Shown: in pieces, positions 1 to 64,000 of the stretch
Position numbering within the stretch: the stretch's first letter is position 1
Layout: every line of letters begins with the position of its first letter
DNA from: Spinacia oleracea
Taxonomy: Eukaryota > Streptophyta > Magnoliopsida > Caryophyllales > Amaranthaceae
NCBI RefSeq assembly: GCF_020520425.1
Contig: NC_079492.1
Coordinates: 139,070,361-139,134,360 of the forward strand
Reading direction: 5' to 3'
Length of the DNA: 64,000 nucleotides
Translations under genes and position numbers: made by a program
Notes under the pieces: generated by a model
The model's database searches: none
What the model was told of the DNA's origin: nothing
What the model saw: only the letters and a program-made list of their open reading frames with translations

Positions 1-1
1 A

Positions 2-1510
2 AGCGAATCGACTACTCGTAACACTCGGGTCCGAAGCTCGGTGCTCAGCAGGTTGAGGCCCTCGGTCCACTCAAGGTTAAGACCCTCGATCCATACGAGA
101 CTCAGGGTGGGCGAGCCAAGCAGATCTGGCGAACGACCCGAAGTCAGTAGCCGAGAGAGAAGAAGAGACAGGAGGCATGATCGAACCCCTAGCCCCCATC
201 GTACGCCCGAACGTTCTAATCACAGAACCTCGGCAAACGAAGGCATCAGGGCTAGACTCGGGAAAAGAATCATGACTCCCACGTCATCCCCTTTCTCGGA
301 CGAGCTGATCATGGAAGAAATACCGAAGGTAAGACTGCCAGCGCACCTGACCTACAGCGGAATCACAGATCCGAGGGATCATGTCATCTCCTACGAGCAG
401 CAAATGTTCTTGAGTCCCTACTCCGAAGCATGTTGGTGTAAATATTTCCCAACCACGCTAACCGGAGTGGCGGGAGAGTGGTTTAGATCGCTGCCGAAGG
501 GATCGATCAAGAGCTGGAAAAAGCTAAAAAAGAGATTCTGCACACAGTTCGTGAGCAACAATCGCCCCGAGCGAACCACAGCAGAACTGACCTCAATCCA
601 ACAAGAAAGAGACGAAAGTCTGAGAGAATTCATGGCCAGATTCATGAAGGAATCAACAAACATACCGAACTTGCAGCCAGACGTGGCCATCTTCGCCTTG
701 AAGCACGCGCTCCAGGAAGGGAAGTTCCGTGACGAACTCTCAATGAAGAACCCCTCCAGAATAGCTGACGTGCTCCAAATGGCTGATGCGTTCATCAGAA
801 CCAAAGAGTTTAACAAGGCCGCCGCAAGATTGAAGGGATCGTCGGATCCGAGAGACACAAAGAATACCCAGAGCAAGCCCGAGGGCAGCTCAAGGAAGGG
901 GAAAGAGAAAGTAGGAGCTAGAGAGATGAGCCCGAAGAAAGACGGGAGAAGGGGTGAACTTCAACCCAAGTACACCAACTACACTCCACTAGCTCTGCCC
1001 CGAAAAGAGATATTTAGCCTCAACAGAAATGACGAAAAGTGGAAACTACCTAGGAAGCTCAAGTCCAACCCAGCTCGGAGAAACAAGAACAAATGGTGCG
1101 AGTTTCATGATGACTTCGGTCACCACACCGAGGAATGCAACTCGCTGAAAGACAACATTGAGGACCTCGTTCGCCGAGGCTACCTGAAACAGTACTTGTT
1201 AGACCGAAGGGAGGAAAAAGAAAAGGCCGCAAGCGGCAAACAACACGAGCAACCCCAGAAAAGGGTCTACGAAGCAACAGGGCACAAGAAGAATGACATC
1301 CTAGTGGTGTTCGGGGGACAGAAGTCTGGCCAGGCCAGCAAAAAACACCTAAGAGCCCTCTCCCATCGGGTCAACTTCAGCGCGGTGGGAGACAACCAGC
1401 CACACCCCCCGAACATGACCTTCACTGCTGATGATTGCTTCGGAGTCCAGTACAAACATGACGATCCTCTGGTCATTTCCATGGACCTCAATAACCACAA
1501 CGTACATTGA
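2..1510 (+). CDS. gag: Retrotransposon Gag polyprotein (5' partial)
   Basis: The frame is open from base 2, so the true start lies left of the window; the GTG at 41 is not a convincing start. The N-terminal part is very Arg/Ser-rich. A Retrotrans_gag (PF03732-type) capsid segment follows, roughly bases 380-800, with motifs such as WCKYFPTTL, GVAGEWF and FMKESTNIPNL. A basic linker and a zinc-knuckle-like CEFHDDFGHHTEEC (about 1100-1140) come next, as in other Tat gags. The frame ends at a TGA (1508-1510), and pol continues in the same frame directly after it. Gag would form the particle that packages element RNA. Confidence 0.88.
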   Translation, partial: SESTTRNTRVRSSVLSRLRPSVHSRLRPSIHTRLRVGEPSRSGERPEVSSRERRRDRRHDRTPSPHRTPERSNHRTSANEGIRARLGKRIMTPTSSPFSDELIMEEIPKVRLPAHLTYSGITDPRDHVISYEQQMFLSPYSEACWCKYFPTTLTGVAGEWFRSLPKGSIKSWKKLKKRFCTQFVSNNRPERTTAELTSIQQERDESLREFMARFMKESTNIPNLQPDVAIFALKHALQEGKFRDELSMKNPSRIADVLQMADAFIRTKEFNKAAARLKGSSDPRDTKNTQSKPEGSSRKGKEKVGAREMSPKKDGRRGELQPKYTNYTPLALPRKEIFSLNRNDEKWKLPRKLKSNPARRNKNKWCEFHDDFGHHTEECNSLKDNIEDLVRRGYLKQYLLDRREEKEKAASGKQHEQPQKRVYEATGHKKNDILVVFGGQKSGQASKKHLRALSHRVNFSAVGDNQPHPPNMTFTADDCFGVQYKHDDPLVISMDLNNHNVH

Positions 1511-4500
1511 GTGTTAGTCGACGGAGGAAGTGCCGTCAATATCATCTTCAGAAACTGCTTCGAGCAGCTGATCCTCGAAGAACCAGAGGAAGCACTGACG
1601 AAAGTCAGTTATCCTCTGATCGGATTCAACGGATCCGCAGCTATCCCTCGAGGAAAGATCACCCTGCCAGTCACAGTGGGTGAAGGCCAAGCAGCAAAAA
1701 CCCTTCGGGACGAATTTTTGGTGATGGACTGCGACTCCGTATACAACGTAATCATGGGGAGAACCATGATTCACAAGATGCAAGCAGTCCCCTCCACATA
1801 CCACCAGCTGATGATATACGTCTCGGATGCAGGATTCGCCGAACGAATCAGAGGTGATCAAGAAGTGGCGAGAAGAACCTGCCACACTGCTGTCCGAAAG
1901 CCCAAACTAGGGGACGGCCCCGAGGAAGAAAAAGGAGCTACGGGAGAGGAAAGCGAGGCAAAAAGGAGAAGAGCAAGCACGAGCAGCTTGTCCCCCGCAG
2001 AAGTTGATGCCCGCCCCGAAACCCTATCTCCCGAACCAGATCAAGAAATGGAGGATATCTTCCTCGAAGAGGATTCAGACAGGAGCGTCCGAATAGGCAA
2101 GGGCCTAAGCTCAGGGCTCCGAATCGATTTGATCCGATTACTCAGGGATCATAAAGACATCTTTGCATGGTCAGCAGCAGATATGCCAGGGATAAATCCG
2201 AAGCTGATTTGTCACAAGCTGGACGTCAACGCTGAAGCTCGGCCAGTCAAGCAAAAAAAGAGGAACTACTCCTCGGAGAAAAACAAAGCCATCGCCGAGG
2301 AGGTGAAAAAGTTGCAAGAGGCCGGATTCATTGAACCATGCATGTATCCGAAATGGCTGGCCAACGTGGTGATGGTCAAAAAAGCGAACGGCTCCTGGCG
2401 AATGTGCGTGGATTTCACAGACCTGAACCGAGCCTGCCCCAAAGACTGCTATCCCCTGCCAAGGATAGATCAATTGGTTGACTCCACCAGCGGCCATGCA
2501 CTGCTCAGCTTCATGGATGCCTTTTCAGGCTACCACCAAGTATTCATGCACCCCGATGACAGAGCAAAGACAGCGTTCATCACAAGCGCAGGAGTATTCA
2601 ACTACAAAATGATGCCTTTCGGCTTGAAAAATGCCGGAGCCACCTACCAGAGGCTAGTTGATCACGTCTTCGCCGACCAGAAAGGGAGGAATGTGAAGGT
2701 CTATGTGGACGAATCCATCGTAAAAAGCATCAAGGAGGAAGACCACGTCAAAGACTTGGCAGAGACCTTCGGAAATCTGAGGAAATACAGCATGAAGCTG
2801 AACCCAAAAAAATGCGTCTTCGGGGTGAAGTCAGGGAAATTCCTCGGATTCATGGTGAGCGAAAGAGGAATTGATGCGAACCCAGACAAAGTCCAAGCGG
2901 CATTGGATTTACCCGAGCCGAAGACCAAGAGAGATGTGCAGAGGCTAACCGGCAGGTTAGCCGCACTAACAAGGTTCATATCAAAAGCCTCGGACAAGGG
3001 AGCCCCCTTCTTCAAAGCACTGAAACCAAAGAGCCTCCCCGGAGGAGAAGCAGAACCAGTCAAGAAAAAGGGGGTCCCGAGGAAAGTGGATCCCGAACTG
3101 ATATGGGAACAGGAGCAAAAAGAAGCTTTTCAGCAACTCAGAGCCCACCTAGCTCAACTGCCGACACTGGCCAGACCAAAGGAGGGGGAAACCCTGTACC
3201 TATATGTCGCAGTTAGCCCTGGAACCGTCAGCGCAGTGCTTCTTCGGGAAGAAGAAAAGAAGCAACAGCCAATCTACTTCACCAGCCGAACACTCACAGG
3301 GGCCGAAACCCGGTACCCGCTCATCGAGAAAGTCGCATATGCAGTAGTGGTAGCTGCACGAAAACTGAGGCCATACTTCGACTCCCACCAGATCACAGTG
3401 CTAACTGACCAACCGCTCGAGAAAGTACTCGACAAAATAGAGAGGTCAGGAAGATTGGCTGCCTGGGCCTTCGAACTATCAGAGTTCGGCATCAAATATC
3501 AGCCGAGGACAGCAATCAAAGCACAAGCGTTGGCCGACTTCTTGGCCGAATGCTCATACCAAGAAATGCTGGATGACACGAAAAGCACTTGGGAGGTCTT
3601 CACTGACGGATCTTCCACAGTAAACGGCTCAGGAGCAGGAGTTGTACTAATCCCCCCGACGGGGAAAAGCATAGAGTATGCATTGAAGTTCGGCTTCAAA
3701 GCAACTAACAACGAGGCCGAATATGAGGCCGCAATCGCAGGGATAGAACTTTGCTTATCCTTGGAAGCCGAGCATGTTCGCCTCAAAACTGATTCCCAGC
3801 TTGTAGCCAACCAGATCCGAGGGGAGTATGAGGCCAAATGGCCCAGCATGACAGCTTACTTAGCAAAAATTAAGTCCTTAACGTCAAAGTTAAGATCCTT
3901 TGAAGTCATTCTCATTCCCCGAGGACAAAACACGCAAGCAGATGCACTGTCAAAACTCGCAAGCTCAACACTCATCGACCTAAACAGGTCGGTCCACGTG
4001 GAAGTTCACCAAGAGAGAAGCATTGACTTGTTACCCACCACAGTATGCAGCTTACGTACCGAACCCAGCTGGATGGACGCAGTAGTTGCATACAAAGAAA
4101 GGGGAGAACTTCCCGAGGATAAGCTGCAGGCAAGAAAACTGAAAAGATTCAACAAGTGGTTCATCATCAGCGCTGAAGGAGAGCTCATGAGGAAATCATT
4201 CTCCGCTCCGCTGCTAAAATGTGTGGGTCCAACAGACGCTGATTACATCCTAAGGGCAATCCACCTCGGGATATGCGGAAACCACATCGGAGGCAGGACA
4301 TTGGCACATAAAGCCCTTCGGGCTGGGTACTGGTGGCCCACTATGGTTTCCGAGGCAAAGCAGATGGCAAGGAAATGCGGGAAATGCCAAAAGTTCGCAC
4401 CAGCCATCCATCAACCAGCTCAAACCCTACAATCAACACTGTATCCATTACCATTCGCACAGTGGGGGTTAGACATCATTGGTCCCTTCCCCTCAGCAAC

Positions 4501-5326
4501 GAACCAGAAGAAGTGGTTGATTGTAGGAGTCGACTATTTTAGCAAATGGATCGAAGCCGAAGCTGTCTCCTCCATCACCGAACCTCAGGTCCGCAAGTTC
4601 ATATGGCAGAACATCATCACAAGGTTCGGCATACCAAGACTGATGGTCTTCGACCACGGGAAACAGTTCGACAACACCCCGTTGCAAAAGTGGTGCAAAC
4701 AGTTCGGCATACACCTAGCTTACTCGGCAGTCTGCCACCCACAAAGCAACGGGCAAGCTGAAGCTGCTAACAAACTCATCCTCAATGCACTCAAGAAAAG
4801 AGTCGAGGATGACAAAAACAAGTGGGTAGAAGAGCTACCCGGAACGCTATGGTCCCTTCGGACCACCGAGAAAGAAGCTACCGGGCAAACACCGTTCCAC
4901 CTCGTATATGGATCCGAAGCTGTAATCCCTGTGGAAATCGGAACTGAAAGCCTGAGGATCCAGGCATACAACAGGTATGATGGGCTCCAAGGAGAAAGCA
5001 ACAACCAACTTCTGTCCGAAGCTCTCGATCTACTGGACGAAGCTCGGAACGATGCAAGGACGCTCAACGCAGCCTATTTGCAGAGGGTCAACAAGCATTA
5101 TAATCGAAGAGTCAACGCCAGACCCCTAAAAGTCGGTGATCTAGTGCTCAGAAACGCCGCCTCGGTTCAGAAAGGACGGATCCATGGCAAACTCTCAGCC
5201 ACTTGGGAAGGACCATACATCATCCATGCCGAAAAAAGGCCAGGCACGTTTATGCTGAAACAGTTAGATGGAACAATTCTGAAGAACCATTGGAATACCG
5301 ATGTTCTCAAGAAATATTTTGTATGA
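1511..5326 (+). CDS. pol: Retrotransposon Pol polyprotein (protease, RT, RNase H x2, integrase)
   Basis: The 1271-codon frame follows the gag TGA in phase and has no ATG at its start, so it is probably part of one gag-pol unit. The domains, numbered from 1511, are as follows. Aspartic protease: VDGGSAVN near residues 3-10, D instead of the common DTG/DSG context. RT: about 230-450, with its active site YVDE at 398-401, where the second acidic residue is Glu rather than Asp. First RNase H: about 560-690, degenerate. Second, plant-type RNase H: about 695-830, starting FTDGSS. Integrase: HHCC zinc region about 915-960 and a D,D-35-E-like core (GLDIIGP, FDHGKQF, NGQAEAA). The C-terminal part ends in a chromodomain-less tail. 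The RT change makes this copy doubtful as an active enzyme source. Confidence 0.92.
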   Translation: MLVDGGSAVNIIFRNCFEQLILEEPEEALTKVSYPLIGFNGSAAIPRGKITLPVTVGEGQAAKTLRDEFLVMDCDSVYNVIMGRTMIHKMQAVPSTYHQLMIYVSDAGFAERIRGDQEVARRTCHTAVRKPKLGDGPEEEKGATGEESEAKRRRASTSSLSPAEVDARPETLSPEPDQEMEDIFLEEDSDRSVRIGKGLSSGLRIDLIRLLRDHKDIFAWSAADMPGINPKLICHKLDVNAEARPVKQKKRNYSSEKNKAIAEEVKKLQEAGFIEPCMYPKWLANVVMVKKANGSWRMCVDFTDLNRACPKDCYPLPRIDQLVDSTSGHALLSFMDAFSGYHQVFMHPDDRAKTAFITSAGVFNYKMMPFGLKNAGATYQRLVDHVFADQKGRNVKVYVDESIVKSIKEEDHVKDLAETFGNLRKYSMKLNPKKCVFGVKSGKFLGFMVSERGIDANPDKVQAALDLPEPKTKRDVQRLTGRLAALTRFISKASDKGAPFFKALKPKSLPGGEAEPVKKKGVPRKVDPELIWEQEQKEAFQQLRAHLAQLPTLARPKEGETLYLYVAVSPGTVSAVLLREEEKKQQPIYFTSRTLTGAETRYPLIEKVAYAVVVAARKLRPYFDSHQITVLTDQPLEKVLDKIERSGRLAAWAFELSEFGIKYQPRTAIKAQALADFLAECSYQEMLDDTKSTWEVFTDGSSTVNGSGAGVVLIPPTGKSIEYALKFGFKATNNEAEYEAAIAGIELCLSLEAEHVRLKTDSQLVANQIRGEYEAKWPSMTAYLAKIKSLTSKLRSFEVILIPRGQNTQADALSKLASSTLIDLNRSVHVEVHQERSIDLLPTTVCSLRTEPSWMDAVVAYKERGELPEDKLQARKLKRFNKWFIISAEGELMRKSFSAPLLKCVGPTDADYILRAIHLGICGNHIGGRTLAHKALRAGYWWPTMVSEAKQMARKCGKCQKFAPAIHQPAQTLQSTLYPLPFAQWGLDIIGPFPSATNQKKWLIVGVDYFSKWIEAEAVSSITEPQVRKFIWQNIITRFGIPRLMVFDHGKQFDNTPLQKWCKQFGIHLAYSAVCHPQSNGQAEAANKLILNALKKRVEDDKNKWVEELPGTLWSLRTTEKEATGQTPFHLVYGSEAVIPVEIGTESLRIQAYNRYDGLQGESNNQLLSEALDLLDEARNDARTLNAAYLQRVNKHYNRRVNARPLKVGDLVLRNAASVQKGRIHGKLSATWEGPYIIHAEKRPGTFMLKQLDGTILKNHWNTDVLKKYFV

Positions 5327-6343
5327 TCTCTGTCTGTAAACCAAGTAAGTTGTTTAATGAGAAGAGGAAAGCCATTGGCACCGTGTGTTTCATTAAACTT
5401 ATCTCTATATTTATTGTCCCCTTATATATATGCAGCCTCGGATCTGATCAATCCGAGACTAAAAACAGGTTGACTTTGCCCATTCCTTGATAAAATGCAA
5501 GGAATGACCAAATCATACACTTCAGGGAATCGTCCAGAATCCTCGGATTCGCGATAACCAAATAAAACTTGTTCGCCACAAACAGTCGCTCGAATCAAGT
5601 TATAAAACTCCGGCTCAGATCCACGGATCGCCGAAGGCATAACTAAGAGGCAGACTAACGATCTCTTGCCCAGGTTTCCGAACCACAAGAGATCGGAAGA
5701 ACAATCCAGACCTCTGAGCAGATCGACGGATTTGAAGAGTCTGGAAACTAAAGAGTCTCTTAGCAGATCTACGGATTTGAAGAACTCGCAAAACTAAAGA
5801 GTCTCTTAGCAGATCCACGGATTTGAAGAACTCGCAAAACTAAAGAGTCTCTTAGCAGATCTACGGATTTGAAGAACTCGCAAAGTTAAAGAGTCTCTTA
5901 GCAGATCTACGGATTTGAAGAACTCATAAACTAAAGAGTCTCTTAGCAGATCCACGGATTTGAAGAACTCGCAAAACTAAAGAGTCCCTTAGCAAATCTA
6001 CGGATTTAAAGAGCTCGCAAGATCAAAAGGTTTTCAGCAAGTCTACGGATTCAAAGAAAAGCTCGAAAGTACAAAATTGAAAAGCAGCCAAGTAACTAAC
6101 ACTCATTTTTCATTCAATATTTGGGGGAAGTACAAATACATTGAAAACCTCAAAAATTGAAAACAAAATGAAACAGTTAAAATCGGCAGCCATCAACAGA
6201 CAATACCGGCCTACCGAAGTACTAAGAAAGCAAAAAGAAACGAGTACAACGCAGCGCCGAGGCAAAAGGGGGAAAAGCAAGCACATATTCGGAAGTCCTC
6301 AACTGGAACCGACCGACTCTGAAGAAGACGACTGCCCGAATCC
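5327..6343. other. Spacer between convergent pol and antisense gene
   Basis: No credible coding sequence. The first part, to about 5714, is unique and carries short CGGAT motifs. The middle is the 46-bp tandem array described separately. The last 270 bases are A-rich on the + strand and lead into the stop codon of the antisense gene. Both transcripts would end in this spacer. Confidence 0.7.
5715..6070 (+). repeat. 46-bp tandem repeat, about 8 copies
   Basis: Copies begin at 5715, 5761, 5807, 5853, 5899, 5944, 5990 and about 6034, each starting TAGCAGATCTACGGATTTGA or a close variant. Spacing is exactly 46 bp except for one 45-bp copy. The last copies diverge. The array lies between the 3' ends of pol and the antisense gene; tandem arrays in the 3' untranslated region are known in Tat/Ogre-type elements. 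Confidence 0.93.
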
Positions 6344-9300
6344 CTAACTCTTGGGAGTCTCAGGAGCGGCCCCTAGGGGAGCATCCTTCGAAGAACCCCC
6401 AGCAGTAGTATCACCCTCGGAAGTTGCCTTCTGGGCCCGAGCCTCTGCGAGAGCAGCTTGGCGTTCAGCTTCAGCTTCATCTCGATCAGCTTGGCATTCC
6501 ACCAAGTGGTCCTCGGCCTGCATCCATAGGGGAACTTTCTCGTTCCAAGGGAAGTGAGGCATGTGCTTCGCAAACATGCGCCGAGCACCCAGGATGCCGT
6601 TCCAGTACTGCTCTCTACACTGATCAGCAGTGTAGAGGTCGACTCGCTCCTGCTCCAACTTCCGAATATAGTCATCCTTTTCCCGAAGCTTCAGCCGAAG
6701 GACAGGCACCTTATCAGCTTGCTGCTGGATCAGCTCCCGATGCTGGACAAAATGGCAAAGCCTTAACTCTGCCTCTTTATGCTCCTTGTCGGCCGCTTCA
6801 AATTTAGACTTCATCTCCTGGAAGAGTCTATCTTTTTCCTCAAGTTCGCTAGCAAACTTAACGGCCATATCCTTCTTTTCCTCAGCAAAGGAAGCGATCT
6901 TCTCAGCATCCTCTTCAACTCGGAAGATGAGCTGGCCAACCTCGGCCCCAATCTTCTCAGCAGACTCTCTAGCCTCGCGACTATACAGAAGGTACAGCTG
7001 CTTGACTTCCGTAAGCTCGGAGAGGAGTTGCCCAGCCTTCTGGTCCAAAATGGGAATATCACGAGCATAAGCCTCACGATATTTCCTCAATTGTTTCTCC
7101 TCAACCGAGCTACACTCGGAAGCGAACGAGGACCAGAAAACAGCCTGGGAACGAGAGAAAGATGAGCAAAAATAGGAAAAACATAAAACAAAAACACAAC
7201 TCAAAGAGAAAAATCTAGCAATTACCTCGTTCAGATAGTACTGGGCCATCATAGCCGGATTCCTCTCTTCGGCCCCAGGAACCCTCCACTGCGGGTTAGC
7301 ACGAATCAGATTCTCCCGAGCAGCCTCGGGGCCCACCAAGGATCCCACATGAGCCAAGGGGCCCTCTCCCAAAATCGGAGCCCTGGCATACCGAGCCATC
7401 GCCTCCCTTACTTCTTCGGGGATCCGTTTTAGCGGAACATCCGAACAGGGATCAGCATGGATCAACCTATCCAGGGCCGAGGTAGAAGTAGAACCCAAAG
7501 TTGAGTGGCGCCTCTTCCTCGTCAGACCTTGCTCGGGCTGCTCCTCCTCTCCAGCAGAGGGAACCTCCTTCTGAACCTCGGGAACCGCAGCTTCGGGGCC
7601 CGAGAGATCTATCATCTCCTTGTCTGGACTCTTCTCTCTCTCGAAGGGAAGATCAGCAGACTCCTTCTTCTCCCCAGCTACCTCAGGGACATCCGAACCA
7701 GGAACAAAATCGGCTTCAATCGCCTCCATCACCTCGGTGATATCCTGGATTTCGATCCCCAAAGCAGCAGATGGTTTCAGTGGAGAGGGGATGATATCTT
7801 CCTCGATCAGCGGCTGGTCCACGGGCGGCGGTTCAGCAACCACCACACTCTTTAACTTCTGCCCTGGCAAGGGCATGAAGTGAAGAAGATTCTTAGGAGG
7901 AGGCATGACTTCCGAAACCGCTTCCTACATAGCAAGTGTTCAAAGATTAGTTTCGGAAAAAGGGAGAAACGAACTACAAAAAACTCCAAGTCAGAACAAA
8001 TACCTTCTCCGAGGGCTGAGAAGCCTTTGCTTTCTTCGGATGCGTGGAAGGCCTCAAAAGAGTGCTACCCTTCCTTTTGCGTTGATCCTAAAAAGGGGAG
8101 ACCAAGGGTCAACGAATGTAAAAGAAGAAAAAGGAAGAAATAGAGAAAAAAGCGTGAAGTACCCGGTTCCTAGATAAAGAGATATCTATCCGAGCCGGAG
8201 ATGAAACCGAAGGAACGGCACGCGGCACAGCGTCAGTCCCAGGACCCTAAAAGATGGTCCAGGACCAAGACGTTAGCCGACGGCCAACCGAAAAGAAGAA
8301 GACAAACAGAAAATCGAGCCTATAAATGAACACTCACCGGGTCCGAAGTTGTCTTCAACACAGGAAGCACAACCTTCACAGGAACAGCTTCAACAGAGGA
8401 GGCGGAATCCCACGGATCAGCTCGAACTTCGGATATCCGAGCAACCCCCGAAGGAGACAACACGTAATCCTTCAGGCGAGGATTACGAGGGTTATCTTTT
8501 CCGAACTTGTACTCGGGAGCCGGGTCGTGAATAGTCTTCAGATCCAAAGAAATGCCCAACTTCTTAGGATCAATGCAGCTAAAGCCGTACTCTGCAAAAA
8601 CAAAGCACAAAACATGTCAGCAAAACGAAGCAGGAAAGAGAAGGACAAACTCACTGAAAAAACGGTCTCAGCCGAAAGACACCTACCCCTGTCAAAAATC
8701 CTGCTGAGACCGGCAACAGCAAGAATGTCCTCCCTCAAAATGTAATTGAGATTCGGGAGCCAGCTAGACGGCAGTCGATGGTTATCCTCTTGAGCCAAGA
8801 ACCACTGGAGGAGGTCCACATAGTGGCGATGATTCCGATCTGGAGCTGCCACACTCCTCATATCAGGATCAGGAGCCACGAACCACTTTGGAGGACGATA
8901 AAAGTTGGGATGCTTCGGATCCGTCGGCACACGAACGAGCAACCACTCCGTCTTCCAATTGTGGTCAGAGCTAAGGTAGGGGTACGCCGTGATGTAGTTC
9001 GGATCCCCCCTCTTTCGGGACTTCTTGTTGACAATGGTCCACCAACCATACCCATCACCCTTGGAAGCATGGTTGAGAACCAGATCGTGAAGATCCCGAA
9101 AAATAGCGACAGAGCAAGGGAAATTGACGAAGTCACACACCCATCTAAATCCGATTATGTGCCTCATAGATTTGGGTGTGAGCTGGGCCAAACTAATGTT
9201 GTACGACACCAAAAGCTCGGATACGAACGGATCCAAAGGAAAGCGGAGACCATTCTCCAAATGGTGAGTGTACACGGAAATGAACCCCCTCGGTGGATGA

Positions 9301-9761
9301 GTCACCCGAGGACGCTCTTGTTCAGGAAGCTCGCACCAGTACCCCAAGGCATGCTGAATTCCGTATAGCTCCTCGGCCTTCCGATGATAATTCCCCAACT
9401 TCGCTTCCACCAACCAGTCACCGCTGACCGATTTCTCCAACGGACCGTCGATCTTGGTGGTCTCGTGCAAAATTGAGGCATACCTGCCCTTCGGATCAGC
9501 TTCCGTCCAATGAACTGGAAACTCGGGGTAACGACGACGAGCACCCGAAAAGCCAGCTCTCTCACCAGAGGTTGCGCGTTCAGACACGCCAAACCCACCA
9601 ACTACATCATCTTCGGAAGCATCCCAACCAATCGAACTCTTCTCCAACGGCCTTGCCGAAGGCCGACCCCTCGAAGTTTTCGGTAACCTCCCCGAAGGCA
9701 CGTTCTCCCTCTCACTAGAGGAGCCAACGACGAACTTGCTTTTGCCCCTATTCTTTGCCAT
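6344..9761 (-). CDS. Spliced antisense gene of the Tat element (Transposase_28-like plus coiled coil)
   Basis: Predicted join on the minus strand: 9761-8687, 8591-8338, 8246-8163, 8087-8004, 7924-7226, 7144-6344. All five introns are 75-95 bp with GT..AG ends and keep the frame, giving about 998 aa. The N-terminal third contains GLRFPLDPFVSELLVSYNIS, the motif of the Pfam family called putative gypsy type transposon (Transposase_28), known from antisense ORFs of Tat elements. Exon 4 is basic (RKRK, PKKAK) and looks like a bipartite nuclear localisation signal. Exons 5-6 are acidic, then a long Glu/Lys/Arg coiled coil with an Ala-rich tail. The function of this family is unknown. No frameshift or stop is seen, unlike in gag-pol. 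Confidence 0.8.
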
Positions 9762-10015
9762 GGTCGCGAAATCTCGATCTAGGGTTTAGATTGAGGGGTA
9801 GAAGGAAGAACGAAGAAAAAAGGAGAACTCAGAAACAAATTACCTTTTTCCGAAGCGGAATTCGCCGATAAAGCGAACAACACAAGTTCCCGAAGTCTAA
9901 AGTTGGCCGAATTTCGTAGATCTGAAGAAGCAAATTGCACTGCGATCGCCGGAATTTAGAGAGAGAATGGGTTTGAAAGAAGGGGTAAAAAGTTCGAAAA
10001 GAGCAAAGCACCCAG

Positions 10016-10023
10016 TATTTATA
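10016..10023 (-). promoter_or_regulatory. TATA box for the antisense gene
   Basis: TATAAATA on the minus strand lies 255 bp upstream of the antisense ATG (9761) and inside the element, just before the 3' LTR. Spacing suits a 5' UTR of about 220 nt. It implies that the antisense gene has its own internal promoter rather than using an LTR. This is inferred from position only. Confidence 0.5.
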
Positions 10024-10199
10024 GAAAAGAAAAAGGGGCGCATCAACTTCCTCAACCCACGATCTCCACGACACAATACAACTCCCAACACTTGTCATCA
10101 ATGCAAATCATCCCTTTTCAAAAAAGAGAGGGAACTTTCGGACTTCTGACAGCTGGAAACCCACCCATTTAATTCTAAATGGACCGGGTCTGGGGGGCA

Positions 10200-10628
10200 T
10201 GTTGTTTGGGCTCCCAATTGATTCTCAATTGGGCCACTAAGTCCAAAGCCCAATGGCTCTAAACAAACAGCATCAAACCCACCAATGGCTAGTCAGCCAT
10301 CCATCAAGGCCCAAGGCCCAAAAGCAATAAATGACCTATGGGCATTTATTATGCAAACACTATAAATAGGCCGCCAAGGCTCACACCTCAAGGTACGTCC
10401 AATTTATCGCCTTAAGACTACTCTTCTAGAGAACTTCTCTCTAGAATCCGAGCATCGTTCTTACTTAGGCATCGGAGGGGCTTTCCTCGGAAACACCCCC
10501 GAGGCTAGTGACTTTGCTCTTGTGCAGGTGAATTCGGACTCTACTCATTCAAACAAGCAAGATCTTCAACACATACAAAAGGGCCTTCATTCGAAGCCCA
10601 TTGTTTCCATCTTTACAACACCGGAACA
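10200..10628 (+). repeat. 3' LTR of the Tat element
   Basis: A G-rich tract (GGTCTGGGGGGCA) ends at 10199. The LTR then starts TGTTGTTTGG and ends CCGGAACA (10628), with TGTT/AACA termini, 429 bp. The end is supported by the second element at 37.4 kb, whose LTR also ends CCGGAACA and is followed there by a primer-binding-like ATTGGCGC. Both LTRs share CTTACTTAGGCATCGGAGGG and a CCCCGAGGCTAGT block in the R/U5 part. The base after the LTR begins host flank. Confidence 0.8.
10361..10368 (+). promoter_or_regulatory. LTR TATA box
   Basis: TATAAATA lies about 160 bp into the LTR. In the complete 5' LTR the same site would drive the genomic RNA. The shared CTTACTTAGG block about 100 bp downstream then falls in R/U5. 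Confidence 0.6.
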
Positions 10629-13600
10629 GTGACATTTTCCTAACCTTTCGTTAATGGGATTCAGACCTTTACCACTGGTTCCGGTTAGTCGGTTACGATT
10701 ATGGTTACTCTACTTTTTGCTCAGAATTACTCCATTCGTCTTTTTTTGTTTTTTTAATATTTGGTATGTTGCAGCCGATTTAACAAATAATTAATGTGGT
10801 TAAATATGATCGCGAAACGGCTCGGACAGACCCGACACGAAAAAGCCTCAAAGTTGTGGGTTGGACCTAGACCGTATTTTTTTGGAAAAAGTACGACTCG
10901 ACCCGCCACGACAAAGCACACTAAATTTAGTAAAATTAGGCTTAGGCATGACGCCCAACCCGGCCCAGCACGGCACGACAACCCGTGGGTCCGGGCCCTA
11001 TTTTGAAGTTTTCAGTTCGGCACAGTGGGTCTGATGTGGGGCCGTCCGTTTAGGCCAAGGTCATGGCTCAGCCCAAAGCCTGACTCGACCCGACCTACGG
11101 CCATGTTCAATGTGGATAACGATTCTCTTTCTGTTAAAATTAAACAAATGCAAATTACGTTTATTAATAATATTTTCACTTTTATAAACAATCTGACATC
11201 GGAAAAATGAGAAAATTTTATTGTTTCAAATGGTAAATGTGAGAAATTTAATGATTAAAATGAACCAATAAATTTAATTGGTTGAAATTATCGACTTTTG
11301 ACAAAATATTAGAGAATTTTATGCTACAATATAAAAGGAAAGTTTTGAAGTATAAAAATTAAAATAAGACACTATAAACAAAAGGCATAAATAATAAATT
11401 GGGACGGAGGAAGATGTACTTATCTATAGACAAATTTCAAAATAAAAAATTAGGAAAACCCCTTGATTGTCTAACTCTTTCGAATCAACCATGTCCCAAA
11501 TAGAAGTGGCCAAATCTATCGACGTCATATTATTTTATGTGTTTGATTTACAGGCCATATCCACTGGAATGGCCCGACGGACTCTACCTTTTTTTCCCTC
11601 GTGCTTTTAGTCTAGTTAGGAGACAGAACCTAGGCCCAAATATAGAGTGAATAAATATAAAGTGAATAAAATAACAATTTAAGGAAAGTATAAGACGGTC
11701 TTATGTATAAGACCAAATTCTTAATAAACCTTTATACTAGCTTTTATCAAATAGTTACTTATTGTGATCAAATAGTAATATTTTACTATTATTTTGACAC
11801 TTTCCAATCAAATAATTATACTTTATAATCATATAGTTATAGTTTCTAGTCAAATTGTTACTACTACCTTTTTTTTTATTTTTTTTATTTTTTTTAACGT
11901 TAACATCAACGGTCACTCTTTAAGGGCTCTGTTCCGAGATTTGTTCTATTTGAATTATTTTAGATTTAAAAAAAAGCGCAAAAACATGATTTCCGTCATG
12001 ATAAAAATGCAAAATTATGATTCTCGTCATGATAAAATCCCCCAGAGATTTGTTCTAATCTAAAATAAGTTCAAAAAAGTATGATTTTTAGATAATTTTG
12101 TAAACAAATGAAACAAAATAATTTCCATAAACCAAGTCTAATGAATTTAGCCTAATTATTAGGCGGATTATTTCATGTGTTGTCTTCACATGTTGAGAAG
12201 GAGAATCATCGCAGACAATCACAACCGACTTGTAGAGAGTAGAGACAACAGAAAGCTTTAAAAATGTAACACAAACGTACTTCTATAATCATATATTCAT
12301 ATCTCAATCATAGTCTAAAATAAATACAGGGTTGGTAAACTATGATGCAATACTTTTAAAGAAATATTACGATTTTAGTCAAAATACAATAAATTAAAGA
12401 TATTCTGCAATTATACGTGCAAATTATATTTGTATAATTTCTTATCCAATTGTTGGTAGCAAATTATATTTGTATATTTGTATAATTATACCTACTTTCT
12501 CTTTTCGTAGCTGTAACTTTGTAAGTTGACTTACGTACTTTGATCCTTAAAATACATAACTAAGTGTATAAAATACGAGTATGCATTATGACTTTCTATG
12601 TGATTATATATATATGCATGTCATCAATTATACAAAGTATGTACTTTGTCCACGCACAACTAGACACTCTAGTACAGTTGTGCATGGGTCATGTTTGATT
12701 AGGATGTTAGATCAGATCTCATAAATTTTTGGATAATATTAATACCAAGTACCAATATTAATTACCCATTACAACTTCCTAAATTTGGATAATATTAGTT
12801 AATGGTGTGTACCTATTTTTTTGGGTGAAATAGATCGGGGCAATTAATATTGTGTACCTAAGTAGTAATGTTAGTTGTTATTAAAAAAAATCACGTTGAC
12901 GTAAATTTTTATAAAAGATTGTCTGATACATAACTAATTTTCAGACCATATGCCACGTTACTTATTTACTACTTAATTAACATATTATTAGGTATTATGT
13001 ATCACAGTTAAGTAAATGTAAGAAAGTGTAATAGAAGACTACGTAGTAGATGTTTATTACTTGATCAATTAACATATTACTACTACGTACATATTAAGCA
13101 TGGTCTGACAGTTAAATACCCAATTGCTTTTATCTTTCTTTGCAATATGGACCTGATATTGACCCATGACCTACTTTTTGATCCGTTAAATATCAACCTG
13201 CTTTAAATGAACCTTTCATTATACAACTCGCTTTTGAACTATATCGACCCTAGTCCAACTCGCACACCTAATAACCAGGTCTATATAGAATTAAGATACT
13301 CCGTACAAGATATGCACAACCCATATTGAATCATCTTAATTTAGTTTTACATTTATAGGGTACACAAAATTATAAAGGGATTAGGAGAACATTATGATTA
13401 TTATTGAGTGAAAGGAATACAGAATTACAAATTATCAATATCATTATATCTAACATTGCAATGGAACATAATTTTTCCCTTTAGGGATTGCAATCTTGTA
13501 ATCTCTAGCTAGCTCTCATTAGTAGCTAGATAGAAATGCTCATTACATTTTACAACAATACAATTTTAACCAAACAAACTAATTTTACACACAAAGTTAC

Positions 13601-13698
13601 AATAAGAGAGAATTGAATAATATAATCTCTATAAACATTACGATCAGTCTTATTACAAATAACACATTTAATTATGAGTAAGTATATTAGATAACTAA
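10629..13698. other. Intergenic, AT-rich, decayed repeats
   Basis: No gene seen. About 10800-11110 is GC-richer, with repeated CGGCCC/GACCCG motifs of a kind common in old hAT-type plant elements. Around 11690-11720 lies a palindromic TAAGACGGTCTTA, followed by short AAATAGTTACT-type repeats to about 11850, possibly a MITE. The rest, including the likely 3' UTR of the ACC synthase gene, shows nothing recognisable. Confidence 0.5.
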
Positions 13699-15871
13699 TT
13701 AAGTCTGAGCTCGAACCAGAGGAGACATAGGTGAGTGTGGTGACCCAAGTTGCGAAACACCCATCAAATCCTCCAACCTTCTAGAAGATAATCTAAGCTG
13801 AAGGTTAGTTTGCCAACACTTCCTCTTTGCCGAACCAACAGGCTTCGCAACCTTTTGAGCTGCGAAAGTTCTAATCCTTTTTAAAGCAACCTGCATTGTT
13901 TCATCATCCATATTAGCAATACAAACCCTGAACCACCCTGGTTCATGGCAATGGAACGAACACCCTGGTGAAACGTTAATCTTGACGTCGTTAATAATCA
14001 CCCTCCACAAAGCTAACTCACCCTCCATTGTTAGATCTTGCTCAATCAATGGACGTAAATTCATCCATACAAATAAACCAGCATTACTTTTCAAGCATTG
14101 GATTCCAACTTGACTAAGTCCCCATGTGAAAACATTGTGTCTTGTTTCAAGCCTTTTACTACTTTCGACCAAGAATTTCTCAACAAACACCTCATCAGAC
14201 AACATCGAGGCTATTAACATCTGGGTTTGGGTCGAAACCAGCCCGAAACTCGACATCTTCCTAGCAACGTTTACAACCTTATCGTTGTAGGAGTACACTA
14301 TCCCGACCCGAAACCCGGGGAAACCCAAGTCTTTTGAGAGGCTGTACACGATGTGTATGAGTTCTGGGTTGTGTTCTTGTTCGAGCATGACCTCTGATAT
14401 GCTAACAAAAGTTGGGTACCCGAAAACAGTTGCACCATATATCTCATCACATACTAAATGAATGTTTTTCTCAGTGATGAAAGATAATATGCTTTTTAAG
14501 GTATCTTTGTCTAGGACTGTTCCTAGTGGGTTTGAAGGGTTGGTTATAAGTACACCTTTTACTTTAATGTTGGCTTCTTTAGCTTTCTCATATGCTTCTT
14601 CCAAGGATTTTCTTGTTACTTTGAAGTTATTTGAGCTATGGCATTCAACTGGGAAGAGTTCTACCCCTGTTCTCCACCTCAAATCTCGATCAAATCTGCA
14701 AATTAAATAAAACACTATTTAGTTTATATAATTATTTCAACTTAGTATCATAAATACAACACGCGTAATTAATGACATATTCTCTTTAGTTACAGGACCA
14801 TCCATTAATTACTTGATTTGAGAAAGGGACCTTAAGGCGTAAAATATTAATAATTGGACCGTTCAGTTACTGGAGAGAATCCTGATCTATACTAGTGTTT
14901 GACTAGTAGTACGTGTTTGGAATAATAATAATATTGTTTAATACAAAGTCAAAGAGTATATATATACGTACCCAGGATAGTAAGGTGTAGGAACCAAGAA
15001 AGCTTCACCAGGGTTAGCCAAGCAAAATGCCATAAGTTCATGGGCTCCAGTAGCTCCACCACTCATAACTATGCGATCAGGATCGAATGTCACCTTGTAA
15101 CCTCTCACTCTCTCCATGAAACTTGCTACAGCCTGTTAAATTTCAATTTATTCCAATAATTAGCCGCAATTTAATTAACCATAAACATAAATTTGACATG
15201 AACTAGAATAATATATGCTTTATATAGGGCTGCTATTTTCAGTCAAAGTGTGACGTGGAATAACACATAATAATATGTTGTGAGCTACTCGAGATCGACT
15301 CAGTCAATTAAACTCAACTCGAGTCAAAACAAAATGTAAAAAGACTCGAGTTGAGCTGATTAAACTTCGAGCTCAACTCAATACCACCATTTTATAGTAA
15401 TAGATTGACCATTGGTGAGATTTTTTTTTTTTTTGTTTGTTTTTACTAAAATTAATTAGTTGATAAAAAGTCGAGGAAATTACATTTCTGAACGCTGGCA
15501 AACCATGGTAATCCTGAAAGATGGCAATATCTTTGAAGTGATCCACTCCTTCAACAGTACAAATAGAAGCAGCTGGGTTTTTCAGAATCCACTCTTTCAC
15601 CAAATCAAAGCTTAGCTGCAAAAACAATAAATAATGTTAACAATCAAAATTATTGACAAAAATTAAAGTTGCCAATTAATTAGATGATTAATTAAGAGAG
15701 TGATTAGCAAATAATCACCTGATTTTCAGCAAGACCCATCTGAATCACACCAGTGGGATTAGTGGCAGGGTGAAAAGGGTCATTTTCATAGGCTTTCCAG
15801 CCATCAAAATAGGCAGATTCTTCACCATGCCCATTTCCTGCTGCAATCCTTGACAACAATTCAGCCACCAT
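13699..15871 (-). CDS. ACS: 1-aminocyclopropane-1-carboxylate synthase, type 1
   Basis: This PLP enzyme converts S-adenosylmethionine to ACC, the committed step of ethylene synthesis, in the cytosol. Predicted join on the minus strand: 15871-15719, 15615-15484, 15132-14972, 14695-13699. All junctions are GT..AG and in phase, giving 480 aa, the normal family length. Visible signatures are GLAENQ at the end of exon 1, [15 protein letters not shown] and PTPYYPG in exon 3, and the PLP-lysine motif [14 protein letters not shown] with Lys near residue 270. The C-terminus ends [14 protein letters not shown] with Ser-Pro at about 467, 470 and 473. This is the MAPK (MPK3/6) phosphorylation tail of type-1 isozymes like Arabidopsis ACS2/ACS6, so the protein is probably stabilised by stress kinases. 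Which paralogue it is cannot be settled here. Confidence 0.96.
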
Positions 15872-15981
15872 TATCTTAAAATCTTGAGATTAATTAGCAC
15901 AAATGACAAATTTAGCCCTTAGAAAAAGTTTGTTATAATAGTAAGTTTTCTGGTTTGAGAAAATGAAGCAAAAGAGGTTTG

Positions 15982-15989
15982 TATATATA
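15982..15989 (-). promoter_or_regulatory. TATA box of ACS
   Basis: A TATATATA stretch on the minus strand lies about 112 bp upstream of the ACS ATG (15871). It is the best core promoter candidate in that interval. Confidence 0.5.
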
Positions 15990-18951
15990 GGGGAAGGGAA
16001 AAGAATGAAATATAATTAATGATGTTTGAAAGATCGCCTAATATAGCTGGCACTTGATTTATGTTGAGAATTAATTGGACATTTATGTTTGGAGTTGGTA
16101 ATTTTCCCTCTGTATTAGAGTATTATTTATACTACTACTAGCTACTTTAAAGTACTTAATATTATTGGTTTACAGGAAGTTTCTCATTGTGGAGGGCCCT
16201 GCCTTAATCTTAAACCGTGGAGGTACTAAGAGAAACGGATCGGATCTACTCTTATTTTAGTCGTTGTCAATCTCCTTTCATCATTGTTTCTGTATGATAA
16301 TAAAATTTGCAGTGAATTTTATGGTAAATTATTTTGTACCAATATTTAAATGTGTATCACGCATTTGAATATTGGTATTCCTTTAAATTTACAATATTTT
16401 AACTGAGCGAATTTTAAGGTAAACTATTTTGTACTGACATGTAATACACATTTGAGTATTGGTGTTCCTTTTATTACAATATGTTAACTAGTGTTTGTTG
16501 TACTTTTCAAAATTCTAAGACATAAATCGATGTTTCTTTTATTGTACAATCCATTATATCATGTCCCTAAAGAGTAAAGACCGGTATTTGCTCAATTGTT
16601 CATTCTCCCCTTGCTTTAGAACCGATAAGTAAGGGTGTACCATGTGATTTTAGAAAATCGAGTTTGAATTAAAAGTTTATCGATTAAAAAAAAAAAAAAA
16701 AGACCTTGTGAATATAATGAGGTTGCATTGAGAGGAAAAAAAACAAACCAAGTCATTTGCTTTTTAACCAGTCAATTAAAGATTCAAAGTAAAATGGCAT
16801 GTTCACTTGGGTTGAAAAACTACATGTTCAACGTTTGATCATTTATGGGTGCAAAACTGCAAACCGTGCAAGTGTGCAACAACTACTTGTAGACCAGCAT
16901 CAAGGCATTGACTCTAGCTTAACACTATCGAAGTTTTCCTTTCCAGAGTTTACTGAGATTCTGAGAAAGTGCAATTCAAATCATCCTTTAAAATGAACTA
17001 CAAGGATTTGTAATTTATCAACATAAAGAACAAATATCGTCACAAATATATTTACTTCATTTTAAAAAATTATACTCCATACGAAATATAAATTTCTTTT
17101 ATCCTATTAATAAAGGATATTAAGGGTATCTTCGTAATTGTATTAGTGTACGATATCACTACATATGAGTCTCGGATACTTGTGTTTCTCATTGTGGTGT
17201 GGTTGTACTTTATGTCCCTATTAAGTTACAAATCGCTTACATTTTTACAAAACGTTTCTCAAGTCAGCGTATTGAGCTTATAAGCTCCAATATGTGTGTG
17301 GTTCCCCTACACAATTTGAGGGGTGTAATAAAGGATACTAAGGATGTACTCGTAATTGTATTATTGAACGATATTATTATATATATGAGTTTCAGACACC
17401 CGTATTAGATTAAGCCATATCATAATATTCACACCTACATTAAAAAAAATGAAATATAATAAACATTGTTTTATAATTTACGCCTTGCAATATGCAAAAT
17501 CATTAATCAGGATTATTCTTGTATGGACCTGGTCCACAATAATATTATTGTAGACCTAAAGCAAACAATTTACCCTGCTGCATTTTTCATACATAGTGAC
17601 ATTTATTGTTCACCTAGTGACTACAAGAAATTAAACCCCGATTCTTTAGATATAGTAACCAGTTTTTGAATCGAAGTAACCCCATATTTTTAAGAAAGTA
17701 TCATTACTTAAAATTATATTATTCAAACTCAACATGTACTAACGAAAGCAATTTGATAAATTTTTCATAATAACTCTAATAAACACATCTAAATAAATTA
17801 GAATTAAGTTGTTAACTTTAAAAAAAAAACATGATTCACGATAAATTTAGTGCGTACCAGGTCCATTTAAAAAGCATCATTCAAACATTTTACTTTCTGA
17901 AACTTACACTCAGAGAAGTTCTATCAAGTTTTTGTTTAATATAAATAAGTCGAGCAATATAGTTTCGACCTCATTTTGTTAAATTTATGTCTCGAGGTGT
18001 ATTCATTTAATTTTATAACGAGTGAGATTTGACCAAATATTAATTTAGAATTGTATATGCTCCGACACTCCGTACAAATATTTGCTACCCTAGGAAAATC
18101 TCAACGACAGAAATCGCCTAACCAACCGGAAATAGCCTAGAAAGAATTGTTTCATAAATATATGGAAAAACCCTAAAATCAAAGTGGGGCATAAATTTAA
18201 TAAATTAAATTAAATTATTTTGGATATGGTTGGATGGTATCTTTATTACACACGGATGCACCGTTATTTTAATAAAACTTGCACGAATAGAAACACGACA
18301 ACCTAGATATATATTGCACGACTGTCTGCTTATATTTCACTCACTTTTTATACAATTATTTTGTAAGTAAATATTTTCCACTTTATTGGGGCACAAAAAA
18401 AAGTCTATTGTTATTTATATATAACGCGTAAAAAACATTTCTACCAAACTTTACTGCTTAGAATTTCTTAATCTTTCCGGCTCGATCAAAACAAATCATT
18501 ATCTTTTGACTTCTATTTTCATTCTCTTTTCGGCTCAAAACAAATCTTTTTTATTATGTTTGTTTGTGGTTTTATAATTATATTTCAATAGTTATAAGGG
18601 CCGGACACCGGGAGTGCATTGTATTCATTGTGCATCGAATGTACCCGATACATGGCTTGTTGTGAATTACATGATATGTGCATTGCACGAGGTTTTTAAA
18701 ATGTATACTTATATGTATTTTCAACTGCATATATAAAAAAATATGTAAACCATATAAATAAAATGAACGACATAACATACAAAAAAAACATGGTACCCCG
18801 TAGTTGAATTATACTACTATACTACATGTACTTAGTAGTTAGTATAAAGAAAGAGATAAATTATTCACGTTACATGTTCAATTCTTTTATCACAGATAAA
18901 CATTAATTATCACATGACTAATTGATTTTTTTGATTTTTTACTACGTAATA
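15990..18951. other. Intergenic upstream of ACS
   Basis: AT-rich with no supported gene. Short open frames at 16799-16996 and 17466-17669 match nothing I recognise. A copia scrap at 17106-17406 is listed separately. Two near-identical phrases, at about 16322-16390 and 16411-16462, are a small local duplication. Confidence 0.5.
17106..17406 (+). mobile_element. Ty1/copia remnant: RNase H tail plus LTR fragments
   Basis: The + strand frame at 17199-17320 reads VPIKLQIAYIFTKRFSSQ, the conserved end of copia RNase H (family form H-V-P-x-K-x-Q-x-A-D-I-F-T-K). It is followed by TTTGAGGGG, then TGTAATAAAGGATACT at 17324, a PPT/LTR-start arrangement. A diverged copy of the first 75-80 bp of that LTR lies just before the coding scrap, at 17106-17186. 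So pieces of LTR flank a pol tail. Confidence 0.55.
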
Positions 18952-19247
18952 CTACCTCGGTTTCAAAATGATCTTTACACTTTTCGTTTAAGTCGGCTTC
19001 ATAATATTCTTTACACTTACTTTATGTTATTTTTGGACAAGAAAATTTACCACCTTACCCTTCTACCTCACAATATTTACCATTTTCACTCACTTTCTCT
19101 TACTTTGTTTTTTTTCTTACACTCACTCACCTTTTTACACATTTATCTTACTTTATCTATATTTTATTATATTCAACCAACTTTTAAACTTTTGTTTTAA
19201 TATTTGTGCAAATAGTAACTGTAAAGATCTTTATGAAACAGATATAG
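18952..19247 (+). mobile_element. Stowaway-like MITE, family C
   Basis: Starts CTACCTCGGTTTCAAAATGA and ends with the degraded inverse (ATGAAACAGATATAG), flanked by TA on both sides. The interior phrase TGCAAATAGTAACTGTAAAG recurs in the copies at 22874, 48915 and 57267. Confidence 0.75.
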
Positions 19248-19742
19248 TAAATGTTTTTTCATGATAGGAGTATGTTTTTTCTTTATATATAAATTTACTC
19301 TAGTTTACTAATGAACATGAGATTCGTTCTTTTATTTTGAACGGAAAGTGAATAGAACATTAGTCATTAGTGTAGCATGTTTATTTATAGATGCATATGA
19401 GATTTTTTCTTTTATTTTAATCAGTTTATATTGCATATGTAGTGTCATATGCATCGTATTTTCACTTATATATTTTCACAACACACCTTTTTTTTTTACG
19501 AATGACAAGGTCACAAGGAGTATATGTTTAAATAAATTAAAAAACACTAGACCTCAAATACAAATCAAGTTTCACTTGCTAGAAAATGCTATGAAATCCG
19601 CCAAATAACATATCTTCTTCAAAAGTATTTTTACAAAGGTACTATTCAAGCATTGTACTTTAATTAATAAATGTAAGAAAATTAGCATTTTGATCTGTAT
19701 GTTGGTTGTTATACTACTATGTGGTTTAGAAAATACAATATA

Positions 19743-20149
19743 CTCCCTCCGTTCCTAAATGTTATATCCATTTGGGAAAGTGGGATGTTTTTAAGAAAAT
19801 TGAAATCTTGGTTTGTATTGGTATATGTAATGATTGGGTGTAAGAGAAATGATTGTATGTAAGAGATTATAATAAAAAATAAAAAAAAATAAAAATAAGG
19901 TGAGAGAGAAGTGATAATGATGGGTGATAAAGGAGGTGAGATATTGGGTATACGGGGAAGTGAAAAAAATTAAATAATAGGGGTGGGAAAATTTAGGTGG
20001 GAATATGGGTAGAATCTTTAGGTATCTTGGTAATTAGATAGAAATGTAAGGGTATTTTAGGATAAAATGTATGTCCAAAAATAGAAACGGATACAACAAA
20101 AAGAAACACTTAAAATAGAAACGGATACAACAAATAGGAACGGAGGGAG
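19743..20149 (+). mobile_element. Stowaway-like MITE, family A
   Basis: Starts CTCCCTCCGTTCC and ends GGAACGGAGGGAG, flanked by TA; 407 bp. The interior (GGTGGGAATATGGGTAGAATC and neighbours) is present in reverse orientation at 53607-54035. Confidence 0.88.
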
Positions 20150-20151
20150 TA

Positions 20152-20479
20152 CTCCCTCCGTCCCGGAATACTTGACCTGTTTTCCTTATCGGGCCGTCCC
20201 TTAATACTTGACCTGTTTCTAAAAATGGAAATATTCTAACAATATTATATTATTTCTCACTCCACCCCTATTAACCCACCTACCCCCTACTCCATACAAA
20301 AAATAATTAAAAATTCAACCCCTACTCTCCCCCAACCCCACCTCTTACCCCATCTCCCACTAACTACATTAAAATAATACCCCACTATCAACTATTACCT
20401 ATTAAATTAAATAAGTCAATTTAAGTCCCTTAAACTCTGTGCCGGTCAAATCGGGTCGAGTATTCCGGGACGGAGGGAG
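20152..20479 (+). mobile_element. Stowaway-like MITE, family B
   Basis: Starts CTCCCTCCGTCCCGGAATAC and ends with its inverse at 20479, flanked by TA; 328 bp. A reverse copy of 327 bp lies at 62662-62988. It abuts the family A element and shares one TA dinucleotide with it. Confidence 0.88.
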
Positions 20480-21799
20480 TAGTACTTTATTCCACTTTTT
20501 CATGTACTATATTCCCCTTTTCTTAAAATTCGTATTTTTTGTCTAACAGAAAGATAATTATGGGATGGAGGGAATAGTAATCTTCGCATACATATTTCTG
20601 TTCTTTATGAAAGTACATTCAAAAAGAACTCGCGCGTCGAGTGCAAGATGTTTTATACTTTTAAAAATATGGTTTGACACGCATACTTGGTACACACGTG
20701 ACAAGAGCACTTGATATAAACCAGAAGTGTGAGTAAATCGTGTGCGTAAATATGGACATCGAATATATGCAAATAGTAAAACACGACCTTATACGGTTAT
20801 ACCCAAAAAAACGGTGAAGAAGCAGCCAGATTCAGACCCTAATACTACTACTATATGTGGTCGAGAAGTTTGGCAGAAATCATTATTCATGCAAAAAGTG
20901 TGCCCTAAAATTGCTTTACACTCGTTTCATCTAAAGAGAAAATAACTACGAGTACTGTAGTATAATTCCCATGAGGAAAACCTGTTCCTCTCAATGACCT
21001 TTTCACAAACCCACATTCCAGAATAGACCGGTTCAACGGGCCTAATTAGGATCTAGACTATAAAACTAATACTTTGTAATTTCTTTAATGGGAAATTTGT
21101 CACAAATTAAATGACATTTTATATAGTGTCATTTTTGTGATAAGGCGCCTTTTAAAAGAAGGTGGCAAATAAAGACCAAAAAAGGAAAAGGTTGTGAGAT
21201 AGAACCTTACCTCATTTTCCAATGTTTGACCAAACTTTCAGGTGTTGATCAAGCCGTGCAGGACATTTGTTATTTGGTCCCCACCATCTAACCACTCAAG
21301 CATTGTGGAACAGTTAAATTGCAACAAGTGTTTCATTAGGTCAGTTTTTAAGAGGTTGTACTTCTTCACAAAATTTGAACTCTTAATACGTCATACGGAG
21401 TATATTAATTTCCAAACTTGCCCTCATTTTCTTTACCAACTGAGCTAGCTGGATGGTTGAGAAAGACCTTTTACGTAGCCAATTTTTTCCCCATGACCTG
21501 ATTGTCAAATAAGACCAATGTCAAAAGCTGAAAAAACTACACATATGATATATCCACAAGATTTTGAATTAGTTCATAGGTTTACCATTCAATTTCTTAA
21601 AGATAGAATAAATGAATAATATGAAAATAAATGCATAAGAAAATCATAGGTAAAAGGTCAAATATGCACATGGGAGGCGATTAAAATTAGCTTGTCAAAG
21701 ATGAATATTTGGTCCAAGACTTCAAAACCAACTTATCTACAAAGACTATTTTCATTTCAGCAGACTTGCGTATGTAATTCCTTAAATATAAAGTCGCAC

Positions 21800-21945
21800 T
21801 TCAGAATAAGCCTACTCAGTCTTATATTTTTCTTCTTCTTTTTCTCTTCATTTTAATTTTATTTTTCCACGAGGTGGTGTTTGAACCACAAGCAAGTCAG
21901 CCATGGTGCTCACGACGCCGGCCCACCGCGCGTAAACTTTAATTA
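21800..21945 (-). mobile_element. Possible tRNA-derived SINE
   Basis: On the minus strand, a pol III-like B box (GGTTCAAACAC) follows an A-box-like GAGCACCATGG by about 30 bp. A purine/A-rich tail (GAAGAGAAAAAGAAGAAG) comes after it. This order fits a plant tRNA-derived SINE. The tail is short, target duplications were not found, and a chance match is possible. Confidence 0.35.
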
Positions 21946-22873
21946 CAAACTAATTTACATTGTGTTTAACAGTATAATTAAGCATATGCTTTGATGATAA
22001 TGATCTTCAGCAAACACAAAGAGTTCTTTTGACTAGATTAAATATGTAGACCTTTTTGGAGGTTTACATATAATAATAATGTCACATCACTATAAACATA
22101 TACGTAAGCATATGTTTTCCATTTTTTTCAATTTCCTAATGCGGAATTGCTGATGAATTAAGGTTATGAGAACGATGATTCTGTTTACAAGAAAGGGTCC
22201 GTATGGCTCTATCGCAATTCGCAATGGAAGAGAAGGATTGTAGCTTGTAGGAACTTTTTGAAGAGTTGAAGGCGCCTTTTTTTTTTTTTTTGTTTGATAG
22301 GTTTTCATATTTTAGACAGAATTATTAGGTTACTGTTAATCCAGTGATGAACGAATGAGTTCCTATTTCTTCACCAAGCGTTGCCCCATGATTTATTGCT
22401 AGTTTTGTTGTAAGTTTTTATGGATATTGTGTCGACACACACTCTAAAGCACCCAAAATTCAACAAAGTCAAACAAATAATTTTCATTGGCGGTCCCGCT
22501 TGTGCTTGCATCAAGCGCCCCGATCGACTCTCGTCACTCATCCCTCGTTCTTGTCGATCACCAATATACAAGCGTGTCCATTCCAAATCAAACACTCGCT
22601 CATGCCCCTATGAGTCCCGAGACAATAATTCCGCATAAGGCTTGTACCCTTGCCACCAGAAGGCAAGAACGCGTCGCACAAATCAGTGGCACTAATTATT
22701 GCTCTCTTCGTATGGTCTAGTCATATTTTTCTAGTTTTTTATCTGGTCAGATTATTCTTAGTTTTGTCTAGTATGGTCTGAATTTTCTGGTCTAGTGTGG
22801 TCTGATTATTTCTGGTCCGCCCTAGATGTTTTCTTTTTTTGCCCTTTCTGGTCTGGATTTTTCTTATCGATTA

Positions 22874-23192
22874 CTACCTCCATTTTAAAATGATCTTTAC
22901 ACTTTTCGTTTTAGTCAGTTTCATAAATATTTTTATAATTATACTTTATACGTAGTACTACTTTTTGACATAAAAATTTATTACTCTATCCATCTTAGCC
23001 CAGAACATTTACACACCTTCTCACTCACTTTCCCTTTATTCATTTTTTTTCTTACACTCACCCACTTTTTTACACATTTATCATATATTATCAATATTTT
23101 ATTATATTCTCCCGTCTTTTTCGCGCTTTCACTACTTTGCCTTAATATTTGTGCAAATAGTAGCCGTAAACATCATTATGAGACAGATATAG
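22874..23192 (+). mobile_element. Stowaway-like MITE, family C (second copy)
   Basis: Starts CTACCTCCATTTTAAAATGA, ends GAGACAGATATAG, with TA flanks. The interior is similar to 18952-19247. Confidence 0.72.
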
Positions 23193-24974
23193 TATGATTT
23201 TAAAAAGAATAGGTGATAAACATATGAATAAGGTGAAAAGAACATGCATAACCTAAGAGTACCCTCTTAGCTCTTTTGAGAGGATTGACAACTTTATAGC
23301 TAAGAGAAGGGGTTTGTGAGGGCATATGCTAATATGAATGATGATTAACGTTACATGTGTTATGTGTAAGGTGCACTCGGTCGCACAAAACAATCATGTC
23401 GTAGAATAGTAGAAAACTTCGTGTTACCTCCCCACTCACTCGTCGCACAAAATCCATTCATTCGCTTCACTTTCAGTGGTTGTTTAGGAATAAATTGCTG
23501 GGACACACAGCCATTCACAAGTCAATTTCACGTTGCTTTTATAGGGCCCACATACAAGAAAAAGAGTTGAACAAAAATTGGCCAAAATAATGGTCACCCA
23601 CGCCCTCGCAGACGACACGGCATATACGAACAACATAATGTAGCTTACCATTCAAACATCAACATTGTTGCTGCAGTAACAATTATACTAACTTTGACAT
23701 TCACCCGTTTCTACTAATGAAACGCGAGCACAAGTATCGACTATCCTGAGTTATTATTTTTGTTGACAATTTGGATCATGGTAGGCCCCGACTCGACTCC
23801 CAAGAGCCTACCAGCTAACCGGCTTATAGCCCACCGTACTTTATATGTACTCCGTGGTGAGTTAGGCGGAATGACTAACATGTTTGTTAGCAACTTATTC
23901 TATATCTAATACGAAGTATGTATTTTTCATGCGATGCTTAGGCGAAATAGCTAACATGTTTTTTTCATCTTATACCCGTTCATCTTCAATTGAACTAAGA
24001 TCGAGTCAATCTCTATACATAGCTTGAAATTTAGCTTAATTCTTTTAAACATGTGTAGATGTTCAAAAAAATCATGTTTTACTTTTAAATACGTCAAAAC
24101 TTCTTAAATTTGACTTCAAACAAGATACAAAGATATTTTAAACAAAAAATTCATTTCAACAAAAAATTCAACAGAAAAATCAAGGATTGTGAATTGTGCC
24201 CCAACAATAGTTTTGTGACTTATAATTTGGTCAATTAGCCAAGTTGGTATAAAAAATATTTCAACTCTTTGCCATAAATTCTTACTTTCTCCCTTATCCT
24301 TCCCCGTCTCCCCAAACCTAGATAACGTCATAATGGAGGAGATAAAAACGGAGAGGATAAACGAAAATAAGAAAATGTCATGCCTCTGTATTGAGACTCT
24401 GGTGGTAAAATAAGCCTCAATAATGTCATCGGCATATTTTTACACTTACATGATCCCATTGTTTATATTTCCTCATACCAAAGTTGCAAAGACATATTTT
24501 CTTAACAATTGGCCCACGGTACTTAGATATGGGCCATATGGCCCTTTTCATTTTTGGTACGGACAATAAATGGTATCCCAACAACAATAATTCAAGTCCT
24601 TCCGCCGGTGGCTCTTGCTCAATATACATTGATCCTAATTCTGTCGGCCAATACCAGAATTTAGTAACAAATTTACCATAGAACTGTGAAAATGCTATAC
24701 ACTGTTAGTTGTAAATTGTAAGTATTACATTGATACATGAAGCTTTTGCTAACTTTCGGCCAAAATAACAAAAGCTATACCCATTACCCGATACTTTTGC
24801 AAGCATTATCATTAAGTCCAACGAAAAGGGCAGCACACGAGATCCAAGTATTTAACCACCGTGAATCTTTAAACTGGTGGTCACCCTGATTAGTATAATA
24901 TGGCAAGAATTTCAAGCTAATGGGGTAACTACATGAGACTAATACAGTGACATTGATCTTCTATATCGGGTCCT

Positions 24975-31918
<6,944 letters not shown>

Positions 31919-31975
31919 GGTTGTATACGAGTGGTTTGAATTGAATGGTTTTCACTGTGCGGCTCGTGGTCCTGG

Positions 31976-31983
31976 ATATATAC
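31976..31983 (-). promoter_or_regulatory. Possible TATA box of IspF
   Basis: TATATATC on the minus strand (GGTATATATCCAGG context), about 60 bp upstream of the ATG at 31918. Confidence 0.4.
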
Positions 31984-34168
31984 CATAGTTGCATAATTCA
32001 ACATAGGTCATTTTCGGCAACACTAGCGGCAGCGGAGTGGTTTTTAGCGGTTGAATACCGGATAGCTGTCATTAGTAAATGTTACAAATATCGTATAAAA
32101 AAAATTATAAGATTACCTACAATATAATTATATAAATAAAACATCATATTGTATAAAATATTTCTCATAATACAAGTTAAGAAATATCAATATCGGCTAT
32201 ATGTAATAATTAAAAAAATACAGAAAAATCATTTAAATGTCCACAACTCATTAAAAAGAACTACCACTACTCCGTATTAAACTACAGCCATTTCCGGTAG
32301 AAATGGGAGAAAAAGGAAGAAGAACAAGATGTTTTTTGCCTACTTCCTCCATACTTGATCTCTCGTAATGGTGGATCATCTGGATGAACGTACATTGGAA
32401 TATTCATTACCAATTATTTCCAACAAACAACGTACAACAACAATAGAAGCATGACATATGGCATGCTCAAATGGGAGAAGGAAGGAGAAGGAACGAGGAA
32501 AGTATTAAATTCTTTGCACCACTACTTCCATGCAAGAAACGTTACTATTTGTAATGTTTGAGATAATCTAAACCTGAACAAAAGGCGGGACGGGCCGGGT
32601 TCGGGCCGGTCCGGGAGAATAAAAACTGCTCATTGTGTCGGGCCGGGTCGGGCTAAGGTTCGGGCAATTTTGTGTGCCCAGAACCCGCTATTTCGGGCTA
32701 AAATTAGCGGGCTTTTCGGGCCCGATTGGCCGGGCCAAATTTATAACTAAAAATGTTGTTTTGCGTTGCCCAAAGCCCAAAATTTTTTAAAAAGTTCGGG
32801 CCGGCCCGGAATAGGCTGCCCAAAACCCGCTAATTTTCGGGTCGGGCCGGGCCGGTCCAGCAGGTCGATCCCATGATGATCAGCTCTAAGATGATCTACC
32901 AAAACGCTACCTCAAACTCTACCCGCTACTCCAACCGCTACCTCACCAAACACTCATATTTTTCTTACTAGTGTTTTGACTAGATCAAAATGTTAACCGC
33001 TACTCCAAACGCTACCGCCGAACAGGGCCATGGATAGACCACATGTCCACAGTCCTTAGTCCTTATTGATCGTTGTAAGTGTGGACGTCAATTAGTTTAT
33101 TTAGTTAAAGTCATGCAGTAGCAGTCACCACTTCTGATCCAATTTCGTCTCTAATCAAATCACTCCATCTCAATTTCTTCTTGAGTCCATTGTCAATAGA
33201 ATTATGAGCTAGTCTTCTCCGTTGGCTTGTGAATTAGGAACATCTCTCGCTATCTTTTTCATTTAAGGTTTATGATTTTCTCTTACTTATGACTTTGTGA
33301 GGTAATTAACTAATCATCTTTTCATTTTACTATTTGTCTATTAGGTGGGATTGAAAAGCAAAAACACTCCCTAAAATTACACCTATGGTGATATTGTAAA
33401 CCAAACTCCTCGATAATTGCCTTCTTCATAATTATTTCATCTTATTATATTTGAGCTATCGTAGATCCTCAAGGTGTCACTCCTAAGCTGGAAATTTTCA
33501 ACATAATTTGTCCATTTTCTAGCCGTTTGAACCTTCTTCCTTGATTTGTATCTCTCGAGAACAAATGTAAAATAAGCTAAATGAATAATTCTTATAGCAT
33601 ATATGGTTCATCAATCTACATGTTATAGAATTTTATATTTAATTTAATTTTTATTCCTCTCTTTGGGATTTGAAAATGATATAATTAGTAAACATTTGAG
33701 CTCGATTTTTTGTAATCCGGAATCATAGTAAATAAAAGATACCTCGAATGTGTTTAATTTTCTTTTACTAAAGGCACTAATGCCAACCTTAACTCATCAA
33801 ACCCTTCTCCTGGAAGTGAATTATACTTCATCAAAATCGCACATGTTACATATAGATACGACCTTTATAAGATCTATTGGATTAGAAAATATTCTTATAG
33901 ACTTTGCATGTTAATGAATTGCATGTATGTACTTGATAACCTATGTCATTAATCCTCGCCTTATTGGTTAATAAGTAGTTGTGAAATCCATCAACAGGGG
34001 CAATGATTCAAATTTTGAGTATATACTTTTAATTTGAATGCAATTGACATGAAAAATAAGCGTCATTACATATTTCTACCTTTAACTGACCCGTTTCAAT
34101 TAGAATCATTGTCTTTACTATTTGGAGAGTTTGAATTCCTTTTTCATCAAGGAATATTTTGTCATCAA
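31984..34168. other. Intergenic with GC-rich repeat remnants
   Basis: 32580-32870 is dense in GGGCCGGG/CGGGCCG motifs, typical of old hAT-type elements of plants. It is followed at 32880-33030 by CGCTACTCC-type repeats ending AACGCTACCGCCGAACAGGGCC, which looks like a terminal repeat of a hAT-like MITE. From 33040 to 34168 I see no gene. Confidence 0.45.
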
Positions 34169-35199
34169 TCATAAATCGTGATTAAGATTGTCCGCTAATA
34201 TGTGCATGTGTTCCTCCAAACTCCTGCTGGCGCCGCTTATCGTCCCTCCGTGGACTGGGCCGCCAGAGATCACATACACGGGTGGTTTTTTCCCGTTATC
34301 CCTTTGTTCTGCTCTGGCACTGGTTTTCGGTTGTCTTTGTTCAATTCTGGGTGGCTGATATGGTTGTTCGATTCTGGGATATTGATGTTGACTTTGCTGT
34401 TGTTGTTGCCGGTATGAATTGGCAGGGTTTCCTCCTACCGAGTTGTTGTTACTATTTCCTTGTCTCGCCCTATACTGCGAAAAATACCCCTTTCTGACCA
34501 TGTCCTCAATGTTGTCTTTGAGGTCTCTGCAGTCCTCTGTGAGGTGGCCTTCTCCAACCGTCCATTTTGTTGTTTATGTTGTAAATTGCCGTCCGCGGTG
34601 TGTTCAACGGAGTGTAATTATCAAAGAGTCCTCTTGACTCCCTTCTATCTTGCCGGGGTCTCTGCCCCTGGGGATTGGCATTTCTATTGCTCTGGTTTTT
34701 CTGGCTTTCCCCTTGCTGATTGTTATTCTGGTGAAAATTGTTTCCTCCTCTTCCCGCCTGAGGGTTGCTATAGTTTGGATTGTACCCGACACTTCCGCCG
34801 GTTGCCACTGTTACACTGGAGATCTTCATCATTTCATCCCCTCTGATGTACTCATTTGCCTTGTGTAGGACATCGCCCAGATTAGTGTATGATTTCCGGC
34901 TGAGGTACTTCTTGAATTCACACTCTTGCATTCCCCTCATCAAAGCCAGAACCGCAACCTCCTGTTGTAGGTTGGGGATAGTGATTGATTCGTTATTGAA
35001 GCGGGTGAGATAGTCTCTTAACGGTTCTCTATCTCTTTGAGCAAACGACATTAACTCTCCTGGCGATTTCTTTCTCTTCTGCTTGCTCACAAAGCGTGAC
35101 AAAAATGCCGCTTGTAGTTGCCTAAAGCTGTAAATGGACTGAGCCTCTATGCCCTTATACCAGCTCGCTGCGACTCCTAAGAGTGTGGATGGGAACACT

Positions 35200-36585
35200 T
35201 GATATGTGCGTTTTATATAGTGTTTCACCCCCGTCCCTTAGTACTTTTTATGTGTCAAACGTGCTCTTAGGAGCCGTTTCTAGTACTAATGTGTGTTATT
35301 GAGTGTGCCTTGAGTTTCAGGTTTGATTATGAGAAATTGGTCTTTTTAGACCCGTTTCATGTTGATCTAGGCCACTATATGAGCCCGAGGAAGTTCGGGA
35401 CCTTCACCGTCGACTTTCGGGAGCCTTGGATGCTTACGGTTGAGCCCCGGGAGTTAGACTCGGTGATATGGGCGAGTTATATTGAAGATTGCAAATCGCC
35501 CTGGAAGCTGAGGGCGAAATGCAACCATCAGGCAGTTTAGGAGCAAATAAAACTCATCAACGCGCGCCCGATCGGGCGCTGCTCGCCCGATCCGGATCGG
35601 GCGGTCATCCTGGAGCTTATGTGGAGAGTTTGCAATCCGCCCGATCTGGCGGATTTTGGCCCGATCGGGCCGACTATCGAGTGGATCGCCCGATCGGGCG
35701 ACGCCAACCTCCTGCATTTATGCGCGAGTTTTCTTTCCGGTTTTTGGCTTGTATTTTGGGCAAACTATAAATACTAGCCCCTTATATTTTTAGAGGCACC
35801 TTATTTTCTAGTATTGAACCTTAGTATTATTTCCCTTAGCCTAGTTTTCTCTCTAATTTATGCAAAAACACTTGGTTTAATTCTCAATAAAAATTCAAGC
35901 TTTCACTTCCCTTTGTTCTTCAAATAGGTATTGTTTCTTATTTTAATTCTTTGTCTTGCTTTAATAATGCTTTCAATTATGATTATTGCTTTGTTTATTG
36001 TCAACATGCTTGAGTAGTTTAATTTCTAGGGTTGGGGATCCATGAATAATATGAAGGGATGATTGAATGATTATGATTCTTGGCATTGTAATTGATTCCT
36101 ATTGATTGGTTTATTTCACTATACAATTAGATTTGCGCAGGTTTAATTGTGGTAGTTATGCAATATCAAATTAAGATTCGAGAGATGCAATTTGATGTTT
36201 AGGCTTGTGTCAATAGGTGGAATTAGAGTTAATACGTAGCGAGAGCCCGTTAATTCTAAGTCTATGATTAGTATCGACTTGAGAGAGCATGCTAGTCTAA
36301 TTAATTACTTTGTTGATTATCGTGATTGTTCAATGTCCTGGATTATTATTTGTTGGCGAACCTATGCCCTAGATTCCTTAGTATATTGATTCATTCTTGT
36401 TTAATTATCGTTCGTAGTCTTAGCATACAAACCACCAACCAACTCTTGTTCACAATAGTCTAGAGTAATTAATTGATAGTAGAAAGAACGCCTGTTTCCC
36501 TGTAGATTCGATCCTGACTTCCCTTGCTACCTAGCTAGTGGACCTTAGGTTATTTTTTATTAGGTGATACGACTTTAGCCTGTCA
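35200..36585 (+). repeat. Solo LTR inserted in the gag pseudogene, TSD ACACT
   Basis: The insert starts TGATATGTGCGTTTTATATA and ends GATACGACTTTAGCCTGTCA, 1386 bp. It is flanked by a perfect 5-bp duplication ACACT (35195-35199 and 36586-36590), and the gag sequence on the two sides joins without other loss. No internal coding region remains, so this is a solo LTR left by LTR-LTR recombination. Its family is not identified; the length and the GAGAGAGCATG-type text near the 3' end resemble large Ty3/gypsy LTRs. Open frames inside it (35289-35540, 35489-35770) are not considered genes. Orientation is uncertain. Confidence 0.9.
35565..35700. repeat. Cluster of GC-rich perfect palindromes (CCCGATCGGG core)
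   Basis: Within the solo LTR: CGCCCGATCGGGCG at 35565-35578 and 35687-35700, the 20-bp CGCCCGATCCGGATCGGGCG at 35584-35603 and GGCCCGATCGGGCC at 35658-35671. One imperfect copy lies near 35634-35650. All are self-complementary and CpG-rich in an otherwise AT-rich region. Confidence 0.95.
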
Positions 36586-37382
36586 ACACTTTGCACCACA
36601 TGGCGTCAGAATCTGTGTACAGCATCATGTGTTGTTCAAAGGTGGTCCAGTGATCCTCCGGATCCGTCGTGCCATTGTATTTCCCTGTCGGGATTTTTAT
36701 CTTTTCCATCCTTTCTTCTAGGATTTCTCGGCACAGGGGAGAGTCCTTTAGCTGGATTGTCTGCCGCCTAGGTATCTGTAGTACCGGCCCTCTACGCTCA
36801 TACTCCGAGATGGGGTGTTGTTCTACTTCCGGCCGCTCATTTTCTTGTGGGTCCGGGCGTTTTCTTTTTTCTGTTGTGTTTTCTTGATTGAGGGAGGATA
36901 GGAGGTCTCTAACAGGCAGGTGGGGATTTGCCGACTTGGTCTTTCTAAGACTGCCGACTGAGCCTGGTTGCTGGGTGGCGGGTAATTCCGACAAAGCGGT
37001 CATTACTGCCGACAGTGTTTTTAACTGTTCTCCCGTGAATATTTCCGACAGGGGAGACAGGTGCTCCTGCAGCGTCTGCTCTAGGGGTGTTGTTGGTTGT
37101 GTCCTGATAGGGCTTTCTATTTCTAGTTCGTCATCATCTTCTACTGTGAAATCCTTTTGTGCCGGTATAGGTATGTTTCTTATCACTGGGCTTATGATTG
37201 GTTGTGCTTGTATGGGGTTCATTAGGTTTACGGGTGAGAGCTGAGATTTGGCGATTCCCGCTGACTGAGAAGTTGTCGCTTTTTCCTGATTTTTCTTTGA
37301 CTTTTTACTGTCTTTGAGTGAGAGATCCATGCTAATTGTTTTACCGTTGATAGGGATGAGGTCCCCCCCTTCTAGCGCCAAT

Positions 37383-37856
37383 TGTTCCGGGTGTGGAATG
37401 AGAACAGCTGACTGTGGGATACTGGATTCCTGTTGAGAGTGCCGGTTGATATCTGCACAACAGAATGGATTAACTAGCCTCGGGGGTGGTTCGAGGATCC
37501 CCCCTCCGATGCCTAAGTAAGATTATTGAGGGATTAAGAAGTGATTAAGAGATAATCAAAGAGTAAGAAAGAAGTGTGTTTAAGTGTTTTTGTACCTCAT
37601 AGCAATAAATGATGTGCTCCTTATATAGACCAATCCAAGGGTACGGTCAAGTGGGTCCCTTGTGGTGGGATAGCGACATGTTGACAGTGACTCCTGGTTG
37701 ATCGTTGGTTGGCCGTCCTCTTTATAATGCCGGTAAGGTATTTCAAATGTGCCGGTAGGTGTTGTTTACCTAAGATGACCAGATTACCTGCAGGTTAAAG
37801 TTTACTTACGGGGAGTTCTGCCGGTATCTAATAGTGCCGGTAGGACACCCCGTACA
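37383..37856 (-). repeat. 5' LTR of the second Tat-type element
   Basis: On the minus strand the LTR begins TGTACGGGGTGTCC (37856) and ends CCGGAACA (37383), 474 bp. It is followed at once by ATTGGCGCTAGAAGG, a primer-binding-site-like sequence, and 50 bp later by the gag ATG. It contains a TATATAAGG TATA box and the CTTACTTAGGCATCGGAGGG block shared with the LTR at 10200-10628. The outer boundary is less certain than the inner one. Confidence 0.7.
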
Positions 37857-38783
37857 GGTTGTTTGGTCGTTGTTGTTGTTCCTCTACTCTATTGCTGCAT
37901 AATCTTTCCTCCATTCAGGTTTTGTTATCATAATTTCAAAGATGAATCGCAAAACCTAGGGTTAGGGTTTGGTGCAATTAGTAGTATCCAGTTGATGTAA
38001 ATCGTACTCTTAAAGCGTTTGACTGATTTTGTTGATGTTGTTATTCTTGATGGTGAATAATTTTAGGTTTTTTATTTTGAGTTTTTTTAATTTGATTTTG
38101 ATTTTGATTTTGATTTTTGTTTTTGGTTTCATTTAGTTTTTTATACGATTAGAATGAATTAGATTAGGTTTTTGTTTTTTCATTTTTTGTGATTTTGATT
38201 TGATTGATTTTTGATGTGATCTAGGTGATTTCCACGGTAGTCAAATTACCGTCAATGAGGCTTAATCTCGCAGTGGCGGATGCGGCGGCGGAGGCTACAA
38301 GGAGGTGAACCGTGGCAGCTGCGGCGGATACGGAGGTGAAGGTGTTATGGTGCTGGTCGTCGAAGAAGCTAAAGAGCTGTCGTTATTTCTTTGTACGACA
38401 GCCTGGTGGTGATGTTATTGCTCGCTTTTGTTGTTGTTCGGGGCTATTGATCAACTAAGCCACCAAAACCTTTCTTGCTGCTTGTTTAGTTTATATACAT
38501 CGAATTATTTGGTGACTATAATGTACTCCGTAATTACGTATAGTATTTTGGGACTATAATGTAATCAATATACTACGTAATTGATATTGAAATTTGGTTC
38601 GTATAAAGTATGTCATAATTAACCATTTAAGTTAATTATGTTAGTTATAATGGAATTTGTTTTAGTTAGGATAATATTTTGGATGTTTAGTTATCATAAT
38701 TCGAGTTTTAGTCAAGATTATCTTGTTTTTAGTTAAGATTTGTTGAGTTTTAGATATGTATTTTTGAGTTTCGGTAATTTTTA
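37857..38783. other. Stretch between LTR and minisatellite
   Basis: Contains a run of GATTTT/TTTTGATT simple repeats (38080-38215), the glycine-rich protein pseudogene remnant (38222-38460), and AT-rich unique DNA. Confidence 0.5.
38222..38460 (+). pseudogene. Glycine-rich RNA-binding protein (GRP7/8-like) remnant
   Basis: One frame reads GSQITVNEA, a stop, then SRSGGCGGGGYKEVNRGSC and GGYGGEG. That is the junction of the RRM end (ITVNEAQSR in the family) and the Gly-rich tail of plant cold/circadian GRPs. The CAA of the family's Gln codon is TAA here, and the frame then degenerates. An upstream CTAG after a T-rich tract resembles an intron acceptor, so the fragment may derive from genomic DNA rather than a retrocopy. 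Nothing suggests it is functional. Confidence 0.6.
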
Positions 38784-41170
38784 AGCACTGAAACTAATTA
38801 GTTAAACAATAATATCAATTAGTTTAGCACTGCAACTAATTAGTCAATCAACAAAACCAATAAGTTTACATATATAAAGAAAATATTTGTTAAACCTGAA
38901 ATTCAATTAGTTAACCAATGGGCCAAATAGTTAAATAATTGAACCAATTAGTTAACCAATGGGTCAAATAGTTAAACAATTGAACCAATTAGTTAACCAA
39001 TGGGCTAAATAGTTAAACAATTGAATTAGTTAAACAATTGAACCAATTAGTTAAGCAATGGAACCAATTACTTAAGCAACGAAACCAATTGTTTAATAAT
39101 TGTAACTAGTTAGTTAGGCAATTGAACCAATTAGTTAAGCAACGAAACCAATTGTTTAATGATTGTAACTAGTTAGTTAAACAATTGAACCAATTAGTTA
39201 AGAAATAAACTAATTAGTTAAGCCTGAAATTCAATTAGTTAAGCAATGAAACTAACTAGTTAAGCAATGAAATAAATTAATTAAAGCAACGGATCTAATT
39301 AGTTACGCAATGGAACTAATAAGTTATCGAAAATAAAGAAATATTTGTTAAGTAGTGGAACCAATTAGTTAAGCAACTGAATCAATTAGTTAAGAAATGA
39401 TACCAATTAGTTAAGCAATTGAACCAATTAGTTAAGCACCTAGAGAACCAATTATTCTTAACTAAAACATAAATATTATTAACTAAAGCGAATTTAACCG
39501 TAACTAAAACAAAATAAATTATGACCAAATAGTTATGCTTTATGACCAAATAGTTATGCTTTTATATAAATTAGTTATAATTTAATATAAATGGTTGTAC
39601 TAATAAACTGAATAGTTAAACTTTTATATAAATTCGTTTAAGTTAAAAATAATTTTGTTTTAGTAACGTGTTTTTGAGTTTTAGATTTTTTGAGTTTTAA
39701 TTAAGATTTTCTTAGTTTTAGTTACGGTTTTCTTGGTTTTAGTTTAGATTTTTTGAGTTTTAGTTACGTATTTCTAAGTTTCAAAAAGAGAATTAGTGAA
39801 GCAATGAAACTAATTAGTTAAGCACCAGAACCAATTACATAAGCAATGAAAATAATTAGCTAAGACTAGAACTAATTAGTTAAGCCTAAAATTCAATTAG
39901 TTAAGCCTAAAATTCAATTAGTTAAGTTTTGGAACCATTTAGTTAACCACTGTAACTAATTAGTGAAGCGTTGAAATTCAATTAGTTAAGCATTTGAACC
40001 AATTACTTAAGCAATGAAACCAATTAGTTAAGCACTTGAATTAATTAGTTAAGCAGTCGAACTAATTAGTTAAGCATTTGAACCAATTAGTTAAGCAATG
40101 AAACCAATTAGTTAAGCACTTGATTAATTAGTTAAGCAATCGAACTAATTAGTTAAGCATTTGAACCAATTAGTTAAGCAATGAAACCAATTAGTTAATC
40201 AATCGAAGTAATTAGTTAAGCATTTGAACCAATTAGTTAAGCAATGAAACCAATTAGTTAAGCACTGTAATTAATTAGTTAATCAATCGAACTAATTAGT
40301 TAAGCATTTGAACCAATTAGTTAAGCAATGAAACCAATTAGTTAAGCACTGGAATTAATTAGTTAATCAATTGAACTAATTAGTTAAGCATTTGAACCAA
40401 TTAGTTAAGCAATGAAACCAATTAGTTAAGCACTAGAATTAATTAGTTAATCAGTAGAAATAATTAGTTAAGCATTTGAACCAATTAGTTAAGAAATAAA
40501 ACCAATTAGTTACCCAACAAAACCAATTAGTTAAGCTTGAAATTCAATTAGTTAAACCTAAAATTCAATTAGTTGAACTATGAGACCAATTAGTTAAGCA
40601 ATTGAAACCAATTAGTTAAGCAATTGAAACCAATTAGTTAGGCACTGAAATCAATTAATTGAGATTAAAATTCAATTAGTTAAGCTTGAAATGCAGTTAT
40701 GCAATGGAACCTATTAGTTAAGCAATTTAATCAATTAGTTAAGCATTGGAATCAATTAGTTAAACTATGGAATCAAAGTTGAGCAATTGAACCAATTAGT
40801 TAAGCGCTGAAATCGATTTAGTTAAGCGTTGAAATCAATTAGTTGAGCAATAAAACCAATTAGTTAAGCTTGAAATTCAATTAGCTAAACCTAAAATTTA
40901 GGTACACTATGGAACCAATTAGTTAAGCAATGTAACCAATTAGTTAAGAAATGAAACTAATAAGTAAAGCATCGGAACCAATTAGTTAAGCAACATAACC
41001 AATTAATTAAGCGCTGAAACCAATTAGTGAAACACTATAATTAATTAGTTAAGCACTAGAAACAATTAGTTAAGTCTAAAATTCAATTAGTTAATCCTGA
41101 AATTCAATTAGTTAAGCAACGAAACCAATTAGTTATCCAACAAAACCAATTAGTTAAACAACGAAACCAA
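38784..41170 (+). repeat. 21-bp minisatellite (CAATTAGTTAAGCA family), about 2.4 kb
   Basis: The unit is about 21 bp, AACCAATTAGTTAAGCAATGA and variants, repeated on the order of a hundred times. In 40000-40480 the units form a higher-order period of about 85 bp of four variants. The array is interrupted at about 39455-39790 by related but longer-period AT-rich text. No coding. Confidence 0.95.
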
Positions 41171-41560
41171 TCCACGTTTTTACATCGGCGGTATTAAACG
41201 AGGTTAAAGAGCTCATAATGGCAACTATTTGTATGATACTTTAACTAATTTGTATAAAAACTTAACTATTATGCTCATAAGTGTAAATATTTGTATTATA
41301 CTCCGTAACTAATATACAATAACTTAACTATTTGGCTAATAAGTGCAACTGTTTGTATTATACTTTAACTAATTCACATAAAAACTTAACTATTCAATCG
41401 GCTCACAAAATGGAATTATTTATACTCCGTATTATATTATAACTAATTTATATAAAACCTTAACTATTCGACTTAAAATTGTAACTTATGTTTGAATCAT
41501 TTAGTTACATAAATAATACATTTAGTTACATAAATAAAACATTTAGTTAAATAAATAAAT
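41171..41560. repeat. Longer-period AT-rich tandem repeats flanking the minisatellite
   Basis: About four diverged units of roughly 75-90 bp with recurring TTTGTATTATACT, TTAACTAATT and ATAAAAACTTAACTATT. Similar text occurs at 39480-39650 within the interruption of the minisatellite. Confidence 0.7.
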
Positions 41561-42679
41561 TCTTTGTCTCTCCCATGTTTACAAATAGTGCTTTTATTAA
41601 CTTTGAATTGTCCATTCTTGACAGTTGCTCCAGTACTCTCCACCCACAAACATCCTCAAAGAAATGAGATATTGAGATTTCATACCACGCATACATTCCG
41701 ATCAACCGATTGCATAAATCTGCAATTCTGCATTATAATTCCACCCAATCGACCGCCATTATCGCAACCACCAACCTCATCGCCGCCATCTGTGGAACCA
41801 CCAACCTCGTCACCACCAACCTCGTCGTCGCCATCTCCACAACTACCTCCGTCGCAGTTGCCTCCATCATCGACGGAATAATCGGCTTCGATCTGTTTAG
41901 TAAATAAATCAGCGACAACGCCGATTACTTACTCACACCTTCCCCGCACCTTCGATCTGTTATCCCTTCGGCCCTTCCCCTATGTTGCGTCGCCGTCAAT
42001 CATGTCAGCCGATGCTCCTCCCCGATGAACTTCTTCATTAGAAATTGGTGAATTAATTAAGGTTTAGATGGAACTTTAAATTGAAACAAAAAGTAGATCA
42101 AACCGATCAGAACAACAAGTAAAAACGGATCTTGAAAATCAAAAGAAAAAAATCAACAAAAGCTGAAAAATCCTAAGAATAATTGAAGAAGAATGGAGGA
42201 GAAATGAAGGAGAGAGATGGACAAATTAGGAGAGAGAGAAAGAAGAATCAGAGAGAATGGGCTACGCAGAGGAAATGAGGAAGGAGATAGGAATTGAAAG
42301 AAACCAAAATTTGTAGGCGCGTGAATAGATGTGCGCATGGGAAACACACCCGGTCCGACGCGCGCGTGAGCGTCAGGCCGTCTGACAGGAGAGTTTTTTT
42401 TTTTTTCAATTCTTATATTTTGCGACAGATTGACAATCAGTGGCCTAATTGGATTTTAGAGTTTTTATTTTGGAATGTTATATCCAAATTTCCGATTTAC
42501 AATAAGTTTTATTTAATGTTTTGACGAGAATAGTGCTACGTTTTATTTATTACGTAGAATGTAGTAGTACATTGATTGAAAAAAAAAATAGGGGCCTTTT
42601 TTCAATTTTGCCTAGGGCCCTTAAATTGTCAGGACCGGGCCTAGAGTGTATCATCTCCCATACGTAGGTTCGGTGTAAG
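41561..42679. other. Unassigned region with purine-rich and P/S/T-encoding stretches
   Basis: 41710-41880 encodes low-complexity Pro/Ser/Thr-rich text in one frame; 42180-42300 is GAGA-rich; 42355-42390 is GC-rich with GCGCGCG. 42595-42650 (CTAGGGCCCTTAAATTGTCAGGACCGGGCCT) looks like a hAT-type transposon end. I cannot assign a gene. Confidence 0.35.
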
Positions 42680-42867
42680 GCCCTGTTCTTTTTGGCTTAA
42701 TTTCAGCTTCAGGACTTATTTGGCAGTTCAGTTCAGTCCAGTTAAGTTCAGTTCAATTCAGTTCAGTTCAGTTTAGGAGCATTCAGTTCAGTTCAGGAGC
42801 ATTCAGTTCAGTTCAGTTCAGTTCAGTTCAGGAGCATTAAGTTCAGTTCAGTTTAATTCAATTCAAT

Positions 42868-42938
<71 letters not shown>

Positions 42939-43426
42939 ATTACTTATATTATTATTTATATTATTGTATTACTTATTACTTATTATTTATATTTATATTA
43001 TTATATTATTATATTACTTATTATTTATATTTATATTATTATATTACATTTATTATTATTTATAAATAATTATTTATATTAATTAGTTACGGATTATTAG
43101 TTATTAATTATTTAGTTATTAGTTATTAAATATGAATTATTATTATTATTATTAATATTTATCATTATTGTAATTATTTAGTAATCAATTACAGATTATT
43201 ATTATTTATTATATATTTATTTAGTTATTAATTAATAAGTATTCTTTAGTTATTAGTTAACATTTTTTATTATTAATTATTAATGATTATTTATTATTTA
43301 TTATTTATTTCGGTAATATATTCTGTTAAGTTAAGTTAAGTTCAGTTCAGTTCAGGAGCATTCAGTTCAGTTTAGTTCAGTTCAGAAGCATTCAGTTCAG
43401 TTCAGTTCAGTTCTAAAGAACAGGGC
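42680..43426 (+). mobile_element. MITE-like element with (TTCAG)n arms
   Basis: Terminal inverted repeats GCCCTGTTCTTT / AAAGAACAGGGC bound 747 bp. Inside each end lies a GTTCA pentanucleotide array with GAGCATTCAGTT variants. The middle is an (AAT)n/(ATT)n inverted repeat (about 42871-42935) followed by AT-rich microsatellite text. The flanking TAAGG on both sides could be part of an imperfect target duplication. It ends about 200 bp upstream of the G-patch ATG. Confidence 0.7.
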
Positions 43427-43627
43427 TTTAAGGCGTTGAAGTACTTTTATTTTGAGCCGTGAGATTTATACCCCACACAAGTTCTTATACAACACCGCGA
43501 AACACAGTATAATCAACATTCTCCCCCAGTCCCTCTCCTTTTACAACTACCTCCAACCCCCGCAAAACCCTTCTCTCTCTCTCGCACATTTCTTCTTCCG
43601 AGAGCAGCAGCAGCCAGCAAACCGAAC

Positions 43628-46600
43628 ATGGCTGCTCCCAAAGCCCCCGTACGCTATGTCGGCATCGACCGACAATCCGCCGCCTTCCGCCTCATGAAGC
43701 AAATGGTACTCTACTTTCTCTATCCTCTTACGCCTTTCTTCAATCCGTTCAAAATTTCAATATTACCGGAACTTCGATTTCTAGGGTTTTCCGTTCAATA
43801 GGAAGATAATATATTTTAATTTCATAATTTTACCTGCTGAATTTAGGGTTGGGAAGAAGGCGAAGGAATTGGAAAAGACAAGCAAGGGATCAAAGGTTAC
43901 ATCAGAGTTGAAAACAAACAGGATACTACTGGTTATTATCCCTCTCCTTTTTTTCATCTTTTGTTTTTTATTTTTGGATATTTTATGAAAAAGTTGGTTG
44001 TTTAATTGGTGAAATTATGTGAAATGTGAATAGGTATTGGACTTGAGAAGCCTAATCAATGGGCATTTGATACCACTCAATTCGACAACATTCTAAAAAA
44101 ATTGAAAGTGGTGGTAAGCTTACACTTCTGTTTAAGCTTTGTTAAATTAAGCAAATCTAACTGTAGTTTGTAATTTTTTTTGATTTGATCATGTCTATAT
44201 TATTCATTTGGACCTTTTGCAATTCTTTAGCTTATTTAACTCCTTTGTTAGTTTGCTCTATTGAAAATTTTCACACATTTTATGAAGAAGTTACTGCAAT
44301 ATACATGAACTTTTGGTCCAAATATTTAGGAGTTGTCCTATTGTGGAATTTTCTTACTAGATTATTTGGATAAATCACAATTAATAGATGTGGTGTCTTC
44401 ATTGTCATCCTTCTTTGTGTGTGATCCTTCCAAAAAATTAGAATTCAACGGTTTTTGAATTAGATATATTTGTTTTGCATCAATCATCGTTATAAACTTC
44501 CCATTGCATTGTTTTCCATATTGTAAGGGAGTGTTCCTTTTTTTCGAAGTTTCATCTCTCTCTGTTGTCATAGCTTATTTTCTCACAACCTTTATATTTG
44601 CGTCAACTTGCAGCAATCAGCAGAGATCAATGTTGAAGGTACTAGCAACTCGGAGAGTACTGTAGTCCGTATATTTAAATTAAATTGTTGTTTGCTTGTT
44701 AATATTGTGTTGAATTTGGCTTGACCATTATGCTCGTAACAGCTAAAGAAGACGATAATGCAAGTACTGAGACTTCTGAAGCTGTTGAGACAGCGAAACC
44801 AGTAAAGGTTACTCGACCACAAGGAAGGTATGAACTTTATGGGGTGGTGGTGTTTGCAGTTATTTTTGGATTCAAATTTTGTTGTTCCAAGGATTCTTGA
44901 TACCATGTGAAGTTTTTAATGAATGTTCAGGTATAAGAAGAGGGAAAGAGGAAAGTTAGTTCAAACCTACTCTGCTCAGGATCTTGAAGGAATACTTGTG
45001 AGTGTCATACTGTCATCTGCTCCTTGCTAAATGTGGTGTTATTTTCCAATAAATAAATAAAAGTACATATAGGTACTGGCACAAAATTTGCAGCTTGTTT
45101 GAACTCTATGAAGCTGGAATGAGAATAACTAAGCATAACTTATGCGTTCGGTTATACTTCTGTACTTAAATGTGGGTTTATCAGTAAGTAATTAAGTATT
45201 TATGAAAATAATTTAGAAAATAAAAACCTGTAAGTACCTATAAGATGGTTATTCTGTTTGGTAGCACCTTAGTACCTTACCACCAGATTCCAGCCAATAA
45301 GTTCAGATTCCTACCTTGAAATTCTTCCCTTTTTTTCTCTCTTATTCTTCCCCATGTATTTTTTTTTGGTGAAGTCCAGTATTGATCCATCAAGATTTTT
45401 ATCTTTATTCTAAATTCCAATATTTTTTGAACTTCAAACCCATGGAGTCCAGTTCAGAGTAGCACGGGGATTGTGATAAAGAAATCTTTTACTGAGATAA
45501 ATTAAGTGAATTTCAAGATGAAATACTTGTCCACATCCATTTATTTCTGTAAATTAAAGGTGCTGTATGTTGAACATGCTGATCCAATTGAATTTTTTGA
45601 ACTCTTATTCCTATTCTTTAAGGTATTATTGTACTTTATTTTGTACTCATATCCAAATCTGATGTTGATACTTTGATGTAGCCTTATTTCTTTGACTTAT
45701 ATGTTCATCTCATTTTTTTGTAATTGGAAATTGTGCACTCAGGTGAAGAAGATTGATAAACCAACAATCCCCTCAGAAGATGAAGAATTAGAGACAAAGG
45801 TTTCTGATGGTCTCCACTACGAAGCTGAAGGTAATGTTTGAACCTGATTCCTGAATCAAGTATGTATAACATCAGATGCTCTAACTTTTCATGAGTTTTT
45901 AACAAAGTAGGACACCAGGACTGGAGGTTCGTTTAATTGTTTATCTCTGAGTATTTTCTATGCTGAATGTTGTAAGTAAAGAGAGGAGTAGGATAGTTTT
46001 ATTCACTGCCTTATGACTTTTAGGGACATCAATTTGTGAATCATCCCGATGTTTGTGGTCTAGTGTGTAGTGTGCATTAAGTAAAATATGCATGAGAGGT
46101 TGTCTTTCTAATCTCTCCTCATATAGTATGAGATGTAACAACGTAACATTAACATTTTAAGAGCCTGCAGGAATTGAAAACCACAAATATATATTGGAAA
46201 GACAAGCTGAACTATTTAGCTGTTTTAAGATGTATAGGGTTTTTTGTACTTCGTACTGAACTCCATGAGTTAGAGCTATTACAGCTTATAAAGGACCATA
46301 ACTTATGTCTTGTCTTGGACTCTTGGTATTTGAAGTCGAGTGAACATCTTAAAGCTAGTCTTATTAGTTGGAGTGATTTCAGTAATGATTTATTTATATT
46401 GCAAAATCAGCACAAATGCCGGATGCTGGTTGTGGTCTTTTTGATGAATTGGATCCTGATGTATTAGCTTGTTCCTCATCGTATGAATTGAATATTTTCT
46501 TCAACCTTTAGTCACAGTATCTTCGATCATAGCCTGGCTACCCGCTGCTGATATTCGGTATCAGTAGTATATTATGCTTTTTAGAATATCGAGCTAAAAT

Positions 46601-49600
46601 GCTGTGCTACTTCTTAGATAAAGTTTGTCCAGAGTGCAAAAGTGACCACATTGAGTTGATGCCTTAGGAAGAGAATTCCAAAATATGCAAAAATCCAGGA
46701 GAATGTAAATCTGCCTGATACTCTGATTTGAGATCTCATCTATGAGCGAATGCCTAACATGAAGGTTATTCTATTGATTTTTGGTTCTAGTTGGAGAAAC
46801 AAGCTGGGCTAAATGCAGGGCTCTGTTTTAGTATTATTCACTTATCAGCTGTCAAGACATTTTTGTTAAAATGAGCTTCAAAAGCTAACTCAAGCAGTGG
46901 CGGAAAGCGAATACAGTCTTGGATTTTATTTGAGGTTCCCAGCTGATGATTACAATCATAGAAGTGGAGTGGCGTGAGCTAGCTTAGAGCATGTGCTAGG
47001 ATAGTTACTGAGCTGAAATCCCAAAACAACCAAGCTTTGCTAGCCCTCTTAAAATAATAACTAGACTTCTTGGTGCAATGGGCTAAGTACCTGCAAAAGT
47101 CTATCAACTCATCCTTAATGGTTTTCTTGAGCAGCTTCTTGGAATCTTATTTGGAGATTAAAAATAAAGGTGTCATCAATGATTATCGTTTGTTCCTTTA
47201 ACTTTTCAATTCCTCCTCCCCCCGCCCCCCTCCTCTCTTCCAGGTCAAAATTAAACTGCCAGTAAGTATCTAGCCCCTTCCGAATGCATGCCATTTCATG
47301 CATCTCCAACTTTCTGACATTTGCAGCTAGCTTTCAATAGAATTCAACAATAGGTATGATTGGTAGAAGTAAGGGAGAAATAAATATCACTCAGTATCAG
47401 TTACCATTTTTCAGTATGGTTTCCTTGAAATTGGAGGGAACTTGGGAACTGAGGTGTAAGAGAGAAATGACAATGAGGGGGAAGGAATACTTGTGAAGAA
47501 ACTCCTGTTGAAGTTAACCGTCTCACTACTTATGAATCTAGCGACTAGCCACAAAATGCTTTGTATTGAAGTCAAATGAAAGAATCTTGGCTCAGTTGAA
47601 GTTATAATGATAGTTAGATGAGTAAGAAGGATTAGTAGTCGCAGACAGCCAAGCAAGAGTAGTTTATGAGAATCAGAACCAGTGTTACCAGATTCGCGGG
47701 TACCCCCTGCGAATCTCGAACCAGTTCGCCCGTACCGAATCGGGTTCTCCAGCGACCCAATTCCCTGTGGTTCGCGAACCAAATCGTTGGTATTGTCATG
47801 CTGAATCCAAAACCCTAGTTATAGCTATTGAAGGTCAAGAGAAGAAAATATATGTTGGGGCTTTTATTTGGGAATGAAATAACATGTTATTTGAGTATGA
47901 ATGTATGAGTATTAAAATAAAATCTTGAACAATTTGTTTTATAAATCCTGGAAAAAAAGAGTTTCAAACCCCTCTTGCGAACCTAAAACTAGCCAACCTG
48001 CGAATCGCGAACCCGAACTCGTACCCCGTACCGAAGCAAACCACAAATCAGGTAACCCTGATCAGAACGAAGTAACAAACTGAACCTTTAAAGTAAAACT
48101 GTGTGTTTTGATGACTGGGGAAGGAGTGGAACTTTGGAAGTAATCAAATGGGTCCGATAATGATAGCTGTTTCATTACTCATTTTACCATAATGGTCACT
48201 GTACTATTGACCTATTAAGGTACGTAAGGTAACTACTCTGTTTAAATTCTGAGGTTTATTTCAGCTTGATTTGTTAAGGTTGCAGAGTTTGAATGTCTAC
48301 AGATCATTATTTGAGGGCCTTAGTTAGCTTGGTATACTTATTGAATGATGGAGTTTGTTCAAAGGAAGAGGAAACATAGTCATGAAGGATGTGTTCAATA
48401 ATAATATCAAACATGCAAGCTGAAACCGATTATTTAATGAGATTAAGGAGCTTGTTAGAATGCCTTTAAAACCGCTTATTTTGCTGTTTTTTTCTGGGCC
48501 TTTATAATCCTAGATAATATGGTTATTTTGTCCGAGATATGGAAGTACCAAGATTTGGTGCTGGAAATTCGCTGATGACACCTGTGCCTTTTCAGAATTT
48601 ATTCATCAGTTGTATGCTAGCCTGGCTGTGGCCTTCCCTGAGCTGCAAGGCTAAGGTACCCAAAGTTCCATGTACTTCAGCCCTAGGCCTATGCATGATT
48701 TCCAAGCCAAGACTAGGGTGTTTTAATCGCTATGCTTTAGGTGACTCTAAACCTAAAAAGGCCTTTTGTAGAGTTGATATTGGTCATGACGGGAGGACAA
48801 AGATCCACTTCTCTTCCCCTAACCCGCCAAATGATTAGTGGTCATAACAGGAGGACAAAGATCTACTCCCCTTCCCCCCAAGCCGCCAAATATAAGCCAC
48901 TGGAAAAACTAATACTACCTCCGTTTCATAAAGATCTTTACGGTTACTATTTGCACAAATTTTAAGACAAAAATAGAAAAGTTGGTTGAATATGATAAAA
49001 TATGGATAAAGTAAGAGAAATATGTAAAAAGGTGGGTGGGTGTAAGAAATAAATGAATAAAGTAAGAAAAAGTAGGTAGAAAATTGTAAATATTGTGGGG
49101 GTAAAAAGGGTAAGGTAGTAAATTTTTATGTCCAAAAATAAAATAAAGCAAATTGTAAAGAACATTATGAAACGGACTAAAACAGAAAGTGTAAAGATAA
49201 TTTTGAAACGGAGGTAGTATATTGAAGAGTATGCGCCATGTTACTAGATGTTGTGTCGCGACTGATGAGATGCAAATTAAATTATGTTGTTGGATAATAC
49301 TTTTGCGGAGGAGGCTGTTGCTGGAAGGATGGCACATATTTCACTTTTGGCAATTAAGAATTTATTCTGCTACAAACTGTCAAACTTATGTTTTTTGTCT
49401 CTGGCTAATGCCTACATATTTTATGTTTATCTGCAGTTATGGAGATTATAGAATATCCACCAGAGTGGTGGGGCTATAAAAATGGTTTTGTTATCGGGGG
49501 CTTTCTTGGAGCCAAATCTAAAAAGAGGAAGGCTGCTGCTGATGAGGCTTCTATGTCTAACAAAAAGATCGGTTTTCTTGAAGAAGATCAAGAGAATCTG

Positions 49601-50924
49601 TACAATCTTTGCCAAGTGAGTAATGATCTTCTAATTGTTTGGCATATGATCCCTTTATACCCCTAAAAACAAAGAGCAGCAAGAATAGTAAATAGTGATC
49701 CTTTGTACCTGTGTGGTGCATGATTGTACAATTTACTCTCGACTTCATGCTTCATTTACTTGAATCAATATGGGTATTTTTGAGAAGCTTATAAGAACAA
49801 TCTAAAATTATTTGCAAATGTAGCGAAACTGATACGTTGCATTTGTACCTGATTTTTTGGTTCAAATGTTAAATCGAAAGTCAATCTTTTTCGTTGGATT
49901 AGATAAGAAATGGATTTTCTGATACTTTTGCACAGGGGATGTCCAGAGGTCTAGTTACAAGCATTCTTACTCAGTGGCAGTATAAACCGCCTAGGAGAAA
50001 GTAATGTATTCCCATTAACGACCATAATATGCTTGAGACATGCTTTGTCAATTAGTTATGATTAATTCCCAGTACTTCTTGACCAAACTATCAATGATGG
50101 ATATTGTTTCTTCTTGTGGACGTGTTTTACTGACAATTGATAAGCTGTTAAAGCTAGACAAAAGCTGAAAAATTGTAAATTGGTTTTGATTGAGATCTGG
50201 TTAATTCCAGGATAAAAAAACAACTGGGAAACAAGGTCTTGGTATGAAAGATAGGCCTAGGAAAGTTGCTGGTGTTCACTTTGGAGGGAAAAAGACAACC
50301 TTTGGTGATAGCGATGATGAAGATTCTGCGAGTGCTGGTTCTGAAGAGGGAGAAGAACACGATGAGATGCCTGAAACTGACAGTGGTAAAGAGCCAAAAG
50401 TGAAGCTGAAAAAGTTGTGCCGCCAGTTGCTTCGTCAGGTTTGTTATCCTTATACTCCGTATTAACAAGACTTTAAGCAAGTCTGTTGTTTGTTGAGAAG
50501 CTAACTAGTTGCTTATTGCAGGTGCCTGGTAAAAATTTGAAGCTCAAAGAGCTGAAATCCGCGATAGATCAACATTCTGCTACAATTTTCTCAAGTTTCT
50601 CTTCTAAAGCAGATGCTCTTTCTTTTCTAAGACAAAAGGTATGTTATTATAAATAATACAAGTACGTTATTATAAATTTATTAGTATGTCTATTGTTTGT
50701 TTTATACTTGTTGAGGGAAAAGGAAACGAAAAAACTTAAAATCCTGAAGTAGAACTTGTAGCTGTAACACTTATGTTTCAACCTCCCCCCCCCAAAAGGG
50801 AGATAAAACAAGAAGAAATTCCGAAACTACACTCTAATAAATATCCTGTTGGCTGCAGCTCGAAGGAAATTCAAAGTTTTGTGTGGCGGGAAAGAGAGTG
50901 ACCTTATCTTCGAAGAGAAGGTAA
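43628..50924 (+). CDS. G-patch domain protein (GPATCH4-like)
   Basis: Predicted join: 43628-43705, 43847-43931, 44034-44113, 44614-44638, 44743-44827, 44931-44997, 45743-45830, 49437-49615, 50211-50438, 50522-50638, 50859-50924; 365 aa, every junction GT..AG and in phase. The N-terminus carries the G-patch (about residues 23-58: [20 protein letters not shown]), which in known proteins binds and activates DEAH-box RNA helicases. Next come a conserved [11 protein letters not shown] block, a [19 protein letters not shown] block, an acidic Asp/Glu/Ser stretch and a Lys/Leu-rich C-terminal part. The order matches plant homologues of the nucleolar GPATCH4 type, so a role in ribosome biogenesis or RNA processing in the nucleus is likely. 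Intron 7 is 3.6 kb and holds a MITE. Confidence 0.9.
48915..49217 (-). mobile_element. Stowaway-like MITE, family C, in G-patch intron 7
   Basis: Terminal CTACCTCCGTTTCATAAAGA and TTGAAACGGAGGTAG with TA on both sides, 303 bp. It has the best preserved termini of the four family C copies and lies in reverse orientation relative to 18952-19247. Confidence 0.88.
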
Positions 50925-53606
50925 AATTTTGCAGATGTGTCGTGAATGTAACGATATGTACATTGCAGATCAGATGCAAATCTTCTACTATAGCCGTGCA
51001 AGCCTCGAATACTACTGCAAAGCTGCAGTCGGCTGTGAGGTTATATTTATTCTTATTTTAAAGGTATTGCTAATAGGTGTTAGGCGTCATGTTTTTCACA
51101 AATGAGAATGTAATTCTTTTCGCGGGAAAGCAACCTAATGAGCTTGTTTATTTGTTTGTATCAAAATCATAGCATGCTTTCTGTACGAAGGAATAAGGAT
51201 GTTTATTGTATCAGTTTCTACTTCGAGTAGTATCAATTTTGGCCTTTTGTTTTTTTGCTTTTATTCTTCTAAAAAATTCATATTGTTGTAATTGCCTCAT
51301 GTAATTGCTTAATATTAAGCACAATCAGGAAAAAAACGCTGCATTCTTTTTCTGTAAAGTTATTATGTTAAATACTACGTATGTTTTACTAGATTTCTCC
51401 CTTCATGTATATACTAGATTTCTCCCTTCAGAGTCACAATTTTTACCGATTCTCTACGTTTGGTCGATTTACTGAGATCGATGGAGGTTACGGATATCCA
51501 CCTCATCTGGACGCTTGCGGAAATCCAAAGAATTGGAAAGACCTTTCTATGGTGCTGTATTAACAAGGTCGATAGGCAGAGAGTTCATCAGGCGCACAAG
51601 CTTGCAAAGGCAGCTTCTATTTTATGTTTGTCGTTTTGTAATTTACCTTAATTGCTTGTATAAGCTTATGTCAAAAAAAAAAAAAAGGTAATGCGAAATG
51701 CAAATTTGGAACCACTCTGCGGGGTTAAGCCAAATTTATTCTCTCTAGTCCCATTTTAGTAATCTTTCCACGTTTATGGTGAAGGTCTATGGTTTTAAAA
51801 CTTGCTAATGCTTTGGCGTACATGGGAAAGTATTAACTATGGTCACCAAAATGTTCGGCGATTTTTGTGTAAGACTGTCTTATCGAAAAGACCTCTTCTA
51901 TTGCTTAACTAATTGGTTCATTATTTAACTAATTGGTTTCGGTACTTAACTAATTTGTTCCACTGCTTAACTAATATGACATCAATGCGTTTTCTTGTGC
52001 AAGACTGCCTTATAGTTTATACAAAACGTTAGATCGGATCAAATCTGCTCTGCAGTCTTTATAACTATAAGTAGTTGCCAACTTGACATACAATTTTCAT
52101 CTTGCATATAAGTGTAATTTTACAGACGGGTGAATGATAGAGATATGAACAGTTGTTACTACATTGAACCTGTATTAGAAACCAAGCTTCACTTCTAGAA
52201 GGGTATTACATGTTCATGACCAAAGACAATATTTTAGCTAGGTTCAATACTTGTCCATCCAACATGGTAATAGGTAAGCCATACTTTTGATAGGTTGTGG
52301 GAGATCACTCATTCTCAATTCACTCAACCTCAACAACATTCAAAATGTCGTATTAGCCGTGGCAAAGGGGGCTGGTCCTTTTATTCCTTTTGAACCTATT
52401 TTTATTATATTTTCCCTAATTAATCTAGTTTGCCCTTTTGTTTGTTATCTCACATTATTGGCCAATTTGGGATTTTGTCTGTCATTTTTTTCAACACGGT
52501 TACCGACTTATCCGACTCAGCATGTACCACTCTATTGTTCAACTTGCATGATTGAGAAGCGCCAACATTAGCTGACCCCTATTTCAATGACTATAGATTA
52601 GGGATAAACTATCAATATTACATATTCCAACTTGTTTGACAAGTTAATATCATTTGATATTTTTAGACAAACATTTTAGCTCGTCTACTCTTAGGTTTTG
52701 TAGTGAAATTTCTATCATTTGATATTTTTAGACAAACAAGGACTCATGTAAAGTTAGTGATGGAAGAGGAAGAACCGAGGAATTCGATTATGAGGAATTC
52801 GATTAAGAGATCTACAAAGGCAATAATACGTACTTCGTATAATCATATATTTGATCCGAGATTACCACGACACCTTCTAAAACAGGGGTGATGCCCTGTT
52901 ATTGGTTAAATATGTCATGGCCCCTCTCAATCATAAGGGGATTTATGTTACTAATACTATTTATTTGTTCTAAATGTTATTACTTTTGTTCATGTTAAAC
53001 AAAAATTATACTTCATATCAACTGATCGAGCTCCCTACATCATTCACAAAGTAGCCCGGCTTTGCCTCTATTCCGGAACATTACTAGTTAAGGACTTAAG
53101 GGGGAGTTTATCTCTCTTGTATAACATGATTTGATTTGGATGGAGAAATGATCGAGTCTTAGATTTTCAAATCCATATATCGCCAGTTTTGTTGTAATAT
53201 TATACTGTATTATCCCAAGAGTCTTACTCCATACTTTCCTCCAATCACCTTCAACCTAAGGATAAATTCACCCTACCAAAATTCCAATCACTCATGTATA
53301 CTTTGATACTAGTGTGACTGCAGACCTATAGTCATGAAAACCCAATTTATTGGCTGTATATCAAAGACTTGACCGTTGACATGAACCTCACAAGGGTAAT
53401 CAATCTAGAATTAATTTGTACCTTTTTTTTTTAAATAGGAAGAATTAATAAGAACTATTGTATTATTAACTCCGTCTCTAAAAGATTGTTCTATTTTACT
53501 TAGGTTTTCAAGATAAGATTTAAAATGTAAATATCTCTAACTCCATACGTTTATAAGTTCTAAAAAGTTGATATTTCAAAAACGAATCAAACAAGACTCC
53601 ATATTA
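50925..53606. other. 3' flank of G-patch gene and intergenic DNA
   Basis: The first few hundred bases are probably 3' UTR. No gene seen afterwards. The only structured item is the small minisatellite-bearing element at 51867-52014. An open frame at 52287-52571 is not recognisable. Confidence 0.45.
51867..52014 (-). repeat. Small element with four 21-bp minisatellite units
   Basis: Bounded by GTGTAAGACTGTCTTAT and GTGCAAGACTGCCTTATAG. Between them lie four units of the type GCTTAACTAATTGGTT, which is the reverse complement of the unit making up the 38.8-41.2 kb array. Confidence 0.75.
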
Positions 53607-54035
53607 CTCCCTCCGTTTCTTTTTGTTGTATCCGTTTCCATTTTAAGTGTTTCATATTGTTGTATCCATTTAGAATCTATTCTATTTTTGGACATATATT
53701 TTATCCTAAAATACCCTTACATTTCTATCTAATTACCAAAATACCTAAAGATTCTACCCATATTCCCACCTAATTTTCCCCACCCATAATATTTAATTCT
53801 TTTTCATTCCCCATATACCCACTCTCTCACCTCCTTTATCACCCATCATTATCACTCCTCTCTCTTACCTTAATTCTTTATTATTTTCTCACTCCTTTAT
53901 TTATTATAATCTCTTACACCCAATCATTTCTTTTACACCCAATCATTACACTTATACCCTTACAAATCAATATTTCAATTTTCTTAAAAACCACACCAGA
54001 TTCCAAATGGATACATCAAAAAGAAACGGAGGGAG
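53607..54035 (-). mobile_element. Stowaway-like MITE, family A (reverse copy)
   Basis: Starts CTCCCTCCGTTTCTTTTTGT, ends AAAGAAACGGAGGGAG, TA flanks, 429 bp. The interior is the reverse complement of 19743-20149. It ends about 460 bp upstream of the WRKY ATG. Confidence 0.88.
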
Positions 54036-54091
54036 TACTATATTGTTATTTCTTATAGGCTAATGAGAATTAATTGTTAAAGTTTTCAAAT

Positions 54092-54287
54092 TTGACCAAA
54101 ATATTACAACGGGACAATCTTTTAGGGAAGGAAGGAGTATTAACAATAATTTTGGGCTTGTACAATTGCTAATATTGTGACATGGCCCATAGGCCATGGG
54201 ACACAAGTCAAACACTCAAAAACTACGTTGCCATTATTAAAGAAAACAAAAATAAAATCAAACTCTTTGACAATTTTACCAAGTCAA
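54092..54287. promoter_or_regulatory. W-box-like cluster upstream of the WRKY gene
   Basis: TTGACC at 54092-54097 (+) and TTGACT on the minus strand at 54206-54211 and 54282-54287. W-boxes (TTGACY) are the sites bound by WRKY factors, so auto- or cross-regulation is plausible. Three hits in about 200 bp could still be chance. Confidence 0.4.
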
Positions 54288-54346
54288 CCCATTATTTTAA
54301 TCAAAATTCAAAACCCGGATACCATTTCTCTGCCAGATTCCCACCC

Positions 54347-54353
54347 TATAAAT
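54347..54353 (+). promoter_or_regulatory. TATA box of the WRKY gene
   Basis: TATAAAT in the context CACCCTATAAATCCC, about 146 bp upstream of the ATG. Confidence 0.55.
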
Positions 54354-54492
54354 CCCTCAATCCATTTCCTCAACCCTCTTATCCAATATCATCATCATCA
54401 TTATTATTCCTCATCACCAAAGTCCACTTTTCAATTCCCTTTCAGAAATTAATGCAAAAAATAGTTTTGAAAATTCCAATCAATAACAAAAA

Positions 54493-56658
54493 ATGATGAG
54501 TGAGTTTAGCTTTGATATAGCAAGTGACTGGGATTTGCAAGCCATTGTCAAAGGAAGATCAATCACTACTAGTAAAAACAACAACACCATGTCATCACCT
54601 TGTTACGACACTTGGTTCGAATCGTCTTCGTTAGACCTTGATGACTACAACTACCAATTAGGCCATGAAAACTCGACGTTCATCGTCGAAGAAAATGAGC
54701 CACTTAATCATGGAATTTCTTCTAGTTCGAGCTCCCCCAAAAATATCGTCGATAGTTCCATGACGAACTTTGACGTGTACAATAGTAGTTCAACGGATGA
54801 GCCGAAAAAGAAGGCGGTCGATGTTTCGTGTGCTAATAGTACTCGAGCATCCATATTGAAAAGAAGGTTTGTTATATAATTAAGTTTTTATATATAATTA
54901 GTTTAAATAACCACTACACGAAATTGTACTATTCACGACGGAAAATCCCGTCGTTAAAGGCGAATAATTGTTGATTTCCGTCGTGAACCCGTCATAAAAG
55001 GGGCCGTCGTTAATGAAAAATCCCGTCATTAACCCGTCGTAAAAGACATTTGCGACGGTTGTTCCCGTTTTTATTGGGTAGATTTTTACCCGTCGTTATT
55101 AGGTTGTCATAAAAGATACAAATTTTTGTAGTGAACTAACTAATTTTGGTTGTTAATTTAATTTATATGTTGTTTAATGAATTATTGTGATTGGACAGGA
55201 AAAACAAACACAAGATTGTGAAGGTGGTTCAACAAGCAGGAGGGGATCGTGTTATGTCTGATAAATGGAATTGGAGGAAGTATGGAGAAAAAGTTATCAA
55301 AGGTTCTCCATATCCAAGGTACATTCTTTCCCATCGATTCCCTTTCAAACTCTTTTCACACCAAACTACAAATTTTGTTGCATTCGTCCACTTTTTGTTA
55401 TTCAATTGGCTAGTCGTGGTTCGATTGATGTCCTGATTTGTCCCTTCCTAATTAATATCGTAATCTTACACAATAGTAGTGTTTATTAATTGGATGACAT
55501 CATAACATGGCAGATTGTTTGTGCAATAGGGGTTCTACGAGACGTGTGTGATTTCTTACGAAACACTTTTTATATATTACTCCCCCGTCCCTTATTGTAT
55601 GCTTTGTGTATTACAGAACATAGTAAAAGTGTTTTATTAAGAATTGAATTAAGTTGAATGAAATTAATCAAGAAAGACAAAGGTGGTATAACAAATGTTT
55701 TGTGGGAGAGTAAGGTTGTTATCCACATGGTATTTTAGTAATGAAGCAAATTAAGACAAACATTTAAATAATAAAATAAATTAAAATTCAATCCCTAAGT
55801 AAGGATTACTTGTTTGGTTCACATAAGAATTAAACTTCCCAGTTCAAGGGAAGTTATTTTCCTTGTAAAATTCTTCGGAAATTGCTTAAAATTGTTTAGT
55901 TGGCACAAGACGATCACTCTTCCTAGAAATCTACGGAAAGTCCACATTCCTAAGACAGTTCACATTTTTTTTTATTATCCCATTTCACGCATTTCTCCCA
56001 TCTCACATATTTCAATGTCAACCAAACACCATGTAAATTTCCACTTCCTAACAAGTCATACTTACCCCATTTTCTAATGCATGTGTTTCTAAAAGGAAGT
56101 TGAAATAGTTAAGTGTACTCGGTACTCCTTAGGGTTATGAACAAGTAGCTAAAAAAAGTAGAAATATTAAGTATTAAAAACTCCAAACCACGAGTGATTT
56201 TGACATTTTTGTGATTGCTTTGAAAAATCAGGAGCTATTATAGATGCAGCTATCCAGGAGGGTGTTTGGCAAGAAAACAAGTGGAGCAGAGCATAAGTGA
56301 CCCAGAATTATTCCTAATAACATACATGGAAGAACATTCACATCCTTATCCAACTCGTCGCCATTCTCAAGCTGGCCGTTCTGCTCGAAGGTTTAATAAT
56401 AATTCTTCTACCACCAAAATTGCCACCAAAAACGAGTCACAAAACATCTTGATGAGGTCTATATCCTCCGAATCATCAACGACTAATAATAAAGATGATC
56501 GAGTTTTAGTCCGCGGTAACGAGGATGGTAGACATTGTTGTGCAGAATATGTAGGTGGAGAAGGTGTGAATTGTATGGGAAGTAGGGTGTATAACGAGGA
56601 TGATTTTTTTGCAGGGTTAGACTACTTAGAAGGATTAAACATGGACTATTATGCTTAG
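54493..56658 (+). CDS. WRKY transcription factor, group IIe, with WRKYGEK heptad
   Basis: Predicted join: 54493-54866, 55199-55318, 56232-56658; 306 aa, introns GT..AG, both phase 2. Two ATGs are adjacent (54493, 54496). The single WRKY domain spans about residues 146-205: WNWRKYGEK at 148-156, zinc ligands Cys170, Cys176, His200 and His202 (C-X5-C-X23-H-X-H, group II). KGSPYPR..YYRCS and GCLARKQVE are typical of group IIe (WRKY22/27/29/65/69 relatives). The second intron interrupts the Arg codon of PYPR, the normal R-type position. Two residues are unusual: Asn149 before the core Trp and Glu155 in place of the common Gln. The acidic N-terminus and short Asp/Glu-rich C-terminus are probably regulatory. 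It should bind W-box DNA in the nucleus, perhaps with altered affinity. Confidence 0.95.
54912..55133 (+). mobile_element. CACTA-type MITE in WRKY intron 1
   Basis: Starts CACTACACGAAATT and ends AAATTTTTGTAGTG, 222 bp, flanked by AAC on both sides, the 3-bp duplication expected for CACTA (CMC/En-Spm) elements. The interior is a set of CGTCGT/GACGGG subterminal repeats. Confidence 0.85.
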
Positions 56659-57266
56659 TCTTAGCTTTTGTGGCTAATTATCATTTTAATTTATGTGTTT
56701 AATTCAAATGATGTTTTATAAGTCATAAAATATGGTGTTGTAGATAGAATTACGAGTAGTGTTAATATGAAGTCATGGTCTTTGTTAGGAGGAATGACCA
56801 GGGAACTTTCATTATTGATCAATGTGATTAATTTTGTGAACATCTACTATGTAATTTGCTAGCTCTATCTGAACGGGCGGTTATATAGTGGTTGTTTAAC
56901 CGTCTTTTAAAGCTCTAATTTTATTGAGATTTGTGTTTTTAGTGGGAATGTATAACATAATTTAAACAAGGGTGAAATTTGAAGGTTGAAAAAAAATATA
57001 AATGAAATGGTAAATTGATATTGAGCGTTAAAGAAAAAACACTTGAATTGGAAGAGTTTAAGTTTGAATGATTATACGAATTAAATGTTTAATTGATGTT
57101 GAATGAGGAAGATGAAGTGGAAGAAGTGCCGAAGCTGTAAGATACATCAGAAAATAAAAAGAAAGTTTGAAAAAACAAAAAAAATCAAATTAATGGATAG
57201 AAGGAGCTAACATGGGATATCTAATCATACATGGTTTCACTTTTTATAAACTAGGTATAGATTGTA

Positions 57267-57550
57267 CTACCTCCGTTTCAAAAAGATCTTTACGCTTTCC
57301 TTTTTAGTTCGTATCATAATATTCTTTACATTTTGCTTTATTATATTTTTGGACATGAAAATTTATTACCTTACCCTTTTTACCCACAATATTTATCATT
57401 TTTTATTCACTTTTTCTTACACCCACCCACATTTTTACACATTTCTTTTACTTTATCCATATTGTGTTATATTCAACCAACTTTCCTACTTTTATCTTAA
57501 TAATTGTGCAAATAATAACTGTAAAAGATCTTTCAGAAACATAAATAGGG
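57267..57550 (+). mobile_element. Stowaway-like MITE, family C (fourth copy)
   Basis: Starts CTACCTCCGTTTCAAAAAGA after TA; the interior matches the other family C copies (TGCAAATAATAACTGTAAAA). The right terminus is degraded, so its end is approximate. Confidence 0.7.
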
Positions 57551-57567
57551 TGTAATACTAGCTGGAG

Positions 57568-57675
57568 GGGAGGTGATAAATCCAAGAAATTTTTTATTTC
57601 GTCCAAGAAAATCCACATTTTTTCAAAGTTGATTTCCTTGGAAGAAGTGAATTCTTCCTTGGATTTATCGTTTCC
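57568..57675 (+). mobile_element. 108-bp MITE with 10-bp duplication CTAGCTGGAG
   Basis: The sequence between 57568 and 57675 has inverted ends (GATAAATCCAAG / CTTGGATTTATC). It is flanked on both sides by CTAGCTGGAG (57558-57567, 57676-57685). Duplications of 9-11 bp point to the Mutator superfamily. Confidence 0.7.
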
Positions 57676-57937
57676 CTAGCTGGAGGTATATAACAAAAGA
57701 CAAATTTAAAGGCATTACTCTAGTAAGATATTTTTTCCATCTTTCAAGATACAATAATTCATCTACGTTATTGCTATATTGTACTACTAGCTATTAGTAC
57801 AACGTAACACCTTAAAAATTAAAATGCATGCAACCGACCCATAAAAGTATAGAACCTTCAAATTTATTTAATTTAAATTATACTATTCATATATGCTTGA
57901 TGCCAATTTCATCAATTTATAATGATGTAGGACATGA

Positions 57938-60900
57938 TTACATTATGTTGGCCAATTCAAAGGTCTCATTTATAACCTTCCACATGAAGCTCAACTTGGA
58001 AGATTCCGCGGCATGAGTACCGGAAAGCATATCAGCCAACAAACCCAAACCCGCAGCATTCAAGTAGGTAGTAGGCTCTAAATGGGTATGGTCTGATCTC
58101 ACATCCTTGAACCCATCATTTGCATCCGGACCTCCGACAATGGCTCCGACATGTACGTTTGGATTCGGGTTGTTGTTATTGTACCAATTTGAGTATCCCT
58201 GGTTGCAGCCTACTTTAGCTGGATGGGCTTTAATGGATGGGATTGAAGCTCCTCTGTGGTGCACTTGTTGTGGGAACTTGTTTCCAAAACCCACCATGTA
58301 TGACATTTTCATAGGGTTATCTCCTAGAATATAATCCACCTACAAAAAAAAAAAAAAAAAGGGAATATTATATAGGACCACAATTGAGATTCGATATTGC
58401 AATCTATCAAAAGTGCATATATGCAAGTTGGGGCCCTAGGGTTAAAGGGGCAAAACCCTTTCTAGGAGGGTCCTTAAATTTTGTATAAGAATGAGGGAAA
58501 AGGTGCAAGTAGTTTGTTGGAAATATATAACAAATGGAGAATTCCGTCACTCTATGAATCACAGTATTTGTCGTTTAAAATATGAACGTACAAATATGAA
58601 CTATCAAATATTCGTTTATAATATTAATATATTCTATTTACGATGAGTACTTGTCGGTTTTACTATTTTACGCGAGAAGTATTTTGTCAAAACTTTTACT
58701 TGCAAAAACTTAAACGATAATTAAATTGAGAAGTATATGAACCTGTGATTTTGTGAATGCCTTGATCTTAGAAAGAGATAGATTAACTGAGCCGCATTGG
58801 ACACCAGAGACATGAGCTTTTTTTAGAGCTTTAGCATAGATAGAGATTATCATTGATGCACTTGTTACATATTGCAAATTTGCTGTATCTCTAACAAATA
58901 GAAGTCCACCTGAAGTTCATAAAAAATAATAATAAAAACATAAAAACAAATTAGAAGGAAATTAAACAATATTTAATTAAAATTCAATTTTTTGTTACAA
59001 GAAATTTATGTGCATGTACCAGGAGTAGTTTGAAACTGAGCAGAACCACTTCCAGGCACAATCGAACATACAAACGAGTCTGCTTTGCTTTTATAATCAC
59101 TCAGCATCTGCCTACCTCCTAAAAATTCCTGAAACAAAAGTGCATACGCGTAACTCATGAGCAAAGGAATTGAAGCTCTTGTCATTCTACGTCTGCAAGG
59201 GTTTAACCTGGCTTTTCTTTCCTTATAAAAAATAATCATAAAAAAAAGCTCGAGGCCGACTAGGCCACCAATCTTAGCTCGGTATCAATCCCAATCTGCA
59301 TATTAAAACTCCAAGGCATTCCGTGACATATCTCCATGTGTCACAATTACTTGGCAAGTGACATGACATAGCAGTGCCATGTCATATGCACACATCTTTT
59401 ATTGCGTCCTCATAAAATTGTGATCCACATGGGGGATGTTTATAATTTTGGTACGTACCTTGGCTAGTAAAACTTGAACCCCAGCATACTTGTTATCCCA
59501 ACTGAATTCGGAAACTGACTGACTCCATCCTTTATTGCTGGAAACATAGTTCAAGTATTTGCTTTTCCCAGTTGCCTTGTACAGCCATGCTGCAGCCCAT
59601 AGAAGTTCATCCTTCACGTACAAATTACAGAAGTTATATTTAATAAAGGCCAAAATAGTACTGACTATAGTATTGGATTTAGTAACACTATTGTCATTTG
59701 TCATTATATGCAGATGGTAGTTTCCCGTTTTTCTTTGTCACTTTCAAAATCAACAAGATCATTAATTAATTAATGGACGATGATAAAGGTCGCAAGTTGC
59801 GACAACATTTAGTTGTCGCAATCTTACGTGTCGCAGTTTAATTGGTACATATAAGCGCCACGTAGGTTACACGTCATTATAATATTTTTACTATTAATTC
59901 AATATTTCTACTATGAAAATATGTAAATAAGGTAGCCGATATAAAAAAGGAAAAAAATAGAATATTAAGATTTTCCTACCTTTTTTTATAACATGTATAA
60001 TAAAAAATATAAGTTAAATATTTTAATTTCCAATTTAAATCATGACATATAAGCATGCCACATCATCATTGTGACACAGCTTAAAGGTCGCATGTTGCGA
60101 CCTTTATCATTTTCGTTAATTAATTAAGGCTATGAATAATTTAGTTCAGGAATTGCTTTCAAATTTATAAAACAAAAAACTGAAAACTAGTTGACAGTGA
60201 TGCCAAACAGACCCTTCGTAACACTATACTAAGGTGTTAGTTAAATTTACCTGATAACCAGAATAAGAGCAGTAAAAAGGGCAAGAAGCTGAATAAGATC
60301 CTCTATACTTGTCTGCAAAGTTAAAGAGCTGAAACATAACAGTTTATACAACTTAATTAGTAGTCCTAACGATCGAGTAGTCGTGATTTTATTCATCTAC
60401 ATGGAAATGGGTTTTTTGTCAAAAATGACCTTTTATAAACGTTTTTTTGCGAGAAAGGACCTTTTATGACGAAATTGGTGAAATGGGACCTAAAACATAA
60501 ATTTTTTTGTTGATTGGGACCCTTTACCGGTTTCTTGGAGTTGACCCAAGATTCCGGCAACGACTTTGACACGTGGCAACCGGAGAAGGCCACCTGTCCA
60601 TTTAATGATTAAAAAAAAAAAAAAAATTGCCCCAAAAAAAAAAAAAAATCCCCAAAAAAAAAAATTAATCGAATTTTTTTTTACCCCAAATCGATATTTT
60701 TTTTTGCCCCAAATCGAAATTGATTTTTTGGCCCCAAATCGATTTTTTTTTTTTTGCCCCAAATCGATTTTTTTTTTTTTTGCCCCAAATCGATTTTTTT
60801 TTGCTCCAAATCTACCTCCAAAATCCCAATTGCCTTAAAGTTCGTCACTGAAATTGTCTGCCACGAATTGTTATTCATAGCCACACGAATGAGGTTTGCT

Positions 60901-63396
60901 ATTTTTTCCCCTCAAATTCCTCCTCAATTGTTCTAATTTTGCTTCGAAAAAATTAGGGTTCTTCGCAAAATTGGGGCATAAAAAGAGAAATTCTATTTGG
61001 GGCAAAAAAAAAAAATCGATAATTTTTTTTTTTAGGCAAAATATTTTTTTTATTTTGGGCAAATTTATTTTTTATTTTTTAATCATTAAATGGACACGTA
61101 GCACTCTCCGTTTGCCACGTGCCAAAGTCCTTGCCGGAATCTTGGGTCAACTCCAAAAAATCGGTAAAAGGTCCCAATCAACAAAAAAATTTATGTTTTA
61201 GGTCCCATTTCACCAATTTCGTCATAAAAGGTCCTTTCTCGCAAAAAACCGTTTATAAAAGGTCCTTTTTGGCAAAAAATCCTATGGAAATGGAATTAGT
61301 TAAGTGTAGTTTATGTGGCGTTTCTTACTGATTGTGCATGTTTTAATAGCTTAGAAGAATAGTTGGAATTAAGCCCTTTGAACGCGATCGATGCAGAAGC
61401 CATGGCAGCTGAGGCATCGGCGGCGGCTTCAGTTCCAGGGGATGAAGAAGTGATCTTGTAGAGTGTTCTTGGTGTGTCCATGTCTTCAGGGCGTTCCCAA
61501 CATTGATGATCAGCGTTTCCATCTCCTACCTGCGTGCTTAAAGTCACCACAACAAGAATAAAAACCTTAACTTTTAGAGGTATAAGTGTATAACGTAATT
61601 AGTCCTCTTTTAATTGCTATACTTTTTTCGTTAGTGAGATTAAAGTTCCAAAGTAACGCAACAATTTTAATTAAATTATTTTTTATCACCTCAAAAAAAA
61701 TCAAAATATTGTATTTTACTACCTAAAAAAATCAAAAAATTACTTTTTACCACCTAAAAAATTAAAATTTGTTTTTACCATCTGAAAAATGAGAAAATAG
61801 ATTAACTGTTATTGAGGCCCACTAATTCAATTTTCTCCCAAAATTTTACAACCTTCTATAATTTTCTTTAACTCTTTCACCCTTCTCATTTTACTACTAT
61901 TGAACTTTGTCCATTTTGTGAATTTATGTGAGGAAAAATTAAGTAAATTCATGGAAGAGAAGGAAGCATGGGAAGGGAGAAAATATATTGTATGCACCCG
62001 GGTGCAAAATGCTCATTGTGCACCCTATTTTTAGATGAACATATTGTTCAAAGAACATAGTAAATGAACATATAATTCAAATCCAAAGAACATATAGTTC
62101 AAATATTCCACTTGTACATGTACATTGAAACCATTCTTCTTGTTCAATAGATGCTCAGTAAATGTTCATCAGGCTGCACAATGAGCATTGTGCACCCGAG
62201 TGTATAATCCAAATTGTGGGAAGGGAAATGATGTTGAATAGATGAAATCGTGGAATAAGAGAATATATTAGAGACATTACTGTTGTTGTGGCTCCTCACA
62301 TTAATGATTTCATTTAATTTTCATTTTCAGGTGGTAAAAATAAGTTTTATATTTTTTTTAGGTGGTAAAAAATAAGTTTTATATTTTTTAAGTGGTAAAA
62401 AATAAGTTTTATATTTTTTTAGATGGTCAAATATAAGATTTTGTTATTTTGGTGGTAAAAAACAAATTATCCTATTATTTTTATTGCAAGTGATTAATCT
62501 CTATCGCACTCCATGTCACATCGAAGTCTCTCGATCTTATAATCTTTTTCATTCTCATATCTTTTTCTTTTCATCGATCACATATTTACATTGGCTCCTT
62601 AATTAACACGTACTTATAAACCATGTATTTGACAACCATCATTTAATTAAATTAACAACTACTCTTTCCGTCTCGGAATACTCGATCCGGTTTGACCGGC
62701 ACAGAGTTTAAGGGACTTGAATTGACTTATTTAATTTAATAGGTAGTAGTTGATATTGGGGTATTATTTTAATGTAGTTAATGGGAAATGAGTTAAGAGG
62801 TGGGGTTGGGAGAGAGTAGGAGTTGAATTTTTAATTATTTTTTGTATGGTGTAGGGGTAGGTGGGTTAATAGGGGTGGAGTGAGAAATAATATAATATTG
62901 TTAGAATATTTTCATTTTTAGAAACAGGTCAAGTATTAAGGGACGACCCGATAAGGAAAACAGGTCAAGTATTTCGGGACGGAGGGAGTAATTAACATCT
63001 AACGACTAGCTAGTGCAGCACCTAAAACATACTATTGCAGCAATCATTTGTTCAACCGGACGCAAGCATGAAGGTCGTGAAGATTGTACGTAACAACTAT
63101 TTACTTCATACTTTATCGAGTAAATATATGTTTCATTAAGAAAATAAAAAACAATTATAAAAAGGTGAATTGAAGATGCATGCCTGTGTGTAGAGGGTAT
63201 TGGAAGAGGTGTGAGATTTTATGATGAAATCGGAACCCCAACGGATGGCTTGGAGAAGGTAATCAAGTTGTTTGGCTGAAGAGATCTCTGATTTATATTC
63301 AATTGCTGTCCAACTTAACAAGGCTGTCGTAAATGACATTGGCCACCCAAACTTCACATTGTCCCCTGCATCATAGTATCCTCCCACCAAGTTTAC
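57938..63396 (-). CDS. Endo-1,4-beta-glucanase, glycosyl hydrolase family 9 (5' partial)
   Basis: GH9 enzymes cleave beta-1,4-glucan in cell walls. Join on the minus strand: 63396-63184, 61529-61329, 60328-60251, 59611-59459, 59128-59020, 58909-58743, 58339-57938; 440 residues, all in phase. The first exon seen starts [20 protein letters not shown], which holds the catalytic DAGD. Later come WWRPEDM-like [32 protein letters not shown], the HHRGAS motif and the C-terminal signature [17 protein letters not shown] with the catalytic-acid Glu. The signal peptide and about 50-70 N-terminal residues are missing; no matching exon was found in 63400-64000, so it lies right of the window. There is no C-terminal carbohydrate-binding module, giving a secreted class B type. 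The first intron seen needs a GC donor. Confidence 0.94.
59764..60119 (+). mobile_element. MITE in GH9 intron (GGTCGCA..TGCGACC ends)
   Basis: Inverted ends GATAAAGGTCGCAAGTTGCGAC (59780 on) and GTCGCATGTTGCGACCTTTATC (to about 60108) lie inside ATTAATTAATTAA-type flanks on both sides that may be the target duplication. Each end is itself nearly palindromic. Confidence 0.65.
60410..61283 (+). mobile_element. Mutator-like MITE with about 205-bp inverted repeats, TSD ATGGAAATG
   Basis: The arms 60410-60614 and about 61075-61283 are inverse copies (for example GACCCAAGATTCCGGCAA against TTGCCGGAATCTTGGGTC). They are flanked by a perfect 9-bp duplication ATGGAAATG (60401-60409, 61284-61292). Long terminal repeats plus a 9-bp duplication are diagnostic of Mutator-type elements. 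The core is a set of repeated TTTTGCCCCAAATCGA units and A/T homopolymers with no transposase. It fills most of the GH9 intron between 61328 and 60329. Confidence 0.9.
61678..62475. mobile_element. Foldback-like element with (ACCACCTAAAAAA)n arms
   Basis: The left arm (61678-61795) has several TTTTACCACCTAAAAAA repeats; the right arm (62331-62470) has the inverse, AGGTGGTAAAAAATAAGTTT, about four times at roughly 31-bp spacing. Together they form a long imperfect inverted repeat around a central insert. It lies in the first GH9 intron seen. Confidence 0.65.
61991..62206. mobile_element. Nested MITE with GTGCACAATGCTCATTGTGC ends
   Basis: TATGCACCCGGGTGCAAAAT and GCTCATTGTGCACCC at the left face GCACAATGAGCATTGTGCAC and CCGAGTGTATA at the right, an inverted pair of about 37 bp. 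It sits inside the foldback-like element, so it is probably a later insertion. Confidence 0.65.
62662..62988 (-). mobile_element. Stowaway-like MITE, family B (reverse copy)
   Basis: Starts CTCTTTCCGTCTCGGAATAC and ends TTCGGGACGGAGGGAG, with TA flanks, 327 bp. It is the reverse complement of 20152-20479 with few differences by eye, in the first GH9 intron seen. Confidence 0.87.
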
Positions 63397-64000
63397 CTGC
63401 CAATTAATTTAATAACAATTAAATTAAAATAGATAATTACCTTTCAATTCTAGGATAAATAAGTACTTCATCCGTTTCTTTTTACGGAGTAGTTAATTAT
63501 CGGTAAATGAAGTTATAAAAAATTGATATTCACAAATTCATTAAAAGAATCTAACAAGATCTCGAATGAGTACGATTTTTCTAAAGTATAGATCATCAAA
63601 AATAAAAAAAGTAGATTTTATGAATAGTGCAAAAAGCAAAATGCATGTTGCAAATATTTTGAAAGAGATGAAGTTTTTTTTTTTTTTTTTTTTTTTTAAT
63701 CATAGCTAGGTATGGTATTATAACCTCGCTCGTTACTTTATGAATATTGCATAATACTACTACTAGTAGAACTTCAATTCTTAAATTGTGACTTGCATGT
63801 ACAACTAATTTTACTACGAAATATACCAATATAACACCTATATATTATTCCAAATTTCCAACTACTACATCTTATTATGCTTCAAATTTTATGTTGAAAA
63901 ACGTTCGGGTGTTGGACCCCCATGACCCCGTCCATCACTAAGAAATTTGGCGAATAACATAACTACTCATTTCGTTCCTTAATACTTGCACCGCTTTTCT
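63397..64000. other. GH9 upstream intron and window edge
   Basis: AT-rich with a poly-T run of about 26 (63674-63699). No exon with the GH9 N-terminal motif is present. The last 40 bases (CTACTCATTTCGTTCCTTAA and on) look like the left end of another Stowaway-like MITE cut by the window edge. Confidence 0.45.

What the first reader, a model, noticed from the sequence alone, without database searches (positions are those of the whole stretch)
6344..9761. Retrotransposon antisense gene that needs five introns: six exons, about 998 aa, perfect phase
Two long antisense ORFs (407 and 520 codons) are in fact outer parts of one gene. Canonical GT..AG introns of 95, 91, 75, 79 and 81 bp join them through two exons of 84 bp each. 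Every junction keeps the frame and no stop remains. Antisense ORFs in Tat elements are known (Transposase_28 type), but such an intron-rich structure carried within an LTR element matters: the sense genomic RNA cannot splice these introns, so they survive retrotransposition. The gene is intact while gag-pol is damaged. Exon 4 adds an NLS-like basic stretch and exons 5-6 a long coiled coil, which suggests a nuclear partner or regulatory role.
Basis: partly seen in the sequence, partly recalled or inferred. Interest (0 to 1): 0.8.

Follow-up and report, generated by a model that had tools for sequence, protein, structure and literature searches.

The report
Spliced antisense gene inside a retrotransposon
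A plant jumping element carries, on its opposite strand, an intron-rich gene with its own promoter-like signal, and comparison of many copies shows that this gene is maintained in the spliced reading frame.

Summary
On the minus strand, 9761 to 6344, six exons joined by GT..AG introns of 95, 91, 75, 79 and 81 nt encode 998 aa without a stop. Strictly four introns are needed; intron 5 is in frame and open, but varies like an intron. The held host genome (894 Mb, probably spinach) settles most doubt. In 39 same-family sequences, shared variants fall 27/19/81 on codon positions of the spliced frame but 58/27/42 unspliced. Three other families, about 30% identical over exon 1, have intron 1 at the same place and phase and vary most at third positions of the spliced frame. 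A boundary pattern finds 446 intron-bearing sites; three spliced-junction patterns find none. Antisense Transposase_28 ORFs of Retand elements are known; I found no multi-intron model in the papers I could see. Transcription and function are not shown. I read it as a nuclear accessory gene whose introns survive copying because the genomic RNA carries only their complement.

The parts
8687..9761 (-). Exon 1: start codon and Transposase_28 domain (aa 163-225); ends in phase 1, after the first base (G) of a split codon
   Evidence: PF04195 E 9.5e-10, 39 bits over cut-off 26.2
8592..8686 (-). Intron 1 (95 nt, GTAGGT..TTGCAG); same position and phase in families A, B, C
8338..8591 (-). Exon 2 (254 nt)
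8247..8337 (-). Intron 2 (91 nt)
8163..8246 (-). Exon 3 (84 nt, phase 0/0; weakest evidence of the six)
   Evidence: shared variants 1/1/1; missed by the crude gene finder
8088..8162 (-). Intron 3 (75 nt)
   Evidence: 446 boundary matches genome-wide
8004..8087 (-). Exon 4 (84 nt, phase 0/0), basic NLS-like stretch RKRK...PKKAK
   Evidence: (shared variants 2/0/2)
7925..8003 (-). Intron 4 (79 nt)
7226..7924 (-). Exon 5 (699 nt), linker rich in acidic residues and proline (by eye) with a second basic patch RKRR
   Evidence: no Pfam match
7145..7225 (-). Intron 5 (81 nt, in frame and open; varies like an intron)
6344..7144 (-). Exon 6 (801 nt incl. stop): long helix / coiled coil
   Evidence: helix residues 2-143 and 148-194 of the exon, mean pLDDT 73
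10015..10026 (-). Minus-strand TATA box TTCTATAAATAC (TATAAA begins at 10023, 262 nt before the ATG)
   Evidence: 38 of 39 sequences identical (window included, L071 dropped), 1 with one change that leaves TATAAATA whole
9779..9843 (-). Leader (5' UTR) intron candidate, 65 nt, GTAATT..CCCTAG, 46% T
   Evidence: GT in 40 of 40 sequences, AG in 39 of 40
6109..6114 (-). AATGAA, possible poly(A) signal 229 nt after the stop codon
   Evidence: weak motif, not tested further
5712..6020 (.). 46-bp tandem array, 6.8 copies, between pol and the antisense gene
278..1507 (+). gag part of the sense ORF (PF03732); 278 is the start of the piece searched, not a mapped start codon
1511..5326 (+). pol: RT, RNase H, aRH-type RVT_3, integrase (1271 codons open)
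10200..10628 (+). 3' LTR, approximate (TG..CA by eye; the 5' LTR lies outside the window, so the ends are not confirmed by pairing)

Best explanation
This is one protein-coding gene carried antisense between pol and the 3' LTR of a Retand-type (Tat, Ty3/gypsy) LTR retrotransposon. It has a TATA box just inside the 3' LTR, a leader with one intron, five coding introns, and encodes about 998 aa: a Transposase_28 domain, a basic NLS-like exon and a C-terminal coiled coil. SHOWN by sequence: the gene structure, conservation of splice sites and of the spliced frame, purifying selection, the same intron 1 in four families, and no intron-less copy found with three junction patterns. INFERRED: RNA polymerase II transcribes it from its own promoter; the host spliceosome removes the introns; the sense genomic RNA carries only the complement of the splice sites and therefore passes the introns unchanged through reverse transcription; the protein enters the nucleus, dimerises by the coiled coil and binds DNA or chromatin to regulate the element's own expression or a nuclear step of its cycle, as proposed for other Retand antisense proteins. 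Confidence: spliced protein-coding gene about 0.92; nuclear regulatory role about 0.45. The number below is for the gene model and its maintenance.
For: Model and T-rich introns. Chain length far beyond shuffles and other stretches. Among the window copy and 39 fetched copies, 39 of 40 keep all five GT..AG pairs, the exception (L071) being broken off midway; 24 of 40 have the whole ORF intact. Shared variants (minor allele in 3 or more copies; L071 dropped) 27/19/81 by codon position, p 2e-12, dN/dS about 0.23, introns 36 of 421 sites, about the third-position rate of 81 of 999 (site totals); the excess holds from minor-allele cut 2 to 8 and is lost in the unspliced frame. Families A, B, C: the third position is the most changed in each of the 13 exons modelled, least clearly in exon 3 of B (113/98/174) and exon 5 of C (13/9/16); splice dinucleotides kept 51 of 54, 34 of 36, 24 of 24. 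Intron 1 same place and phase in all four. TATA and leader intron conserved. 446 intron-bearing boundaries, 0 spliced junctions for E1|E2, E3|E4, E5|E6. Domain. Nuclear location and own promoter of the Grande counterpart: PMC7264820, passages.
Against: No RNA was examined. Exons 3 and 4 have little direct support from variation (1/1/1 and 2/0/2), and a crude gene finder trained on this family itself merged introns 2 and 3, skipping exon 3. Intron 5 is not needed for an open frame. The copies were the 40 best-scored of 766 candidates, biased to young intact ones. Private variants also show some constraint (dN/dS about 0.49), which purely new neutral mutations should not, so 'private' here includes inherited changes. 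A boundary control was run for one of the three junction patterns only. DNA binding and nuclear entry are untested here: the single-sequence fold of exon 1 failed (pLDDT 39.5) and no solved structure matches. Neumann 2019 found Transposase_28 in only 23% of Retand elements (PMC6317226, passages), against 97% of clusters in Vicient 2025.
Confidence: 0.9

Rival explanations
1. The antisense region makes two or more separate proteins from unspliced ORFs (a Transposase_28 ORF and a coiled-coil ORF), as ORF-based surveys draw it, and the GT..AG stretches are not spliced.
For: Two long ORFs exist (415 and 526 codons stop to stop); the published survey with ORF Finder counts 104 antisense ORFs in its representative elements as separate items (PMC11963269).
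Against: Exon 2 lies for the most part, and exons 3 and 4 wholly, outside both long frames, yet exon 2 has 1/1/6 shared variants, and the short middle exons of families A-C change most at third positions of the spliced frame. The unspliced frame loses the periodicity. Introns vary at about the third-position rate and change length freely. One TATA-type match was found before exon 1; the stretch before exon 5 was not scanned for a promoter.
Confidence: 0.05
2. The antisense RNA acts as RNA: it pairs with the genomic RNA, feeds siRNA production or interferes with sense transcription; the protein is secondary.
For: Antisense transcription across the element would give double-stranded RNA; the authors of PMC7264820 raise this possibility (passages).
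Against: An RNA-only role does not predict dN/dS 0.23, codon periodicity carried through the introns, or a shared intron phase across families. Both roles can coexist.
Confidence: 0.15
3. A host gene with its introns was captured recently by this one family, by chance in antisense.
For: The structure looks like a host gene: TATA, leader intron, T-rich introns.
Against: Three other families in the same genome carry it, at 28-32% identity in exon 1, with intron 1 in the same place; PF04195 passes its cut-off at the 150 places scored of 2698 candidates. Antisense Transposase_28 is reported in 97% of recently active Retand clusters across flowering plants (PMC11963269). Capture, if any, is ancient.
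Confidence: 0.04
4. A decaying remnant: once a gene, now only inherited with the element and no longer used.
For: 16 of 40 copies are not intact.
Against: Constraint on shared variants, that is, largely on changes passed on by copying; 24 of 40 intact. Selection acted until recently.
Confidence: 0.06

Closest known systems
Antisense Transposase_28 (TRP28) ORFs of Retand elements, incl. cluster 'Spinacia oleracea 1' (Vicient 2025, PMC11963269, parts 1-3 of 5 read)
   Same: Position between pol and 3' LTR, antisense, PF04195, one tandem array; listed LTR 425 bp and POL-3'LTR 4,850 bp against about 429 and 4,873 here, so probably the same family (inference)
   Different: The survey used ORF Finder; a term search of the paper finds 'intron' 0 times and 'splicing' 0 times. 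The gene model with introns, the leader intron, the TATA and the selection test are not in the text I read
Grande gene23 (maize; Gomez-Orte 2013, not held; known to me through PMC7264820 passages)
   Same: Antisense accessory gene between pol and 3' LTR, own promoter upstream, nuclear protein
   Different: 'intron' occurs 0 times in PMC7264820; the original paper could not be read, so introns there cannot be excluded
ORF2 of common bean Ty3-gypsy elements such as pvRetro13 (PMC4093653, passages)
   Same: Opposite orientation, some with an SMC domain match, 15 families
   Different: Structures were predicted with FGENESH and GENSCAN, which can place introns, but the text has 0 occurrences of intron and exon; no junctions in the passages seen
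HBZ of HTLV-1 (PMC1459196, abstract)
   Same: Retroviral antisense gene, spliced and polyadenylated, regulates transcription
   Different: Starts in the 3' LTR, bZIP protein (recalled), unrelated; here the TATA lies outside the LTR and there are five coding introns plus a leader intron candidate
Ogre elements (Tat clade) with an intron in the sense RNA (seen only as titles in the reference list of PMC6317226)
   Same: Intron-bearing LTR retrotransposon of the same clade
   Different: Sense intron (recalled: between the protease and RT parts), partially spliced by its title; antisense introns need no such arrangement

Membership tests
Retand lineage (Tat clade, Ty3/gypsy) | aRH domain between RNase H and integrase (shared with Ogre) | tested here: met
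   RT_RNaseH in 2501-3598, RVT_3 (PF13456) then integrase zinc-binding and rve in 3599-5326; criterion from PMC6317226 passages
Retand lineage (Tat clade, Ty3/gypsy) | Antisense ORF with Transposase_28 between pol and 3' LTR | tested here: met
   39 bits over cut-off 26.2
Retand lineage (Tat clade, Ty3/gypsy) | Long POL-3'LTR region (2.9-6.6 kb) | tested here: met
   5327 to 10199, 4,873 bp, by coordinates; LTR start by eye
Retand lineage (Tat clade, Ty3/gypsy) | Grouping with Retand in an RT tree | not tested
   no reference RT sequences were loaded
Retand lineage (Tat clade, Ty3/gypsy) | PBS type, paired LTRs, target site duplication | not tested
   the 5' end of the element lies outside the window and was not fetched
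Transposase_28 (PF04195) | Match to the profile over its cut-off | tested here: met
   for the window; all 6 members of A1 match at E <= 10, best 2.4e-16
Spliced antisense accessory gene of the HBZ kind (as a way of working, not kinship) | Antisense RNA spliced and polyadenylated | not testable with these tools
   no RNA data at hand
Spliced antisense accessory gene of the HBZ kind (as a way of working, not kinship) | Promoter inside the 3' LTR | tested here: not met
   the TATA box is at 10023, internal to the 3' LTR start at about 10200; start site itself unknown
Plant mobile domain protein (PF10536), frequent in the sister clade Ogre | Match to PF10536 | tested here: not met
   no match listed up to E 10 in the 6 members (HMMER filters drop most weak ones)

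The most novel reading that the evidence does not exclude
The antisense ORFs catalogued one by one in Retand elements are exons of a single ancient, intron-rich gene of host type, taken up as DNA before the Retand families separated. It can only exist in antisense, where the element's genomic RNA hides its introns, and it encodes a chromatin-directed nuclear factor. In two sister families its N-terminus (MARIKQTAN, MARTKKTAN) mimics the histone H3 tail (MARTKQTAR), which would let the protein engage or be modified by H3-tail readers and writers that decide silencing of the element.
Probability: 0.2. Interest if true: 0.85.

Novelty: new variant of a known kind. Interest (0 to 1): 0.62.

Why it matters
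Retrotransposons are expected to lose introns when they copy through RNA. Here a gene with five or six introns is kept in hundreds of copies, and the likely reason is orientation. If transcripts confirm it, the separate antisense ORFs reported in this widespread plant lineage may prove to be exons of one protein with a DNA-binding candidate domain at one end and a coiled coil at the other, and the long unknown function of these proteins can be tested on the full product. Searching for intron-less copies also gives a simple test of whether the antisense mRNA is ever reverse transcribed.

Tried and rejected
Processed (intron-less) copies: a 388-nt spliced DNA query gave, in the list shown, only exon-by-exon hits, but just 40 of 534 candidates were scored and the list was cut, so I turned to junction patterns with up to 3 mismatches over the whole genome: E5|E6 0, E3|E4 0, E1|E2 0, with the exon 3|intron 3 boundary as positive control, 446. 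No boundary control was run for E1|E2 and E5|E6, and E2|E3 and E4|E5 were not searched as patterns.

Relatives outside this genome: viral contigs with the exon 1 protein (1 stretch, none confirmed) and with alignment A1 (40 stretches, none), genome contigs with A1 (9 stretches, none). So nothing on other plants comes from my own data.

Structure: the last 240 residues of exon 1 alone, without an alignment, gave mean pLDDT 39.5; no fold search was made. PDB by profile: three chains at E 1.4-1.7, no relative. Exon 6 alone gave a long helix, no search made. Heptad periodicity is strong in aa 743-870 but weak in 861-930 (65 of 500 shuffles as strong).

A crude gene finder placed doubtful introns inside exon 1 of many loci and merged introns 2 and 3 in the window; I used it only as a pointer and set the models of L017, L028 and L023 by hand. 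A first model on L027 had 31 stops and was replaced by L028, which has one stop. Of the 30 loci, 28 entered (L011 and L019 left out); members used after cuts on divergence and coverage: 9 of 12, 6 of 10, 3 of 3. L014, used, fell out under the tighter cut. Whether the family A-C loci lie inside LTR elements, antisense to pol, was not checked. TATA-type motifs were not consistent in the 11 loci of families A-C printed.

Considered and rejected: chance ORFs; constraint from a sense-strand gene (longest sense ORF in the stretch 236 codons stop to stop); recent host-gene capture.
Full report
WHAT WAS CHECKED. Exons run 9761-8687, 8591-8338, 8246-8163, 8087-8004, 7924-7226 and 7144-6344 on the minus strand and encode 998 aa without a stop. 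Introns are 44-57% T and 8-18% A, exons 17-30% T, as expected of plant introns (recalled). Reading through introns 2, 3 and 4 meets stops; reading through intron 1 shifts the frame; intron 5 is in frame and open. So four introns are strictly needed.

IS IT MORE THAN CHANCE. With at most five introns of 60-120 nt the antisense strand allows 1042 codons. The maximum was 562 in 100 dinucleotide shuffles, 414 in 30 other stretches of this window and 509 on the sense strand of the same stretch.

THE HOST GENOME. The window lies in an assembly of 894 Mb in 242 contigs. The six contigs C1-C6 are 115 to 189 Mb long; with the element's match in size to the published cluster 'Spinacia oleracea 1' (LTR 425, POL-3'LTR 4,850; PMC11963269) I infer spinach; no call names it. 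Exon 1 had 766 first-look candidates, 40 of which were scored. I fetched about 4.2 kb around the antisense gene for the 39 other than the window's own, not whole elements.

SELECTION ON THE SPLICED FRAME. Of 40 sequences including the window's, 39 keep all five GT..AG pairs; L071 is broken off midway. 24 of 40 have the whole six-exon ORF intact. With L071 dropped, variants shared by at least three copies fall 27, 19 and 81 on codon positions 1, 2 and 3 (p 2e-12); 41 changes are nonsynonymous where 86.5 were expected, dN/dS about 0.23; introns have 36 such sites in 421, about the rate of third positions. Per exon: 8/5/26, 1/1/6, 1/1/1, 2/0/2, 10/5/16, 5/7/30. Exons 3 and 4 are thus not individually supported by variation. 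The third-position excess holds for minor-allele cuts of 2, 3, 5 and 8, and the counts turn into 58/27/42 if the frame is carried straight through the introns. Private variants give 87/94/155 and dN/dS about 0.49. Intron lengths vary freely; intron 5 is 81 nt in 34 of 39 sequences, would break the frame in 4 of 39 if retained, and its nine shared variants fall 5/2/2, without third-position excess.

OTHER FAMILIES. A genome search with PF04195 scored 150 of 2698 candidates, all over the cut-off; 30 loci of about 3.2 kb were fetched. I sorted 28 of them into three families, here called A, B and C; the five members aligned are 28-32% identical to the window over exon 1. In the loci printed, exon 1 ends at the same place: eight residues from the conserved Gly of 'GL', then the first base of a split codon: window GLSRIFDR, A GLNHRYPK, B GLCSYLSR, C GLDHGLDQ, each followed by G|GT. 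Intron 1 lengths differ (window 95; 129 in A, 69 in B member L027, 73 in C). With hand-set models, the third position is the most changed in each of 13 exons (4 in A, 4 in B, 5 in C), least clearly in exon 3 of B (113/98/174) and exon 5 of C (13/9/16). Splice dinucleotides are kept 51 of 54 (A, 9 of 12 members used), 34 of 36 (B, 6 of 10) and 24 of 24 (C, 3 of 3). Each family has a Lys/Arg-rich stretch in a middle exon and a phase-0 intron before a charged last exon (by eye). A shared intron at one split codon in four families this far apart is best explained by inheritance of the intron with the gene.

INTRONS SURVIVE COPYING. A 32-nt pattern across the exon 3|intron 3 boundary matches 446 places with up to 3 mismatches. 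Spliced junction patterns match none: E5|E6, E3|E4, E1|E2. So no intron-less copy of the antisense mRNA was found.

PROMOTER AND ENDS. The minus strand has TTCTATAAATAC at 10026-10015, identical in 38 of 39 sequences (L071 dropped), 262 nt before the start codon and about 175 nt inside the 3' LTR start. A 65-nt, T-rich leader intron candidate lies at 9843-9779, with GT in 40 of 40 and AG in 39 of 40 sequences. The leader from about 32 nt after TATA has no ATG before the start codon. In the 11 loci of families B and C found by a start-codon pattern, TATGCAG (10) or TATACAG (1) stands six nucleotides before the ATG, like an acceptor; that it is one is inferred. A possible poly(A) signal AATGAA is at 6114.

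THE PROTEIN. Transposase_28 at aa 163-225 (E 9.5e-10) is the only Pfam match of the whole protein; exons 5 and 6 alone have none. Basic clusters: RKRK at 474-477 and PKKAK at 488-492 in exon 4, RKRR at 635-638 in exon 5. Exon 6 has heptad periodicity over aa 801-860 (0 of 500 shuffles as strong), weaker at 743-800 (9 of 500) and not clear at 861-930 (65 of 500), and folds alone into long helices. Exon 1 could not be folded.

THE ELEMENT. The sense side has gag (PF03732) up to 1507, an in-frame stop at 1508-1510, and pol open from 1511 to 5326 with RT, RNase H, an aRH-type RVT_3 and integrase. That order fits Ogre and Retand of flowering plants (PMC6317226, passages), and the antisense Transposase_28 points to Retand. 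A 46-bp tandem array lies at 5712-6020.

WHAT IS KNOWN. Vicient 2025 (parts 1-3 of 5 read) found at least one antisense ORF in each representative element and TRP28 in 97% of clusters, with ORF Finder; the words intron and splicing do not occur. Neumann 2019 gives Transposase_28 in 23% of Retand elements (passages). The review PMC7264820 (passages) reports that Grande gene23 is transcribed from its own promoter and its protein is nuclear, and asks that antisense and spliced transcripts be looked for. The bean study PMC4093653 (passages) used gene finders that can place introns but the words intron and exon do not occur. Among the papers listed by my searches I saw none, by title and abstract start, on a multi-intron antisense gene in a plant LTR retrotransposon. 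Gomez-Orte 2013 and the Ogre splicing paper are not held, nor is the DOI that I recalled for Steinbauerova 2011, so a description there cannot be excluded.

JUDGEMENT. The antisense gene as such is a new member of a known kind. Its architecture, five coding introns and a leader intron candidate, with intron 1 shared by four families and the spliced frame kept by selection, is a variant I could not find in print. Function stays inferred.

Noticed in passing
L023, L031 (2 of 4 family C loci); L024-L029, L032-L034 (9 of 11 family B loci), start codon at about 996-1106 of the gene-oriented loci: The antisense proteins of families B and C begin close to MAR[IT][RK][QK]TAN, up to 7 of 9 residues as in histone H3 (MARTKQTAR, recalled). 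Of 6987 ATG-led 9-mers in the window and all held loci (both strands), 8 reach 6 or more matches, and all 8 have these start sequences. The search pattern itself asked for MA and R. The window family and family A do not have it. Mimicry or chance is open.
   Followed up: partly
window 8163-8246, 8004-8087, 7145-7225: Exons 3 and 4 are each 84 nt with phase 0 on both sides and intron 5 is in frame, so skipping or retention would all keep the reading frame: the gene could give several protein forms.
   Followed up: no
window 5712-6020: 46-bp tandem array of 6.8 copies downstream of the antisense gene's stop codon and beyond its possible poly(A) signal.
   Followed up: no
window 34506-35237 and 36575-37522, minus strand: Two gag-like open stretches, probably parts of other LTR retrotransposons (by eye, no family search made).
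   Followed up: no
window 13699-14718, minus strand: Open stretch resembling part of a 1-aminocyclopropane-1-carboxylate synthase, a host gene (by eye, recalled motifs).
   Followed up: no
G000, 46 places counted: A possible subfamily of the same antisense gene, with one difference just inside intron 3; its loci could not be cut out, so it was not compared.
   Followed up: no
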